From positions 1 to 64,000 of the forward strand of contig JABJMC010000028.1 of NCBI GenBank assembly GCA_018659585.1: a stretch of DNA of 64,000 nt, read 5' to 3'. The notes below the pieces were generated by a model that saw nothing but the letters and a program-made list of their open reading frames with translations, was not told the origin of the DNA and made no database searches. The stretch is from Candidatus Peregrinibacteria bacterium (GTDB lineage: Bacteria; Patescibacteriota; Gracilibacteria; UBA1369; UBA12473). Both the position numbers and the translations under genes were made by a program. The stretch's first letter is position 1. Each line of letters opens with the position of its first letter. Below are positions 1 to 64,000 of this stretch, in pieces.

Positions 1-22
1 CCTTAACTTTAAGTAAAATAAG

Positions 23-47
23 GAGGCACCAAGTAAGGTGCCTCTTT
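23..47 (+). terminator. Rho-independent terminator of a gene upstream of the window
   Basis: GAGGCACC-aagtaa-GGTGCCTC hairpin followed by TTT. Confidence 0.7.
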
Positions 48-58
48 AGTTTGTTTAT

Positions 59-811
59 ATGAGTATAGATACTTTTTTCGGATTAGATGATGCGGATGGA
101 TCCATCAGCCCAGAACAAGTACGCGAATATAAAGCGCGTATGGCTCGTAATAAACGCCAAATGGCGGCTGCCAAAAAACAAGAAGGCAAACAAAAGAAAA
201 AAGAGGATAAATTAGTGGCCATTATACTTAAATTTATTAGAAACAGTGCTCGCAAAGACATAACACTTCTTATTTCGCGTTGTCTTGAACAAAACATTCC
301 AGCTGTTTTTATTTTGGCAGTTATTTTGCTTGGTAACAGAGAAATTCAGGCCGAGGTTGGTATTCATTTGCAATTAGAGGACGGAGAAATAGATTTAAAG
401 GAAAAGCCAGAATCAAATGGAGATGAAAAAGAAACAAGCCTAGCTGATCTTGAGCAAAAAGAATTTAAAGGCGCTTTAGTTACTCTTGGAGCGGATCACT
501 CACTTCCACTCAAAATGCGTATGGGAATTGATTTATGGACCCGCTCAATTTGGAACGCCATGGAGCCAACCCCAGAAAGGATCTTTAAAACAGTAATTGA
601 ATTTAATGAAAACCCAAAAGCTAAGTCAGAACCTAAACCAGTTGTTGGTCAGCTTGCTGCTTTTATTCTTCGTGATTATTTCAAGGATAATCATTTTGAA
701 CAAGAATACGAAAATATTAAAACCTTTGCTGAGTTTCTTATAAAAGGGTTGTTAGTACGCCTTAAAGAACAGGCTAAAAACCAGAAACAATTAGAGAAGG
801 AGGAGAATTAA
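59..811 (+). CDS. Hypothetical protein, Lys/Glu-rich N-terminus
   Basis: 250-aa ORF, no family recognised. Confidence 0.7.
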   Translation: MSIDTFFGLDDADGSISPEQVREYKARMARNKRQMAAAKKQEGKQKKKEDKLVAIILKFIRNSARKDITLLISRCLEQNIPAVFILAVILLGNREIQAEVGIHLQLEDGEIDLKEKPESNGDEKETSLADLEQKEFKGALVTLGADHSLPLKMRMGIDLWTRSIWNAMEPTPERIFKTVIEFNENPKAKSEPKPVVGQLAAFILRDYFKDNHFEQEYENIKTFAEFLIKGLLVRLKEQAKNQKQLEKEEN

Positions 812-819
812 AAAGAAGC

Positions 820-910
820 CCGCATATTTTTCTTAACTGGAAGGAACCTTTTCGGATCATGATCCTCAAAGAACCCTTCTCCTTCGGGGACGTTTGCGAA
901 AAACACACGG
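820..910 (+). ncRNA. Copy A of a duplicated structured element (three-way junction), putative small RNA or cis-regulatory RNA
   Basis: Homologous to 13488-13581; conserved TCTTAACTGGAArGAACC, GGATCATGATCC, GAACCyTTCTC and GGGACGTTTGCGA; helices change by compensatory pairs between copies. Confidence 0.55.
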
Positions 911-993
911 ACTCCTTTTTTTCTTCCCCCATGTAATAATTAAAGGTATTATGACGTTCCTTAAAAGTAGAACAATCTTTAACTAATCCACCC

Positions 994-1800
994 ATGAAAA
1001 AATTATTATCAATATTCGCGCTCACCTTAATGTTCAGCGCTTTTTTAACTGGCTGCGGTCCAGACGAAGAAGAAACCGAAGAGGAAACAGAGGTAACCCA
1101 AGAAGAAGTCGTGACCGAAGAACAACCCGAGGAGATGAACGTCACCGGGATCTGGTCTTTAACTATTAGTTCTGGCGGAGGAACAATCCAAAACACGGTT
1201 TTTATTTATCCTCTCGGTTTAGCCCAGACCGTGGATGGTTTAGTGACCCTCCCCGAGGGAATAGCTATGAACCCTAACATTACTGGTCAAAATTGGGGAA
1301 GTTATGAGGTGAATGGTATGAGTTTAAATATGGTTGCTTTGAACGGTAGTTCAACCCTAGCCGGGACGCTAATGGATGCCAATAATGCCACCGGAACCAT
1401 AACTTCGGCCGCTGGAAGCTACGGTTGGACCGCCACTAAAACCGGTGAACTCCCAAATGACTACAATATTTTGGGTTACTGGATGATGAATATTAATGGT
1501 TGGGGAGCTGATGAAATGGCCCGTTTTCAAAGTCTTTATTTAAATGCTGACGGCACGGCTGATACCGATTGGGTAAAAGTCCAAGCTAACGATGGGCAAG
1601 TGAATGAGGGTAACATGCCAGATTATTTAAGCAATTTCACTTACCAGGATGGAGTCGTCTTTATTGAATCAGATGACGGCTTAGTCACCTTTCAAGGAAC
1701 TTACAGTGTTGATGGCGATGGTGCTGAGGTAATCGAAGGAGTCTGGCACAACGCCGCTACTAATGAAACCGGTACTTGGGAAGCTGTCAAAATGGGTTAA
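994..1800 (+). CDS. Putative secreted lipoprotein with Glu-rich spacer
   Basis: Signal peptide with lipobox-like FLTGC followed by acidic low-complexity stretch. Confidence 0.8.
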   Translation: MKKLLSIFALTLMFSAFLTGCGPDEEETEEETEVTQEEVVTEEQPEEMNVTGIWSLTISSGGGTIQNTVFIYPLGLAQTVDGLVTLPEGIAMNPNITGQNWGSYEVNGMSLNMVALNGSSTLAGTLMDANNATGTITSAAGSYGWTATKTGELPNDYNILGYWMMNINGWGADEMARFQSLYLNADGTADTDWVKVQANDGQVNEGNMPDYLSNFTYQDGVVFIESDDGLVTFQGTYSVDGDGAEVIEGVWHNAATNETGTWEAVKMG

Positions 1801-2309
1801 GCCTCTCCTTTTGCTGGGGGAGTAAAGACTCTAGTTCCTAGTTCTTGATCAAGCATGTAAACACCGGGACCTTTTTCACCCGCTAGCTTGATTTTATCAA
1901 TGATTTTTTGAGCAGAATCTTCTTCCTCAACTTGTTCGTCAATAAACCAGTTTAAGAGTGATTGGAAAGCATAGTCCTTTTCCTTTACCGCCAAGTCATA
2001 CAAGCCATTGATCAAGCTGGTAACATGTTTTTCGTGCTCCAATGTTTCTTCAAAAACGTGAAGAACAGATTTAAAGTCAGCACCAGGTTTCTCGATTGCT
2101 TCCATAGTCACTGTTCCACCACGCTCATAGACAAATCCATAGAATTTCATGGCGTGGAACATTTCTTCTTCATATTGAACTTTCATCCAACTCGCAAAAC
2201 CGTCTAAGCCTAGGCCATCAAAATAAGCTCCCATGGCTAGATAAAGATAAGCCGAATAAATCTCGGCGTTAATTTGCTTGTTGAGAGCATCGTTAATAGA
2301 TTTTTTCAT
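1797..2309 (-). CDS. ftn: Ferritin (non-heme)
   Basis: Ferritin-like fold with motifs INAEIYSAYLYLAMGAYF, EEEMFHAMKF and WFIDEQVEEE. Confidence 0.93.
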   Translation of the reverse strand: MKKSINDALNKQINAEIYSAYLYLAMGAYFDGLGLDGFASWMKVQYEEEMFHAMKFYGFVYERGGTVTMEAIEKPGADFKSVLHVFEETLEHEKHVTSLINGLYDLAVKEKDYAFQSLLNWFIDEQVEEEDSAQKIIDKIKLAGEKGPGVYMLDQELGTRVFTPPAKGEA

Positions 2310-2319
2310 AAATCTGGGG

Positions 2320-2553
2320 TTAAATATTTGTAATTTGAATTAAATTCATAGGGCAAGCTTCTTGAGCTTTCTGATTTGATGATACATCACATTCAAAAAG
2401 ATCAGCAACAAAACAATCCTTGCGGGGTTGGCCGTGAATAAGCTCAGCTTTGCCAGTTTCTTCATTTAATTTCCAGGTGTGCGGAGCTAAGGTTACACAA
2501 GAGCGACAACCAATACACTTTGCCGGGCGATGGATAATTTTAATCGAGCTCAT
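2320..2553 (-). CDS. 4Fe-4S ferredoxin-like protein
   Basis: CIGCRSC...CP motif. Confidence 0.8.
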   Translation of the reverse strand: MSSIKIIHRPAKCIGCRSCVTLAPHTWKLNEETGKAELIHGQPRKDCFVADLFECDVSSNQKAQEACPMNLIQITNI

Positions 2554-3784
2554 CTAAGTTGCGTTTGGTTACGAGGTAGACTTTGTCATTGAGTCGTACA
2601 CGATCTGGTACGGGGATGGTTACAGTTTTAGAGGATTCCTCATCTTGGCGAACTTCTTCTACATCAACGTACATAACACCAGTTGTATTTCCCATAATCA
2701 CCAAATGATCACCTTTTTTAAATTTCTGGGCATCAACTGAAATTTCAGCAATGCCAACTTTTGGAAAGTAATGAGTAACTCGACCGACAAAAATACGTTC
2801 GTCAGTGGAACGGTTTTTAGAATAGCCACTCCATTCCGGAAGGGGCTTCCCTAAATAATAGCCATCACAGAATCCACGGTTATAAACAGTTCCTAGTTGT
2901 TTCATCCATTCTTTTTTCTTTTTTTCGGTGAATTCTTTGGCAAAAATTGCATCTCTAGCCTCGCGATAAACGCGAACAACGACATCAACGTACTGCGGCG
3001 ACCGGCCGCGCCCTTCGATTTTCAAAACTGCGACTCCCGATTCAATCAGCTTATCTAAAAAGGGGAGCGAACAAAGATCTTTGGGGCTCATAATATAGTT
3101 ATCGCGAATCCGCAGTTCATGGCCAGTTTCCATGTCTTTGACTTCATACTTTTTGCGACATTCGTGCAAACAAGCACCCCTTTGGGCCGAAGTGTTACTT
3201 TGAAGTAAACTCATTTGGCAGCGCCCACTTTGAGCAATACACAGTGCGCCGTGGACAAAGATTTCGATCTTAACTAATTCTCCAGCTGGCCCGCGTAAAT
3301 CTTCTTCCTTAATTTTTTTGCAAATCGCGGCAATGGAATCCAAATCAACTTCCCGCGCCAATACAATTGTATCGGCAAATTGGGAATAAAACTTAACTCC
3401 CTCGTAATTAGAAATAGAAAGTTGCGTCGAAATATGAATCGTCATCCCAATCTTATTGGCATACAAAATAGCAGCCATGTCTTGCGCAATAATGGCGGTA
3501 ACATTGGCTTCTTTGGCGGTATCAATAATCGCGCGCATCAAAGTCAAATCGTGATCATAAAGCACTGTGTTCACTGTTAAATAAGTGCGAACCCCTGCGT
3601 CATTACAGGTTTTAGCAATTTCTCGTAAATCATCCAAAGTAAAATTAGCCGCGGAGCGGGCGCGCATATTCAGCTGTTGCACCCCAAAATACACACTATT
3701 CGCGCCCGCCTCAATCGCTGCGGTCAAAGCCGCAAACGATCCTACTGGCGCCATTACTTCTGGTTTTTTGAGTGTATCTTTCAC
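2540..3784 (-). CDS. Peptidase U32 family protein
   Basis: PEVMAPVGSFAALTAAIEAGANSVYFG and FVHGALCIAQSGRCQMS...RGACLHECRKKY motifs. Confidence 0.92.
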   Translation of the reverse strand: MKDTLKKPEVMAPVGSFAALTAAIEAGANSVYFGVQQLNMRARSAANFTLDDLREIAKTCNDAGVRTYLTVNTVLYDHDLTLMRAIIDTAKEANVTAIIAQDMAAILYANKIGMTIHISTQLSISNYEGVKFYSQFADTIVLAREVDLDSIAAICKKIKEEDLRGPAGELVKIEIFVHGALCIAQSGRCQMSLLQSNTSAQRGACLHECRKKYEVKDMETGHELRIRDNYIMSPKDLCSLPFLDKLIESGVAVLKIEGRGRSPQYVDVVVRVYREARDAIFAKEFTEKKKKEWMKQLGTVYNRGFCDGYYLGKPLPEWSGYSKNRSTDERIFVGRVTHYFPKVGIAEISVDAQKFKKGDHLVIMGNTTGVMYVDVEEVRQDEESSKTVTIPVPDRVRLNDKVYLVTKRNLDELD

Positions 3785-3903
3785 GGACCTAATTTAGCGT
3801 GCCGCAACCTTATAAGCAAGCCCATATTTCGCTTTCTCAGATTGTAAAAACTCCTAATTTAAGATAAACTCATCAGGCTTTATTATTTGAACACCCCAAT
3901 CAC

Positions 3904-5574
3904 ATGAAAGCTTTTCTTAAGTTCGCGTTATTGTTAACGCTTCTGACTTCTTTTGTTGCGCCGCTTAATGCCAATTTTGGCCAAGAAACTCTTACGTTTG
4001 ACTCTGGTTCCGAACTAGTTAAACACCAGTTAATTACGGTTAGTTTTAATGAGACTTTTTCAAGTACACCAATTGTATTTGCCGAGCCCATTACCGAAAC
4101 TGGAGGTCAAGCCGTTCAACCGGTTATTGATAATGTCACCACCACTACTTTTGATCTCCGCATTGAGGAAGATCGTGGCCGAGACGGCTCTTGGCTAAAT
4201 GGCCCTCATGTTTTTGAAACCGTTAACTGGATTGCTTTTGACCCCACGGAAATCACAGCCGGAGAGGGGATAGAGGCCGGGACTTCTAATTTCTACCAGC
4301 CAAATTACGCTCATAGTGAAACAGTCACTCTTACCGAAACTTACGCTAGCGTGCCATTTGTGTTTGCCCAACTTAACACCAACAATGGTGGCCATGTTTC
4401 GCGTCCGGATTTAACCAGCCTTAGCACTACGAGTTTTGATGTTCGTGATGAAGAAGACCCTGGGGATGGAGTAGACCCTGGTGGCTGGGATGGCCGTCAC
4501 ATGGCCGAAGACATGGCTTATTTAGCAATTGACTCCACTTTAGATTTATCTGATAGCGGCATGTATTTCGACTCCGAATCAATCACCGAATCCTGGACCA
4601 CAGTTTGTTATTTAGGTGATTGTAGTGATGTTTACGTTGATGTTCCATCCGTTTTTGTAGAAATTCAATCTGAAAACGAAGCTGACACTGCTCAAGCAGA
4701 CTTACGTAATGTAGGCGTGGCTAGTTTTGATGTTCGGCTCGAAGAACAAACTCTCGGTGGTTGGGATAACACTCACGTTGCCGAAGATGTGGCCTGGCTC
4801 TCGTACGGCGAACCAGTTGCTCCAGCTTTTGATCCCTCAGATTATAATGTTTGGGTTGTAGATACTGATTCCAGCGGCGACACTCTTATTCAGAGTATTC
4901 TCGTGGCTGAAGGTTACAACGTCACTTTTTTAGATAGTTCTTATGTTGAAACCGACCTTGATAACACCTACGATTTATTAGTTTGGCCAGGGGGAATGGA
5001 TCCAGTCACTGACGCTATGTTTAACTTAACGCTTCGCGACACAATCAAAACCTATATGGATGCGGGTGGGGACTACATCGGAGTTTGCGGGGGAGGGATT
5101 GCTGGTAGCGAAACAATGTATTTAATGGATAACCCGTATGGGTTGCCCGACGCAACTTGGGATGTTTTTGGTACTGGTGAAGGAGTAAATGCAGATTACG
5201 ATTACGATTGGACTTCTTATATTGGAGCCGCAATTTACCCTGATGTTGAAGTTGCCACAGACCACGACATTTTTGATGGCTACTACACTGCAGGTGATCA
5301 ATTTATGATGACTTACGCTGGTGGGCCAGTCTTTAACGGCGCTGGGTTTACAACTCTGGCCACCTTTACCGCTAACATTGATGATTACAACGACGATCCT
5401 AACTATCCGGCCACTGGCGAAGCCGCCATTGTCGAGACCGAGTACACCACTGACTATAATGGCGATGGTGATTCCGAAAGTGGGGGAGTTATCCTCTTTG
5501 CACTTCATCCGGAATTTTTGGCCGACACCGAGTTCTTACTCGAACAATCAGCGGAGTATTTGCTTACCGAATAA
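3904..5574 (+). CDS. Secreted protein with three H-type-lectin-like repeats and a C-terminal class I glutamine-amidotransferase-like (BPL_N/ThuA-like) domain
   Basis: Signal peptide; three repeats with SFDVRxEE / HVAEDVAWL pattern; C-terminal NVWVVDTDSSG...YDLLVWPGG...YIGVCGGG nucleophile-elbow-like motif. Confidence 0.7.
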   Translation: MKAFLKFALLLTLLTSFVAPLNANFGQETLTFDSGSELVKHQLITVSFNETFSSTPIVFAEPITETGGQAVQPVIDNVTTTTFDLRIEEDRGRDGSWLNGPHVFETVNWIAFDPTEITAGEGIEAGTSNFYQPNYAHSETVTLTETYASVPFVFAQLNTNNGGHVSRPDLTSLSTTSFDVRDEEDPGDGVDPGGWDGRHMAEDMAYLAIDSTLDLSDSGMYFDSESITESWTTVCYLGDCSDVYVDVPSVFVEIQSENEADTAQADLRNVGVASFDVRLEEQTLGGWDNTHVAEDVAWLSYGEPVAPAFDPSDYNVWVVDTDSSGDTLIQSILVAEGYNVTFLDSSYVETDLDNTYDLLVWPGGMDPVTDAMFNLTLRDTIKTYMDAGGDYIGVCGGGIAGSETMYLMDNPYGLPDATWDVFGTGEGVNADYDYDWTSYIGAAIYPDVEVATDHDIFDGYYTAGDQFMMTYAGGPVFNGAGFTTLATFTANIDDYNDDPNYPATGEAAIVETEYTTDYNGDGDSESGGVILFALHPEFLADTEFLLEQSAEYLLTE

Positions 5575-6115
5575 ACCGCAAAACATCTCTTGATCGTTGG
5601 TGGAGAGCTACAGTTTGGCCATAGGCTTCAGAGAGTTTTTTCGTAACTTCCTGTACTACCTCGGCATACCATGTTAGACGAACCTGCATAAACGACATTT
5701 GTGTATCAGAAGGCTCACCTGGAGCCGAGAGCAACTCTGGTGAACATTCAACTTGGGGAACGGATTTAATATCAAAATCAAAGTAGGCACCATCAAATCG
5801 TTCCGTAACATAATCTGTAATGAGTTGAATAGCTTCTTGGGCGCGTGGAGAATCCATGCTGTGATCAGAAGAACCATTGAATCCAGCTAACACTAAATCT
5901 TCCTCGTCTGGATCAAAGACCGCTTTTGGACCCTTACCTAGATAAGGTTGGTGAGATAGGTCATACATATCGACGACGCGAGGACAGGGACTAGGCTGAC
6001 CTTCAATGTTGAGCCATTCGGCCTTATCTTTTCCGACATAAACGTCATACTCCCGAACCGGGCGACTAGTCTCCTCGCTAAAGGTTAGAGCATTTACAGG
6101 GGTGTTGTTTTCCAT
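5564..6115 (-). CDS. Hypothetical protein
   Basis: 183-aa ORF between convergent and codirectional genes, no family recognised. Confidence 0.6.
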   Translation of the reverse strand: MENNTPVNALTFSEETSRPVREYDVYVGKDKAEWLNIEGQPSPCPRVVDMYDLSHQPYLGKGPKAVFDPDEEDLVLAGFNGSSDHSMDSPRAQEAIQLITDYVTERFDGAYFDFDIKSVPQVECSPELLSAPGEPSDTQMSFMQVRLTWYAEVVQEVTKKLSEAYGQTVALHQRSRDVLRFIR

Positions 6116-6225
6116 AGCTTGTGGGCTAAATAATAAGGCTTCTAATCGTAACCCTAAGTATGGATTTGTGAATTTTACTCAAAAAAGGCCTTAAAAAGAC
6201 TTTTGTAACAGATTAAAACTCAATT

Positions 6226-6975
6226 CTACTTCAAAGTAGAATTCCACATAATTTGGTACTGTAACAACTTAGCTTTTGCCAGGTCAGGCGACTCTGCCTT
6301 AATCATTCGCAACTTTCCTTCGCTATCTTTGTGAAAATTCAAGTAAGTATCTCCAAACAAATAATCAAAATCCAAAGGATAATTATTGACTTCAATAAAC
6401 TTAGTTTCGCGCTTTTCTCCCTTATCACGGCCCGCCAAACTCTTAGAATGCTCAGAATTATCAAAAATTATCGCATCCGCAAACACACCATTTTTACATC
6501 TTTTATTTATAAATTCTTTTTCAATATTCTCGCCAAAAAAATTAACCACAGCCTCAAACGATCCCACACACCAAATAAAATCATCAATTTGTCCGGGAAT
6601 GGTTAAGTATTGATTCACTAAATCATCATCTTCGTAGATTTCGGTAGGGTAGGGAGACGCCACCAAATCATTTAGTCCTTTCAATTTCTCTGCAACACGT
6701 TTCATTTTACGACTTTCACGCTCAAATTTTTGGGCTAATTGATTCATATCCGCGGCCTGATATTTGGTCGGTTTGCCAGGGATAGGCACCACCAAACCTT
6801 TATTCACTAAAGAATCAAGAACCTTATACGTCCCCGCTAAACTCAGTTTAGTCTGATTCTTAAGAAAAGCAGTCGTCGCCTCCGGAAAAACTAAGAGCTT
6901 TACAAAAGTCAGAGCTTCTCCTTCTGAGAAACCATTTTCTATAAGTTTAGTGCGGATGTAAGGGGTGACTTGCAT
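6226..6975 (-). CDS. TrmB-like transcriptional regulator
   Basis: N-terminal HTH (TKLSLAGTYKVLDSLVNKGLVVPIPGKPTKYQA) with C-terminal effector-like domain. Confidence 0.75.
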   Translation of the reverse strand: MQVTPYIRTKLIENGFSEGEALTFVKLLVFPEATTAFLKNQTKLSLAGTYKVLDSLVNKGLVVPIPGKPTKYQAADMNQLAQKFERESRKMKRVAEKLKGLNDLVASPYPTEIYEDDDLVNQYLTIPGQIDDFIWCVGSFEAVVNFFGENIEKEFINKRCKNGVFADAIIFDNSEHSKSLAGRDKGEKRETKFIEVNNYPLDFDYLFGDTYLNFHKDSEGKLRMIKAESPDLAKAKLLQYQIMWNSTLK

Positions 6976-7030
6976 AGTACTAAAAAATACAATAAAAAAC
7001 CAAACAAGTCAAGTAGCAAAAGGAAAAACC

Positions 7031-7645
7031 TTAAGCCTTAAACATTTTCGAAAGTCGCGTCATTTCTCCTAAAATCGTTCGTAAACGGTCAATATTATGA
7101 ACTGTGCCACGAGCAGTAAAAACAACCGCATCATCTTGAATGTGAGAACCTTTAAAGTCATCAAAAAACTTAATCAGAGCCTGCTGTAAATCTGGCCGGG
7201 ACAAAACGGGAATCATATTCGCTTCTGGGCTAGCCTTTAACAAAAACTTCCCATCAAAATCCGGATTTCCAGTCTGGATGTCTTTTCCCTTAATCTTTTG
7301 CATTAATTTGCTGCCCAGCCCTTCACGACTAATATGTAAATCCGAATTAAAAGGCTGCGCAAAATAAGCTCTAAATCTAGTATAAGTCCTTTTACTTTTG
7401 CCAGAACCTTGACGGATAGTTTCAAAAAAAACTTGTGACCCCTCATATTCGCCAGTTATATTCCAGTCACTTACACCCAGTAGTGGCATCTTTATACCTT
7501 CATTGTATTGGAGCCCTAATTGCATGGCCGCCTGTTTAAATTTCTCCTTTTGCCGCTTTGCCATATAAGCAGCCAGCGGGAAAATCGCAATCATAAACGT
7601 ACCGATGCCAAAAAGAAAACCATACTCAGAAATAAAATCTGCCAT
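7031..7645 (-). CDS. Hypothetical membrane-anchored protein
   Basis: One N-terminal TM helix then soluble domain. Confidence 0.65.
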   Translation of the reverse strand: MADFISEYGFLFGIGTFMIAIFPLAAYMAKRQKEKFKQAAMQLGLQYNEGIKMPLLGVSDWNITGEYEGSQVFFETIRQGSGKSKRTYTRFRAYFAQPFNSDLHISREGLGSKLMQKIKGKDIQTGNPDFDGKFLLKASPEANMIPVLSRPDLQQALIKFFDDFKGSHIQDDAVVFTARGTVHNIDRLRTILGEMTRLSKMFKA

Positions 7646-7769
7646 AATTTAGTTAAGTTAGATTGCGCAAATTATAGCACAGCAAAACTCTGGAGTGAGT
7701 CCCTTTTTGACTTAACAGCATTCAACTATTAGAATAAATTCAATATTTAAAGTTTAAACAAAATTTTCC

Positions 7770-9509
7770 ATGCGTTTATTTAGATTCCTGCCCCTAGGTG
7801 TTTTTTTGTTATCACTTTCTGTTCCGCTAGGGTTAGCCCTTTACGAAGGATCTCCAGATTACGACACCAGTATTGATATAATGCCGAGTATCACTATAAA
7901 TGGTGAGGAGTTCATTCTTGATGACGTCCCACACGATCAAGCGGATACTTTGGGCTGGGTTAATATTCCAATCAGATTAGGAGATTTTACCGCTCCAATT
8001 ACCTTAGAGTTAGACAATTTAACTGACAATATTAATTACGCTAAATGGGAAGTAGAAGATTGCTATCATGATGAGGATGGTGCGTATTATATTGAACCTG
8101 ATAATTTTGAAACCATCGAACGCGACGAAGATGATATTGTTACAGACCCCGGCGGATTCGATTTTTATCACGATGACACGGTGGCTGTTTCTTTGGAACT
8201 CTCCGAGCCAAATTGCTACGAAATTTTCTTTAGAGGCTACGAAGAATACGAGGGAAATTACATGAGTGAGGACGATATTTATTTTATGGTTACATCTCCA
8301 GATGGATACATTGAACCATCTTTTTCCATGGAATTTGAGCACAGCGATTTAAGTATCTTTTCTATTGAGAGATACTTTGCGCTACCTCCAGAAGTTATTA
8401 CTTTGACTGATACTAGTGATCACGAGGGAGAAGTAGCCACTGCCTCTCGAGAATGGACTATTGAATGGGGAGATATTCAGTATGGTACCAGTTCCCACGG
8501 TAATGCCTTTTTGCCAATTTCCACCACTCAAAGCGATGATGAAGTTCTTTATTATGATTTCACTAACCCTGGTCGCTACAAAATAACTTTGGAAGTAACC
8601 GGAACAAATGGTTTAACTTACGAAACTTCTCAAGAACATGTGTTTTTGCAAACAGCAGATGTTTATTTTAGTGCGGTTCTTTCCGAAAGATATGACGGGG
8701 CGGATTTTGGTGATTTTTATGACACCGTAGAATCAATCGATGACGAAGATTTATATGATTTATATATCGCTTCCTTAGAAGGATGTGAGTTCGAAGTTGT
8801 AGATGGAGGCGGGAGCATGGTGTGTGATGAGGATGTAGAGGCAACGCACGAAGAATATAATGAAAACTTAGAGTATTTATATGTTCCATGTACAGTATTT
8901 ACTGATTTAAACGACCTTTATTCAAGTGATGAACTTTGCCGCGCCGCCGACCGAGTCAAAGAGATTGAGGCTTTTCAAGGCGATGGTGAAGGGTCTGCAA
9001 CCGAAGGTTACCTACGACCCGAAGATGACATTAATCGAATTGAAATGTGTGCGGTTTTAAATCGCAGCCAAGTTAGTACTTCTCAAGGCACACGAATTGG
9101 CATTCCTGAAAGCATTGGAAGTAGTGATTATTCAGATTTGACCGGATTAGATGACACCGATTGGCGCAAAAGAAACGCGGTCGCGTGTGTGGAGTTTGAC
9201 GGTAATCCAGATGGAACTTTTGGCTATGCCAACAACATTAATTTAGTAGAGGCCTTAAAAGTGTTATTTGGCATTTACGAAGTGGATGTCGATGATGATG
9301 ACGCAGCCATGCTAAATAATTATTGCTCAGATCTTTCCGAAGATGCTTGGTATGCCAAATATTTATCTTTGGCTCACCAAGTTGGTCTTTTAGATGATTT
9401 AAACGACATTAGCGATCCTTGTGATGCTGGACAATCACTTTCACGAAAAGATGTGATTGTGTTGATGTATAGAATGTATTTTGAATACGTTTATATTGGG
9501 CAGCCTTAA
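7770..9509 (+). CDS. Secreted protein with PKD-like domain and divergent S-layer-homology-like C-terminus
   Basis: Signal peptide; YYDFTNPGRYKITLEVTGTNG PKD-like; C-terminal region resembles SLH repeats. Confidence 0.7.
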   Translation: MRLFRFLPLGVFLLSLSVPLGLALYEGSPDYDTSIDIMPSITINGEEFILDDVPHDQADTLGWVNIPIRLGDFTAPITLELDNLTDNINYAKWEVEDCYHDEDGAYYIEPDNFETIERDEDDIVTDPGGFDFYHDDTVAVSLELSEPNCYEIFFRGYEEYEGNYMSEDDIYFMVTSPDGYIEPSFSMEFEHSDLSIFSIERYFALPPEVITLTDTSDHEGEVATASREWTIEWGDIQYGTSSHGNAFLPISTTQSDDEVLYYDFTNPGRYKITLEVTGTNGLTYETSQEHVFLQTADVYFSAVLSERYDGADFGDFYDTVESIDDEDLYDLYIASLEGCEFEVVDGGGSMVCDEDVEATHEEYNENLEYLYVPCTVFTDLNDLYSSDELCRAADRVKEIEAFQGDGEGSATEGYLRPEDDINRIEMCAVLNRSQVSTSQGTRIGIPESIGSSDYSDLTGLDDTDWRKRNAVACVEFDGNPDGTFGYANNINLVEALKVLFGIYEVDVDDDDAAMLNNYCSDLSEDAWYAKYLSLAHQVGLLDDLNDISDPCDAGQSLSRKDVIVLMYRMYFEYVYIGQP

Positions 9510-9645
9510 GCGTATTAAAAATCTGGGGTGACCCCTAGGCGCTATTCGAACTTTCGTGAAGAAAGAAAAGTTTTCTAGTACCCCTAAAATTGACACCCCC
9601 CCCCATCATATGTTTCTATACTTATACATAATTAACCCTCCTGTT

Positions 9646-10344
9646 ATGTTGAAAACTTTCAAATCCTTAGGGGCAGCACTCATAATTGCGATGTTGGTGG
9701 TCCCTCATTTTGTTTTGGCGGCTAATTTAACCCCAAATTCGATTACTTGTTTTGATGATGGTGCTGATCCTGGTGATGGAGATCCAACTACAGAATGTGG
9801 ATTTAGTAGTGGTGACGCTTTTCCTCATGTGGTTGGTGATACAGTTGATGGAGATTCTGATACGGGGGTGCATATGCAGGGTCCTGAATATCCGATCATT
9901 ATTACTCTTGATTTAGGGTCATCAACGGCTAATGTGAGTGGAGTAAACATTGATCAAGGACCAGGAAGTTATGGAGGCAACGGAAATAGAATGGCCGCTA
10001 CCGGAGGAGGAGAGACAGCAAATAATACGGTGGATTATAGTACGAATGGTTCATCTTGGACGTCTTTTGGAGATATTCCAGCCTATAATGATGATGCTCC
10101 TACTTCTTATGACTATGTAGCTAACGTAATCGCTGCTAGTCCTGTTACAGCTAGGTATTTACGAATTACAAATTCGATGAATATATGTTCTGGATGTGGA
10201 TGGGGATTAGCAGAGTTTACGGTAACCACTACGGGCGGCGGCTCTGTCCCCGAGATGGGAGTTTGGGCCCTTTTAGTTATTTTGCCGATCATGGGATATG
10301 TAGTTTATAAGAGTGTTCCGATGATTAGGCCAACGGCGGTTTAA
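9646..10344 (+). CDS. Secreted discoidin-like protein with C-terminal sorting-type tail
   Basis: Start moved to MLKTFKSLG (signal peptide); C-terminus GGGSVPEMGVWALLVILPIMGYVVYKSVP resembles VPE/IPTL-type CTERM signals. Confidence 0.7.
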   Translation: MLKTFKSLGAALIIAMLVVPHFVLAANLTPNSITCFDDGADPGDGDPTTECGFSSGDAFPHVVGDTVDGDSDTGVHMQGPEYPIIITLDLGSSTANVSGVNIDQGPGSYGGNGNRMAATGGGETANNTVDYSTNGSSWTSFGDIPAYNDDAPTSYDYVANVIAASPVTARYLRITNSMNICSGCGWGLAEFTVTTTGGGSVPEMGVWALLVILPIMGYVVYKSVPMIRPTAV

Positions 10345-10363
10345 TATTTTCACAACATTTAAG

Positions 10364-10394
10364 AAGCGCGTTCCAAATTTGGGCGCGCTTTTTT
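10364..10394 (+). terminator. Rho-independent terminator
   Basis: AAGCGCG ttCCAAATTTGGg CGCGCTT followed by T-run. Confidence 0.85.
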
Positions 10395-10407
10395 GTTATT
10401 CAAAATC

Positions 10408-10485
10408 TGGGGTGAGTAGTGGGGTTCGAACCCACGACCTTCCGGACCACAACCGGACGCTCTAACCAACTGAGCTATACCCACC
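10408..10485 (-). tRNA. tRNA-His (anticodon GTG)
   Basis: Cloverleaf on minus strand GGTGGGTATAGCTCAGTTGGTTAGAGCGTCCGGTTGTGGTCCGGAAGGTCGTGGGTTCGAACCCCACTACTCACCCCA; G-1 opposite C73 and encoded CCA. Confidence 0.95.
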
Positions 10486-10636
10486 CTAATGGGATCCCTG
10501 ATAGCAAGTGGTCATAGTTAGCCAACAGGGCAGCCGTATTGTACGGATTTACGCTTCTTCGCGCAATCCTATTTTATTTCTGATAAAACTTAGGTATTAT
10601 TCCTTCGCACAAATTAAAAAAATTAAAACCTCCCAC

Positions 10637-11176
10637 ATGGCGACAATTACCGTAAAAATGGCGATGACCCCAGTTCAACAAAAGGTTCGCAAGATTTTGA
10701 AGTGGTTTATTCGTCTCAATTTTCTCGCAATTTTGATCACGTTGTATCTGACTTACATGCACTATAAGCCCGAGGCGAGCGAGATTTGTATGCTTGGCGA
10801 AACCTGGAACTGCGATATTGTAAATAAGAGCCCGTACGCTGAGCTTTTTGGTGTCCCAGTGGCCATTTTTGGCCTTATTGCTTACTCATTCCTATTTCTA
10901 GCCGCCATTGGACTCATACGTGATATTAAATTCTATAAATACCTTAAATTTCTTCGGCCAATTCGACTAATGTGGCTGATGTTTGCCGTGATTGCTGTTG
11001 GAGTTTTATTTTCAGGCTATCTGACCTACATCGAACTGTTTGTGCTCGAGGCGCTTTGTCTTTTTTGCGTTGCACAACAGGTTATAATTATTATTGATAT
11101 TTTCATGATGCTCAGTGTTTTGAGCACTATTGATCAAGGAAAAAAGGATAACCCCAATGTTTGTGAATTTTGTTAA
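10637..11176 (+). CDS. Vitamin K epoxide reductase (VKOR) family protein
   Basis: Four TM helices, Cys pair ALCLFCVAQQ and loop cysteines; start moved to MATITVK. Confidence 0.85.
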   Translation: MATITVKMAMTPVQQKVRKILKWFIRLNFLAILITLYLTYMHYKPEASEICMLGETWNCDIVNKSPYAELFGVPVAIFGLIAYSFLFLAAIGLIRDIKFYKYLKFLRPIRLMWLMFAVIAVGVLFSGYLTYIELFVLEALCLFCVAQQVIIIIDIFMMLSVLSTIDQGKKDNPNVCEFC

Positions 11177-11187
11177 CTTACTTTTAC

Positions 11188-11577
11188 ATGTTTAAAAAAC
11201 TTACTATTTTCAGTTTACTCACGGTTCTTGCACTTTCATTAACTGCTTGCGCTCCAGTTGAAGGAGGGGAGAGTTACGATGAATTTGCCCAGTGTTTAAC
11301 TGATGAAGGAATGACTCTTTACGGAGCTTTCTGGTGCGGACACTGTGCTGACCAGAAAAAATTGTTTGGCACAGCCATGGATTACATTGATTACGTTGAA
11401 TGCGATCCGCGCGGTGATGACGGTCAACCCGATCTTTGTTTAGAAGAAGGGATTGAAGGTTACCCAACTTGGAAAAACACTGACGGTCGCTCTTGGGTTG
11501 GTGCTCAATCTTTGGAAACTCTCGGCGAAATCACTGGTTGCCCAGTCCCGTCAACAGAAGAAGCAACAACCGAATAA
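11188..11577 (+). CDS. Thioredoxin-like lipoprotein
   Basis: Lipobox SLTAC; YGAFWCGHCADQKKLF CxxC motif; EGYPTW cis-Pro region. Confidence 0.88.
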   Translation: MFKKLTIFSLLTVLALSLTACAPVEGGESYDEFAQCLTDEGMTLYGAFWCGHCADQKKLFGTAMDYIDYVECDPRGDDGQPDLCLEEGIEGYPTWKNTDGRSWVGAQSLETLGEITGCPVPSTEEATTE

Positions 11578-11595
11578 TTTAACCCGTACCTTTAA

Positions 11596-12285
11596 ATGGA
11601 TGTAAAACTTATTACTGTTATTACCACAGCCTTAGTTGATTCAATTAATCCTTGTGCGATTGGAGTATTAGTTCTGTTAATCAGCACACTTTTATCACTC
11701 ACTCACGACAAAAAAAGAATGATGTTTGTGGGATTAGTTTATTTAACTGTGGTTTATATAACTTATTTCTTAGCCGGACTTGGACTTTTGTATTTTATCC
11801 AAAAATTAGCCATTGCCGATGGGATAGCTATTGCCGCTGGAATTTTGGTGATTATTCTTGGATTAATCGAAGTCAAAGATTTTTATTGGTATGGCCGTGG
11901 AATTTCGCTCACTATTCCCAAAAGTCAAATTGGAAGAATTAAACGTTACGCCGAAAAAGCCAGTATTCCAGGTGTGATTTTGTTGGGAGTGTTAGTTGCA
12001 GCTGTAGAATTACCCTGCACTGGCGGGCCATATTTAGCAATTACTTCTTTGTTAGCCAAAGATTTCAACATGGTCGCTTTTTGGTATTTAGCGCTTTATA
12101 ACTTCATTTTTGTATTACCTCTTTTGGTGATTTTGATAATGGTTTACACAACGCTCAGTGTAACTTCTATTGATTCCTGGAAAGGCAAATATCGCAAATG
12201 GATGCGCTTAGTTAGCGGGTTAGTAATGATTGCACTCGGAATTGTACTGATTCTTTATGCCAACGGAGATATTAGTTTGGGGTAA
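11596..12285 (+). CDS. CcdA/DsbD-like transmembrane protein
   Basis: Polytopic protein with DSINPCAIGVLVLLIS and AAVELPCTGGPYLAI motifs. Confidence 0.85.
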   Translation: MDVKLITVITTALVDSINPCAIGVLVLLISTLLSLTHDKKRMMFVGLVYLTVVYITYFLAGLGLLYFIQKLAIADGIAIAAGILVIILGLIEVKDFYWYGRGISLTIPKSQIGRIKRYAEKASIPGVILLGVLVAAVELPCTGGPYLAITSLLAKDFNMVAFWYLALYNFIFVLPLLVILIMVYTTLSVTSIDSWKGKYRKWMRLVSGLVMIALGIVLILYANGDISLG

Positions 12286-12302
12286 TAAGAATTAAAAAGA
12301 GC

Positions 12303-12460
12303 GTGAGCAAAAATTAGAGTAGCGCGCGTAGGCAAAATTTTTCTACGGGTCTCGTGGGTCCCGAGGAAAATTTTCCGAAGCTTAGCGAAACTTATTTTTG
12401 CGAACATCAGCTAGGAGGGGGAGCTCACGAGGGGGAACCCCAGGTTCACCCTCGTGTATA
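12303..12460. other. Highly folded intergenic region with nested inverted repeats
   Basis: GTGAGC...GCTCAC outer arms, GCAAAAAT...ATTTTTGC, GTAG...CTAC, CACGAGGG...CCCTCGTG. Confidence 0.45.
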
Positions 12461-12462
12461 GG

Positions 12463-12497
12463 AAAAACCCCCGCCCTCCCTTGAGCCAGGGGTTTTT
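12463..12497. terminator. Bidirectional terminator between convergent genes
   Basis: AAAAACCCC...GGGGTTTTT. Confidence 0.8.
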
Positions 12498-12552
12498 CAA
12501 GAATCTGTAGGAATCACCTAGCTAAAAGCCGAGCAACCCTTGAGATTATAAA

Positions 12553-13362
12553 TTATGAATCTTCTAGCCCCCTTAGGGCTAAAAAGGATTCTAAATCAAA
12601 GTCCAGGCGCGTCATATCATAGACACGCTCATAAGTACCTTTCGAAGTCGTTTCTGATGCAAAATCAAATTCAATTCCATTAAACACAGTCATTTTAAGG
12701 TAATTATATTTTTCCGCGAGAACTTCGTTTTCCTCGGCATAAAACCGGAACAGAGGACCATGCAACACATAAGCGGCGTAAGCCTCGGCAAAGTCTTCAA
12801 AAGGATTAGTCCGAGCGTAACCCGAGACAAACTCCCATTTAGAGCCAGTTCGCTTTTCAGAATCAGCCCAACTAGCACTGTAATACTGAAAACTAGGATC
12901 AGTATCCAGAACAGGCTGGCCACGATCTAGAAAGGCAGTTTTCTCACCGGGTCCAAAAGGGTCAAGTAAGCCAGTATCAACTACATGACCAAGTTCGTGC
13001 ACAAGCACAGCGACCAGTTCTTCCGGATTCATATCCACGCAACGCAGGATGACAGTATTGTCTCCTCCTAATCCACGACGAGCACTTGAGTCAAAGCTCA
13101 AAGTCAGATCATGGATCGCATTAGCATGTTCTTCCGGGAGAATAGTGAGAACGTCAGTTATCAGTTCGGTACACCATTCCAGAGTTTCGGCATCGTAAGT
13201 CCCAGCCACTTGGTAGAAATCTTGCGAAATCACCGGTGCACTAGAAAATTGTAATGTGAGGGCATCACGAGTTGAAGCCGTTGTAACTCCGGAAAAGGGT
13301 ACCGAAGCGGAAAATAGAATAAGTTGGCAAAGGGCAAGGCTGAGGAGACGGAAACGAATCAT
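12553..13362 (-). CDS. Secreted putative zinc metalloprotease-like protein
   Basis: Signal peptide; LVHELGHVVDTG (HExxH) motif. Confidence 0.7.
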   Translation of the reverse strand: MIRFRLLSLALCQLILFSASVPFSGVTTASTRDALTLQFSSAPVISQDFYQVAGTYDAETLEWCTELITDVLTILPEEHANAIHDLTLSFDSSARRGLGGDNTVILRCVDMNPEELVAVLVHELGHVVDTGLLDPFGPGEKTAFLDRGQPVLDTDPSFQYYSASWADSEKRTGSKWEFVSGYARTNPFEDFAEAYAAYVLHGPLFRFYAEENEVLAEKYNYLKMTVFNGIEFDFASETTSKGTYERVYDMTRLDFDLESFLALRGLEDS

Positions 13363-13487
13363 GGGGCGCTAATTAAGAGTAATTTGGCGCTTTGATTTTT
13401 GTTTTCCGAGCTTCAGCGTAAGGGGACTAGTATAACGATTTTAAAGAGTTTGTCAATGATAAAGTTAAAAGACAAGGAAAAGGACCC

Positions 13488-13581
13488 CAGGAATTTTCTC
13501 TTAACTGGAAAGAACCCCATCGGATCATGATCCAATGAGAACCTTTCTCGCTTACGCGGGACGTTTGCGAGAAAACACCTG
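13488..13581 (+). ncRNA. Copy B of the duplicated structured element
   Basis: See copy A at 820-910; P1 CAGG..TTTTCTC/GAGAAAA..CCTG, P2 CAT-c-GGATCATGATCC-a-ATG, P3 CTCGC-ttac-GCGGG. Confidence 0.55.
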
Positions 13582-13679
13582 AAATCCTTTTTTCACCATT
13601 TTACTAATTACGACAAATCTTCAAAAACCCCTTACTAATTAGAGGGGGAGTATAAATTGCAGATATAGGGTTGGACTCA

Positions 13680-13868
13680 GGGGAAGGGAAGTCGACTTTG
13701 GCGCCACCAGAAGGTGAGCCTTAGAAGAATCTTTCCTTCCCCGCGTGATGCGGGAAAGAGTGCAAATTGCCAATTAAGGCGGAAGCGTGAGGACTACCAC
13801 TAGCCGGTAGTCACACACAAGTGGGGGATTGGGTTCGGGGGGCGGCTAGTGCCATCCCGAACCCAGAA
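13680..13868. other. Structured non-coding region, possible ncRNA
   Basis: 12-bp long-range stem GGGGAAGGGAAG/CTTTCCTTCCCC, hairpins CCCGC-gtgat-GCGGG and GACTACC-actagcc-GGTAGTC, terminal GGGTTCGGG...CCCGAACCC. Confidence 0.4.
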
Positions 13869-13870
13869 AG

Positions 13871-14452
13871 CTAGATGACGGCGTCGTCACCGCCGCCGCC
13901 ACCGGCGGCGCGGCCGCCGCGGGTGAGGCGGCCGATGAGGCTCAGGACGGGGATCCGTCGCCACAGCGGAAAGAGCGTGGCCAGGAGCAGGCCGATGAAG
14001 ACCAGCCACCAGCTCCCACCGAGCATCCAGGCCGTGAAGCCGAAGACTGCGGCGCCCAGGCCGCTGCCTCCCACCGACAGGCCGGCTTGCACCGGGCCCT
14101 TGCCGGGGTAGATGCGGGGGGAGAGACCGACCAGCATCGGGATGAAGATCATCAAGAGGCTGCTCAGCAGCCCCTTCGACATGTCTCCAGCCTTCTCCTT
14201 CAGGGTCGCCTCGGCTTTCTCCTGGACGTTGTCCGTAGCGCGGTCCACGATGGGACCCCACACGTTCTTCTCCAGCCAACCTTCGTCGGACTGGTCGTCC
14301 TCGTCGTTGCTCTCGTTGTCACCGTCCTCGTCCCACTCCAGTGAGACCCCGAGGTTGTCGAGGGAGCCCTGCTGGGCTTCCTCTTGTTCCGTGGGGCCAC
14401 AGGCCGTGAGGGTGAGGGTGATGGCGAACAGGGCGATCAGGGTGCGTGTCAT
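13871..14452 (-). CDS. GC-rich lipoprotein with C-terminal TM helices and Gly-rich tail, probably foreign
   Basis: MTRTLIALFAITLTLTACGPTEQ lipobox; GGAGG Shine-Dalgarno 5 nt upstream of ATG; base composition far above the rest of the window. Confidence 0.7.
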   Translation of the reverse strand: MTRTLIALFAITLTLTACGPTEQEEAQQGSLDNLGVSLEWDEDGDNESNDEDDQSDEGWLEKNVWGPIVDRATDNVQEKAEATLKEKAGDMSKGLLSSLLMIFIPMLVGLSPRIYPGKGPVQAGLSVGGSGLGAAVFGFTAWMLGGSWWLVFIGLLLATLFPLWRRIPVLSLIGRLTRGGRAAGGGGGDDAVI

Positions 14453-14566
14453 AATGTCCTCCAGGAACATTCATTCAGGTTGTTTGCACGTTGCGGTAGT
14501 TTCCTCCTAACCACGAACACATACAAATTCGGAGCTAAGACGGAACTACCACAACTTTCCGCATCA

Positions 14567-14650
14567 CAGAGAGTCCATGAAAGCATCACAATTCAACTCA
14601 ATTTCTACTTGCGTAGAAAGAGGAAAAAATGACGCCCTCATGACTCTCTG
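14567..14650. repeat. Imperfect inverted repeat with nested hairpin
   Basis: CAGAGAGTCCATGA ... TCATGACTCTCTG with internal TTTCTAC-TTGC-GTAGAAA. Confidence 0.7.
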
Positions 14651-14767
14651 CAATGCCCGATTTTTCAAAGATCAAATCTTTTCTTTCTTCAATTAAAAAC
14701 TACCATATATAACAAAAAATGTCAATGATGTCAAACCTGTTTGTGTTAATACAAATTTACAACAATC

Positions 14768-17700
14768 TTATACTTCGCAAGCTGCTTTAAGCGAAGCTAG
14801 TGAGGCATCTAAATCATCCAAATTCTTTTGAGTAGGCTGCATTTCAATAACAACATTATGGAACGCTGTATCACGAGCAGCTTCTCCACGGTTAATAAAC
14901 TCGGTTACTTTTTTCTTGGATCCATGCGTCCCAGCCGCTAGTCCGGCCTTCATTTCTTTTTCCCAAGCGTCAAATTTTTGGTTCAGCTGGCCGTCAAAAG
15001 CCACAATCCATTCTTTTGCTTCTTTTTCTGTAATATCCCCTGGCTTTCTGGGTGGGGCAGTCCCACCTCCACCACCGCCGCCCCCACCACCACCATCTGG
15101 ATCTGGGTCAGGAGTAACAGGACAGTTATCTGGATCTTCCTCACACATTTTTTTAAGCAATCCACATAAATCATTAAATTCAATGGGATCATATTCAAAA
15201 TCTTCTCCTTGATCCTCAATTTTTCGTCCAAATCTTTCATTAAACTTATCAAACGGCATAATATGGCTTAATTCCCTTGGTACTTCATCAATCCCAATCA
15301 CTCGATCTAACCAGTGCCCAGTCGCTAAATCACCATTTTCGAAAGCATTTCGAACCGCGGTCATGGCCTCAATTCTAATGTATTGCATGTAAGCATCATG
15401 AACCTTGCCCCAGTTAGCTTTTTCATCTCTTAATCCAGAGGTGTATCGCTCGTGAACCAAAACAAAAGCATTTCGAATATTTTCTGGAGATTTCTTTCCA
15501 AGTCGTTCTGACCCAGAGAAATCAAAGCGATCCATCATTTGACGGTAAGTCCACATGTGACCTTGATATTCCGCGCTTCCATATCCAACTTCGGCCGCGG
15601 ATTTATAAAGTTGATCAAACTCATCGCGAGTAAAGTATTTATCTGTCGCACCAGGTTGCAGTTTACTTTCAATCATCTGATTAACTAGTGTCACTTGTCT
15701 TTGCATTTTAGCTGGATAAGTTGAACGATAATAAGTATCAACCTTATCTGTTTCGGTGGCTAACTGCGCATCAGTTAGAGTTCCTGCAGCATGTTTTTGC
15801 ATTAAATCCATCAATTCTAATCTGTAATGAAGCTCAGCCTCATCTTGTTTGTAATCAACCATTGAGGTCCATTTTTCATCTAAAATTTCACCTTCTAAAG
15901 CTCCACCAAAATCTAAAGCAATTAATTGATCCCAACGTCCTTTTAAATTACTTTCCATTCCGGCAAACACATTTCGCAATCTATCAAATGGTTGTGTAAA
16001 CGAGTTTTCGTTATTAAGTTCAAATACCTTGAAATTAATAACATCCGCACCCAACTCAAACTTAATAGCTGTTGGAGTAGGAGTGGAAGTGTCAAATTCC
16101 CACACCACTTCTTTAGAAGTTCCCTTATTAAATATAATTCGGGCGGTATTTGGCGCCGGATGTTCAACTGTATATCCGCTAAGTCCATGTAAAACCGGAA
16201 TAGTCTGCGTCAAAGTCTCACTAAGTTCAGTGTATTTCTCTTCATATGGAGGGAAGGCTTTAACTTGTGGCAAAGCTTCCATTAATTTTTCTTTTGTTAA
16301 GCGATCGTCTGGGTGGCTTGTCCAATCCCAGAGGATTCCTTGTTTCTTTTTTAATCCTTGTCCTAGTTCTCTACGGAAAACCTCGTTAAGGTCTCTAATA
16401 TAAGTACGATGGTTAGGTAAGAATTCATTCTGATTTTGGAAGTGATCTGTTTTTTCATACCAAACTTCTAGCACCATAAACAATAATTCATTGTGTTTTT
16501 TACTACCTTTAGTTCCTAGTCCAGCAAAATCCAGTTCATTCGCATAATCATGGAATTCTGCAAAAGCATCGGAATAATCTCGCCCTAATCCAAACCTCAA
16601 AAATTGAGCTTCATAAGGTTTGCGGGCCGCACCACTATGACCAACTAAATCATTGGCTAAATCTTTCAATTCTCGAGTTTTATCTAACACTCGGTTAGAG
16701 AAAACATCATGCACATCTTTTAACTGAATAGAGCTTCTTTCGGAAACCTCCATTAAATCACGTCGATAAGCATTTAAAATTTGTTTCTTTTTAAATGGAA
16801 CAAGCAAGTTCCAGTAAGCTTTATCTTCCAAAGAGTCATCAACTTCTTGGAAAGCCTTAGCTAACTCTTGATTTGTCGCTCGAGCCACTAGTTTATCTAC
16901 AAACCGGGAGCCCATCTTTAAATTATTAATTAAATACGTGCCAGTTGCTGGATCTTTAACAAAATCAAAGGTCGCGCCACCAGCCAAACTTGCAGTTTTA
17001 ACAGCACCAGTAAGGTTAACACTTTCAATTTTAATTCCTTTCATAAACTGAGCTTCTTCTGTAGCCGCTAATTGCGTTGATAAAGCCGCAATTGTTTTTT
17101 CTTCCATAATATCTGGCAATAATTCCGTAATAGTTTTAGCTTCACGATCATTGTATTTAACTCGTAACCCTCCTTCTGGTGTCAAAATTAATTCTAATTC
17201 CAAGTATTCACCATTTACTTCATAGCTTGGGCTAACCACCCAACGATTATTATCGGGATCCCATTTGGGATTATAAGTAGCCCCAAGGCTGGTGCCGACA
17301 AACAAAGCCTTCATTGCCTTTTCCAAATAAGCCCTCAAACTCTTGTATTCTGCTTCTAAATCTTGCCGATCCACTTCCTCCATGTCCTCTCGAACTGTAA
17401 AGGCAAATGGAGCGCTGGAATCAATTGGTTTTAATAAATGCTGAGTAATATCAGTGCCAGTAGTTGATTCACTAAACGAATAAGTAAATGGGAATCCCAT
17501 TACCACTGCTTGTTTTGGACCAACAGAAAGTTCAGCGTTCAAATCTTTAAATAATTGCGGAAGTTCAGTTTCAAAAGATCCAACTATCGCCGCTGGAGCT
17601 GCTTCGGCTCCGGCTCTAACGGCTTGACTAGGGGATCCACCTGATCCACCAGCATCCTCTTTATCAGAAGATCCACGTTTTTTTCGTTTATTACGTTTTT

Positions 17701-18811
17701 TGTCAGATCGTTTTTTTGGAGCATCGCTGTCTCCTTCTTCAGCCGCTTCACCATCGTCACCCAAAAAGTTACCTTCTTCAATCACAATCACTTCTCGCAA
17801 AGAGTAGTAACCACGAGTGCCAGTTTCTGGTGGATTATTAAGATAATTATCTTCAAAATCGTCATAACGATTGCCAATCAAACCTTCTAATTCTTGATAC
17901 ATGGCCTTGGAATGGCGAGATGTAAAATATTTAGAAGGTAAACGACGTCCCATCGCAGTATTGCGAATAGAACGCATATCAATTTCATTTTTATGGTTTT
18001 TACGGGCGTGTTTGTAAGCCTTATAAAAAGCACTAAATGGAATTGAGCCAATAGCCCACATGTGTTGCAAAGATTGACGATTAACTTCTTCTAAATCCTC
18101 TCGACCTTCCAAGAACTTGAACATTTTATCATCCATTTCTTCCTGATTTAGAAGCTCTTGAGCATGATCCCAAAGAGATTTATCAGTCAAAGACTCGGTT
18201 AAAAAATTACCAGTCCAAACTCCTAACGCTCCCAGTCCCAACATTTTAAACCAAGGTTTCTTTTCCTCAGTAAAAGGAAGGGCAAACTCAGATCCCCATA
18301 ATTGGTAGGCTGCCAAAGCAGTAAATCCAACCGCAATTGAAGTCAAAATTGGGTTATCTGCAAAACTTTCTTTAATTTTGCCGGCTGCTTCGCCCAAAGC
18401 TCCAGAAATAGTGTCGGAGTTAACCGTGTCCAAGGATTCTTCTATAGCCTGATGTTCTTTTTCGTAAGCGTCAATTTTATCAACAATCAAATTCATAACC
18501 GCCTTAGCGTATTTGTATTCATCCGTATCAGGTTCTTTTTCCAGAAAATCAAGAATATTCAAACCTAAATCTACGGTGTCAAAAGCATCTTCAATTTCAT
18601 ATAATTGTTCTTGGTTTAATTCATCTGTTGCCCAAGCCGCAGAATCAATTTTTTCATTACGGCAGTATTCCGCGAGTCGTCCTATAGTATAGGTAGACAT
18701 TTGCGATTCAATATCTTCTTTTAGTTTTTCCAGTTTGCCGCGGGAACTTGATTCCTCTCCAACCTCTGGAAGAATTAAAAACTGTTCATCTGGTGTTTCG
18801 ATGTCAGTCAT
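14768..18811 (-). CDS. Large hypothetical protein (1347 aa), two predicted TM segments near residues 155-205, poly-Gly linker
   Basis: Long ORF; no recognised family. Confidence 0.8.
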   Translation of the reverse strand: MTDIETPDEQFLILPEVGEESSSRGKLEKLKEDIESQMSTYTIGRLAEYCRNEKIDSAAWATDELNQEQLYEIEDAFDTVDLGLNILDFLEKEPDTDEYKYAKAVMNLIVDKIDAYEKEHQAIEESLDTVNSDTISGALGEAAGKIKESFADNPILTSIAVGFTALAAYQLWGSEFALPFTEEKKPWFKMLGLGALGVWTGNFLTESLTDKSLWDHAQELLNQEEMDDKMFKFLEGREDLEEVNRQSLQHMWAIGSIPFSAFYKAYKHARKNHKNEIDMRSIRNTAMGRRLPSKYFTSRHSKAMYQELEGLIGNRYDDFEDNYLNNPPETGTRGYYSLREVIVIEEGNFLGDDGEAAEEGDSDAPKKRSDKKRNKRKKRGSSDKEDAGGSGGSPSQAVRAGAEAAPAAIVGSFETELPQLFKDLNAELSVGPKQAVVMGFPFTYSFSESTTGTDITQHLLKPIDSSAPFAFTVREDMEEVDRQDLEAEYKSLRAYLEKAMKALFVGTSLGATYNPKWDPDNNRWVVSPSYEVNGEYLELELILTPEGGLRVKYNDREAKTITELLPDIMEEKTIAALSTQLAATEEAQFMKGIKIESVNLTGAVKTASLAGGATFDFVKDPATGTYLINNLKMGSRFVDKLVARATNQELAKAFQEVDDSLEDKAYWNLLVPFKKKQILNAYRRDLMEVSERSSIQLKDVHDVFSNRVLDKTRELKDLANDLVGHSGAARKPYEAQFLRFGLGRDYSDAFAEFHDYANELDFAGLGTKGSKKHNELLFMVLEVWYEKTDHFQNQNEFLPNHRTYIRDLNEVFRRELGQGLKKKQGILWDWTSHPDDRLTKEKLMEALPQVKAFPPYEEKYTELSETLTQTIPVLHGLSGYTVEHPAPNTARIIFNKGTSKEVVWEFDTSTPTPTAIKFELGADVINFKVFELNNENSFTQPFDRLRNVFAGMESNLKGRWDQLIALDFGGALEGEILDEKWTSMVDYKQDEAELHYRLELMDLMQKHAAGTLTDAQLATETDKVDTYYRSTYPAKMQRQVTLVNQMIESKLQPGATDKYFTRDEFDQLYKSAAEVGYGSAEYQGHMWTYRQMMDRFDFSGSERLGKKSPENIRNAFVLVHERYTSGLRDEKANWGKVHDAYMQYIRIEAMTAVRNAFENGDLATGHWLDRVIGIDEVPRELSHIMPFDKFNERFGRKIEDQGEDFEYDPIEFNDLCGLLKKMCEEDPDNCPVTPDPDPDGGGGGGGGGGGTAPPRKPGDITEKEAKEWIVAFDGQLNQKFDAWEKEMKAGLAAGTHGSKKKVTEFINRGEAARDTAFHNVVIEMQPTQKNLDDLDASLASLKAACEV

Positions 18812-19263
18812 GTGTTAGGGTTTAATTTTGCTTTAATTGAGGCAATTTCAGCCTCTTCATGCACCGCTGTGTGAGCTTGCGCATATTCATCAAGTTCTTT
18901 ATCAAGGACTAGATAATCATCTTTAAGATCTTTCATCATTTTCTCTGTTTCACGCTCGTAATCATCAATTAATTCAATCAAATCTGGTTGAGCAGCTTTG
19001 AGTTCGTGTTTGTATTCTTCATTCGCGTCATCTTCTAATAAGTGAGCATTAGGAATTTTTTCGTTTTCAAGGTGGTGGAGTTCGGTTTCTAGAACCGCCA
19101 CCAAATCTTGAGTAAGTTCTTTGCTTAAATTTGTGCCTTTTTCATCACTTTCTTTTGTTTCTTCGTGAAGTCGTTCAATTAGCTCATCCCTCTTCTTATT
19201 AGAGATAGTTGTAGCCATGGCCAACATAGTAGCTAAATCTTCAATGGTAAAATTTTCAATCAT
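18808..19263 (-). CDS. Hypothetical coiled-coil protein
   Basis: 151-aa ORF; overlaps the start of the next gene by 4 nt. Confidence 0.75.
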   Translation of the reverse strand: MIENFTIEDLATMLAMATTISNKKRDELIERLHEETKESDEKGTNLSKELTQDLVAVLETELHHLENEKIPNAHLLEDDANEEYKHELKAAQPDLIELIDDYERETEKMMKDLKDDYLVLDKELDEYAQAHTAVHEEAEIASIKAKLNPNT

Positions 19264-19272
19264 AATATTAGT

Positions 19273-20616
19273 TTAAGAGGCTAGGGCTAGGGATACATTT
19301 TCACGATCTTTAAATCCAAAAGATTGATGTATATCAACAAATTTTCGAGGATATTTTTTGTTTACTAATGGTTTACTTCGATCCGCAACACTCTTGCTTC
19401 CGGTTTTAACAACTACGGATTTTTGCTGAAAATCAACAAATATAATTTTGTTATCATCATCGTCATCCGCATCAACCCGGCGCAAAGCAACGTTCTGACT
19501 TCCTTTATTAGCAATTACATATTCAACTCCTTCCCCAAACGCATCAACAGCCACTAACTTTAATTTAACTTTTTCACCAAGCGGAAGATTCTTTAATCGT
19601 CGCATTAATTCAATTGGAGGTTGTCCAGCTAATTCCAATTGAGAAGCCGCATTAAAAGATTTGAATCGACTATATTCCTCAGACGCTAAAAGCCCATAAC
19701 TTCCCTCAAAAGCATCTTCAATAGACTTTCGTAGAGGGGGAGGCATAGCTTTAAAACGATCACTTTCTATTAATTTTTCTCGAATTGCTTCAAGTTGAGC
19801 AGCTCGGCCATTACCGTTTGAATCATTCAAACAGTCATCCAGCTCAGCTAACAAAGAAGGATCATACTTAGCTACAATCCCACGTATGGCATTTTCAGCT
19901 TTTTGCTCTGGCTCAAATCGTGCCTTGGCCGCTTGTTGGTAACCTTTGTGCTCAGCTCGTTCTTCTGTCAAAACTTGCTTAGCTGCCAGGCTAGCAGTTT
20001 TCATCATTTTAGCAGTACTTTTTTCAACAGATCCCATTAATTTACCAGGATCACGCATCCATTCCGGAACTCTTCCGGTTACATAATTAGTTTTCTTTAA
20101 ATTTCCTCGCAAGGCCTGAGTCCATTCCGACACCCTAGTAACTTCTTCTTTCCACTCTTTTTCCATGATTTGAACTCCGTTTTGAACTCTTTCTGCTACT
20201 TTTATTCGACTTGTAACGCGGTTTAGTTTTTCAGCTGTTTTCAAAGAAACATGATGCAAACGTTTGCGTCCACCATCTCCAAATTCAGTAATTTTATCTG
20301 CCATTTCCTCAGCCAAAGCATCACCTTTTTTTCTAATTCGGTCCATGATTTCACCCTTTCGAGTTGGAGCAGCTCCATCAGCATAAGGAACAATCACTTT
20401 TAAACTCCGTCCCAATCGACCAGTTAAAGAGTCTTCATGTTCCAAAACTTCGCTCAAAGTTTGCATACGAATATCTTCTGCTCTTTCAGGAGTAGAGTCA
20501 GGATTAGCAGCAGCTTCCGCTTTTTTATCAGCAGCCTTCATATCCTCAAGCATTTTAGCCTGTTCAGCTGTAAGGTCATGAGATTTGTCCGCATCTGGAG
20601 TGTTTTGACCAGCCAT
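19273..20616 (-). CDS. Hypothetical charged protein (447 aa)
   Basis: ORF in same operon, 9-nt gap to next gene. Confidence 0.75.
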   Translation of the reverse strand: MAGQNTPDADKSHDLTAEQAKMLEDMKAADKKAEAAANPDSTPERAEDIRMQTLSEVLEHEDSLTGRLGRSLKVIVPYADGAAPTRKGEIMDRIRKKGDALAEEMADKITEFGDGGRKRLHHVSLKTAEKLNRVTSRIKVAERVQNGVQIMEKEWKEEVTRVSEWTQALRGNLKKTNYVTGRVPEWMRDPGKLMGSVEKSTAKMMKTASLAAKQVLTEERAEHKGYQQAAKARFEPEQKAENAIRGIVAKYDPSLLAELDDCLNDSNGNGRAAQLEAIREKLIESDRFKAMPPPLRKSIEDAFEGSYGLLASEEYSRFKSFNAASQLELAGQPPIELMRRLKNLPLGEKVKLKLVAVDAFGEGVEYVIANKGSQNVALRRVDADDDDDNKIIFVDFQQKSVVVKTGSKSVADRSKPLVNKKYPRKFVDIHQSFGFKDRENVSLALAS

Positions 20617-20707
20617 TTTTGGGTTTGTTTTTATTTTTTATTCTTAACAGTTTACCACAAAACCGCCTCTAGATCAATAGGGGAGTACGAGTTTTTATAA
20701 TTAAGTT

Positions 20708-21064
20708 TTAGGCTTCAGGTTCAGCTTCATCAGCCGTGGCATTGGCTAAATCAATCGCATCACCAATCATCATCATTTTGTTGTAGGAAGTGTGCAGTGC
20801 TCCTTCCAAAGTTTCTTGTAATTCCGGACGATTAGAAATCATGGCATCCAAGGCATCTTCTTTTGGCGCATCCGGATGTTCACTGACATAAGTTTTATAA
20901 ACCTGCCAATCCTTGTCAGTTAGAGTGCTATTTAAGGCGTTTTGAATCTGTTTATCAATCACTTTTTCAATCCGAAATTCCAGAGTTTTGCTCATGTCAG
21001 GCGTCAGTTTTCCAAGCTTCAAATCTTTGATGATTTTTTGAATAAATTCTTTGATTGCTTGCAT
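20708..21064 (-). CDS. Small hypothetical protein (118 aa), helical
   Basis: ORF in same operon. Confidence 0.7.
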   Translation of the reverse strand: MQAIKEFIQKIIKDLKLGKLTPDMSKTLEFRIEKVIDKQIQNALNSTLTDKDWQVYKTYVSEHPDAPKEDALDAMISNRPELQETLEGALHTSYNKMMMIGDAIDLANATADEAEPEA

Positions 21065-21073
21065 AGAGATTGG

Positions 21074-23704
21074 TTATTTTTTCTTCTTTTTCTTATCACC
21101 ACCACCAAGAGCACCAAGAATGCTTCTAGCAGCTAATCCCAATGATTTAGCCTTCCAAACACTCTCTAACAAACCTGGCCCATCATCACCGCTTTCGGCT
21201 TTTGCGGCGGTTTCTTCCTCCTGCAAAGCTCGCTGGACCTGAGCCCTAGTTTTAACCGTGCGTCCCGTTACCGTAGCTGGAGCGTCATCTAAATCTTCCT
21301 TCAAAACCTCCACCAAAATTTCTGGTTTATCCACTCTTCCTCGCCCTACTTTTTCCCGGACTAAAGCCGTATAATAAACAGCCTCCGTAGCTTCTAATAA
21401 TAGGGTTGGATCCATAAAACCACCAGCTTTATCCGTAAGGCGTAAGGTCGATCCTTGAATAGATCCTTCGGCTAGCGGACGAATATGTTCTTCTATTAAA
21501 GCTTTCAAATTTTCGCGATCTTCTTTTTTGGTGACCTTAGTAGCCAGTTCAGCGATTGAACTGTTTACTTTTATATCCTTAAAATTTTTAAATCTTTCGT
21601 CCGTTAAAATATGTTCTTGCTTATATTCCGTAAAAGTAACTTCAGTTCCACCGCGCCACGCTTCATCAACAAAAGCTCCCGCTGCTTGACGCACCTTCCC
21701 ACCCTGTCGAGCATATTCAGCCAAGCGATTCATCCGATTATTATAAACTCGTTCATTGCGAGCCATATTCGTGAGCATCAAAGCAGAGGCCATGGCTCTA
21801 AAAGCGCGTTCTTTTTTTGGTCTCACTTGGTTTTCAAGGACAGGGTCAGTTATATACAAGCGGCGCAAAACTTCGGTAGGGGAGATAAGTTTGGAGGTAT
21901 CTAACCTTCTAGTATCAGAGGCCTGTTTAGCTTTAGAAACCCCGTCGCTAGCAACCTTATGAGAGGCAGTCATATCCTTAAAGCTTCTATATTTGTTGCC
22001 TTTCTCATCCTCTAATACCCAACGACTACCATCACGTTTTAAAGCAATGTCGGTGTCTCTTAATTCGCTCTCCATTTCATCATCAAAATTACGATCATCT
22101 GCCATTAATTCTTTCCATAATTTTTTCTCATCTTTAACTGCCTTGTCATCTGTTTGATATCTCTGGTGAAGCGCGTCCGCAGCATCTTCAACACTTACCA
22201 TACCCTGCCTCACAATCGTAATTTGATCTGATAAATCAGTGTCATTTTTTCCTCCCGAATTAACCTCTGGAGGATCTCGCTCGAGTTTCATAAATAAGTT
22301 ATTTGGCTCATGGTCATCAGCGATTTCAGTTTTAAATTCACGTCGATAAAGTCGTCTTTTTGCGCGACTTTCGATAGTTGCAGTATCAAGATTATCCACA
22401 GCCTTAGATTGATTTTTGACGTAAACCTGTAAAATTCCTTGGGCAGTCAAATCATCAGAAGCAACAGTGCCCATATCTTCAATGCTAACTCTCGCTCGAC
22501 TAATAGCCTGTAAAGCCGCAATTCGAGCATCTTCTTTATCAACTACAACACCTAGGGCATCGGATCCTTTTTTAAAACGTTTGACTTGTTCCTCTCGCTC
22601 CGCGAAATCTTCTTCCTTCCTTCGTTTGTATTTATTTACTTCTTTATGAAGCTTTCCTATGGGATTTAAGTGGTCATCTGCTTGCTCCGTAGACCCTCCA
22701 ATTTCCTCGTTGCGAACATCCAACAAGCGTTTAGTTGCTCCAGTAAAACATTTTCGACCTGTTCGCCGAAATGTACAGTCATCAGTTAAATCCTCCCCAT
22801 CCCCAGGCGCATTGATAATTGTCCATCCATTTTCAACGTCAGTACCAGCTGCGGTAATAATTCCACCTATACGTACAGCTTGTTCATAAGTTAGTACATC
22901 GTTTGTATCCACAATTCGTGGCTCAGGCGATTGACGGAGATAACTAACCAGGGCAATAACTTCTGGAGATTCGGGGACTTTTTCTTCTTCTCTTCTAGTT
23001 GCCTCATCCGCCTTTTTACCAAGATCTTCTTCCCCAATTAACTCGCGCAGAGTCTTGCGCAGATCTTTCTGGTCATCATGGTTAATCCAATCTAAATTAG
23101 AATTCGGGTTTAGCACCGTCAAATGCGGCGCCATCCTTCCCATGGCCTCGCGATAAATCGCTTGACCCTCCTCATTCAAATCATCATAAGATTCGGCCTC
23201 CCTAAAATTATCATCCAAATATCTCTCCGTCTGACGCGTTAAAAACCATTGGTAATCAGTATATCCCTTCGGCTTTTGCCAGCGCTCACGACGCGTAAAT
23301 GTCGGATCTATAGCCAGCATTGCTTTCACATCAGAACCTTCCATAATTTTTCGTGCCGCTAAGGCCGCTCTTTGTTGTTCCAAAACAACCCTATAAGCAA
23401 TCGGATCCGCCATAATTAAAGTCCGCGCCACATCCCGGTCTTGAATTTGGCCATCAGGTCCACGGTCTGCCAAAATCATATTCTTAAAAACTTTCATGCG
23501 GGTCGTCCCCATGGCGTTATAAAGATTGTTAACATCTGGAACAACCGTCTCGTAATTATCGTGCTCGCCAGTCATAGCTAACCATAAAGCTCCCGTCTCG
23601 TTCGTGCCTGGCTCCAAATCGCCCATAGCCCAATCACGCCCCGCAAAAGCACTTTGCATCGCGTCGACTGCGCCCTGACCATGATCGATATCAGATTGCT
23701 TCAT
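21074..23704 (-). CDS. Large hypothetical soluble protein (876 aa)
   Basis: First gene of the five-gene operon; no signal peptide, no recognised family. Confidence 0.8.
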   Translation of the reverse strand: MKQSDIDHGQGAVDAMQSAFAGRDWAMGDLEPGTNETGALWLAMTGEHDNYETVVPDVNNLYNAMGTTRMKVFKNMILADRGPDGQIQDRDVARTLIMADPIAYRVVLEQQRAALAARKIMEGSDVKAMLAIDPTFTRRERWQKPKGYTDYQWFLTRQTERYLDDNFREAESYDDLNEEGQAIYREAMGRMAPHLTVLNPNSNLDWINHDDQKDLRKTLRELIGEEDLGKKADEATRREEEKVPESPEVIALVSYLRQSPEPRIVDTNDVLTYEQAVRIGGIITAAGTDVENGWTIINAPGDGEDLTDDCTFRRTGRKCFTGATKRLLDVRNEEIGGSTEQADDHLNPIGKLHKEVNKYKRRKEEDFAEREEQVKRFKKGSDALGVVVDKEDARIAALQAISRARVSIEDMGTVASDDLTAQGILQVYVKNQSKAVDNLDTATIESRAKRRLYRREFKTEIADDHEPNNLFMKLERDPPEVNSGGKNDTDLSDQITIVRQGMVSVEDAADALHQRYQTDDKAVKDEKKLWKELMADDRNFDDEMESELRDTDIALKRDGSRWVLEDEKGNKYRSFKDMTASHKVASDGVSKAKQASDTRRLDTSKLISPTEVLRRLYITDPVLENQVRPKKERAFRAMASALMLTNMARNERVYNNRMNRLAEYARQGGKVRQAAGAFVDEAWRGGTEVTFTEYKQEHILTDERFKNFKDIKVNSSIAELATKVTKKEDRENLKALIEEHIRPLAEGSIQGSTLRLTDKAGGFMDPTLLLEATEAVYYTALVREKVGRGRVDKPEILVEVLKEDLDDAPATVTGRTVKTRAQVQRALQEEETAAKAESGDDGPGLLESVWKAKSLGLAARSILGALGGGDKKKKKK

Positions 23705-23846
23705 AATTAAGTTAATTTTATTCGCTTATACTCTACCACAAATTTACAAAATTAGCAATAGGTTGTCAAGGTATGTATTTTATTCTAAAATCCATTGCCA
23801 AAACGTGTAAAGGCACGTAGCATATTACCAACCTTAACCTAATCTA

Positions 23847-25124
23847 ATGAAAGTTACTGTATCCAAACCCGAAAAATCAATGGTTACTATAACCATCGAG
23901 GCTGATGAAAAAGACCTCGAAAAATTTCTAGAAAAGTCCGCAGAGGAGTTATCTGGCCAAGTCAAAATTGATGGCTTCCGCAAGGGGAAAGTCCCCAAAG
24001 ATGTTCTAGAAAAGCATATTGGCAAGGAGGCGATTCGAGCCAATGCCCTTGAATTAGCTCTACCAAATTTCTATGCCGAAGCTGTAATTCAAGAAAAAGT
24101 GCAAGTTGTAGCCCGCCCAGAAATCAACATTACCTCCGATGACCCATTTACATTCGAGGCCAAAGTAGCCGTACTCCCAGAAGTTAAAATTTCTGGACAC
24201 GAAAAAATTAAAGTCGATAAAAAAGACCTTAAAGTCACAGCCAAAGATTTAGAAGAAGTAGTCGATTATTTCCGTAAACAGGGAGCAACTTACCCAGACG
24301 CTAAGCGTGCTGCCAAAAAAGGTGACAAAGTCGAAGTAGATTTCGAAGGCTTTGATCCCAAGGGTGATGTTCCTTTGGAGGGGACTAAAAGCAAGAATCA
24401 CCCAGTAGTATTAGGGGAGGGAGGCTTAATTCCTGGTTTTGAAGAAGAAATTACGGGAATGAAAGCTGGTGAAGACAAAGAATTTGAAATAAAATTCCCC
24501 AAAGATTACCATTCCGATAAATTCAAAGGAAAAAAAGTTAAATTCAAAATCAAGATTCACAAAGTTCAAGAAGTAAAACTTCCCGAACTCACCAAGGATT
24601 GGATCAAAAAAATGACTGGCAAAGAATTAGACGTTGATGCTTTCCACGAAGAAGTTCGCCAAAATTTAACTCAAGAACGTGAACAGCAGGAGAAAAACCG
24701 TCGCGAAGGCATGTTCTTTGAAGAACTTATCAAGCTTACAAAAGTCGATGTCCCAGAAGCGCTTATAGAAGAGGAAATTGACTTTATTCTAGACCGAACT
24801 AAAATGGAATTACAGTCCCGCGGTATTACTTGGGATCAATACGAAAAACACCTTGGAGAACAAAAACGTGATCTTCGTAAGGAAAAACAAGAACAAGCCA
24901 CCAAACAGGTGACCTTAAGATTGGTTCTCAATCATCTTTACAAAGAGGAGAAAATCGAACCAACTGACGAAGAAATAAAGAAAGAAGTAGAGCAAATGAT
25001 GGGCAAGTACCCAGAAGCAGAACAAGACAAGGTAAAAGCTAATTACGAAAAGGGACAAGCTGGTTACGCTCAAGTTCACAATGCCATTTGTTTAGATCGT
25101 TTTCTCAAAAAACACCTCTCTTAA
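23847..25124 (+). CDS. tig: Trigger factor
   Basis: N-terminal ribosome-binding region (IDGFRKGKVPKDVLEKHIGKEA), FKBP-like domain, C-terminal chaperone domain. Confidence 0.95.
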   Translation: MKVTVSKPEKSMVTITIEADEKDLEKFLEKSAEELSGQVKIDGFRKGKVPKDVLEKHIGKEAIRANALELALPNFYAEAVIQEKVQVVARPEINITSDDPFTFEAKVAVLPEVKISGHEKIKVDKKDLKVTAKDLEEVVDYFRKQGATYPDAKRAAKKGDKVEVDFEGFDPKGDVPLEGTKSKNHPVVLGEGGLIPGFEEEITGMKAGEDKEFEIKFPKDYHSDKFKGKKVKFKIKIHKVQEVKLPELTKDWIKKMTGKELDVDAFHEEVRQNLTQEREQQEKNRREGMFFEELIKLTKVDVPEALIEEEIDFILDRTKMELQSRGITWDQYEKHLGEQKRDLRKEKQEQATKQVTLRLVLNHLYKEEKIEPTDEEIKKEVEQMMGKYPEAEQDKVKANYEKGQAGYAQVHNAICLDRFLKKHLS

Positions 25125-25142
25125 ATTCTAGCCCTTCCAAAT

Positions 25143-25397
25143 ATGCGCGCTCTCTATCTTATCGGCTCCGTAATGAGTTTCGTCATTATTCTTATTTTGG
25201 CGTTCGAAAACATTCAGGCATCCTGCAACTATTTAACATTTTTCTTTTGGGAAATTAGTTCAGGCGTAGCCCCTACTTTTGTACTGTTTGGTTCCGCTAT
25301 AGTAGGAATGGTAGCTGGTTCATTCATGACTTTATTGGCCAGTTCCTTTTTGGCTGAGTCTGACGACGATGAAGATGACATAGATTTTGAAGTCTAA
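25143..25397 (+). CDS. LapA-like small membrane protein
   Basis: Two TM helices separated by NIQASCNYLTFFFWEISSG, acidic tail. Confidence 0.6.
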   Translation: MRALYLIGSVMSFVIILILAFENIQASCNYLTFFFWEISSGVAPTFVLFGSAIVGMVAGSFMTLLASSFLAESDDDEDDIDFEV

Positions 25398-25420
25398 AAA
25401 TTAGCAAAAAGCATTAAAAG

Positions 25421-25446
25421 ACAGTCCTTTAAAAAGGGCTGTTTTT
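25421..25446 (+). terminator. Rho-independent terminator
   Basis: ACAGTCCTTT aa AAAGGGCTGT then TTTTT. Confidence 0.8.
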
Positions 25447-25699
25447 GTTTATAGATAAAGCAAAACCAAAGAACAATAAAAGTGTACGCAAGTTGCAAGA
25501 AGCCAAGGTTGGCGAACAAAAAAATAATACAGATTAAACAATCAAATAACCATTTAAGTCAATTAAAAAGAGTTAGCGACTTAACCTGTTAACTTAAAAT
25601 TGTATAAAAAATAAGAACAAAGTCTTGATTTCCGAGAACAAAACTTATACATTGACCATACTGTGCACAAAATATGTGTACAAACTCTAGGCTTACTCT

Positions 25700-26266
25700 A
25701 TGCTCTTAAAGCGTCTTTTCACCTCGCAGACTCGCGTTAAGTTACTTACTTTGTTTCTGACTAATCCAGAAGAAGAATACTTTATCCGCGAACTTACTCG
25801 TCGTTTAGATGAACAAATTAATTCCGTCCGACGCGAGTTAGATAACCTTAAGAAATTTGGGCTTCTTCGCAGCCGAATGAAAAATCGAAAAAAGTATTAC
25901 ATGATTAATCAAAAATTTCCTTTAATAACCGAATTACAGGGAATTATTCTTAAGAGTACTGACCAAAACGCCAAAGTCGTGGAGGCAATTCTTAAATTAG
26001 GGGATCTTGAACTACTTTTACTTTCTGGCTTTTTCCTTAAAAAAGATTCCGAAGTTGATTTACTTATTGTTGGCGAAATTGATAAGGATGTTTTGCAGAG
26101 CTTTTTGGATAAGGAAGTTCCTTCCGATCGCACCATTCGTTACACGGCTTTAACTCGAGAAGATTTCATTTATCGCGTTAAGTGCAATGACCGCTTCATC
26201 AAAGATTTACTGACTGATCCAGAGAATATGATTGCGCACAATCAACTTCAAAACGCGCTTTCCTAG
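25700..26266 (+). CDS. Winged-helix transcriptional regulator
   Basis: FIRELTRRLDEQINSVRRELDNLKKFGLLRSRMKNRKKYYMIN. Confidence 0.8.
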   Translation: MLLKRLFTSQTRVKLLTLFLTNPEEEYFIRELTRRLDEQINSVRRELDNLKKFGLLRSRMKNRKKYYMINQKFPLITELQGIILKSTDQNAKVVEAILKLGDLELLLLSGFFLKKDSEVDLLIVGEIDKDVLQSFLDKEVPSDRTIRYTALTREDFIYRVKCNDRFIKDLLTDPENMIAHNQLQNALS

Positions 26267-26335
26267 AAAAATTTGGCTTTACAACTGTAGTCCGCTTCCC
26301 TATAATCGGGCAGTCTTAATCTCAAAAAAATCATC

Positions 26336-26935
26336 ATGAATCAAGCTTTACTTTCACACGTTCAACAAAAATCGCTTAAAAAGCGTGTCCCCCCAATCCG
26401 TACTGGTAATACAGTTCGCGTTCACCAAAAAATTGTTGAATCCACCAAGGATGGCTCCAAGGAGCGTATTCAACTTTTTGAAGGATTAGTAATTGCCACA
26501 AATAGTGGCGCTGGCACCGATAAAACCTTTACTGTTCGCAAAATCGCCAGTGGCGTTGGAGTAGAAAAGATTTTCCCTGTTCATTCCAGCAATATTGCTA
26601 AAATAGAAGTTATTCGAAACTCCAAAGTTCGTCGCTCTAAATTATATTTTATGCGCAACCGAACTGGTAAAAGTGCTCGTCTTAAAGAAGCTAAGCTTAT
26701 GGGCTATGACTTTCCAGAAGAAGAGGAAGAAGCATCTGAAGAAGCAATCCAAGAGGCAGTAGAAGCTGTTAAAGAGGCTGAAGAAGCAGAAAAAGCTGAA
26801 CAGAGCGGTGGCGACGATAGCGAGGCCGATGCCCCAGCCGAAGAGGTCAAGGAAGAAGCCAAGGCTGAAGAAGTAGCCGAGGAACCTCCAGCTGAAGAAG
26901 CAAAAGCGGAAGAAGAAAAAAAGGACGAGGAATAA
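26336..26935 (+). CDS. rplS: 50S ribosomal protein L19 with long acidic C-terminal extension
   Basis: VRVHQKIVESTKDGSKERIQLFEGLVIA and FPVHSSNIAKIEVIRNSKVRRSKLYFMRNRTGKSARLKE. Confidence 0.95.
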   Translation: MNQALLSHVQQKSLKKRVPPIRTGNTVRVHQKIVESTKDGSKERIQLFEGLVIATNSGAGTDKTFTVRKIASGVGVEKIFPVHSSNIAKIEVIRNSKVRRSKLYFMRNRTGKSARLKEAKLMGYDFPEEEEEASEEAIQEAVEAVKEAEEAEKAEQSGGDDSEADAPAEEVKEEAKAEEVAEEPPAEEAKAEEEKKDEE

Positions 26936-26955
26936 TCAAAAAATTATAAATTTTA

Positions 26956-26985
26956 AAACCCGCCTAATCATTGACGGGTTTTTTT
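26956..26985 (+). terminator. Rho-independent terminator of rplS
   Basis: AAACCCG...CGGGTTTTTTT. Confidence 0.85.
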
Positions 26986-26998
26986 GTATAATGAACAC

Positions 26999-27568
26999 AT
27001 GATTTCAAAAAATACTATAATTGCTGGAATGGATGAAGCTGGTCGCGGACCTTGGGCCGGACCAGTAGTTGCGGCCGCTGTGATTTTACCCAGAGGAATT
27101 CACTTACCAGGTTTAAATGATTCCAAAAAAGTCACAGAAAAAAAGAGGGAAGAACTTTATGCCAAAATTAAGCTCAAAGCAGAGTGGGGGATTGGTAAGG
27201 CCTCACACAAGGAGATTGACCGTCACGGCCTCTTAAAAGCTACGCAATTGGCATTTCAGCGGGCTTTAGATTCGTTGCCGCGCGTCCCAGAACACTTATT
27301 AATTGATGGCCGCGATAATTTTACTTTCTCCGTTCCACACACCTCAATTATTAGAGGAGATCAAAAAATTAGAAGTATAAAAGCGGCATCTATCCTTGCC
27401 AAAGTAGCCCGAGATAAGCTAATGAAAGATTGCAGCTTAAAATTTCCAGAGTATAGTTTTGATAAGCACAAGGGTTATGGAACCCAAAAACATCAGTTAG
27501 CTCTGCAAAAATATGGAGTTACTCCCGTGCACCGACGTAGTTTTAAACCTGTACAAGCTCATCTTTAA
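26999..27568 (+). CDS. rnhB: Ribonuclease HII
   Basis: AGMDEAGRGPWAGPVVAAAVI motif; start moved to MISKN. Confidence 0.95.
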   Translation: MISKNTIIAGMDEAGRGPWAGPVVAAAVILPRGIHLPGLNDSKKVTEKKREELYAKIKLKAEWGIGKASHKEIDRHGLLKATQLAFQRALDSLPRVPEHLLIDGRDNFTFSVPHTSIIRGDQKIRSIKAASILAKVARDKLMKDCSLKFPEYSFDKHKGYGTQKHQLALQKYGVTPVHRRSFKPVQAHL

Positions 27569-27574
27569 TCTATT

Positions 27575-28612
27575 ATGACGAAACCAACTTGGATCATTTG
27601 TGGCAATTTCGGCGCTGGAAATCTTGGTGATGAAGCAATTTTGCGTGGACTTCTAGAGTTATGGGGAAAGGATAAAAATTTAATAATCATGAGTGCTAAC
27701 CCAGCCGAAACAGAACTTAAATTTGGAATAAAAGCTATTCATCGCCTTCCCAGTGGAATTCGATCCACTTTAAAATCATGGATTTGTCCTGTTACCCGTC
27801 CCAAGATACGCAAAGCTAGAGAGGCTCTTAAGAATTGTGATCGATTTATTCTTGGTGGGGGAACCCTTTTAACTGACGAGCCACTCAAATCTATGTTTGT
27901 TTGGGGGAAACAGATAAAAGGAGCCTTGAAATACAATAAAAAAATTGAGATCTACGCTAACGGAATTGGCCCCTTAAACTCAAAATGGGCCCAGAAAAAG
28001 GCCAAGTCATTACTTGAAAAAGCTGACAAAATTAGTGTTAGGGATGAAAAATCGCTGGAATGGACAAACTCCCTTGGGATTAAACAGGTAGAATTAGTAG
28101 ATGACCCGGCTCTACACCTAAAAGAGTTAAAATTTCAGGGACTCAAAAAGTTCTCCAAAAATACAATTATCCTAACGCCAAGATTCTGGAAAAGTGGTCA
28201 AAAACAGACTCTAAATTCGCTCAAAAAATTTGTTCAATACCTGTGTGTTGAACAAGGTAAATATATGGTTGGAATACCCTTTGAAAAGGCCAATAAAAAA
28301 GATCTTAACCTATTGAGTAAAATATTTGATCAGCAAGGCGTTAGAAATCAATCCGAAATTTGGGCAAACTATAAATCAGAAGAAGAAGTTTTGGGAGTAA
28401 TTCAACAGGCAGAACTGCTAGTTGGAATGCGGCTGCACAGTTTAGTTTTTGCGCACCTCACCAATACGCCTTTTATTAGTATTGCTTATATGGAAAAGGT
28501 TTCCGCAATTGTTAAAACCCTGAATTCACAAAATCCCATAATTGAACTTAAGGATCTAAGTTTTGAAAAACTTAAACAAGCTTATGAGAGGCTCTCCGCA
28601 AAAGTTTCTTGA
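27575..28612 (+). CDS. csaB: Polysaccharide pyruvyl transferase (CsaB-like)
   Basis: CGNFGAGNLGDEAILRG, LGGGTLLTDEP, VGMRLHSLVFA motifs. Confidence 0.9.
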   Translation: MTKPTWIICGNFGAGNLGDEAILRGLLELWGKDKNLIIMSANPAETELKFGIKAIHRLPSGIRSTLKSWICPVTRPKIRKAREALKNCDRFILGGGTLLTDEPLKSMFVWGKQIKGALKYNKKIEIYANGIGPLNSKWAQKKAKSLLEKADKISVRDEKSLEWTNSLGIKQVELVDDPALHLKELKFQGLKKFSKNTIILTPRFWKSGQKQTLNSLKKFVQYLCVEQGKYMVGIPFEKANKKDLNLLSKIFDQQGVRNQSEIWANYKSEEEVLGVIQQAELLVGMRLHSLVFAHLTNTPFISIAYMEKVSAIVKTLNSQNPIIELKDLSFEKLKQAYERLSAKVS

Positions 28613-29538
28613 TAACGGTTGCAGAATTCTTCGTAAGTAGGATTGTGATTTTGAGTCCCAATGTTTTCAACAACATAAGTTGCCATCAGGGATCCCATGC
28701 GACCACAAGCTTCCAACGGACGGCCTTTTAAGTAACCCCTTAAAAATCCCGCTCTGTAACCATCACCACAGCCAGTTGGGTCAACTACCTCTTTAGGAAC
28801 AACCACTGGCACCATAACTGGCGAAAGAGCTCCAGTTTCCTGAGAATAAATTTCAGAACCTTGTTCTCCACGCGTAATAATAAGTAGCTTTACCTTTTCT
28901 AAAATTTGAATTAAGTCTAAATGCGTTCGTTTTTTAAACATTTCCATCTCATAATCATTCAAAAACAGACCTTCCGCACCATCAATAGCCTCGTGCAATT
29001 GTTCTGGTGTGAGAATTGGCATGTTTTGACCAGGGTCAAAAAAGTAAGGAGTTCCAGCTTCCTTTGCCTCGCTCACATATTGCATCACTCGGTTTGGATC
29101 ATCTGGCGCAATAATAATAGCTCCCACTTTATGAAAAGCCTCGGTAGTATTGATTTCCCCATCAGCACTCATCGCACCAGGATGAAATTGTGCTATTTGA
29201 TTACCTTTTGGATCAGTCATAATCGTAGCTGAAGCTGTTGGTACATTTTCAAAAACTTTTATATTCTCCAAATCAATATTCTTCTCTTCAAGCCATTTTC
29301 GATAATCAGCAAAGTCATGACCAACCGCTCCCACCAAAGTAGCCGATTCCTCAAGCAAAGCTAAACAATAAGCAATATTCCCACCTGTCCCACCAAAATG
29401 ACGAACTTTGTCGTGCACCAAAAAACAAACACTTAATTCCGATAACTTATCTGGTAATAGAACCTTTTCAAAAGGTTTTTCGTAACTAGAAATATAGTCA
29501 TAGGCTAGGGAGCCAGTAACAGCAATTCGAGGAGCCAT
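28582..29538 (-). CDS. PfkB-family carbohydrate/nucleoside kinase
   Basis: GGTGGNIAYCLALL and DPTGCGDGYRAGFL motifs. Confidence 0.92.
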   Translation of the reverse strand: MAPRIAVTGSLAYDYISSYEKPFEKVLLPDKLSELSVCFLVHDKVRHFGGTGGNIAYCLALLEESATLVGAVGHDFADYRKWLEEKNIDLENIKVFENVPTASATIMTDPKGNQIAQFHPGAMSADGEINTTEAFHKVGAIIIAPDDPNRVMQYVSEAKEAGTPYFFDPGQNMPILTPEQLHEAIDGAEGLFLNDYEMEMFKKRTHLDLIQILEKVKLLIITRGEQGSEIYSQETGALSPVMVPVVVPKEVVDPTGCGDGYRAGFLRGYLKGRPLEACGRMGSLMATYVVENIGTQNHNPTYEEFCNRYQETFAESLS

Positions 29539-29549
29539 AATTTAAAAGT

Positions 29550-31622
29550 TTAAAGAGTTTTATGCCGAGTTTCTTCTTTAGAAAACTCAAGGACATCTCC
29601 TTCTTGGAGTTTAATTTTACCTTTGTAGCGAATTCCACATTCCGTACCTTTTTTAATCTCCTTCACATCTTCATTAACGAGTTTTAATCCCACGGCTTTA
29701 CCAATTCCAATCTGTTCTTTGTCGCGGAAGACCTTTATACTAGAGTTTACCTCTGCTTTACCATCATTGATTTTACAACCAACCACCATTTCATTGTTAC
29801 CAGTAAAGAAAACTTGTAAAACCTTAGCTTTTCCAAGTTCCACAACAATTGTTTCTGGCTCCAGAAGGCCAGAAAGAATCTTTCTCAGATCATCAATTAA
29901 TTCATAAATAACCTTATAAACAGAAACTTCAGTATTGTGACGCTCTGCCATCCGTTCTGCTTGAGAGGGAACATCAGTATGAAAACCAATCACAACTCCC
30001 TGACTAGCCGCGGCCATCATGACATCTGACTCTGTAACATTTCCAACCCCGGAGTGAATTACTTTCACCGCCACATCCGATGATTTAAGCTCCTTGGCAA
30101 TACTTTGTTTAATAGCTTCGAGCGAACCATTAGTATCAGCTTTTAAAACAACTTTTACAGTTTTAAGCTGACCTTCTTTAATTTGTTCAACAATTTCACC
30201 AAGCCCCATACCCATATTTTGAATTTTTCCTTCTTTAATAAGAGCCGAAACCTCTTCAGCTTTTTGACGAGCGGATCGCTCATTATTAATTACTTGCAAA
30301 ATATCACCAGCTTGAGGGGTTTTAGAAAGTCCAGCAATCAAAGCAGTCCCAGATGGTCCTAGATCCTTAAATCTTTTACCAGTGTGGTTCTGCATAATTT
30401 TAATTCGTCCGTGAGTCGCTCCCACAATAACTGGATCCATCACCTTTAAAGTCCCGGTATTTATCAAAATAGTGGCCACTGGCCCCAAGCTAGGGTCCAA
30501 ATGAGCCTCAATTACAGTTCCAACCGCGGGGCGATTAGGATTAGCCTTTAAATCCAATAATTCCGATACTACTAAAATCATATCCAAAAGCTTATCAATT
30601 CCCTCGTTCTTAAGAGCCGAAATAGGCACCATAACTGTTTCTCCACCCCATTCTTCTGGGATTAACTCATGTTCCGCCAGTTCACCCTTAACTTTATCGG
30701 GGTTAGCATTTGGTTTATCCATTTTATTAATAGCTACAATAATCGGCACTTTAGCTTCTTTGGCGTGATTAATAGCCTCAACAGTTTGTGGTTTAACGCC
30801 CTCATCAGACGCTACCACCAAAATAGCCACATCAGTAGCTCTGGCTCCTCGAGCTCGCATAGCAGTAAAAGCTTCGTGTCCTGGTGTATCTAAGAAAGTA
30901 ATTTTATGGCCATTTTTTTCAACCTGATAAGCTCCAATGTGTTGGGTAATTCCTCCAGATTCAGACGCCACAACATTCGCGTCACGAATCGTATCCAAAA
31001 GTTTAGTTTTACCATGATCAACATGCCCCATAACAGTTACTACTGGTGGGCGTTCTTTCAAAATAGAAGCATCATCCTCTTGAAGTAGTTTCTCCAGGTC
31101 TCCTCTCATAATATCTTCTGATTCAGCGGCCGAGTGTTTGCGTCGAATTTTAACGCCTAAATCTTCAGCCAAAATAGAAGCGATTTCAAAATCAATTGGT
31201 TGGTTAATATTAGCTAAAATTCCATTTTTCATTAACTCTCCAATAACTCTTACTGGGCTAATTCCAACCTTTTCTGAGAATTCCTTTACAGATATAAAAT
31301 CGGGGATTTCAATAATTCCCTTTTTAACAATAACCTCTTCTTTGGCAGAATCATCTTTGGCTTTAACACCATGTCTTCCCGCTGTTTTTTTACGTTGTTT
31401 TTTAATGAGTTCCTTCTCCATTTCCTGAGAAACAATTTCACCGTAGGTATCAGCTTTATCACTAACTTCTTTTTTAAATTCCTCGGATAGTAAAGCTGCT
31501 AAATCATCTTCCAACTCTGTCGCTTTTTCATCAATATCAAATCCTAGCGCAGCGCTGCGAGCAATGAGTTGCTCCTTTGAAAGCCCTACTTTTTTCGCAA
31601 ATTGTATAAGGGAAGTAGCCAT
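29550..31622 (-). CDS. infB: Translation initiation factor IF-2
   Basis: [38 protein letters not shown] motifs. Confidence 0.97.
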
Positions 31623-31667
31623 AGCGGGACTAGTCTACCCGATGATAAGAGAAAAGAAAAGAGAAGC

Positions 31668-32714
31668 TTAAGATGTTAATTTCGGCACATTTTTTGAGTT
31701 TCCCTCGATAGTTTCGAGCTTATCTTGGAATCTGGAAAGCCGCTTTTCCGAAGAATGGTAACTATTTTGAGCGCGTCCGAGGTGCGTCCCTACCAGGTTG
31801 AAATCATCACTAAACTTAGTGAAATCAGTTTGCAGCCGACCTAGAGTGTTCAGGATCTCCTTAGCGCCTTTTTCTATCTGTAAACCGCGTAATCCTAACA
31901 AAATTGCCTGCAGATAAATATAGAAACTATTTGGCGAAACTGGAATAACTCGTTTGGCCAAAGCATACTGGCTTATACTTTTTTCATCTTGATCTTTAAC
32001 AATCACCTCATAATAGACATTTTCAGCTGGAACATACATCAAAGCAAAATCAAAAGTTCCTTCGTCAGGAAGGATGTATTTAGAAGCAATATCATCAATA
32101 TGTTTTTTTACATCATTAGAAAAAACTTTTTTCGCCTTTACCTGAGTTTCATCACCATCAGCCTCTATTACTCGTTTAAAATTTTCTAGAGGAAATTTCG
32201 CATCTACTGGCACCATCATCTGGTCACGTAAGTGAATTACAGCATCTACCATGGCTCCAGTTTTAAACTTATATTGAAGTGAAAAATTAGCCTTCGGGAA
32301 AATCTGAGAAAGTAAATCTCCTAAAAAGAATTCACCTAAGTTACCGCGCAATTTAGGGGCACGTAAGATTTCTTGCAAACTAGAAATATCTTTTCCAACT
32401 TCATAGATTTTTTTATTAGATTCCTCTAGAGCTGAAAGACGATCCGTAACAGTTGTAACTGCTTTAGCCGCTGTATCTAGCCTTTCACCAACACTACGGT
32501 GAGATCGCTCACTCATAAGGGCTCCCTCGTGTAAACGTTCATCAAGTGTTTTTGATACGGCATTAAGTTGCTGCAGGACTGTTTGCGTAGTCTGGTTAAA
32601 CTGCTGACTAAGCTGATCTAAGCGAGGATCAACAGATTCCTTAGATCTAGTTATTAAGAGGTAAAAAAAGCCTCCAGTGGCCATAATGGCCAAAACAATA
32701 GTAAATATTTCCAT
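31668..32714 (-). CDS. rmuC: DNA recombination protein RmuC family
   Basis: GNLGEFFLGDLLSQIFP...PVDAKFPLENFKR. Confidence 0.9.
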   Translation of the reverse strand: MEIFTIVLAIMATGGFFYLLITRSKESVDPRLDQLSQQFNQTTQTVLQQLNAVSKTLDERLHEGALMSERSHRSVGERLDTAAKAVTTVTDRLSALEESNKKIYEVGKDISSLQEILRAPKLRGNLGEFFLGDLLSQIFPKANFSLQYKFKTGAMVDAVIHLRDQMMVPVDAKFPLENFKRVIEADGDETQVKAKKVFSNDVKKHIDDIASKYILPDEGTFDFALMYVPAENVYYEVIVKDQDEKSISQYALAKRVIPVSPNSFYIYLQAILLGLRGLQIEKGAKEILNTLGRLQTDFTKFSDDFNLVGTHLGRAQNSYHSSEKRLSRFQDKLETIEGNSKNVPKLTS

Positions 32715-32771
32715 AGTATTTTCATCCTACAATTTTTGAGAGCGAGGGAAAGGTGAAAGTTGAGAAAGGCA

Positions 32772-32800
32772 TTGACTTAGGCAGATCCTGATGTTATAAT
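32772..32800 (+). promoter_or_regulatory. Strong sigma70-type promoter
   Basis: TTGACT - 17 nt - TATAAT with extended -10 TG. Confidence 0.75.
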
Positions 32801-32806
32801 TAAATA

Positions 32807-33173
32807 ATCGTTCTTTGATAAATAGATAATTCTTAGGGAGAAACCTGCTTTAGAAAGTGGTTGACGTCGCGTTGTCTGCGGCTTCCTAAAGCAGATTCCT
32901 CTCTGAGAACAGACAACTACCGGAAAGGTGTGGCTCCCGACGTGGCATTTTTCCGCCATTCACTCATTTTTGGTGAGGGGTAACAAACCTCAAATGGAGA
33001 TTTGGACGAGATAGGGTTGTCCGTGGGTATATAGTTTTTCTATCTGCACTCGGCAATCGTAGGGAACTAGGGCTTTCATTTTCGCTTTGCGATTCTGAAA
33101 ACTCTGATCCTTCATTCCAGGATTTATCATGGAATGATCCCGTGCCAGTGACTGTTCTTAGAGAGTTTTTTTA
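32807..33173 (+). ncRNA. Structured non-coding RNA candidate of unknown class
   Basis: No conserved ORF; strong promoter; CTGCTTTAG/CTAAAGCAG hairpin whose loop GTTGTCTG pairs with downstream CAGACAAC; CATTCCA/TGGAATG hairpin; ends AGAGAGTTTTTTT. Confidence 0.55.
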
Positions 33174-36041
33174 TGCAACCGATTTATTGCAAACTAAACG
33201 GTATTCACAATATTTACAGATCATAGGAGAGGGAGTTGGCTCAAAATCAGAAGTCTTAATAGCCGTTGATATTTGTTCTAATTCTTGTTCTGTACTTTGT
33301 AAAACCTCGGGTGAACGAGTGGTTGTGATTTTTTTATTATCAGCCAAATAATACAAAGACAATTTAGAAACCGGTAATTTAAGGACATTTTTACAAGCCA
33401 AGGCGTAAATCGATAATTGCAGGTCTTTATCAACGGCTTTTTGTTCTTTTAAGCGTCCAGTTTTATAGTCAATTATCTCATAAGTACCATCACTCAAACG
33501 GTCAATACGATCAATTCTTCCTGAAATTCGCAAACCAGAGGGGATTTTCAAAGTAAACGGTCGTTCTAAAAAAGCCGGAATAACCCAATTTTCCTGCTGC
33601 GTTTCATAAAAACGTTCTAGGATTTCCATCCCTTGTTGTTTGCGGGCTTGAAGATGAGCCGGGCTGGTATATCCCAAAGGAATCCAATGCTTTTCAAAAA
33701 GATCCTTCAATAGATCTAAAGAAGGCTTTTTGCCATGCTTTAAATCCTGATAAAAAACATTAAGAGCATTATGAATGCTAGACCCAAAACTCAGTGAGTG
33801 AGACATGGGCTCTGCCAGATGATAAATATATTGGAATTTATACCTTAAAGGACAACGTTTAAAAGCATCAATTCGACTAAAGCTAAGCTTAAGAGGTCTA
33901 AATGTTTGATCCATCTTAATCAACAAAGGTTGATCTTCTAAATCATTAGCCACCGCGATAGATGGCGAAGTTTCTTGGCTCAAATCCGGAATCTTAGTTT
34001 CAATTGCCTCCTTTATAAAAATAGAAGGTTTCCAACGCCTCTTTCCATCGTAATAATCACTATAGGTTAAGAACAAATGCTTACGCGCTCGAGTACATGC
34101 CACGTAAAACAATCGGCGCTCTTCATGAAGATGTGAAGCTTGTTCATCAATTGGGGTTTGCATTAATTCACTTGGAACCTCAAAAGGGTCACGACGATTT
34201 ATAGAAGGAAAGCGATTTTGTACTAAATCCACCATAAAAACAGTGTCAAATTCTAACCCTTTTCCAGCGTGAATAGTTAAAATTTTGACAGTGTCAGCAT
34301 CTAAATCTTCTTCAGCCGGGGAGGAGCGATCACCCATTTCGTGACGGGATTGTAAATAATCTAAACATTCAATTAATCGTGGTGAACCCTGAGTCTCCTC
34401 GAAAGTTCGAATAATTTGAGAAAAAGTCGCAATATTTTGCAGTTGCTCAATTGACTCCGGGGAGTCGTTGTTTTGGAGAGCCTGCAAATAACCAGATTCT
34501 TTCATGAAAAAACCTAGGATTTGGCTGGTTGCTTGGTCTTTTACTGATTTTTGAAGGTTTTCAAAAAGAGCTAAAAATTTATCTAAAGAATTATCTATGA
34601 CCGAAAATAAATCAGGTGTTTTTTGAGCCTGACGCAGAGTCTTTAGCAAAGCAGATGAAGAAGAACGAGCCTTCTGTAAAAGCGATACTAAATACTCGCT
34701 TTCAAAACCAAAAATGGGCATAGAAAGCATCCTAAATAAAGCAATATCGTCAAAAGGATTAGATATAGAGCGCAGGACAGCCATTAAGTCTTTGATTTCA
34801 GGCCGCTGATACAAACCCTGTGCCCCCGAAAAATAAGTTGGGACAGCGGCCCTTTTGAGCCCATCCAAAAACGGAAGGGCGTGATTAGTAGCCCTCACCA
34901 AAATAGCAATATCCTTGTAAGAAACATCTTTATTTTCCTGAACATAACGTTGAATATGCTCAACCACAAACTTTACCTCTTCTTGGTAGTTTTCAAAATG
35001 AATTATATGCGGAACCTTGGGAGAGTCCGCCACATTAGAAACTAGCTGCTTAGAAAGACCTTCTCGAGTCTCTAATCGAAAAGGATTGTTGTTTTGAATA
35101 ACCTTATAACTCATATCCAAAACTGGCTGCGTAGACCGGTAGTTTTCAGTTAAAACAATCTTTTTTGTCTCTGGAAAACGCTCTTCAAACTGCATAATAT
35201 TAGAAAGCGAAGCTCCTCGCCATTTGTAAATGGATTGATCATCATCACCAACCACCATTACATTTCGATGTTTTTCGGAAAGTAACTCGACCAATCTGTT
35301 TTGAGCGGTATTTGTGTCCTGGAACTCGTCTACCAAAATGTATTGAAATCGATTTTGAAATTCTTTTAAAACACTGGGTCTTTTTCGGAAAAGATCCAAG
35401 GTTAAATATTGCAAAGTTGCAAAATCCAAAACCCCTTCCTTAACCAACAATTCATCGTAATGCACATACGCTTTTGCTAATTCCAAAAGCTTTTCCGCCT
35501 CTTCCTTTTCGGCGTCATCTTCAGCCTTTTTAACCTGATTTTCAGCATGTTTTAGATAAACTTCAGGCGAAATCATTTCGTCTCTTAAATGACCAAAATG
35601 AGTCACTAAACCTGTTAAAAAACGAAGAGGATTTCCCAAAGGTCGGTAATAATTTAACTCAAAAGAAAACAAATGCTTTTTCAGAAAAAGCGCCACATCT
35701 GTCTGTGTCAAAATTTGATAAGCCGTATCCAAACCAATTTCCAATCCTCGTTCCCGCAGAACCGCATCACAAAAACCATGAAAAGTTTTTACCCAAAGTT
35801 CGGAATATCCATAGGGGAGTAGCACATCTAATCGTTCCTGCATCTCAACCGTCGCTTTCTCCGTAAAAGTTAAGGCCAAAATAGACTCAGGATCAATATT
35901 TTCATTCTGTATCAAATGACAAAAACGGTGCGTTAAAACCCGGGTCTTACCTGTCCCAGCCCCCGCAATAATCAAAAGTGGTCCATTTTTATGCAAAACA
36001 GCTTCTTTTTGGGCCGGATTAAGGTTTTCTAGAATTTCCAC
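33171..36041 (-). CDS. UvrD/PcrA-like ATP-dependent helicase with C-terminal RecB-like (PD-(D/E)XK, Fe-S) nuclease domain
   Basis: AGAGTGKTRVLTHR, DEFQDTN, GDDDQSIYKWRGA; C-terminal DRIDRLSDGTYEIIDYKTG and CKYCEYRLVC. Confidence 0.93.
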   Translation of the reverse strand: MEILENLNPAQKEAVLHKNGPLLIIAGAGTGKTRVLTHRFCHLIQNENIDPESILALTFTEKATVEMQERLDVLLPYGYSELWVKTFHGFCDAVLRERGLEIGLDTAYQILTQTDVALFLKKHLFSFELNYYRPLGNPLRFLTGLVTHFGHLRDEMISPEVYLKHAENQVKKAEDDAEKEEAEKLLELAKAYVHYDELLVKEGVLDFATLQYLTLDLFRKRPSVLKEFQNRFQYILVDEFQDTNTAQNRLVELLSEKHRNVMVVGDDDQSIYKWRGASLSNIMQFEERFPETKKIVLTENYRSTQPVLDMSYKVIQNNNPFRLETREGLSKQLVSNVADSPKVPHIIHFENYQEEVKFVVEHIQRYVQENKDVSYKDIAILVRATNHALPFLDGLKRAAVPTYFSGAQGLYQRPEIKDLMAVLRSISNPFDDIALFRMLSMPIFGFESEYLVSLLQKARSSSSALLKTLRQAQKTPDLFSVIDNSLDKFLALFENLQKSVKDQATSQILGFFMKESGYLQALQNNDSPESIEQLQNIATFSQIIRTFEETQGSPRLIECLDYLQSRHEMGDRSSPAEEDLDADTVKILTIHAGKGLEFDTVFMVDLVQNRFPSINRRDPFEVPSELMQTPIDEQASHLHEERRLFYVACTRARKHLFLTYSDYYDGKRRWKPSIFIKEAIETKIPDLSQETSPSIAVANDLEDQPLLIKMDQTFRPLKLSFSRIDAFKRCPLRYKFQYIYHLAEPMSHSLSFGSSIHNALNVFYQDLKHGKKPSLDLLKDLFEKHWIPLGYTSPAHLQARKQQGMEILERFYETQQENWVIPAFLERPFTLKIPSGLRISGRIDRIDRLSDGTYEIIDYKTGRLKEQKAVDKDLQLSIYALACKNVLKLPVSKLSLYYLADNKKITTTRSPEVLQSTEQELEQISTAIKTSDFEPTPSPMICKYCEYRLVCNKSVA

Positions 36042-36059
36042 CCTTGCACCATAACAAAT

Positions 36060-36344
36060 TTAAGAAGCCTTTTTAAGCGCAAGGTCTTGCAACTCTTTCA
36101 CAATTATTTCCGGAATAGCAACTCCTAGCCAAAATTGGAGTGGACAAGACTTTTTTCCCTTCTTTTTTAAGGCTTTACTTAAACAATTTTCATTGGCACA
36201 CACATAAGCCCCACGCCCTAAAGTTCGTTTACTACCTGGGACATCAACTTTAACCTCATTTTTTGCAGTTTTAACAACTCGAATTAAATCCTGTTGTGGG
36301 AGTTCACAGAAACAACCGGCGCATCGGCGTAAAGATTCTGACAT
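36060..36344 (-). CDS. ylxR: YlxR family protein (DUF448)
   Basis: RRCAGCFCELPQQDLIRVV...GRGAYVCANENC. Confidence 0.85.
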   Translation of the reverse strand: MSESLRRCAGCFCELPQQDLIRVVKTAKNEVKVDVPGSKRTLGRGAYVCANENCLSKALKKKGKKSCPLQFWLGVAIPEIIVKELQDLALKKAS

Positions 36345-36358
36345 AAAGCAATAGGGGA

Positions 36359-37549
36359 TTATTCTTCAGTGGCTTCTTCCTCTGAAGCTTCCTCGGCTTT
36401 CTCTTCTTTAGCCTCCTCCTTATCCTTGGCTTTTTCTTCCGCCAAAGCCATGGCCTTTTCATTAAGAGCTTTTAAGCTAAGACCAATCCGGTGCTCATCA
36501 AGGTTTACGTCAATAACTTTAGCCTCTACTTTTTCACCAGAACGTAACACTTCAGAAGGCTCATTAACAGGGGTGCCATCCTCGCGCACAATCTCGGAAA
36601 GATGAATCAAACCATTAATGTCATCGGTAAGTTTCATAAAAGCTCCAAATGGGGCTAAGCGAGTAATTTCGCCTTTAATAACACTACCAACCTTAAAGGT
36701 TTTCGCAGCATCAGCCCAAGGATCAGCCATTAGTCTCTTCATACTTAAAGAGATCTTATCACCTTCAATGCCAATAATTTGGACCTCAACTTCATCACCA
36801 ACTTTTCCATGATCAGAAGGATTCTTAACATGACCCCAAGCAATTTCGGAGATATGAACTAGTCCTTCTAAACCTTCAAAAGCCACAAAAATACCAAAAT
36901 TAACAACACCACTAATTTTACCTTTAACCTTAGTTCCGATTGTAATCTTACCAAGGGCCGCCTTTCGTTCTTCTTGGAAAGCCGCTCGTTCAGAAAGAAT
37001 TAACTTCCCATTTTGTTTGTCTAAATTAATAATTTTAACGCTCAAACTAACTCCAACTAATTTCTTCAATTTTTGAAGAATAAGGTTAGCGTCAGCCCCA
37101 TTAACACGTGGGTAATGTAGAGGAGCTAGCTGAGAAACAGGAATAAATCCTTTAATCCCATCTACCTCTAATAGTAAACCACCCTTATTAGCTTCGGTTG
37201 GTTTAACTTCCACCACGTCATTTTCATCATAAGCATCAGCAAATCTCTTCCAAGCTCGTTCTTGACTAGCTTTTCGAAGAGAAAGAAGCACAAATCCATC
37301 TTCGTTTTCAGATTCAAGCACACATGAATAAACCGCATCACCAGGGGCAAGATCTTTGATAGTGTTCATGCTATCTTTAGTCTCACGTCCACTAATAATA
37401 CCAGTGTTAACACCGCCAATATCAACCAAAATTCGGTGTTTACCGACAGAAATAACATTACCTTCTAAAAGTTCTCCTGGTTCCGGGAGAATCATGTCTG
37501 GAGAGCTTTTCAGAAGCTCTTCCATAGATATAGTTTGAGTCGCAGCCAT
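36359..37549 (-). CDS. rpsA: 30S ribosomal protein S1-like, four S1 domains and acidic tail
   Basis: Repeated S1 domains (VNFGIFVAFEGLEGLVHISEIAW, APFGAFMKLTDDINGLIHLSE). Confidence 0.92.
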   Translation of the reverse strand: MAATQTISMEELLKSSPDMILPEPGELLEGNVISVGKHRILVDIGGVNTGIISGRETKDSMNTIKDLAPGDAVYSCVLESENEDGFVLLSLRKASQERAWKRFADAYDENDVVEVKPTEANKGGLLLEVDGIKGFIPVSQLAPLHYPRVNGADANLILQKLKKLVGVSLSVKIINLDKQNGKLILSERAAFQEERKAALGKITIGTKVKGKISGVVNFGIFVAFEGLEGLVHISEIAWGHVKNPSDHGKVGDEVEVQIIGIEGDKISLSMKRLMADPWADAAKTFKVGSVIKGEITRLAPFGAFMKLTDDINGLIHLSEIVREDGTPVNEPSEVLRSGEKVEAKVIDVNLDEHRIGLSLKALNEKAMALAEEKAKDKEEAKEEKAEEASEEEATEE

Positions 37550-37663
37550 AAAGCTTATATTGGAGCAAGGATTAAAAAATAAATAAGTTCCTATCTAAAG
37601 TGTCCCTGCTACCTAATGCACTTTATAAGAACGCGTGGAGTATAAGATGGTTTAAAGAGAAAA

Positions 37664-40258
37664 TCAACCTTTTCTTAGCTCTAGTCCATCTCCCTTTTTG
37701 ACAATTTTCACTTTATCTCCTTCCTGAAACTCTCCGCTCAGCAGTTTTTCCGCCAAAATGTCTTCGACTTTGTCTTGAATCACACGGCGAGCAGGCCGAG
37801 CGCCATAATCTGGGTCGTAACTTAATTTTGCTAGCACATCAAGCGCTCCAGGAGAAAGATTTAAAGAGATCTTTCTCTCCTTCAAACGATCTTCAAGATC
37901 AGAAATTTGCAATCTTACAATTTTCTTTAAATGATCGTGAGTTAAAGGATGGAAAACAATAATCTTATCTAAGCGATTTAAGAATTCTGGTCGGAACTGA
38001 TCTTTTAATTCCTTTAGAATGTCTTCTTTTCGATCCTCAAAAATTTGTTCAGCCCGTTTAAGTTCGTCTGCCTCCAAGGTAAACCCAATTGGTCCCGCAG
38101 ATTCAGTTAACTGGCGAGCACCTACATTGGTAGTCAAAACAATAATTGTGTTTTTGAAATCTACTTTGCGGCCTCTTCCATCTGTTAATACCCCATCCTC
38201 AAGAATTTGAAGTAGCATGTTCATTACATCAGGGTGAGCTTTTTCAACCTCATCAAATAACACTACTGAGTAAGGTTTGCGTCGGATCATCTCTGTTAAT
38301 TGACCACCATCATCATAACCAATATAACCAGCAGTTGTACCTGTTAAACGAGAAACATTATGACGCTCCATAAATTCACTCATATCAATCTTAATCAAAG
38401 CATCTTCATCGTTATAAACTTCTCGTGCGAGAGATTTTACTAATTCAGTCTTACCAACTCCAGTTGGTCCCATAAAAATAAAAGAAGCAATGGGACGATG
38501 TGGAGCCCCAACACCCATTCTAGAACGACGAATAGCCTTGGCCACAGATTCAATTGCCTCCTGTTGACCAATAATGCGTCGTTTAAGTAGGTTTTCTAAG
38601 TTCTTAAGACGAGAAACATCATCTTTCATTAATTTTGTAGTCGGGATTCCAGTACTTTTAGATAAAACTTGGGCAATATCCTCGGCATCAATATGTCCAC
38701 GTAACTCTTTTGGGATTTTAATTTGGCGGGCTGCCTCAATTTTTTCCATAACTTGAAGCTCCTCGGTGCGAAGATTAGCCGCTTTTTCATAATCTTGTTT
38801 AGAAACAGCATCTTCTTTGTCCTTAATAATTTTATTTAGTTCTTTTTGAAACTTACCAACTTTATTAGAACCACTAGTTTTAACTTTCATTCCTTTTAAA
38901 GAAGCGGCTTCATCCATCAAATCAATTGCTTTATCAGGTAGAAAACGGTCATTTACATACCGCTTGGAAAGTCGAACCGCGGAATCCAAAGCTTCATCAG
39001 AAATAACTAAATGATGGTGATCTTCAAAAGATTCTTTAAGACCCTTTAAAATTTGTAAGGTTTCCTCTTCAGTAGGTTCATTTATAATTACAGTCTGAAA
39101 ACGACGCTCTAAAGCACTATCGTTTTCAATATGTTTTCGGTATTCATCAGTTGTTGTTGCTCCCACAATTCGAATATCACCTCTAGAAAGAGCTGGTTTC
39201 AAAATATTAGCAGCATCTAAGCTCCCTTCAGCTGATCCAGCCCCAACCACAGTGTGCAATTCATCAATAAAAAGAATTACATTTTCTTGGGTGCCTGCCT
39301 CATCAATAATTTGTTTAAGACGTTCTTCGAATTCACCACGATATTTAGTCCCAGCTACAACCGAAGCCATAGAAAGAGACAAAATTCGTTTATCTAACAT
39401 TTTATCTGGTACGTTTTCTTGAATAATAGCTTGAGCAAGCCCCTCAACAACCGCAGTTTTACCAACACCCGGCTCACCAATTAAAACGGGATTGTTTTTG
39501 GTCTTACGTTGCAAAATACTAATCGTGCGTTCTATTTCCTTAGCGCGTCCAATAATAGGATCCATTTTTCCAGATCGATATTTGGCAACTAAGTCTTCGG
39601 TAAAATAGTCCAAAGCTGGAGTGCTAGATTTATCAGTTTTCTCTTTAGTATAAGTTGCCTCTTTTTCACCACCAGACATAACTCCTTGTAATCCACTTAA
39701 AAAGAATTCCAAAGGATTCATTTGGCCAGACGGATCAGCTCCCTGAAAACCTCCACCAGGAGCTCCAGGATATTGTTTTTGGCTTTTCTTAAGATTTTCA
39801 AAAGCATTTTCAATTTCACCTTGAACAGCATTTGGACGAACTTTCATATTTTCTAGGATCACCGTGGCCGCAGTGTTTTCTTGGCCCACTAAAGCATGTA
39901 GTAAATGCTCGGTTCCTACAAACATATGATTGTTACCCTGGGCACATTTCACAGCATCTTCAATAACTTTTTTCGCAAAACCACTTAAACCGCCAGAACC
40001 TTTTCCTTTAGAAGAGGAGGCAGCGGTACGTCCCACAGTTTTCAGAACTAAATTAACATTATCAAGCGAAACTCCAAAATTCATTAAAATAGAAGCCCCT
40101 AAAGAGTTAGGTTGGCTTAAAATACCAATTAAAACGTGCTCTGTCCCAACATAATTAGTTTGAGTTTTTTTTGCCACTTCTTGGGCCACAATCAAGGCTT
40201 GTTTAGCCTCTTTCGTAAACTTTTCGAAACGACTGTCACCTTTGTCTTTATTGGCCAT
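37664..40258 (-). CDS. clpC: ATP-dependent Clp protease ATP-binding subunit ClpC
   Basis: Clp-N repeats, two AAA+ modules ([30 protein letters not shown]), UVR motif. Confidence 0.96.
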
Positions 40259-40370
40259 GAATTTAAAAGTTAGAATTAATTTCTAGAAATTATAACACAT
40301 TTCGATAGAGAATAATACGCTTTACCGCTTGCTAAGAAACAAAGAATAGTGTGTAACTACAACCTGATAA

Positions 40371-40397
40371 TTAGCACTGTTAAGTTTAGAGTGCTAA
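40371..40397. promoter_or_regulatory. CIRCE element (HrcA operator) upstream of clpC
   Basis: TTAGCACTG-N9-GAGTGCTAA, one mismatch from the CIRCE consensus. Confidence 0.85.
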
Positions 40398-40456
40398 CAA
40401 ACCAAAGTCAACTCAAAAAGGGGAGTTGCAAGTTTCCGCAAAGGAAAGCGAAAAAA

Positions 40457-41986
40457 CTAAGTCGATAAAATAGATTCAGCCATAACCTCGATCTGTTCTT
40501 GGTAATCCAAAGTACCTTTCAAACGATAGCTAGAGGAATCATCGCGCGGGACATCAGCAAAGAAAAATCCAGACGATGACCAAGTTTTCAAACTAGAAAC
40601 AGTCTCTTCTATAACTTCCAAGGTCACCAAGGCATTACTAGCGTCAGCTGGTTCATTACTAAAATAAAAACTACTTCCGGAGCGACTATAATACCAGTTC
40701 GAAGGATACTGCATTTGAAAACCCAAAGTAGCACTTTCCAAAGGTCTGTAGCCCTCTAAAATTACTGTTTCAGAACCAGTTTCAGCATCCACTGAGACTT
40801 GCTCCAACCCTTTGGCTTCATCAGTCCCAGAAGCTAAATCCCAATCTGTTATTGCTCCTTCTACAAACTTGGCTAATTCTTCTAAATTTCCATCACCTAA
40901 ATTTTGCAAAAGATACCGCTCCAACACTTCACCATCAGTAAAAGTCACATAAATATAATTTGGCTCCACAAAATCATAGGTAGTAGCTGTCCATTCGTCA
41001 GAAACTAAGCTCAAACGATCCAAGTCATTCTCTAACAGACTAATATTGTCGGCATAATCACCATCACTAGATTCGTTGGCTTCTTCTTCAGCCACAACAT
41101 CCTCAACGTCCTCGATCACCTCAGTAATCTCAGTTTCCTCAACAACCTCTTCTTCTTCCTCATCCTCCTCAATCCGTTGACCATCACTTAATAAATCAAA
41201 AGAAAGCAACATTTCACTAAACAAATTGCCATAACTTAACTTTAAATCTTCCTGACTATTTAAATGTAAAAGCACAAAAACTTTGCTTCCACCCTCAACA
41301 TAATAAGTAGTTGAACCAACTTCTTCGACTTTAATAGCATTTAACTGGTCCACACTTACTACGTTTTTTGTATAAGTTTCACTTAAATCAGTATTTTGAT
41401 AAGCCAAATACCATTCTTCAATCTCTAATTCCTCATTGTTAGACAACGTACTTACTTGAATTAGATCAGTTTCAATCAAACTCTCGGTATCTTTCGGTTG
41501 AGGGCCGTAAAAAGAAACAGCCTGAGTGCGTTCCTCCATTTCCCAATCAGAACGGTAAGAAATCCCAAAACCAATACTTTCACTAACATAATTAGTCATT
41601 TCTACCTCTTCTATTTCAACTACCTCTTCTTCTTCCAAAACAGTGAGTTGTTCAACTGCTAGCACTGGTTTGTCGTCATCATCTTCACCTGGAATTAATA
41701 AACCACTAACCTCCATGGATTGATTTAAATACTCGGTATCCCAAAGATTATAAAAATCACTATAAACATAAAGCAGAGACCCATCTGTTAAGCGCAATAG
41801 GTGAGTAGCATCAGGATTAAATTTTACGCTGCCCAAAGACTGCAACAACCCTTCATAGGTCATAAATTCATAGGAAATATCATCCTCCACAGTCACATCA
41901 TCAGTAAAAGGTAGTTGGCAGCCAGTAAACAAAAGACCAAAGACAAGAAGAAGGGCAGCATAAGGAATAAGAGTTCTGAATTTCAT
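40457..41986 (-). CDS. Lipoprotein with two PsbP-like regions and acidic linker
   Basis: Lipobox LLFTGC; GFGISYRSDWEM and GFQMQYPSNWYY repeats. Confidence 0.75.
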   Translation of the reverse strand: MKFRTLIPYAALLLVFGLLFTGCQLPFTDDVTVEDDISYEFMTYEGLLQSLGSVKFNPDATHLLRLTDGSLLYVYSDFYNLWDTEYLNQSMEVSGLLIPGEDDDDKPVLAVEQLTVLEEEEVVEIEEVEMTNYVSESIGFGISYRSDWEMEERTQAVSFYGPQPKDTESLIETDLIQVSTLSNNEELEIEEWYLAYQNTDLSETYTKNVVSVDQLNAIKVEEVGSTTYYVEGGSKVFVLLHLNSQEDLKLSYGNLFSEMLLSFDLLSDGQRIEEDEEEEEVVEETEITEVIEDVEDVVAEEEANESSDGDYADNISLLENDLDRLSLVSDEWTATTYDFVEPNYIYVTFTDGEVLERYLLQNLGDGNLEELAKFVEGAITDWDLASGTDEAKGLEQVSVDAETGSETVILEGYRPLESATLGFQMQYPSNWYYSRSGSSFYFSNEPADASNALVTLEVIEETVSSLKTWSSSGFFFADVPRDDSSSYRLKGTLDYQEQIEVMAESILST

Positions 41987-42001
41987 AGGATAAAGTTAAA
42001 T

Positions 42002-43060
42002 TTAAAAAAGTTCAGCATTTTGTGGAGGAGTTAACCCAAGATGCTGGTAACCACGTGGCGTAACTAAACGTCCTCGTGGAGTGCGATCAAGAAAACCTTG
42101 TTTTAAAAGATAAGGTTCATAGATATCTTCAATAGTCTGAGCCTCTTCGTGAGTAGCCGCAGAAAGAGTGCTTAGCCCGACTGGGCCACCTCCAAAATTT
42201 TCAATCATTAATTGTAGCAATTTTCGGTCCATGTCATCTAAACCAAGTTCATCGATTCCCATTTTCCCTAAAGCACTTTTTACTAATGATTCCGAAATAA
42301 CATCATGATTATTAACTAGAGCAAAATCACCCACTCGCCGTAATAGTCGGTTAGCAATACGGGGAGTTTGCCGGGAAGAAAGTGACAATCGAGACGCTGC
42401 TTTTTCGTCAATTTCAGTCTCCAGAATTTTAGAGGAACGATTAATAATTTGCTGGATTTCTTCCTGAGAATAAAAATTAAGTCTAAAAACATGCCCAAAA
42501 CGATCCCGAAGAGGGGAGGAGATCAAACTTAACTTAGTAGTGGCGCCAATCAGAGTAAATTTTGGCAAACTCAAGCGCATAGAACGAGCCGAAGCGCCTT
42601 TGCCCAAAATAATATCAATCGCAAAATCCTCCATGGCTGTATATAAAGTCTCTTCTACAATGGGACGTAAACGGTGAATTTCATCAATAAAAAGCACATC
42701 CCCATCTTCTAAATTTGTAATAATCGCCGCAATATCTCCCTGACGTTCCAGTGCTGGCCCAGAAGTAACGCGAATATTTGCCTTCATTTCCTTGGCTACA
42801 ATATGAGCTAGCGTGGTTTTTCCTAAACCAGGCGGCCCATGAATCAAAACATGCTCCAAAGGCTCTTCTCGTTTTCGGGAAGCCTCCATGAAAACAGAAA
42901 GATTTCTTTTAATTTCAGATTGTCCTACGTATTCGTCAAGCACATCTGGACGAAGCTTATTTTCCTGTAATTCTTGAGAATTATCAAGGGGTTGAGGCGA
43001 TAAATCTCGATCCAGAGGCTCATCAGATGAAGTTGAGAAGTTGGCAGAATGAACAGGCAT
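42002..43060 (-). CDS. ruvB: Holliday junction DNA helicase RuvB
   Basis: RPDVLDEYVGQSEIKRNL, HGPPGLGKTTLAHIVA; start moved to MPVHSANF. Confidence 0.96.
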   Translation of the reverse strand: MPVHSANFSTSSDEPLDRDLSPQPLDNSQELQENKLRPDVLDEYVGQSEIKRNLSVFMEASRKREEPLEHVLIHGPPGLGKTTLAHIVAKEMKANIRVTSGPALERQGDIAAIITNLEDGDVLFIDEIHRLRPIVEETLYTAMEDFAIDIILGKGASARSMRLSLPKFTLIGATTKLSLISSPLRDRFGHVFRLNFYSQEEIQQIINRSSKILETEIDEKAASRLSLSSRQTPRIANRLLRRVGDFALVNNHDVISESLVKSALGKMGIDELGLDDMDRKLLQLMIENFGGGPVGLSTLSAATHEEAQTIEDIYEPYLLKQGFLDRTPRGRLVTPRGYQHLGLTPPQNAELF

Positions 43061-43212
43061 ACGATACAATGCTAGTCGAATTTCATAACGAAGATACCTC
43101 AATTCTCTTTGGATCACCACCAAATTCCCTTGCCTGTTTAAAAAATGCCTCGCGCAACCTCCCAACGTAAAAAACACAACCTTCGACAAAAGGACTAGCT
43201 CTCCCTTGGAAA

Positions 43213-43917
43213 ATGTCTGACTTGATTCAGATGTTTATGTTGACCGTGGCTTCCATGACCATAGTTTTATCCCTTTCGGAATATGTTTTTGGAGAATTTG
43301 GAGTGTGGGGGCATTGGAGGGAGGAGACTATTACGGGAATTTTGTACGCGGCGCAGACCATGACTTTATTGGTGCCACTATTCATTTTTACCAAACTTAA
43401 GTATAAGAATGAATGGAATACTTTCGGATTTCATAAGGTTAAAATCCTTACGATTTTAAAAAGAATTGCTCAAGGTTATCTTTTCTATTATTTGGCTAGT
43501 GCGATCTTTTTGCAGATCAAAATGAGTTTCCAGACTGAGATTCCTGGTTACGGTGAACAAGCCTCACATATCCCTTTATTCGGAGGGACTGATGCTGGGG
43601 TTATTTTAGGAGGAGTAATTATTGTGCTGATTGCACCGCTAGTTGAAGAATTGTTTTTCCGAGGTTATATTCACCAAGTTTTAAAAAAATACACCAATGT
43701 TTTGGGGGGAAGTATTGGGTCAGCCTTGATTTTTACCTTGTTTCACTTTGAATTTCAGGTCTTTATTCCAATTTTTATTCTAGGATTAGTATTAAGTTGG
43801 CTTTTTGAAAGAACCGGTTCAATCTGGACTCCGATTTGTTTTCACATGTTAAACAATGGTTTAGCCTTTTTGATTGAAGTGGCCATATTTTATGAATGGA
43901 TTCAGACTTCACTTTAA
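43213..43917 (+). CDS. CPBP family intramembrane metalloprotease
   Basis: LVEELFFRGYIHQVL, TLFHF and HMLNN motifs. Confidence 0.9.
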   Translation: MSDLIQMFMLTVASMTIVLSLSEYVFGEFGVWGHWREETITGILYAAQTMTLLVPLFIFTKLKYKNEWNTFGFHKVKILTILKRIAQGYLFYYLASAIFLQIKMSFQTEIPGYGEQASHIPLFGGTDAGVILGGVIIVLIAPLVEELFFRGYIHQVLKKYTNVLGGSIGSALIFTLFHFEFQVFIPIFILGLVLSWLFERTGSIWTPICFHMLNNGLAFLIEVAIFYEWIQTSL

Positions 43918-43949
43918 AAGAACCCTTCAGTATACTGTTCACAAATTGT

Positions 43950-44026
43950 GCCCCGGTAGCTCAGCTGGATAGAGCGGCGGCCTTCTAAGCCGTAGGTCAC
44001 AGGTTCGAATCCTGTCCGGGGTGCCA
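43950..44026 (+). tRNA. tRNA-Arg (anticodon TCT)
   Basis: Cloverleaf GCCCCGGTAGCTCAGCTGGATAGAGCGGCGGCCTTCTAAGCCGTAGGTCACAGGTTCGAATCCTGTCCGGGGTGCCA with encoded CCA. Confidence 0.95.
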
Positions 44027-44042
44027 TTCAAAATTATGAATA

Positions 44043-44933
44043 TTATTCAGATTCATATTTTTTCGCCCGTTCTAGTGCATATTCTTGTCTTTCCTGTTCC
44101 CGCCTTTGTTCATCTTGCTTTTTGTCTGCTACTTTTTCTTCCTTCATCTGTATCTCAGTTTTTTTAAACTGATGATTCAACATTGCTGTTACAGCGGCCA
44201 TCACCTCATCAGGACAACCGATTTCAGAAAGAACCGCTAAATCTGGTCCACGGTCAAAAAACAAAGAGGAATCTTTATAAACAACGGAGCCCTTCTCAAA
44301 CTGGAAAGGCTCATCTTTATAATCTTCATGAGGCTGAGTATAACCAGTACTGCTTAACCCAAGTAGCCTCACATGAACATCTTGATATTGCTTCATCCGA
44401 CGAAAAGCATAATCAAAAGCAATCGCTGCTCTAACAGCTTCATCCAAATTATCAAACTCACCTCCTTGCACACCCCTAAGATTCGAATGATGATCTAATC
44501 CATTCATGGAAACAGAGTAACTATCGGGGTTGGTACGTCTCACTTTGGCATATTGTAGGATTATCTGATTATCGCTAATTTCGAAACGGAAGCGAGAAGC
44601 CTGTGTAAATACATCATGTTCAGGGTCAGGTGTCTCAAAATACATAACTTCGGACGGCATAGCGCCGATAATTAGTCTTGCCTGATTTGTTTCGTTCTCA
44701 TCGAAATTAAGCAATTCTTGATCTATTGATTCCAATTGAGCTGCATCAGTCATCTGGCTTTCATCTTCACCAGATCGAGCAGAACGGAGCGATTCAGCCC
44801 GCACTTCGCCATCAATTGCATCAGCAGTAGGCTCTAGGATTTCACCAGATGAATCACTAGGGGAACTAGCTGGCACTTCTGCTTTTAGAAAAATAAAACG
44901 ATCTTCAGAGAAGAAAAATTGTGAAATTTTCAT
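44043..44933 (-). CDS. Hypothetical protein
   Basis: 296-aa ORF, no recognised family. Confidence 0.7.
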   Translation of the reverse strand: MKISQFFFSEDRFIFLKAEVPASSPSDSSGEILEPTADAIDGEVRAESLRSARSGEDESQMTDAAQLESIDQELLNFDENETNQARLIIGAMPSEVMYFETPDPEHDVFTQASRFRFEISDNQIILQYAKVRRTNPDSYSVSMNGLDHHSNLRGVQGGEFDNLDEAVRAAIAFDYAFRRMKQYQDVHVRLLGLSSTGYTQPHEDYKDEPFQFEKGSVVYKDSSLFFDRGPDLAVLSEIGCPDEVMAAVTAMLNHQFKKTEIQMKEEKVADKKQDEQRREQERQEYALERAKKYESE

Positions 44934-45085
44934 GATTTTTATTTAAATTAAGATTTTCATATAATTATAGCATTTTTAGAGAATGATGTCAAAGCGCATC
45001 ACAGCTAGCAGCATAAGATCAAAAATAGACGCCTCCTTTAATTTCCTTTATCATTCGGGCGTTATTTAGCCCTAATTTTTCTAAA

Positions 45086-46255
45086 ATGTTTAAAAAAATA
45101 ATGCTCCTTGGTTCTGGTGAACTTGGTAAGGAATTTGTAATTTCCGCCCAACGTCTTGGCCAATATGTAATTGCTGTAGATTCTTATGATAACGCTCCAG
45201 CCATGCAGGTGGCAGACACGCGTGAGGTTATTGATATGCTAGATGGAGAAGCTCTTGATGCTATTGTCGCCAAACACCAACCAGATCTCATTGTCCCCGA
45301 AATCGAAGCTATTCGCACCGAGCGTTTTTATGACTACGAAAAACAAGGAATTCAGGTTGTACCCAGTGCCAAAGCCGCCAATTTCACCATGAATCGTAAG
45401 GCAATTCGAGATTTAGCAGCAAAGGATTTAGGTCTTAAAACCGCTAAATATCGTTACGCCACCTCTTTAGAAGAAATGAAAGCAGCGGTCGAAGAGATTG
45501 GCATTCCTTGTGTTGTTAAACCTCTTATGTCCTCCTCTGGAAAAGGTCAATCAACCATCAAAACAGAAGAAGACATCGAAAAATCATGGAATATGGCCAC
45601 GACCAAAAGTCGCGGAGATTTAAACGAAGTAATTATCGAGGAATTTATTAATTTTAGAACCGAAATCACTTTACTTACCGTAACCCAAAAGAATGGGAAA
45701 ACCTTGTTCTGCCCACCAATTGGCCATCGCCAAGAAAGAGGGGACTATCAGGAAAGTTGGCAGCCATCCGGGGTAACTCCAGAGGAATTAGCCGAAGCCG
45801 AACGTATGGCCGACCTTGTCACCAAAGAACTAACTGGAGCCGGACTCTGGGGAGTAGAATTTTTTATGGGGGATGAGGGAGTCGTTTTTTCCGAACTATC
45901 ACCTCGTCCGCATGATACGGGCATGGTTACCCTTGGAAACACTCAAAATTTCAATGAATTTGAACTACATTTAAGAGCTGTTTTAGGTCTCCCAATCGAG
46001 GAAATCACCTTGGAACAAGCTGGCGCTAGTGCTGTTATTTTAGCCCCTGGAGATAGTGCCAAACAAAACCCTATTTATTCTGGATTAGAGGAGACTGCAA
46101 CTATTCCTAAATCTGATGTTCGGATCTTTGGGAAACCAGAAACACGCCCTTTTAGACGAATGGGTGTAGCTGTAGCTTTTGACAAACCTGGGACTGACAT
46201 GCAAAGCCTCCGCGATCGCGCTAAGGAAGTGGCTGATAAGGTAAAAGTGAGTTAA
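45086..46255 (+). CDS. purT: Formate-dependent phosphoribosylglycinamide formyltransferase 2
   Basis: ATP-grasp protein [36 protein letters not shown]. Confidence 0.94.
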
Positions 46256-46261
46256 TTCACG

Positions 46262-48631
46262 CTAACCTACATTAGAAGTTGATTCCACTTCATCATCCCC
46301 AAACTCATTTTTCGCCAATTGCTTGTACCCTTCTGCGGTCGGAGCATACAAAGAAGGATTAGTAGCACGATATTTGCTAGGCTTCCATAAATCACCCAAG
46401 ACAGCTCGCCTCTCTTCATCCATATGCATTACTTGATCAAATAGTAGGCTGTTTGTCTCAGATTCACGAAAAGAATAACCCATCTGCCCATATTCAGATT
46501 CACCAATAGCAATCGGCATTTGATAGTTATAGGCTGCTAATTGATCATAGACATTTCGTAAAAAATCATGATTATAACAGCAATCAAAGATAAGAATATC
46601 TTGCGCCACTGCCTCTTTTCCAAAACTTCTACAACGTTGAATTAATGCATTTGCCAGCTCTGTAGGAGAAATGCAGGTGTCTGAATAATTACTATTTTGT
46701 ATTTCACCATCTTCAATTGTCCCATCAGAAAAATACAATCCATTAGGACTCCCATGACCCTGAAAAATAAAAGTCATTGGACTAGGAGTTGTACGAATCG
46801 CCTGCAAAGTATCATCCATAGCTTTCTTGATTGATTCTTGAGTGTTTTCCGTGGCCTCAAATTCGTCGAATGCACAGCCAGCACCTTGTTGATCCTTTAA
46901 AACTTCTATTAGTTCCTTTCTACCAAATCGATCACTAAAAAAGTTCCACTGCTCAGAATGAGAAGCCATCACAATATTACGCCCATGGAAAATAGAGACA
47001 TCCTCATATTTAGAACGGGCTTTCGAAATAGCCTCATATTCCAATACAACACTGTCATAGGTCACTAATTCATTTTGCAAATACAAATTACGACAAATAT
47101 AAGAAGCCATATCAGCAAATTCCAAGTCTGTCATAGAGGGCAACCAGTCACGCTCAATAACATGAACTCTAGCCAAGGCCGGATCATTCATTAAAGCCTC
47201 GTCATCATGTTCTCCATCGTAAATCCTTCTCAGTTGACTCAAAATAAAATCACGTCTCTCAATTCCTTCAGATACTACAAGTCGAATTTCATCAGCGAAT
47301 GGTTCATTTTCATAAATATCAGGTGTTAAAAGTTGTGGCTCTAGCCTTGCCATGGCTCGAATTGCTTGTTCTCGGTAATCGGCGAGGTCTACGGGGTCAA
47401 AGAAACGATCAGTACTGTCAGCAGAGTATTTAAGGGCTACTTGCGGATGTCTTTCCAGTAAAGAATCATAGACAGCTTCTTGAATATAATCAGAATTAGG
47501 ATAGTGGTTTAAAGACAGGCTAAAATTAGATAAAAGAAGAATAGGTTCCTGGTCAGCGATAATTTCAAGAACTTGCTCTAATAATTCATCAGAGCCATTT
47601 TCCAATCTATCAATAACAAGCACCAGACGACTCAAAGAAGATTGACTAGCTAAACGATGAACCGCTGCTAAAACAACTTCATCACTATTAGGTAAAAGAG
47701 TGGCATATTTGTCATAATGGGTTATTAGAGTAATCGGGTGCTCATATAAGCATCTCTGCACGAATTCTTGTAAGAAAGCTAAAGCCTCAGGGTTATTTTC
47801 CCAGTATTTAAAATGATTCCAAATTTCTGCTAATAACTCCGGATTACTCGAAGAGACTAAATTTTTTAAAGCTTCCATAACATAAGGGCTCTCTCCAAAA
47901 TCAGGTACTTTATAGGAAATAAGCCTTAGAGCATCAAGTCCATTCTCTTTGGTAATTAATCCTTCAAAAAGCTGTTTTAACATTTCCTCACCATGTGGTT
48001 GTTCTAGCAAAAGAGGTATATATAAAATAACCATCTCATAGCTCTGTTGACCCATTAAGTATTCAAATGAAAATTGTAATTGCTGAGGAGTATAAAGAGC
48101 TCCTTCATACATTCGAGGGTCAACATAAAAGGGGGCTCCATCAAAATAATCAGGAGAGGCAGAATTATCGATAAAATACTCTCCCCAATAAGAGTTCTCA
48201 TTTTCAAGTAAATCAATTATTTCATCCAAAATTGCATTCTCCGCTGATATTTCCTCATCCATTAATTCTTCATTACATCCAAATTCATCTAAAATATCTG
48301 CAATAACAGATTCAATATTTATCTGCTCAGTTTCCCAAATCATTTCTTCAATTGACATCAACTCATCTTCATAACAAAGCAGTTTTTCTTCTAGAAAAGC
48401 ACTTGGGTCATCTAAGTAATCACAAAGCCTTGTTACAGTAGAACGAATATTCTGTTCGCCTTCATTGATAGCCGCCTCTACTTGGTTACTCCAATCTTCC
48501 TCAACCCTTTCATTACTTTTGTTTGTTTCATGAAGATCCACTGTCTCCACCAGGCCCTGATAAACCTCCTGCCTGTTAGCATCAAAGTCGTTCATCAATA
48601 TCGCTGTTAGATTCATTATGTTCCGCTTCAT
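46262..48631 (-). CDS. Alpha-solenoid protein with C-terminal clan CD (caspase-like) putative peptidase domain
   Basis: C-terminal FIFQGHGSPNGLYF (His-Gly) and DILIFDCCYNHDF (Asp-Cys-Cys); N-terminal helical repeats; true start may be 48616 or 48595. Confidence 0.65.
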   Translation of the reverse strand: MKRNIMNLTAILMNDFDANRQEVYQGLVETVDLHETNKSNERVEEDWSNQVEAAINEGEQNIRSTVTRLCDYLDDPSAFLEEKLLCYEDELMSIEEMIWETEQINIESVIADILDEFGCNEELMDEEISAENAILDEIIDLLENENSYWGEYFIDNSASPDYFDGAPFYVDPRMYEGALYTPQQLQFSFEYLMGQQSYEMVILYIPLLLEQPHGEEMLKQLFEGLITKENGLDALRLISYKVPDFGESPYVMEALKNLVSSSNPELLAEIWNHFKYWENNPEALAFLQEFVQRCLYEHPITLITHYDKYATLLPNSDEVVLAAVHRLASQSSLSRLVLVIDRLENGSDELLEQVLEIIADQEPILLLSNFSLSLNHYPNSDYIQEAVYDSLLERHPQVALKYSADSTDRFFDPVDLADYREQAIRAMARLEPQLLTPDIYENEPFADEIRLVVSEGIERRDFILSQLRRIYDGEHDDEALMNDPALARVHVIERDWLPSMTDLEFADMASYICRNLYLQNELVTYDSVVLEYEAISKARSKYEDVSIFHGRNIVMASHSEQWNFFSDRFGRKELIEVLKDQQGAGCAFDEFEATENTQESIKKAMDDTLQAIRTTPSPMTFIFQGHGSPNGLYFSDGTIEDGEIQNSNYSDTCISPTELANALIQRCRSFGKEAVAQDILIFDCCYNHDFLRNVYDQLAAYNYQMPIAIGESEYGQMGYSFRESETNSLLFDQVMHMDEERRAVLGDLWKPSKYRATNPSLYAPTAEGYKQLAKNEFGDDEVESTSNVG

Positions 48632-48830
48632 GTCGAATCTCCCGAATCATCTTTTTTTCTAAATCTTTAATTTTGTGGATTGCTTTTTGATGGGCGGACG
48701 GATTAAACGTCAGCGCCTTTTCTAATTTCTGTTTTTGTTCATCAGATAAACGAGGCCAAAAATATAATAACTTAGCTTTTAGCTTGGGATCTAAGTCTTT
48801 ATTTTGCTTAATTTTTTCCTTTAAATCCAT
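48582..48830 (-). CDS. Small helical hypothetical protein upstream of the caspase-like gene
   Basis: 82-aa ORF, same strand, overlaps the downstream gene. Confidence 0.6.
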   Translation of the reverse strand: MDLKEKIKQNKDLDPKLKAKLLYFWPRLSDEQKQKLEKALTFNPSAHQKAIHKIKDLEKKMIREIRHEAEHNESNSDIDERL

Positions 48831-48842
48831 GCTTGAATTTGT

Positions 48843-49706
48843 TTAATTAACCACCAATTCTGATGAATAATTTTCAGCACTATTTTGTTGAATAGCAATT
48901 ACTCGATAAATCATTTCAGCCACTTCACCACGGGTCATAGATTCTCCAACATCCAAAGTGTCAGAATCCCATGGCAAAATATTAGCCTGTTGACCAAACT
49001 GAGCGTAAGGAGCGTACCAATCAAGATAGTGAACATCCTCAAACGGATTTCCAATCACTACAGGATCAACATCCACACCCAAGGCTAAACTCAAGATTTT
49101 AATAGCCTCAACTCGATTCACAGAATCACCAGGTCTAAACATGCCTGTATTCCCATCTCCTTGAACAATTCCTTCTTGTTGGGCCGTAGCCACGTATGGG
49201 GCATACCAAGCAGTTGAGTCAGTATCCGGGAAATCCAAATTAGAACCAGCTATTAGCTCCTTCATAAAGGCCTCATACATCATTTTTAAAATTTCGACTC
49301 TAGAAACCGCTTCATCAGATCTAAAAGTATGATCTTCATACCCTTGAACAACACCTAAAGCTTTCAAATAAGCAATCGCACTGTAATAAGGATCATCAGC
49401 CTCTAAATCAACAAACAAGGTTGGCATTAATTCAGTACTAACTCCAGCAATTTCCTCACCACTATAAACCCGCAAAGTAATAGATTCATCAGATAAAGGA
49501 GTGAATTCTAAAGTAGCCATCCCATCCTCAAAATCATTCTCAGTTAAGGCATGACGAGAGAAAAATCCGTCTCCAGTAAGCACTTCGAACTGAATTGGCT
49601 CTGGAAGCTCAAAAGAGGGGAGTCGCTCCAAATCTTCATTTAAAGCCACAATTACAATTGGTTCTGCTTCACCCAAATAAAATTCACCATCAGTCTCAAT
49701 AGCCAA
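48843..49706 (-). pseudogene. C-terminal SLH-domain part of a frameshifted M23/SLH gene
   Basis: SLH repeats (YYSAIAYLKALGVVQGYEDHTFRSDEAVSRVEILKMMYEAF); reading continues upstream in the frame of ETGNWVATLSFDYLEDTY. Confidence 0.75.
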
Positions 49707-49780
49707 AGAATCAAGTGGTTTTAATTGTCCGGTTACCGCAATTTCATCCGTAGTGTAGGTGTCTTCTAAATAATCAAAGC

Positions 49781-51070
49781 TTAAGGTAGCAACCCAGTTG
49801 CCACAGTTTCAACTTCAATACTTACATAACCTTTCGTAAAATCTTCACCAGTCAAAATTTCTGTTGTAGAAAGAATCTCAGCATCAGAAACTGTAACCAC
49901 AATATCTTCTTCTAATTCAGGGCTTAAAATATATTCACCGCGCTCATCCACGAGCGAAATTTTGAGTAATTGAGAAATCCCATCTTCCATGTAAGGATTA
50001 AAATCAAATTCCATGTGATCAAAAACTGGACCAACTTCTTCAACAATTTCTTCCTCAGTAATAACATCAGTAGTTTCTACATCAATTACAACATCTTCAG
50101 CGTCTTCTTCCTCAACAACCTCTTCTTCGATAATTTCTTCTTCCGTAGAAGCCTCATCTACACTGCTTAAAATAATTTCTGTATCAACATCTAAATAATT
50201 CTGAACATAATCCATAGGGTGAGTAGTGTTGGTATAAACTTTATCTAGTCCCACACCTTGGTTTACAGCCTCGAAAAAGCCACCAACCGCATTGGCCTCA
50301 GCTGTAGTAAATGGCCAGTACAAGTGCCAAGGAGCAGCAGCAGTATCAATTTGAAAATGAAGATGAGGAGTGGTAGCAGTACCAGTATCACCAATCGTTC
50401 CAATTTGCTGACCTTTAGTTACAACATCACCTTCGTTAACATTAACTGAATCTAAGTGAGCGTAACCCGAAAATAAAGTAGTTCCAACACTAGAATTTTC
50501 TGGTGAAGGCACATTGTTATGACGAATAACTACCAAATTACCAAACCCATAACTCGAATAACTAACTCGCTCTACATATCCATTCATAATCGAATAAGTT
50601 GGAGTACCAGTTAAAGCCTTAATATCCACAGCTGGATGACTTCCAATGCCTTCAATTCCATCCAATCGATAAGTCCCAGCATAAACTACTGGGTAAGTAT
50701 TTTGCATAACTCTTGTGTAATCATCTTCAACATCACCCCAGGTCAAATCATTAACACTCAAACGACTAGTATCATAAGAAGGAATATCTAATAATTTCTC
50801 CGCTGGGAAAGATCCAAACAGCATATCTTGTTCATCGCCAGTAGTATTTAACCAGTCAGGAACATTCTGAACTGGATAAACTGTCCCATCAAAAGTCGCG
50901 TGTTCCGGAATCGTCAGCACACTAAGTTGTAAATGTTGAGCATTATCTTTAACCGCCGCGGTCGCAAACATCAGCAAAACCATAATTACGGCCCAGCCGC
51001 GTTTATGATCTTTCCAAAGGCGCTTTGTTTGGACGTGAGGGTGGTCCTTGTGAAGGTTTTGTTCGACCAT
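49781..51070 (-). pseudogene. N-terminal part of the same gene: M23 peptidase with acidic linker and Ig-like domain
   Basis: HPAVDIKALTGTPTYS...HLHFQID (LytM/M23) motifs; ends abruptly after VETVATGLLP. Confidence 0.8.
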
Positions 51071-51158
51071 TTTTAATTTGTTTTAGTTTTGATTTTTAAT
51101 CAATAGAGTATACCAATTTCTCCTTTAAAAATCAAGAGGAGTAGGGCAGAATAGAAGT

Positions 51159-51584
51159 ATGGAACGGATAACCTTATCTCCAGAAGAAACATTGACACTT
51201 GGTGGAAAGATTTTGCAGGAGTTCCCCAATCACCAGGTGATCTGCTTAATTGGACCACTAGGAAGTGGTAAAACTTGCTTTGCAAAAGGAGTAGGAGAAG
51301 GCTTAGGACTCGACCACCGAAAGATAAAAAGCCCCACTTTTACCACGGTTTTTGAACATTCCGGAGAACATCAAAAATTAGTGCATTGCGATTTTTATCG
51401 TTACGAAAAACCACAAGATTTAGATTTAGCTTGGTGGGATGAAATTACGGAAAATCCAAACCAAATTATGGTTATTGAATGGGCAGACCGCATTCAGCCA
51501 TATTTACCCACACCTCGACTAGAAATTGTCTTTAAAGATTTAGGAAACAACCAGCGAAAACTCAAATTAACCCCTTTTTCATGA
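51159..51584 (+). CDS. tsaE: tRNA threonylcarbamoyladenosine biosynthesis protein TsaE
   Basis: GPLGSGKTCFAKGVGEGLG, SPTFT, HCDFYRYE, IEWADR. Confidence 0.94.
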   Translation: MERITLSPEETLTLGGKILQEFPNHQVICLIGPLGSGKTCFAKGVGEGLGLDHRKIKSPTFTTVFEHSGEHQKLVHCDFYRYEKPQDLDLAWWDEITENPNQIMVIEWADRIQPYLPTPRLEIVFKDLGNNQRKLKLTPFS

Positions 51585-52186
51585 TTTCAGAGCAGGGTAT
51601 AAAGCAGCTTTATGATGAATTTCATACTCCACTACATGTCCGAGCACATTGCTTACAAGTAGCTCGTATTGGACAGCTATTAGGAGAAAAACTAATTGAA
51701 AAAGGTCTGGAAGTTGATTTAAAACTAGTTTGGCTGGCTGGCCTGGCCCATGACTTTATTAGAATTATTGATTTTAAAGACGTCCCAGCTGATTTGGGCA
51801 CCCAAGAGGACCAAATTGTTTGGGGAAAGCTAAGAAGCACCTACAAAGGTCATCACGCTGATGTTGGAGCTCAAATACTAGAGGAAATGGGGGAGTCTAC
51901 GCTGGCTCAAATCGTCCAAAAGCATAAATACTGTGCAATTTTAAATAATCCGCCCCAAACTTGGGAGGAAAAGATCATCTATTACGCTGATAAACGAGTT
52001 ACTCATAATGATATAGTTGATCTGCAAGAACGATTAAATGAGGGATATGAACGAAATTTTGCAAATCAACCCATAACCGAAGAAGAGAAAGAAAGGCGCC
52101 AAGCAATCATTGCTTTAGAAAAAGAAATATTCGACCAAATAGACCTCACTCCCGAAGACGTCCGAATTGCCCTAGGCGAAGACTAA
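51581..52186 (+). CDS. HD domain phosphohydrolase
   Basis: HCLQVARIG...GLAHDFIR...; ATGA overlap with tsaE. Confidence 0.85.
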   Translation: MISEQGIKQLYDEFHTPLHVRAHCLQVARIGQLLGEKLIEKGLEVDLKLVWLAGLAHDFIRIIDFKDVPADLGTQEDQIVWGKLRSTYKGHHADVGAQILEEMGESTLAQIVQKHKYCAILNNPPQTWEEKIIYYADKRVTHNDIVDLQERLNEGYERNFANQPITEEEKERRQAIIALEKEIFDQIDLTPEDVRIALGED

Positions 52187-53634
52187 GCTAAAGAATTTAG
52201 TAAAGCCCGAGTTGTTTCATCCAAGACACCGGCATTTTCCTCAGTCTCAGACTCAATCAAATTATTAGCTAATTGAAACTCAATCACAGCCAACGTGGTC
52301 TGACTACCATAAAACTGTGTCAAGAAAGCGCCTTTAAAGAAGCCTAACTGCTTTAATAATGATTGTAACTCTTTTACATCATCACCACGGTCTCCATCTG
52401 CTAAATAACGAGGGAACACGTTAGTGCTAGCCAAAACAACTTCCGTATCTTCAGTTGCTTCAATTGGAGCCCGTTCATTACGAACGTAAGCTAAATAACT
52501 CATATTTTGTACTCGATCCGCCACAATTGAATTAAAAGCCGAGCGAGTTTGCGGGCCTAGAACTCCAGCCCCGTCATCTTCTTTCGTAGCGACAATGCCC
52601 CGTTTTTGTTGGAATTTAAAAACCGCATGTTCGGTTAATTCACCAAAATAGCCAGTTGCCTCAATCCTCATAAATCCTAGTCGCGCTAATTCCTCTTGGA
52701 GCACTCGAACATCATCACCAACTACTCCTTTTTGCAAATTTCTAGCAAACGTCACCGCACTCTTATTCAAGTCCGGGTATTTAGAAAGTAGTAATAATCC
52801 CTGTTGATAACGTTGAAATGTAACTTGTTCTTGCTCTTCTTTGAGTCGAGCAATCGCTAAATCCAGCATTTTTCTAGTGTTTACACCAGCATGACCAGAA
52901 CCAAGGTCTTCCTCGGACTCAATAATTTCATTATCTAATTGAAATTGATAAACAGCTTCACGCGTGTCATCGCCGTAAAATCCAGTGATTTCACCCTGGA
53001 AATATCCTAAAATTTGAAGGTAACTCTGCAATTCTTCTACATCTTCACCAGTACTTAAATACCAGATATCTTGGTCAAATAGTTGGGGAGCCAAAACAAC
53101 GTTCTTTACAAACGCCTCGGTCGCGGAAAATCCCTCTAAATAAACGGATTCTGTAATTGAATCGTCAATCCCGTAAACATTTACTTGAACGTCTTTCTTA
53201 CCCCAAGTCAGAGCACGAGTTAAACCAATATCACAATACCCCATCCAAACATCCAACCGATCATAATTTTGATTGCGATTTCCAGCCGTCACAATAGCTC
53301 CGCCACGGTCATGCACCGCCGTAATCCCAATCCCCGGAATACTCATTTTAGTCCCAAAAGGATAAGTTTTTGGAGCGGCAATCATACCCGGATAAACAGG
53401 AGTACCATCAGCACCATTTGTACCATTTCCATTTAAACGTATATCACCCGCCAGAGTGCCAGTAACATAACGTTCTTGACCTTCACAAGGAGAGTAATAG
53501 GCCGAAATCGTGAAGGTTTTGGTGTAAGGGAAAAGCTCCTCAGCGTGAGCTAGGGGAGTACTAGTCATCTGTGGCATCATTAAAACAGATGTAAACGCCG
53601 CCATGGATAACAGTTTCAAAAGTCCCTTTTTCAT
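52183..53634 (-). CDS. Secreted 3D-domain protein with three peptidoglycan-binding (PG_binding_1) repeats
   Basis: YPFGTKMSIPGIGITAVHDRGGAI...YDRLDVWMG; repeats DDVRVLQEELARLGF, DDVKELQSLLKQLGFF. Confidence 0.88.
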   Translation of the reverse strand: MKKGLLKLLSMAAFTSVLMMPQMTSTPLAHAEELFPYTKTFTISAYYSPCEGQERYVTGTLAGDIRLNGNGTNGADGTPVYPGMIAAPKTYPFGTKMSIPGIGITAVHDRGGAIVTAGNRNQNYDRLDVWMGYCDIGLTRALTWGKKDVQVNVYGIDDSITESVYLEGFSATEAFVKNVVLAPQLFDQDIWYLSTGEDVEELQSYLQILGYFQGEITGFYGDDTREAVYQFQLDNEIIESEEDLGSGHAGVNTRKMLDLAIARLKEEQEQVTFQRYQQGLLLLSKYPDLNKSAVTFARNLQKGVVGDDVRVLQEELARLGFMRIEATGYFGELTEHAVFKFQQKRGIVATKEDDGAGVLGPQTRSAFNSIVADRVQNMSYLAYVRNERAPIEATEDTEVVLASTNVFPRYLADGDRGDDVKELQSLLKQLGFFKGAFLTQFYGSQTTLAVIEFQLANNLIESETEENAGVLDETTRALLNSLA

Positions 53635-53717
53635 GTTTGTTTTGGTTTTGATTTTTTTAAATCAAAATAGTATAGCAGAAAAGCTCTAAAAAGTCCATAT
53701 CCTTCTTGTAGACTGAT

Positions 53718-56219
53718 TTAAATCGCCCCTAATCGCCTAAAGATCTCTCGCTCCACAAATTCCTTATCCCGGCCGTATTTAAGGCGAGAAAGTTGTTTGT
53801 AGGCCTCAGCAGCCTCATGGTCTCCCTCTACCAAATAAGGATTAATTGGAATAATACTAAACGGACGACTAGGCTGAGTATCAATCGAAAGTTTCATCAC
53901 ACCCTTGAATTTATCCATAGAAATCAAATCTTGTTCAGAGAAAACCGGAGCCATTTCTTTACCCATAAATTCCGCATCTTGAGCACCAATCTTATACGAC
54001 ATAATTGTGCCCACGTTACCAAAAATCGCATCCTTTAAACTTACTTGCTTGGAACCTTTTTTAGCACTTGATCCCTCGAGCTGCGCCAAATATTGATGAG
54101 CAATAATTAGGCCTAAACGATACTTACGAGCTTCAGACAAAATCGATTCAATACTTTCCGTAACATAGTTTTGGAACTCATCGATATATAGGAAGAAATC
54201 CTGACGACCTTCCTTGCCCTGTTTTTGTCGACGCATAGCTGTCATTTGAATCTTAGAAACCGTAATTAAACCAAGTAGCTTAGAGTTAACCTCACCGGTT
54301 TCACCCTTAGAAAGATTCATCAAAAGAATCTTGTTGTTATTCATTACATCACCAAAATCAAAAGCTGATTTAGCCTGCCCAATAATATTACGCATCATGC
54401 CATTGGTCGTAAACTGACCAAATTTAGCGGCAAAATACGGGATCATTTCTTGCTTCTCTCGGGCACCAGTCTTAGCCATTTGGTGATCCCAGAACGATTT
54501 AACAATTGGATTTTTAACATGCTTAACCTTTTCACGTTGATAGTCATCGTCCGTAAACAACCTCACCACATCTGTTAAAGCCCCTCCCTCCGGATCCGCC
54601 ATCAAGGTCAAACAACCATTACGGAAGTAATCCTGAATACGCGGTCCAAAAATTTCCTCATCAAACAGTTTAATCATAATATTCATAGCTTCCAAAGCCA
54701 CCCAGTCACGTTCCTCTTCGGTCTCCGCTTCTAGCAAATTAAGACCCAAAGGTCGCTCCAAATCACCAGGATTAAAGTAAACAACATCATCAGCCCTCTC
54801 ACGAGGTATAAACGGCAAAATATCCTCAATCAAAGATCCATGCGGATCAATCACACAGATGCCACGCCCAGCCTCTAAATCCTGCCGAATCATGACTTGC
54901 ATGGTCGAAGATTTACCAGTACCAGTTTGTCCAATAACGTAAAAATGTCGGAATCGATCATCGTTCTTAATTCGAATTTCACGATTTTCTCCACGATAAA
55001 AGTTATGGCCTAGAAGCAATCCTTCCTTAGGTAATTCTTCTGGAGCCTTAACAACTTTGAAGTTCTGCCAGTGAATGTGCGGCGCCAAATTATAGCGAAT
55101 ATCCGGAACATGAAACAAAGAAGATAATTCCTCGGAAGAGAGAATCATTGGCCCATTACTTAAATGGAAAAACCGCTGCGTCCAGTTTCGTTTAAGTGAA
55201 CGATAAATATAACGAATCGCCAAGTATTTATTAGTGTGATAACGAGTATATAACAACGCATTACGATCAGTCGAAGCATACTGCGCAAAAGCACTTCTTA
55301 TACTCAAATATTGCTGCCTAGCAGCGTAAGCTTTAGGAGAGCTAACCAATAAACGAATCACCGTCTCAAACCCCGGTTGAGTGTTTTTTTCTTCAATGGC
55401 CTTAATTTGTTCATCGGTTAGGGGAGTGGTGCGTTCGGTGTGGCGTTGGGCTTCGGCATCAAAACCAATGTATTCCTGAGTTGGGCCCCGGAACATTACA
55501 TTAATCAACATGCTAAACCAAGAAAAAGGATTTAAAAATTTAAGCCAAGAATCTTCCTTCTGACGCATAATATTTTCAGCGAGTTTGCGACCTTTCTTTT
55601 GCCAGCCCTCTTTTTTTGGACGAACTATAACCTGTAAAGTAGCTGCTTCATCGCGATCTAGCTTAGAAAACACATTTGTAATTCCATTTAGAGGATCGGT
55701 ATTTAAATGCTGATAAGTCTTAAAAGGATATTGGAAAGGTTTGTAGTGTCTAAAATAACAACCCCTAACATGCGCATTCTCGGAAAAAATATTAGGTTCT
55801 GGCCCGTACTCCACGTAAATATCAGGATAAAAACTCGTTAATTGTTTTTCCACAATTTTTGCAACTTCTTTTGGTACGCCAATATAAAAATCAATTAAAT
55901 TATTTTGAGCCACAATCTCAAAACTCATAAAAGTTTGTCCCTTTAACCAGGCAATAAAACCAACATCATAAACACTATGTAGGGCTTCATAAAAGTGCTT
56001 CATAACTGCCGCCACTTCTTTGAAATCTTTGGTTGAAGAAAATTTCTCCGCCTCTTTCTCTTTTTCCTCTTTAGTCTCTTTCCGAGGAATTTGCAGCTTC
56101 ATGAAAACCATGTTCATGGAGCGCTCATGATTTAATCGACAACGTATCCACCACCAGAACAGAAGGAGGGCTGTAATCGATCCAAGGACCGTGAGAATGA
56201 TGTTTAGCCAGAGTGCCAT
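53718..56219 (-). CDS. Type IV secretion/conjugation VirB4/TraG-like ATPase
   Basis: N-terminal TM; VIGQTGTGKSSTMQVMIRQDLEAGRGICVIDPHGSLIEDIL; FLYIDEFQNYV. Confidence 0.88.
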   Translation of the reverse strand: MALWLNIILTVLGSITALLLFWWWIRCRLNHERSMNMVFMKLQIPRKETKEEKEKEAEKFSSTKDFKEVAAVMKHFYEALHSVYDVGFIAWLKGQTFMSFEIVAQNNLIDFYIGVPKEVAKIVEKQLTSFYPDIYVEYGPEPNIFSENAHVRGCYFRHYKPFQYPFKTYQHLNTDPLNGITNVFSKLDRDEAATLQVIVRPKKEGWQKKGRKLAENIMRQKEDSWLKFLNPFSWFSMLINVMFRGPTQEYIGFDAEAQRHTERTTPLTDEQIKAIEEKNTQPGFETVIRLLVSSPKAYAARQQYLSIRSAFAQYASTDRNALLYTRYHTNKYLAIRYIYRSLKRNWTQRFFHLSNGPMILSSEELSSLFHVPDIRYNLAPHIHWQNFKVVKAPEELPKEGLLLGHNFYRGENREIRIKNDDRFRHFYVIGQTGTGKSSTMQVMIRQDLEAGRGICVIDPHGSLIEDILPFIPRERADDVVYFNPGDLERPLGLNLLEAETEEERDWVALEAMNIMIKLFDEEIFGPRIQDYFRNGCLTLMADPEGGALTDVVRLFTDDDYQREKVKHVKNPIVKSFWDHQMAKTGAREKQEMIPYFAAKFGQFTTNGMMRNIIGQAKSAFDFGDVMNNNKILLMNLSKGETGEVNSKLLGLITVSKIQMTAMRRQKQGKEGRQDFFLYIDEFQNYVTESIESILSEARKYRLGLIIAHQYLAQLEGSSAKKGSKQVSLKDAIFGNVGTIMSYKIGAQDAEFMGKEMAPVFSEQDLISMDKFKGVMKLSIDTQPSRPFSIIPINPYLVEGDHEAAEAYKQLSRLKYGRDKEFVEREIFRRLGAI

Positions 56220-56304
56220 ACTTTAATTTTAGGGGGAATTCGAAAATTTACAATCCATATAATTATACCACAAAAACGAATCAATCACAACCTCGTAACC
56301 CCGT

Positions 56305-58068
56305 TCAATTTTCAATAAACTTAACGTTCATTTCCGCAATTTGATCTTCGGGAAGCTCACTCGGAGCACCAACCATCAAATCCTTGGCTTTTTGATCCTT
56401 AGGAAAGGCAATGACTTCGCGAATATTAGGCTCGTTTTGAATAAGCATAATAATTCGATCCAAGCCCCAGGCAATTCCGCCGTGAGGGGGAGCTCCATAT
56501 TTAAAAGCTCCTAAAAGATGACCAAATCGTTTTTCGGCATCTTCTCTAGAAATACCAAGAGCCTTGAACACTTTTGTCTGCAATTCAGAATCATGGATAC
56601 GAATACTACCACCAGCAATTTCTGAACCATTTAACGATAAATCATAAGCCAGCGCTTTAACTTTTTCCGGAGCAGACTCCAGTAATTCTACATCTTCGGC
56701 TTTAGGACAAGTAAACGGGTGATGAGCCGCTGTATAGCGCCCCTCCTCCTCATTGAATTCAAACAAAGGAAAATCTGTCACCCAACAAAAAGCTAATTTC
56801 TCTGGATTTCTTAACTCGAAACGATCAGCACAAGCTAAACGAATATTCCCCATTGATGTACAAGCAATCTCAAACGAATCAGCTGTGAAAAACACAATAT
56901 CTCCAGCTTCCGCTGAAACAGCATCAACAAATGCTTGTCCCTCATCTTCAAAAAACTTAGTAATCGGAGATTTTAAGCCTCCTTCTTCTACAATGATATA
57001 AGCGAGCCCCTTAGCTCCGTAAACCTTGGCTAAATCCGTTAAATCATCAATATCTTTGCGACTAAACTTAGCGCCACCCGGCACGCGTAAAGCCTTAACC
57101 ACACCTTTATTTTCTACGGCTTTTTCAAAAACCTGAAAACCACATCCCTTACACAACTCAGACACATCCTGAATTTCCATTTCAAATCGAATATCTGGCT
57201 TATCTGAGCCATATTTATTCATCGCCTCTTCCCAAGTCATACGTGGAAAAGGCTTAGCCATAAATTCTTTTTGAGGAGCTAGTTTTTCAAAAATAGTAGT
57301 CAATATTTCTTCGTTAGTCGTCATTACATCTTCTGGTTCCACAAATGACATCTCCATATCCAATTGCGTAAATTCTGGCTGACGGTCACCGCGCTGGTCC
57401 TCATCACGGAAACAACGAGCAATTTGAAAATACTTATCCATTCCAGAAACCATCAATAACTGCTTAAGTTGTTGCGGTGATTGCGGTAAAACAAAACACT
57501 TCCCAGGATAAAGCCTAGAAGGAACAATATATTCACGACTGCCTTCTGGGGTGCCCTTAATCAAAATCGGCGTTTCCACCTCAATAAAACCACGTTCATC
57601 AAACAAATCACGAGTCATTTTTGTAAACTTATGACGCATTACAAGATTATTTTTCATTCGACTTCGGCGCAAATCCAAGTATCGATACTTCAATCTCAAT
57701 TCCTCACCAACCGTCTTATCTTGATCAATTTCAAAAGGCGGAGTCAAAGATTCATTCAAAATTTCAATTTCATTCACCAAAACTTCAATTCCACCAGTTT
57801 CCATGTTTTCATTTGTCATGCCCTCGGGTCTTTTTCGAACAGTGCCAGTAACTTGAATCACATATTCAGACCGCAATTTATCCATTTTTTCATGAATCTC
57901 AGCATTATTCTGCGGGTCAGAAACAATTTGAGTTAACCCATAACGATCCCTTAAAACAACAAAAATTAAGCCACCATGATCGCGTCTTTGGTGAACCCAT
58001 CCCGAAAGAGTGACTGTTTGGTCATCATGATCTGGCCCAAGCTGATCTAAAGTATGTGTTCTATACAT
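56305..58068 (-). CDS. aspS: Aspartyl-tRNA synthetase
   Basis: GWVHQRRDHGGLIFVVLRDRYG, RYLDLRR, FRDEDQRGDRQPEFTQLDMEMSF, GLDRI. Confidence 0.97.
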   Translation of the reverse strand: MYRTHTLDQLGPDHDDQTVTLSGWVHQRRDHGGLIFVVLRDRYGLTQIVSDPQNNAEIHEKMDKLRSEYVIQVTGTVRKRPEGMTNENMETGGIEVLVNEIEILNESLTPPFEIDQDKTVGEELRLKYRYLDLRRSRMKNNLVMRHKFTKMTRDLFDERGFIEVETPILIKGTPEGSREYIVPSRLYPGKCFVLPQSPQQLKQLLMVSGMDKYFQIARCFRDEDQRGDRQPEFTQLDMEMSFVEPEDVMTTNEEILTTIFEKLAPQKEFMAKPFPRMTWEEAMNKYGSDKPDIRFEMEIQDVSELCKGCGFQVFEKAVENKGVVKALRVPGGAKFSRKDIDDLTDLAKVYGAKGLAYIIVEEGGLKSPITKFFEDEGQAFVDAVSAEAGDIVFFTADSFEIACTSMGNIRLACADRFELRNPEKLAFCWVTDFPLFEFNEEEGRYTAAHHPFTCPKAEDVELLESAPEKVKALAYDLSLNGSEIAGGSIRIHDSELQTKVFKALGISREDAEKRFGHLLGAFKYGAPPHGGIAWGLDRIIMLIQNEPNIREVIAFPKDQKAKDLMVGAPSELPEDQIAEMNVKFIEN

Positions 58069-58095
58069 AAAAGTTTTATTTAAGTAAGTGCCATA

Positions 58096-61000
58096 CTAAG
58101 TAATAGTTGCCATCTCTGCAATCTGACTTTTCAAATCTTCGCTAATTTCAATTCCAAAAGGAACCTTAATCCTTTTTACCATCCCACCTTGTTTAATCTG
58201 AATTTCAACCCGTTGTTTACCTTGATGTCGCAACAACAATTCCTTTAATTTAAGCAGTTGCTCAGAAGATGCTTGCCCATCACTCATCGTAATAACTAAG
58301 TCTTCTTGAATAACTGATCCCGTAGAAACCGGTGGTTTTTTAGTTGTTTCCTTAGATTCTTGTTTAGAAGGGGTCTCTTTTTTTACTGGTTCAACTGCTG
58401 GTGACTCCTCTTCAGGAACAACTTGAGATGAAGCAATTGTTACTTTTTCCTCGGGATTATAAAGCTTAGCTTGTTTGGCTTTGGTAATCATTGTTTCCAA
58501 AGAAACACCTTGAATAGTTTGGGCCAAAACCTGAAATTGACCTCTTCTAAATTCCACCTTGCCAGTAATAACCACTACACTTTCTGCGGTTAGTAAATCT
58601 CTAAATTTTGTAAAAGTATTTGGGAAAATTGTAATTTCCATACGACCAGTTGGGTCCTCCAAGGTTAAATAAGCCATTTGAGAACCACTCTTTGTAAAGA
58701 TTTTCTTAACAGTAGTCAAAATTCCAGCTAATTTAATAGATTTTCCCGTCAATTTTTTATCAATAGATTCAATTAAATTAACTTTACGACGCAAATATCC
58801 TTTTAATCCTTGTAACGGATGACCAGAAACATAAAACCCCAAAAATTCTTTTTCCCATTGCAATCGCTGTAAATTAGAAGCAGGAGAAACTTCCACTAAG
58901 GCAAAAGGAGGTAAAGCGGCCTCGTCTTCTGTTAACATCGAAAAAATATCAGTTTGACCCTCTGCCGAAGTAGTCTGAATTAAGCGTGCATGACGAGAAA
59001 TATTTTCAATACTTGCAATTAAAGCTTTTCTCTCTCCTAAATCATCCAGAGCTCCGGAATAACCTAAGGCCTCCAAAGCTTTTTTATTAAGAAGTTTATA
59101 GGGAACTCGTTTCGTAAAGTCTTCTATATCTTTAAATTCACCTCCTTTTTCCCGGATTTCTAAGAGTTCGTTCACAGTTCCAATTCCTACACCCTTAATA
59201 GCCGCCAATCCAAAACGAATACTCTTATCATCAACAACCGTAAAATTAGCCATAGATTCATTAATAGAGGGAGGGAGAATAGAAATCCCCATAGCCTCGG
59301 CTTCGTTAAACTCAATTACCAAGCGGTCAGTATTATCACAATCAGATGTCATAAGAGCGGCCATGAACTCGGCTGGGTAATGGCTTTTTAAATAAGCAGT
59401 TCGATAAGCAATCATGGCGTAGCAAGTAGCATGCGCTTTGTTAAATCCATAACCAGCAAACGGCTCAATAACCTTATCAAACACTGCAGTAGCAAATTTT
59501 TCAGTATGGCCTTTTTCAACTGCTCCCTCAATAAATTTAGTACGTTGCTGCCCTAACAAAGAAGCGATTTTTTTACCCACCGCTTTACGTAAAATATCAG
59601 CCTCTCCCAGAGAAAATCCAGCTACTAACTGCGCTAATTGTAAAATTTGTTCCTGATAAACCGCCACACCATAAGTTTCTTCCAAAATTCCTTTAAAAGT
59701 AGGGTGCAGGTATTTAACCTTTTTTTCATTATGCTTACCTCGAATATATGAAGGAATCCAATCCATTGGACCTGGCCTATACAAAGCATTCATGGCAATC
59801 AAATCCTCAAAACGAGTTGGTTTTAACTCTTTTAAATAACGTTTCATTCCCGCGGATTCAAACTGAAAAACTCCGGTAGTTTCACCACGCGCCATTAATT
59901 CAAAAGTTTTCTTGTCCTCGAGTGGAAGATTATCAATATCAATATCTTCGTCCTTGGTTCGCTTAATTATTTCCAAGGCATACTGAAGAATTGATAAGTT
60001 TTTTAAGCCCAAGAAATCCATTTTAAGTAGACCCAAACTCTCCACCGAATACATGTCGTATTGCGTAATTATGGATTCGTCTTTTTTACTAGCTGAAGCT
60101 AATTGAAGGGGAGTGTACTTAACCAATGGTTTGTCGGAAATAACCACTGCACAAGCATGAACCGAAGCATGACGAACCACTCCTTCTAATTTTTGCGCTA
60201 AATCCAGTAATTTCTTAACTTGTGGATTCGAATCATAATGAGCTTTCAAATCAATTTCTTGATCTAGGGCTTCCGCTAATTTAACACCAGGCCGTCCAGG
60301 AATCAGCTTAGCAATCACATCAACCTCTGAATAAGGCACGCCCAAAGCGCGACCAACATCCCGTACCGCCGCTCGAGCAGCCATGGTCCCAAAAGTAATA
60401 ATTTGAGCCACATGCTCTTTTCCATATTTTTCAACCACATAATCCAAAACTTCATCACGACGCACATCGGCAAAATCAATATCAATATCCGGCATACTTA
60501 CTCTTTCCGGATTCAGAAATCGCTCAAAAAGAAGTCCGTATTTAATTGGATCTATGTCTGTAATTTTTAAACAATACGCAATAATCGAACCAGCCGCTGA
60601 ACCACGACCCGGTCCCACCAAAATACCAGAATTTTTCGCAAAAGCCACAAAATCATGAACAATCAAGAAATAAGTATCAAAACCCATTTCGTGAACCAAA
60701 CCTAGTTCGTATTCCAAACGATCAAGTACTTCTTTAGACGGATCATCTCCGTAATGTTCTTTTAACCCTTCTTCGCATAATTCGCGTAAATAATCTTGGT
60801 TGGATTTATTGAATGGGGGAGTGAAAGACGGAATTAAGTGCTGATCACCAACTTCTAGTTCCACATCACAACGTTTTGCAATCTCAACTGTGTTAGACAA
60901 AGATTCCGAAACATAATCAAAGTCTTGCTTCATTTTCTCTGGAGGACGCATTGAAAGATCACCTTCCATCCGGAACCGACTCTCATCATCAACTTTATTT

Positions 61001-61680
61001 CCAGTTTGCACACAAAGCAAAACATCATGAGCCTCTTTATCATCCGGATCAATGTAGTGACAATCATTAGTAGCCACTAGGGGAGTCTTCGTCGCTTGTG
61101 AAAGAGTTATTAATTTTTCATTCACAATGCCCTGCTCCATTAATTGGGGATGACTTTGCAATTCCAAAAACACGCTTTCTTTTCCAAAAACAGACTGCAA
61201 TTCAGTTAAAAACTCTCGAGCTTCATCCTCGCGATTAGCTAAAAGCAATTTAGCTATATTCCCGTTTAAACAACCAGTTAGCGCAATTAAACCATCCGAA
61301 TTATCACGCAAAAGCTCCATGTCAATGCGTGGCTTATAATAAAAACCTTCTAAATGAGCTCTAGTTGCAATTTCCAATAAATTTTCATAGCCTCTTTTAT
61401 TTTCGGCCAGCAAAACTAAATGTCCAATCTGATTATCAACACCAGCTTGCTTAGAAAAGCGACTAGAAGCAGCTGTATACGCTTCCATTCCAATAATAGG
61501 CTTAATACCAGCCTTTTGAGCCGCTTGGTAAAATTCAATCGCTCCATGCAAATTTCCATGGTCAGTAATTGCCACGGCTGGAGAGCCATCTTTTATGGCT
61601 CGTTCTATATAATCCTTTGGTTTAGGCAATCCATCCAAAAGACTATAGTGGGTATGGCAATGAAGATGTACAAAAGTCAT
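58096..61680 (-). CDS. dnaE: DNA polymerase III subunit alpha
   Basis: PHP domain FVHLHCHTHYSLLDG, LVGPGRGSAAGSIIAYCL, PDIDIDFAD. Confidence 0.97.
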   Translation of the reverse strand: MTFVHLHCHTHYSLLDGLPKPKDYIERAIKDGSPAVAITDHGNLHGAIEFYQAAQKAGIKPIIGMEAYTAASSRFSKQAGVDNQIGHLVLLAENKRGYENLLEIATRAHLEGFYYKPRIDMELLRDNSDGLIALTGCLNGNIAKLLLANREDEAREFLTELQSVFGKESVFLELQSHPQLMEQGIVNEKLITLSQATKTPLVATNDCHYIDPDDKEAHDVLLCVQTGNKVDDESRFRMEGDLSMRPPEKMKQDFDYVSESLSNTVEIAKRCDVELEVGDQHLIPSFTPPFNKSNQDYLRELCEEGLKEHYGDDPSKEVLDRLEYELGLVHEMGFDTYFLIVHDFVAFAKNSGILVGPGRGSAAGSIIAYCLKITDIDPIKYGLLFERFLNPERVSMPDIDIDFADVRRDEVLDYVVEKYGKEHVAQIITFGTMAARAAVRDVGRALGVPYSEVDVIAKLIPGRPGVKLAEALDQEIDLKAHYDSNPQVKKLLDLAQKLEGVVRHASVHACAVVISDKPLVKYTPLQLASASKKDESIITQYDMYSVESLGLLKMDFLGLKNLSILQYALEIIKRTKDEDIDIDNLPLEDKKTFELMARGETTGVFQFESAGMKRYLKELKPTRFEDLIAMNALYRPGPMDWIPSYIRGKHNEKKVKYLHPTFKGILEETYGVAVYQEQILQLAQLVAGFSLGEADILRKAVGKKIASLLGQQRTKFIEGAVEKGHTEKFATAVFDKVIEPFAGYGFNKAHATCYAMIAYRTAYLKSHYPAEFMAALMTSDCDNTDRLVIEFNEAEAMGISILPPSINESMANFTVVDDKSIRFGLAAIKGVGIGTVNELLEIREKGGEFKDIEDFTKRVPYKLLNKKALEALGYSGALDDLGERKALIASIENISRHARLIQTTSAEGQTDIFSMLTEDEAALPPFALVEVSPASNLQRLQWEKEFLGFYVSGHPLQGLKGYLRRKVNLIESIDKKLTGKSIKLAGILTTVKKIFTKSGSQMAYLTLEDPTGRMEITIFPNTFTKFRDLLTAESVVVITGKVEFRRGQFQVLAQTIQGVSLETMITKAKQAKLYNPEEKVTIASSQVVPEEESPAVEPVKKETPSKQESKETTKKPPVSTGSVIQEDLVITMSDGQASSEQLLKLKELLLRHQGKQRVEIQIKQGGMVKRIKVPFGIEISEDLKSQIAEMATIT

Positions 61681-61704
61681 AGGGTCCGTAAATGTTTTTA
61701 CTAA

Positions 61705-62034
61705 TTAAAGGCCATTCGCATAAGCATCAATATTTTGTTGCAGCCAATCATCTAACCATCGGAAAAGTTCCCCAATCCAAGGAATTTCCGAAAGAATTTG
61801 ACTTACAATAAAGGTTACAATTGTTAACACCGCTACTGTTCCCAAAATAAATCCAAGCCCTCGTGCTGTCCCAGCCATAAAATTATTCCAAATAATACTC
61901 TTTGGCGAAGAAAGATACTGAAAATAATCCTTTATTTCCTTATCTTTCAGGGTATCAACGTTAATATAAGTATTGTGAACAACCTTAGCTCTTGTTTTTT
62001 TAGTTTCCTTTTTGACAGAAGAACTAGTTGCCAT
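61705..62034 (-). CDS. DUF5665-like small membrane protein
   Basis: WNNFMAGTARGLGFILGTVAVLTIVTFIVSQ. Confidence 0.65.
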   Translation of the reverse strand: MATSSSVKKETKKTRAKVVHNTYINVDTLKDKEIKDYFQYLSSPKSIIWNNFMAGTARGLGFILGTVAVLTIVTFIVSQILSEIPWIGELFRWLDDWLQQNIDAYANGL

Positions 62035-62158
62035 AGGTGTTGGAAGTTAAAAGAGGGCGTAACGAATGTAGTTTATATTATTTCCATGGACAACCAAAGG
62101 TCTTTTCATTAAAATCAGAACGTTCTTAGAAAAAAACAGGACCAAAAGCCCATATTTA

Positions 62159-62243
62159 GCCGGGGTGGTGAAACTGGCAGACACGCATGCCTTAGGAGCA
62201 TGTGCCGCAAGGCGTGAGGGTTCGAATCCCTCCCCCGGCACCA
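62159..62243 (+). tRNA. tRNA-Leu (anticodon TAG)
   Basis: Long variable arm cloverleaf, GCCGGGG...CCCCGGCACCA, anticodon loop CTTAGGA. Confidence 0.95.
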
Positions 62244-62412
62244 CACGCAAAACAGGATAAAATCCTAGTTTTGTGCAACGAGCGAAGCGAGTAAAAGGAT
62301 GAATCACGAGGATTATTTCGTGCAACGCAGCGCCGAACGTAGTAAGGCGCAACCTTTACGTGATTTTTGTTAAACAAGAAAGAGTTAATCCCGCGGCGGA
62401 GCGGGGGCAGAA

Positions 62413-62901
62413 CTACTCTAAAGCCTTCTCAATCCCCGCAATCTTCCATTCATTCTCATAAACAACAACCGTAAAATCCCAGATCAACTCAGTGGCGTCA
62501 TAATGTCCCATAACCCGCACCTTTGCAGAGTCATCAAACATTTCCGCATCATTTACCGTTACACTACCGGGGTGATCCTGAATACCAAAAGTAAGAGGAA
62601 CAAACCCAGAAACATTATCAAACTGATCATGCAAAGAGGGGACTAGATACTCGCCAGCCGCCTCATAATCAAAAGGAGGGTCAACTAATACATCATTCAC
62701 AAATTTTGAAACTGAGAGTTTTGGGCTACCAGAGATCTCCTCTTCAACCTCAATAATCTCAACAACCACTTCATCATCAATAGGGTCTTCTACCGGCACA
62801 TCAACGTCAGTCATGCAGCCAGCTAAGAAGGACACGCACAATAACGACGCTAATAGAAATAAAATGGACTTTTTCATAACAAGGTGGATTAAATTATACA
62901 T
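62413..62901 (-). CDS. Lipoprotein with NTF2-like domain
   Basis: Lipobox FLAGC; domain similar to repeats in the next gene. Confidence 0.75.
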   Translation of the reverse strand: MYNLIHLVMKKSILFLLASLLCVSFLAGCMTDVDVPVEDPIDDEVVVEIIEVEEEISGSPKLSVSKFVNDVLVDPPFDYEAAGEYLVPSLHDQFDNVSGFVPLTFGIQDHPGSVTVNDAEMFDDSAKVRVMGHYDATELIWDFTVVVYENEWKIAGIEKALE

Positions 62902-62917
62902 ACACTATACATACAAA

Positions 62918-64000
62918 CTACTCACACATGGTGTATTCATGGTAAAAATCTGCAATCTCCCAATTATCACCATTTAGCTCCATCTCAAAAATCCAACTCA
63001 TATCACAAACTCCATAATCACCAATTATTTCAACAGTTGCCTCGTCATCATCTTCAGTAACAGATTCGACATCAAAACTCTGAGGGTAATTTTGAGTAGC
63101 ATAGGCATCCAAGTAATTGCTGGAATCAACGCCAAAATTGGATTGTGCAGACGAAGTTAAGTATTCGTAAGCATCCTCATAATCTACAGGCTCTTCTAAT
63201 GTTAACTCCACAAACTCCGCGACTCTTTCCCATACCCTTAGAGCATCATCATCCTCACACTGATCAATGACTTCACCCTCCTGAGCAAATTCATCAATCT
63301 TCCATTCCCCGTTAATCAATTCTAACTCAAAAATCCATTCATATTCATAACAGCTACCATAATCACCATTCACGTATGCAATCGCATCATCGTTGTCGAT
63401 ATCAATAGTATGTACGGAAGTGCTGTTTGGGTAAGCCGTAGATCCATAACTATCAACATAGTTAGCATAATCGGTTCCATACTGAGCTTGTCCTGAAGAG
63501 GTTAAATAAGAGTAAGCCTCACCATAATCAATCGGTTCCTGCATTGTCGCATCAAGAAAATGATCCACCACTTGCCCAACATATACCGTTTCAGCAAACT
63601 CGCATCCGTGATCTAGATCATACTCATAATCCATATATGTAAGAGTTGTAATCAACCATTCACCATTGGATTTTTCTAATTCAAACAACCAATCAATAGA
63701 GGTACACGATGAATTCCAAACACCACTTACTGAAACGGTTGCATAAGAATCGTAGGGCCACACTTCTGTTAGTTCAAAATCATCTGGATAACTATTAAGG
63801 TAACCATAACTTAAGGCGCCACTCCAAGGATCACTTAAATATTCCAGGGCAGTATCTTCATCGATAGGCTCTTGAAGGGTTAAGCTAGTATAGGCAGCCA
63901 CAACTTCAGAAACTTCATCAAAATCAGGACCAGTATAAGAAGAGTCCAAAATGTGATCATAAGTCTCATAAGGCTTCATTAGATCAGAAAGAAGACGATA
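62918..64000 (-). CDS. Protein with three tandem NTF2-like repeats, 5' end truncated by the window
   Basis: Repeats with EPxDyedAyeYLtss ... WiFElE..NgeWkI; frame stays open upstream of the ATG at 63979 to the window edge. Confidence 0.75.
   Translation of the reverse strand, partial: YRLLSDLMKPYETYDHILDSSYTGPDFDEVSEVVAAYTSLTLQEPIDEDTALEYLSDPWSGALSYGYLNSYPDDFELTEVWPYDSYATVSVSGVWNSSCTSIDWLFELEKSNGEWLITTLTYMDYEYDLDHGCEFAETVYVGQVVDHFLDATMQEPIDYGEAYSYLTSSGQAQYGTDYANYVDSYGSTAYPNSTSVHTIDIDNDDAIAYVNGDYGSCYEYEWIFELELINGEWKIDEFAQEGEVIDQCEDDDALRVWERVAEFVELTLEEPVDYEDAYEYLTSSAQSNFGVDSSNYLDAYATQNYPQSFDVESVTEDDDEATVEIIGDYGVCDMSWIFEMELNGDNWEIADFYHEYTMCE

Follow-up and report, generated by a model that had tools for sequence, protein, structure and literature searches.

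A family of small structured repeats with drifting but paired ends, probably mobile, in a Candidatus Peregrinibacteria genome

Two copies, A and B, of a repeat of about 115 nt were analyzed in a window of 64,000 nucleotides (positions 1 to 64,000 of contig JABJMC010000028.1 from a Candidatus Peregrinibacteria bacterium). Both probably belong to a small, non-coding, mobile repeat of the MITE/BOX-like kind, which would carry no enzyme of its own, be functional on the minus strand of the window, spread at gene ends and there probably end or protect the mRNA. The element is a new family, and its ends, which are conserved in shape, make it an unusual variant of the BOX/SPRITE/MITE repeats. Short repeats that move are commonly regarded as passive DNA whose ends are fixed. 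A family with drifting paired ends and an RNA-like fold on one strand allows a test of whether selection acts on some MITE-like elements in their RNA form, and it supplies a covariance model with which further members can be found.

Identification of the element and its copies

The genome to which the window belongs (G000; 1.41 Mb, 49 contigs) was searched by pattern, by BLAST and with a covariance model trained on 8 copies. Copies A and B, which a preliminary description of the window had reported together with their common sequence blocks, were both found, and the covariance-model search for further homologs that it had proposed was productive: in this genome the element occurs as nine full copies, each about 115 nt long, and one that is truncated, spread over nine contigs. 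The full copies are C10:809-921 (A) and C10:13477-13592 (B), and one each on C11, C13, C18, C25, C26, C32 and C37; the truncated one is C48:1712, a fragment of which 44 nt are identical to the copy on C37. A and B lie 12.7 kb apart, and the copies occur singly on separate contigs and are not arrayed. With this many copies, the resemblance between them is not due to chance. A search of Rfam (4227 families) at gathering and relaxed thresholds gave zero family matches; the preliminary description had not recognised the element as a known riboswitch or sRNA. The parts of the two copies in the window are as follows.

809..921 (minus): copy A, whole element; match to covariance model R2 with E 3.7e-28; fold z −5.6 on the minus and −0.8 on the plus strand
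898..920 (minus): copy A, 5′ arm of outer helix P1, 23 bp, partner 810-832; from the fold and the own-versus-swapped arm comparison
810..832 (minus): copy A, 3′ arm of outer helix P1; begins beside the stop codon (809-811) of gene 59-811
880..890 (minus): copy A, short hairpin P3, minus strand reading CCCCGAAGGAG; from the fold
840..879 (minus): copy A, arm P2, with tandem G·A pairs and the tip GGAU-CAUG-AUCC; from the fold and covariation
13477..13592 (minus): copy B, whole element; match to R2 with E 7.3e-30; z −5.6 on the minus and −2.6 on the plus strand
13569..13591 (minus): copy B, 5′ arm of outer helix P1, 22 bp, partner 13478-13500; from the fold
13478..13500 (minus): copy B, 3′ arm of outer helix P1; from the fold
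13549..13558 (minus): copy B, hairpin P3, CGC-GUAA-GCG, a GNRA tetraloop on the minus strand; from the fold
13508..13547 (minus): copy B, arm P2 with the GGAU-CAUG-AUCC tip; from the fold

P1 had been described as ending at CCG/CGG, but the helix runs on through the A-rich and T-rich flanks to about 23 bp, and the T-run noted after both copies is the paired 3′ arm of P1.

Covariation and pairing of the arms

On the plus strand, on which the preliminary description had drawn the element, 93% of cells were paired and 8 of 28 pairs had changed on both sides, and none of 500 shuffles reached the covariation score; shifting the 3′ partners along caused a sharp drop in the covariation signal. For the minus strand, the number of pairs changed on both sides was 11 of 32, with 26 double-changed cells in the nine copies, and again no shuffle out of 500 reached the score. 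The compensatory changes seen between A and B are therefore real, and selection for a three-way-junction structure, as had been suggested from them, is supported with nine copies.

The arms were also compared without an alignment, by pairing each 40-nt 5′ arm with each 3′ arm across copies. Own arms averaged −25.9 kcal/mol and swapped arms −15.2 kcal/mol, and no permutation out of 20000 was as good. Own pairing beat all swaps in seven of the nine copies, the exceptions being C18 and C32. Identity between copies was about 60% in the arms and 84% in the cores; among A, C18 and C25 the cores were 95-97% and the arms 47-58% identical. When alignment sites were classed, mean column identity was 0.55 for the P1 arms, 0.41 for the outermost arms and 0.81-0.83 for the core.

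The ends of the G000 copies are inverted repeats whose sequence is different in each copy. In at least six copies the arms are recognisably related, though diverged (AAAAGAAGnCCCGG.../...CTCCTTTTC); because of this relatedness, insertion of a core into pre-existing hairpins was rejected as the main account of the arms. A conserved core with arms that drift yet stay paired calls for more than passive DNA, namely for either selection on an RNA fold or self-templated repair of hairpin DNA.

The minus strand as the likely functional strand

In the paired arms of the nine G000 copies, transition mismatches on the plus strand numbered 27 A·C versus 5 G·T, counts that cluster on a handful of columns and so overstate independence; by copy, eight leaned one way and one the other. 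The A·C mismatches of the plus strand are G·U pairs on the minus strand. The minus strand folded better in all nine copies, with a mean gain of 12.5 kcal/mol and z values from −4.6 to −8.7, into a single common fold, which has loops of GNRA type and contains tandem G·A pairs as well as G·U wobbles. The short hairpin is capped by a GUAA or GAAA loop (GNRA) or by a triloop, GAA. Tandem G·A pairs take the place of the TC/TC internal loop of P2, and where the plus strand has the GAACC/GAACC loop, the minus strand has G·U, U·U and U·G. The pair at the base of P3 is an exception, being U·G on the plus and C·A on the minus strand. The A·C excess on the plus strand and the better minus-strand folds indicate that an element acting as RNA would most likely function from the minus strand of the window.

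The plus-strand drawing of the preliminary description was therefore most likely wrong. Its invariant CATG loop is present in eight of the nine full copies, C32 having TGTA on the plus strand, and nothing was found in support of the CAUG loop as a dimerisation site or of the T-run as a terminator.

Position at gene ends and element-free orthologous sites

The core of the element lies within 30 nt of a stop codon in 7 of the 10 G000 copies, and two of these seven occupy the whole space between convergent genes. Three copies (B, C25 and C26) are upstream of genes, and orientation relative to the neighboring genes is mixed. In so compact a genome, proximity to stop codons is only suggestive.

The closest genome, G001, which belongs to the same family as G000, has orthologs of seven flanking genes. 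For two of them, which we take from reading their sequences to be dnaA and aroE, the next gene is also orthologous. The gap at dnaA measures 169 nt with the element in G000 versus 65 nt without it in G001, and that at aroE 130 nt with versus about 60 nt without. Moreover, DnaA of G001 ends in ALKQEMGL, while that of G000 adds nine codons (RFGGEELGW) and has its stop inside the arm of the element (C11, L046:5620-5760). Taken alone, these two sites would be compatible with loss in G001 as well as with gain in G000. Neither target duplications nor fixed terminal repeats were seen at the G000 copies, so mobility in this genome rests on the orthologous sites and on the relative in G030.

Distribution and a larger relative in G030

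Model R1 was searched against 380 genomes across the phylum and 89 of the order, and model R2 against 353 of the class, in overlapping samples. The comparison with related genomes proposed earlier gave one further carrier, G030, from another family of the same order, whereas several hundred other sampled relatives were without the element. G030 had four matches, from E 1e-5 with R1 and 1.7e-5 with R2, and about ten copies by BLAST; the same BLAST search gave no comparable match in five genomes of its family, including G037 of the same genus. An exact pattern matched five times in 85,462 GTDB species genomes, which is about chance expectation, and the covariance model supported none of these matches. 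Two exact patterns, for the G000 type and the G030 type respectively, had zero matches in IMG/VR.

Most G030 copies are 165-302 nt long and end in the terminal inverted repeats CGTGAATCTTGAAAC...GTTTCAAGATTCACG, an end sequence that, with at most one mismatch, was found only at copies of the element. They consist of two hairpin domains, one of which is absent in some copies. Domain 1 has the tip GGAT-NCATG-ATCC, like the G000 copies, and its outer helix, about 23 bp long, differs in sequence among copies while pairing is kept. In nine copies, 14 of 38 pairs had changed on both sides (0/500 shuffles); one-sided changes numbered 2 cells versus 26 double ones, and neither strand was clearly preferred.

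Direct repeats of 5-7 bp flank five of seven G030 copies, a result that none of 10000 derangements matched. At C1:71 the G030 sequence runs from GGAAAATA through about 300 nt to AAAATA-AGGTTGAC, whereas G037 has TTAAATA-AGGTTGAC and no element at the orthologous position, an exact empty site. On sequence comparison, the C1:71 copy is a clean insertion across a stop codon. The preliminary description had held that a match to a transposon-like repeat would speak against its reading; this applies in part, as the empty sites indicate that the family is mobile.

Domain 2 (L072, L076, L078 and L082) has a GAGAAAGTTCATGAACTTTCTC arm and an outer stem of its own that drifts but stays paired. Its mismatches were G·U over A·C by 6 to 1, opposite to domain 1, although the numbers are small. 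Two mosaic G030 copies (L070 and L079) were also observed, one consisting of half of domain 1 plus domain 2 and the other being without domain 1, which indicates that the element is modular.

Proposed mechanism and alternative explanations

In the reading that we consider probable, the folded structure of a minus-strand transcript would comprise a long outer helix, a three-way junction, a short hairpin with a loop of GNRA type and a long arm tipped by GGAU-CAUG-AUCC. The repeat would be moved by an enzyme supplied from elsewhere and would spread into the short gaps at the 3′ ends of genes, often at the stop codon, where it may do little harm. Read-through transcription from a neighboring gene would then produce a hairpin with a U-rich outer arm, which probably ends or protects the mRNA. 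We regard it as unlikely that the element spreads by virtue of its fold, as RNA or as a single DNA strand, instead of by its end sequence; in such a case the machinery or the selected function would recognize the shape, leaving the arms free to change if they remain paired, and insertion would be aimed at stop codons.

The conserved core, the drifting paired arms and the consistent fold on one strand would also be expected of a trans-acting sRNA family whose core (the junction bases and the CAUG tip) binds a protein or target, with helices that drift, spread by duplication and incidental mobility, and the mixed orientation relative to genes is consistent with it. However, a promoter scan showed none at copy A, the distribution is patchy with element-free orthologous sites, and the G030 relative has transposon ends and duplicated targets, so we regard an sRNA family as unlikely. 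It is also improbable that the element is a neutral mobile hairpin in which quasi-palindrome correction, the copying of one arm onto the other by repair, acts without selection on RNA. The few half-way states in G030 (2 one-sided versus 26 double changes) are what concerted change predicts and favor self-templated repair in that genome, which likewise has no strand preference. Such correction is strand-symmetric, however, and would not yield 27 A·C versus 5 G·T mismatches or better minus-strand folds in nine of nine copies in G000, a strand bias that favors selection on the RNA fold. Moreover, symmetric mismatches, the GAACC/GAACC loop among them, persist uncorrected throughout, and the core is conserved beyond pairing.

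Duplicated large bidirectional intrinsic terminators would fit the position at gene ends, the two copies that fill a whole convergent gap, and the purine-rich 5′ and pyrimidine-rich 3′ arms present on both strands. However, termination needs no three-way junction conserved in sequence, and copies B, C25 and C26 are upstream of genes. A simple terminator scan found none at copy A, while at copy B it picked up, on the minus strand, the P2 arm alone, the T-run being the paired P1 arm, and a hairpin terminator of ordinary appearance was seen by eye at about 24-48 of the window. Bidirectional terminators are therefore a highly improbable explanation.

Comparison with known repeats

The BOX, RUP and SPRITE repeats of Streptococcus pneumoniae are small, interspersed, predicted to fold when transcribed and commoner between convergent genes, an excess taken as a sign of mobile elements that are tolerated downstream of genes; BOX is modular, such pneumococcal repeats can form reading frames, and SPRITE is terminator-like (PMC3049150). 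Compared by description, the present element is likewise small, interspersed, foldable, in two copies located between convergent genes and, in G030, modular. It differs in that the arms of the G000 copies vary yet stay paired, and in having one strand with a conserved three-way junction; the words covariation and compensatory are absent from the text of PMC3049150.

With MITEs, as reviewed in PMC10969869, the element shares that it is short, non-coding, intergenic, multi-copy and interspersed, with a stable stem-loop, and the G030 relative adds terminal inverted repeats, target duplications and an empty site. Unlike MITEs, the G000 element is without a fixed terminal repeat or target duplication, and the sequence of its terminal arms is not conserved, whereas ordinary MITEs retain theirs at the ends. 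By sequence, the G030 relative would belong formally to the MITEs in its ends, target duplication and empty site, and the G000 element only partly.

REP/BIME palindromes are extragenic repeats at gene ends. The element is also an extragenic palindromic repeat at gene ends, but it is about 115 nt long with a three-way junction. The Y1 (RAYT) transposase, PF01797, was absent from the carriers G000 and G030 and present in the non-carriers G001 and G037; a REP/RAYT system was rejected because both carrier genomes are without it. In integron attC sites the arms vary in sequence, the fold is kept and the sites come right after stop codons. The element resembles them in its variable arms, kept fold and adjacency to stop codons, but it is scattered instead of arrayed, and its terminal hairpin is conserved in sequence. 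The copies read TTAAC...GTTTGC/GTTTTC/GTTAAC where attC has the R′ (GTTRRRY) and R″ (RYYYAAC) boxes, and attC was rejected since this departs from the R′/R″ consensus and no arrays occur. No paper on HEARO-type mobile structured RNAs came up in a literature search, and a word search of the available paper collection gave none naming both MITEs and the candidate phyla radiation, the group to which the preliminary description had assigned this genome.

Other observations

The C48 fragment (L053:1712-1793) stops at a TTGACA-like sequence a short distance ahead of the following gene, and this relic may abut or carry the promoter of that gene. In the window, a promoter-like TTGACA-16-TATACT occurs on the minus strand at 13429-13456, just downstream of copy B and ahead of gene 12553-13362. 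Further on, about 900 bases at 13700-14600 have a G+C content of 55-66%, versus 35-48% in the flanks. They cover ORF 13871-14470, for which no Pfam match was obtained, and are perhaps foreign DNA.
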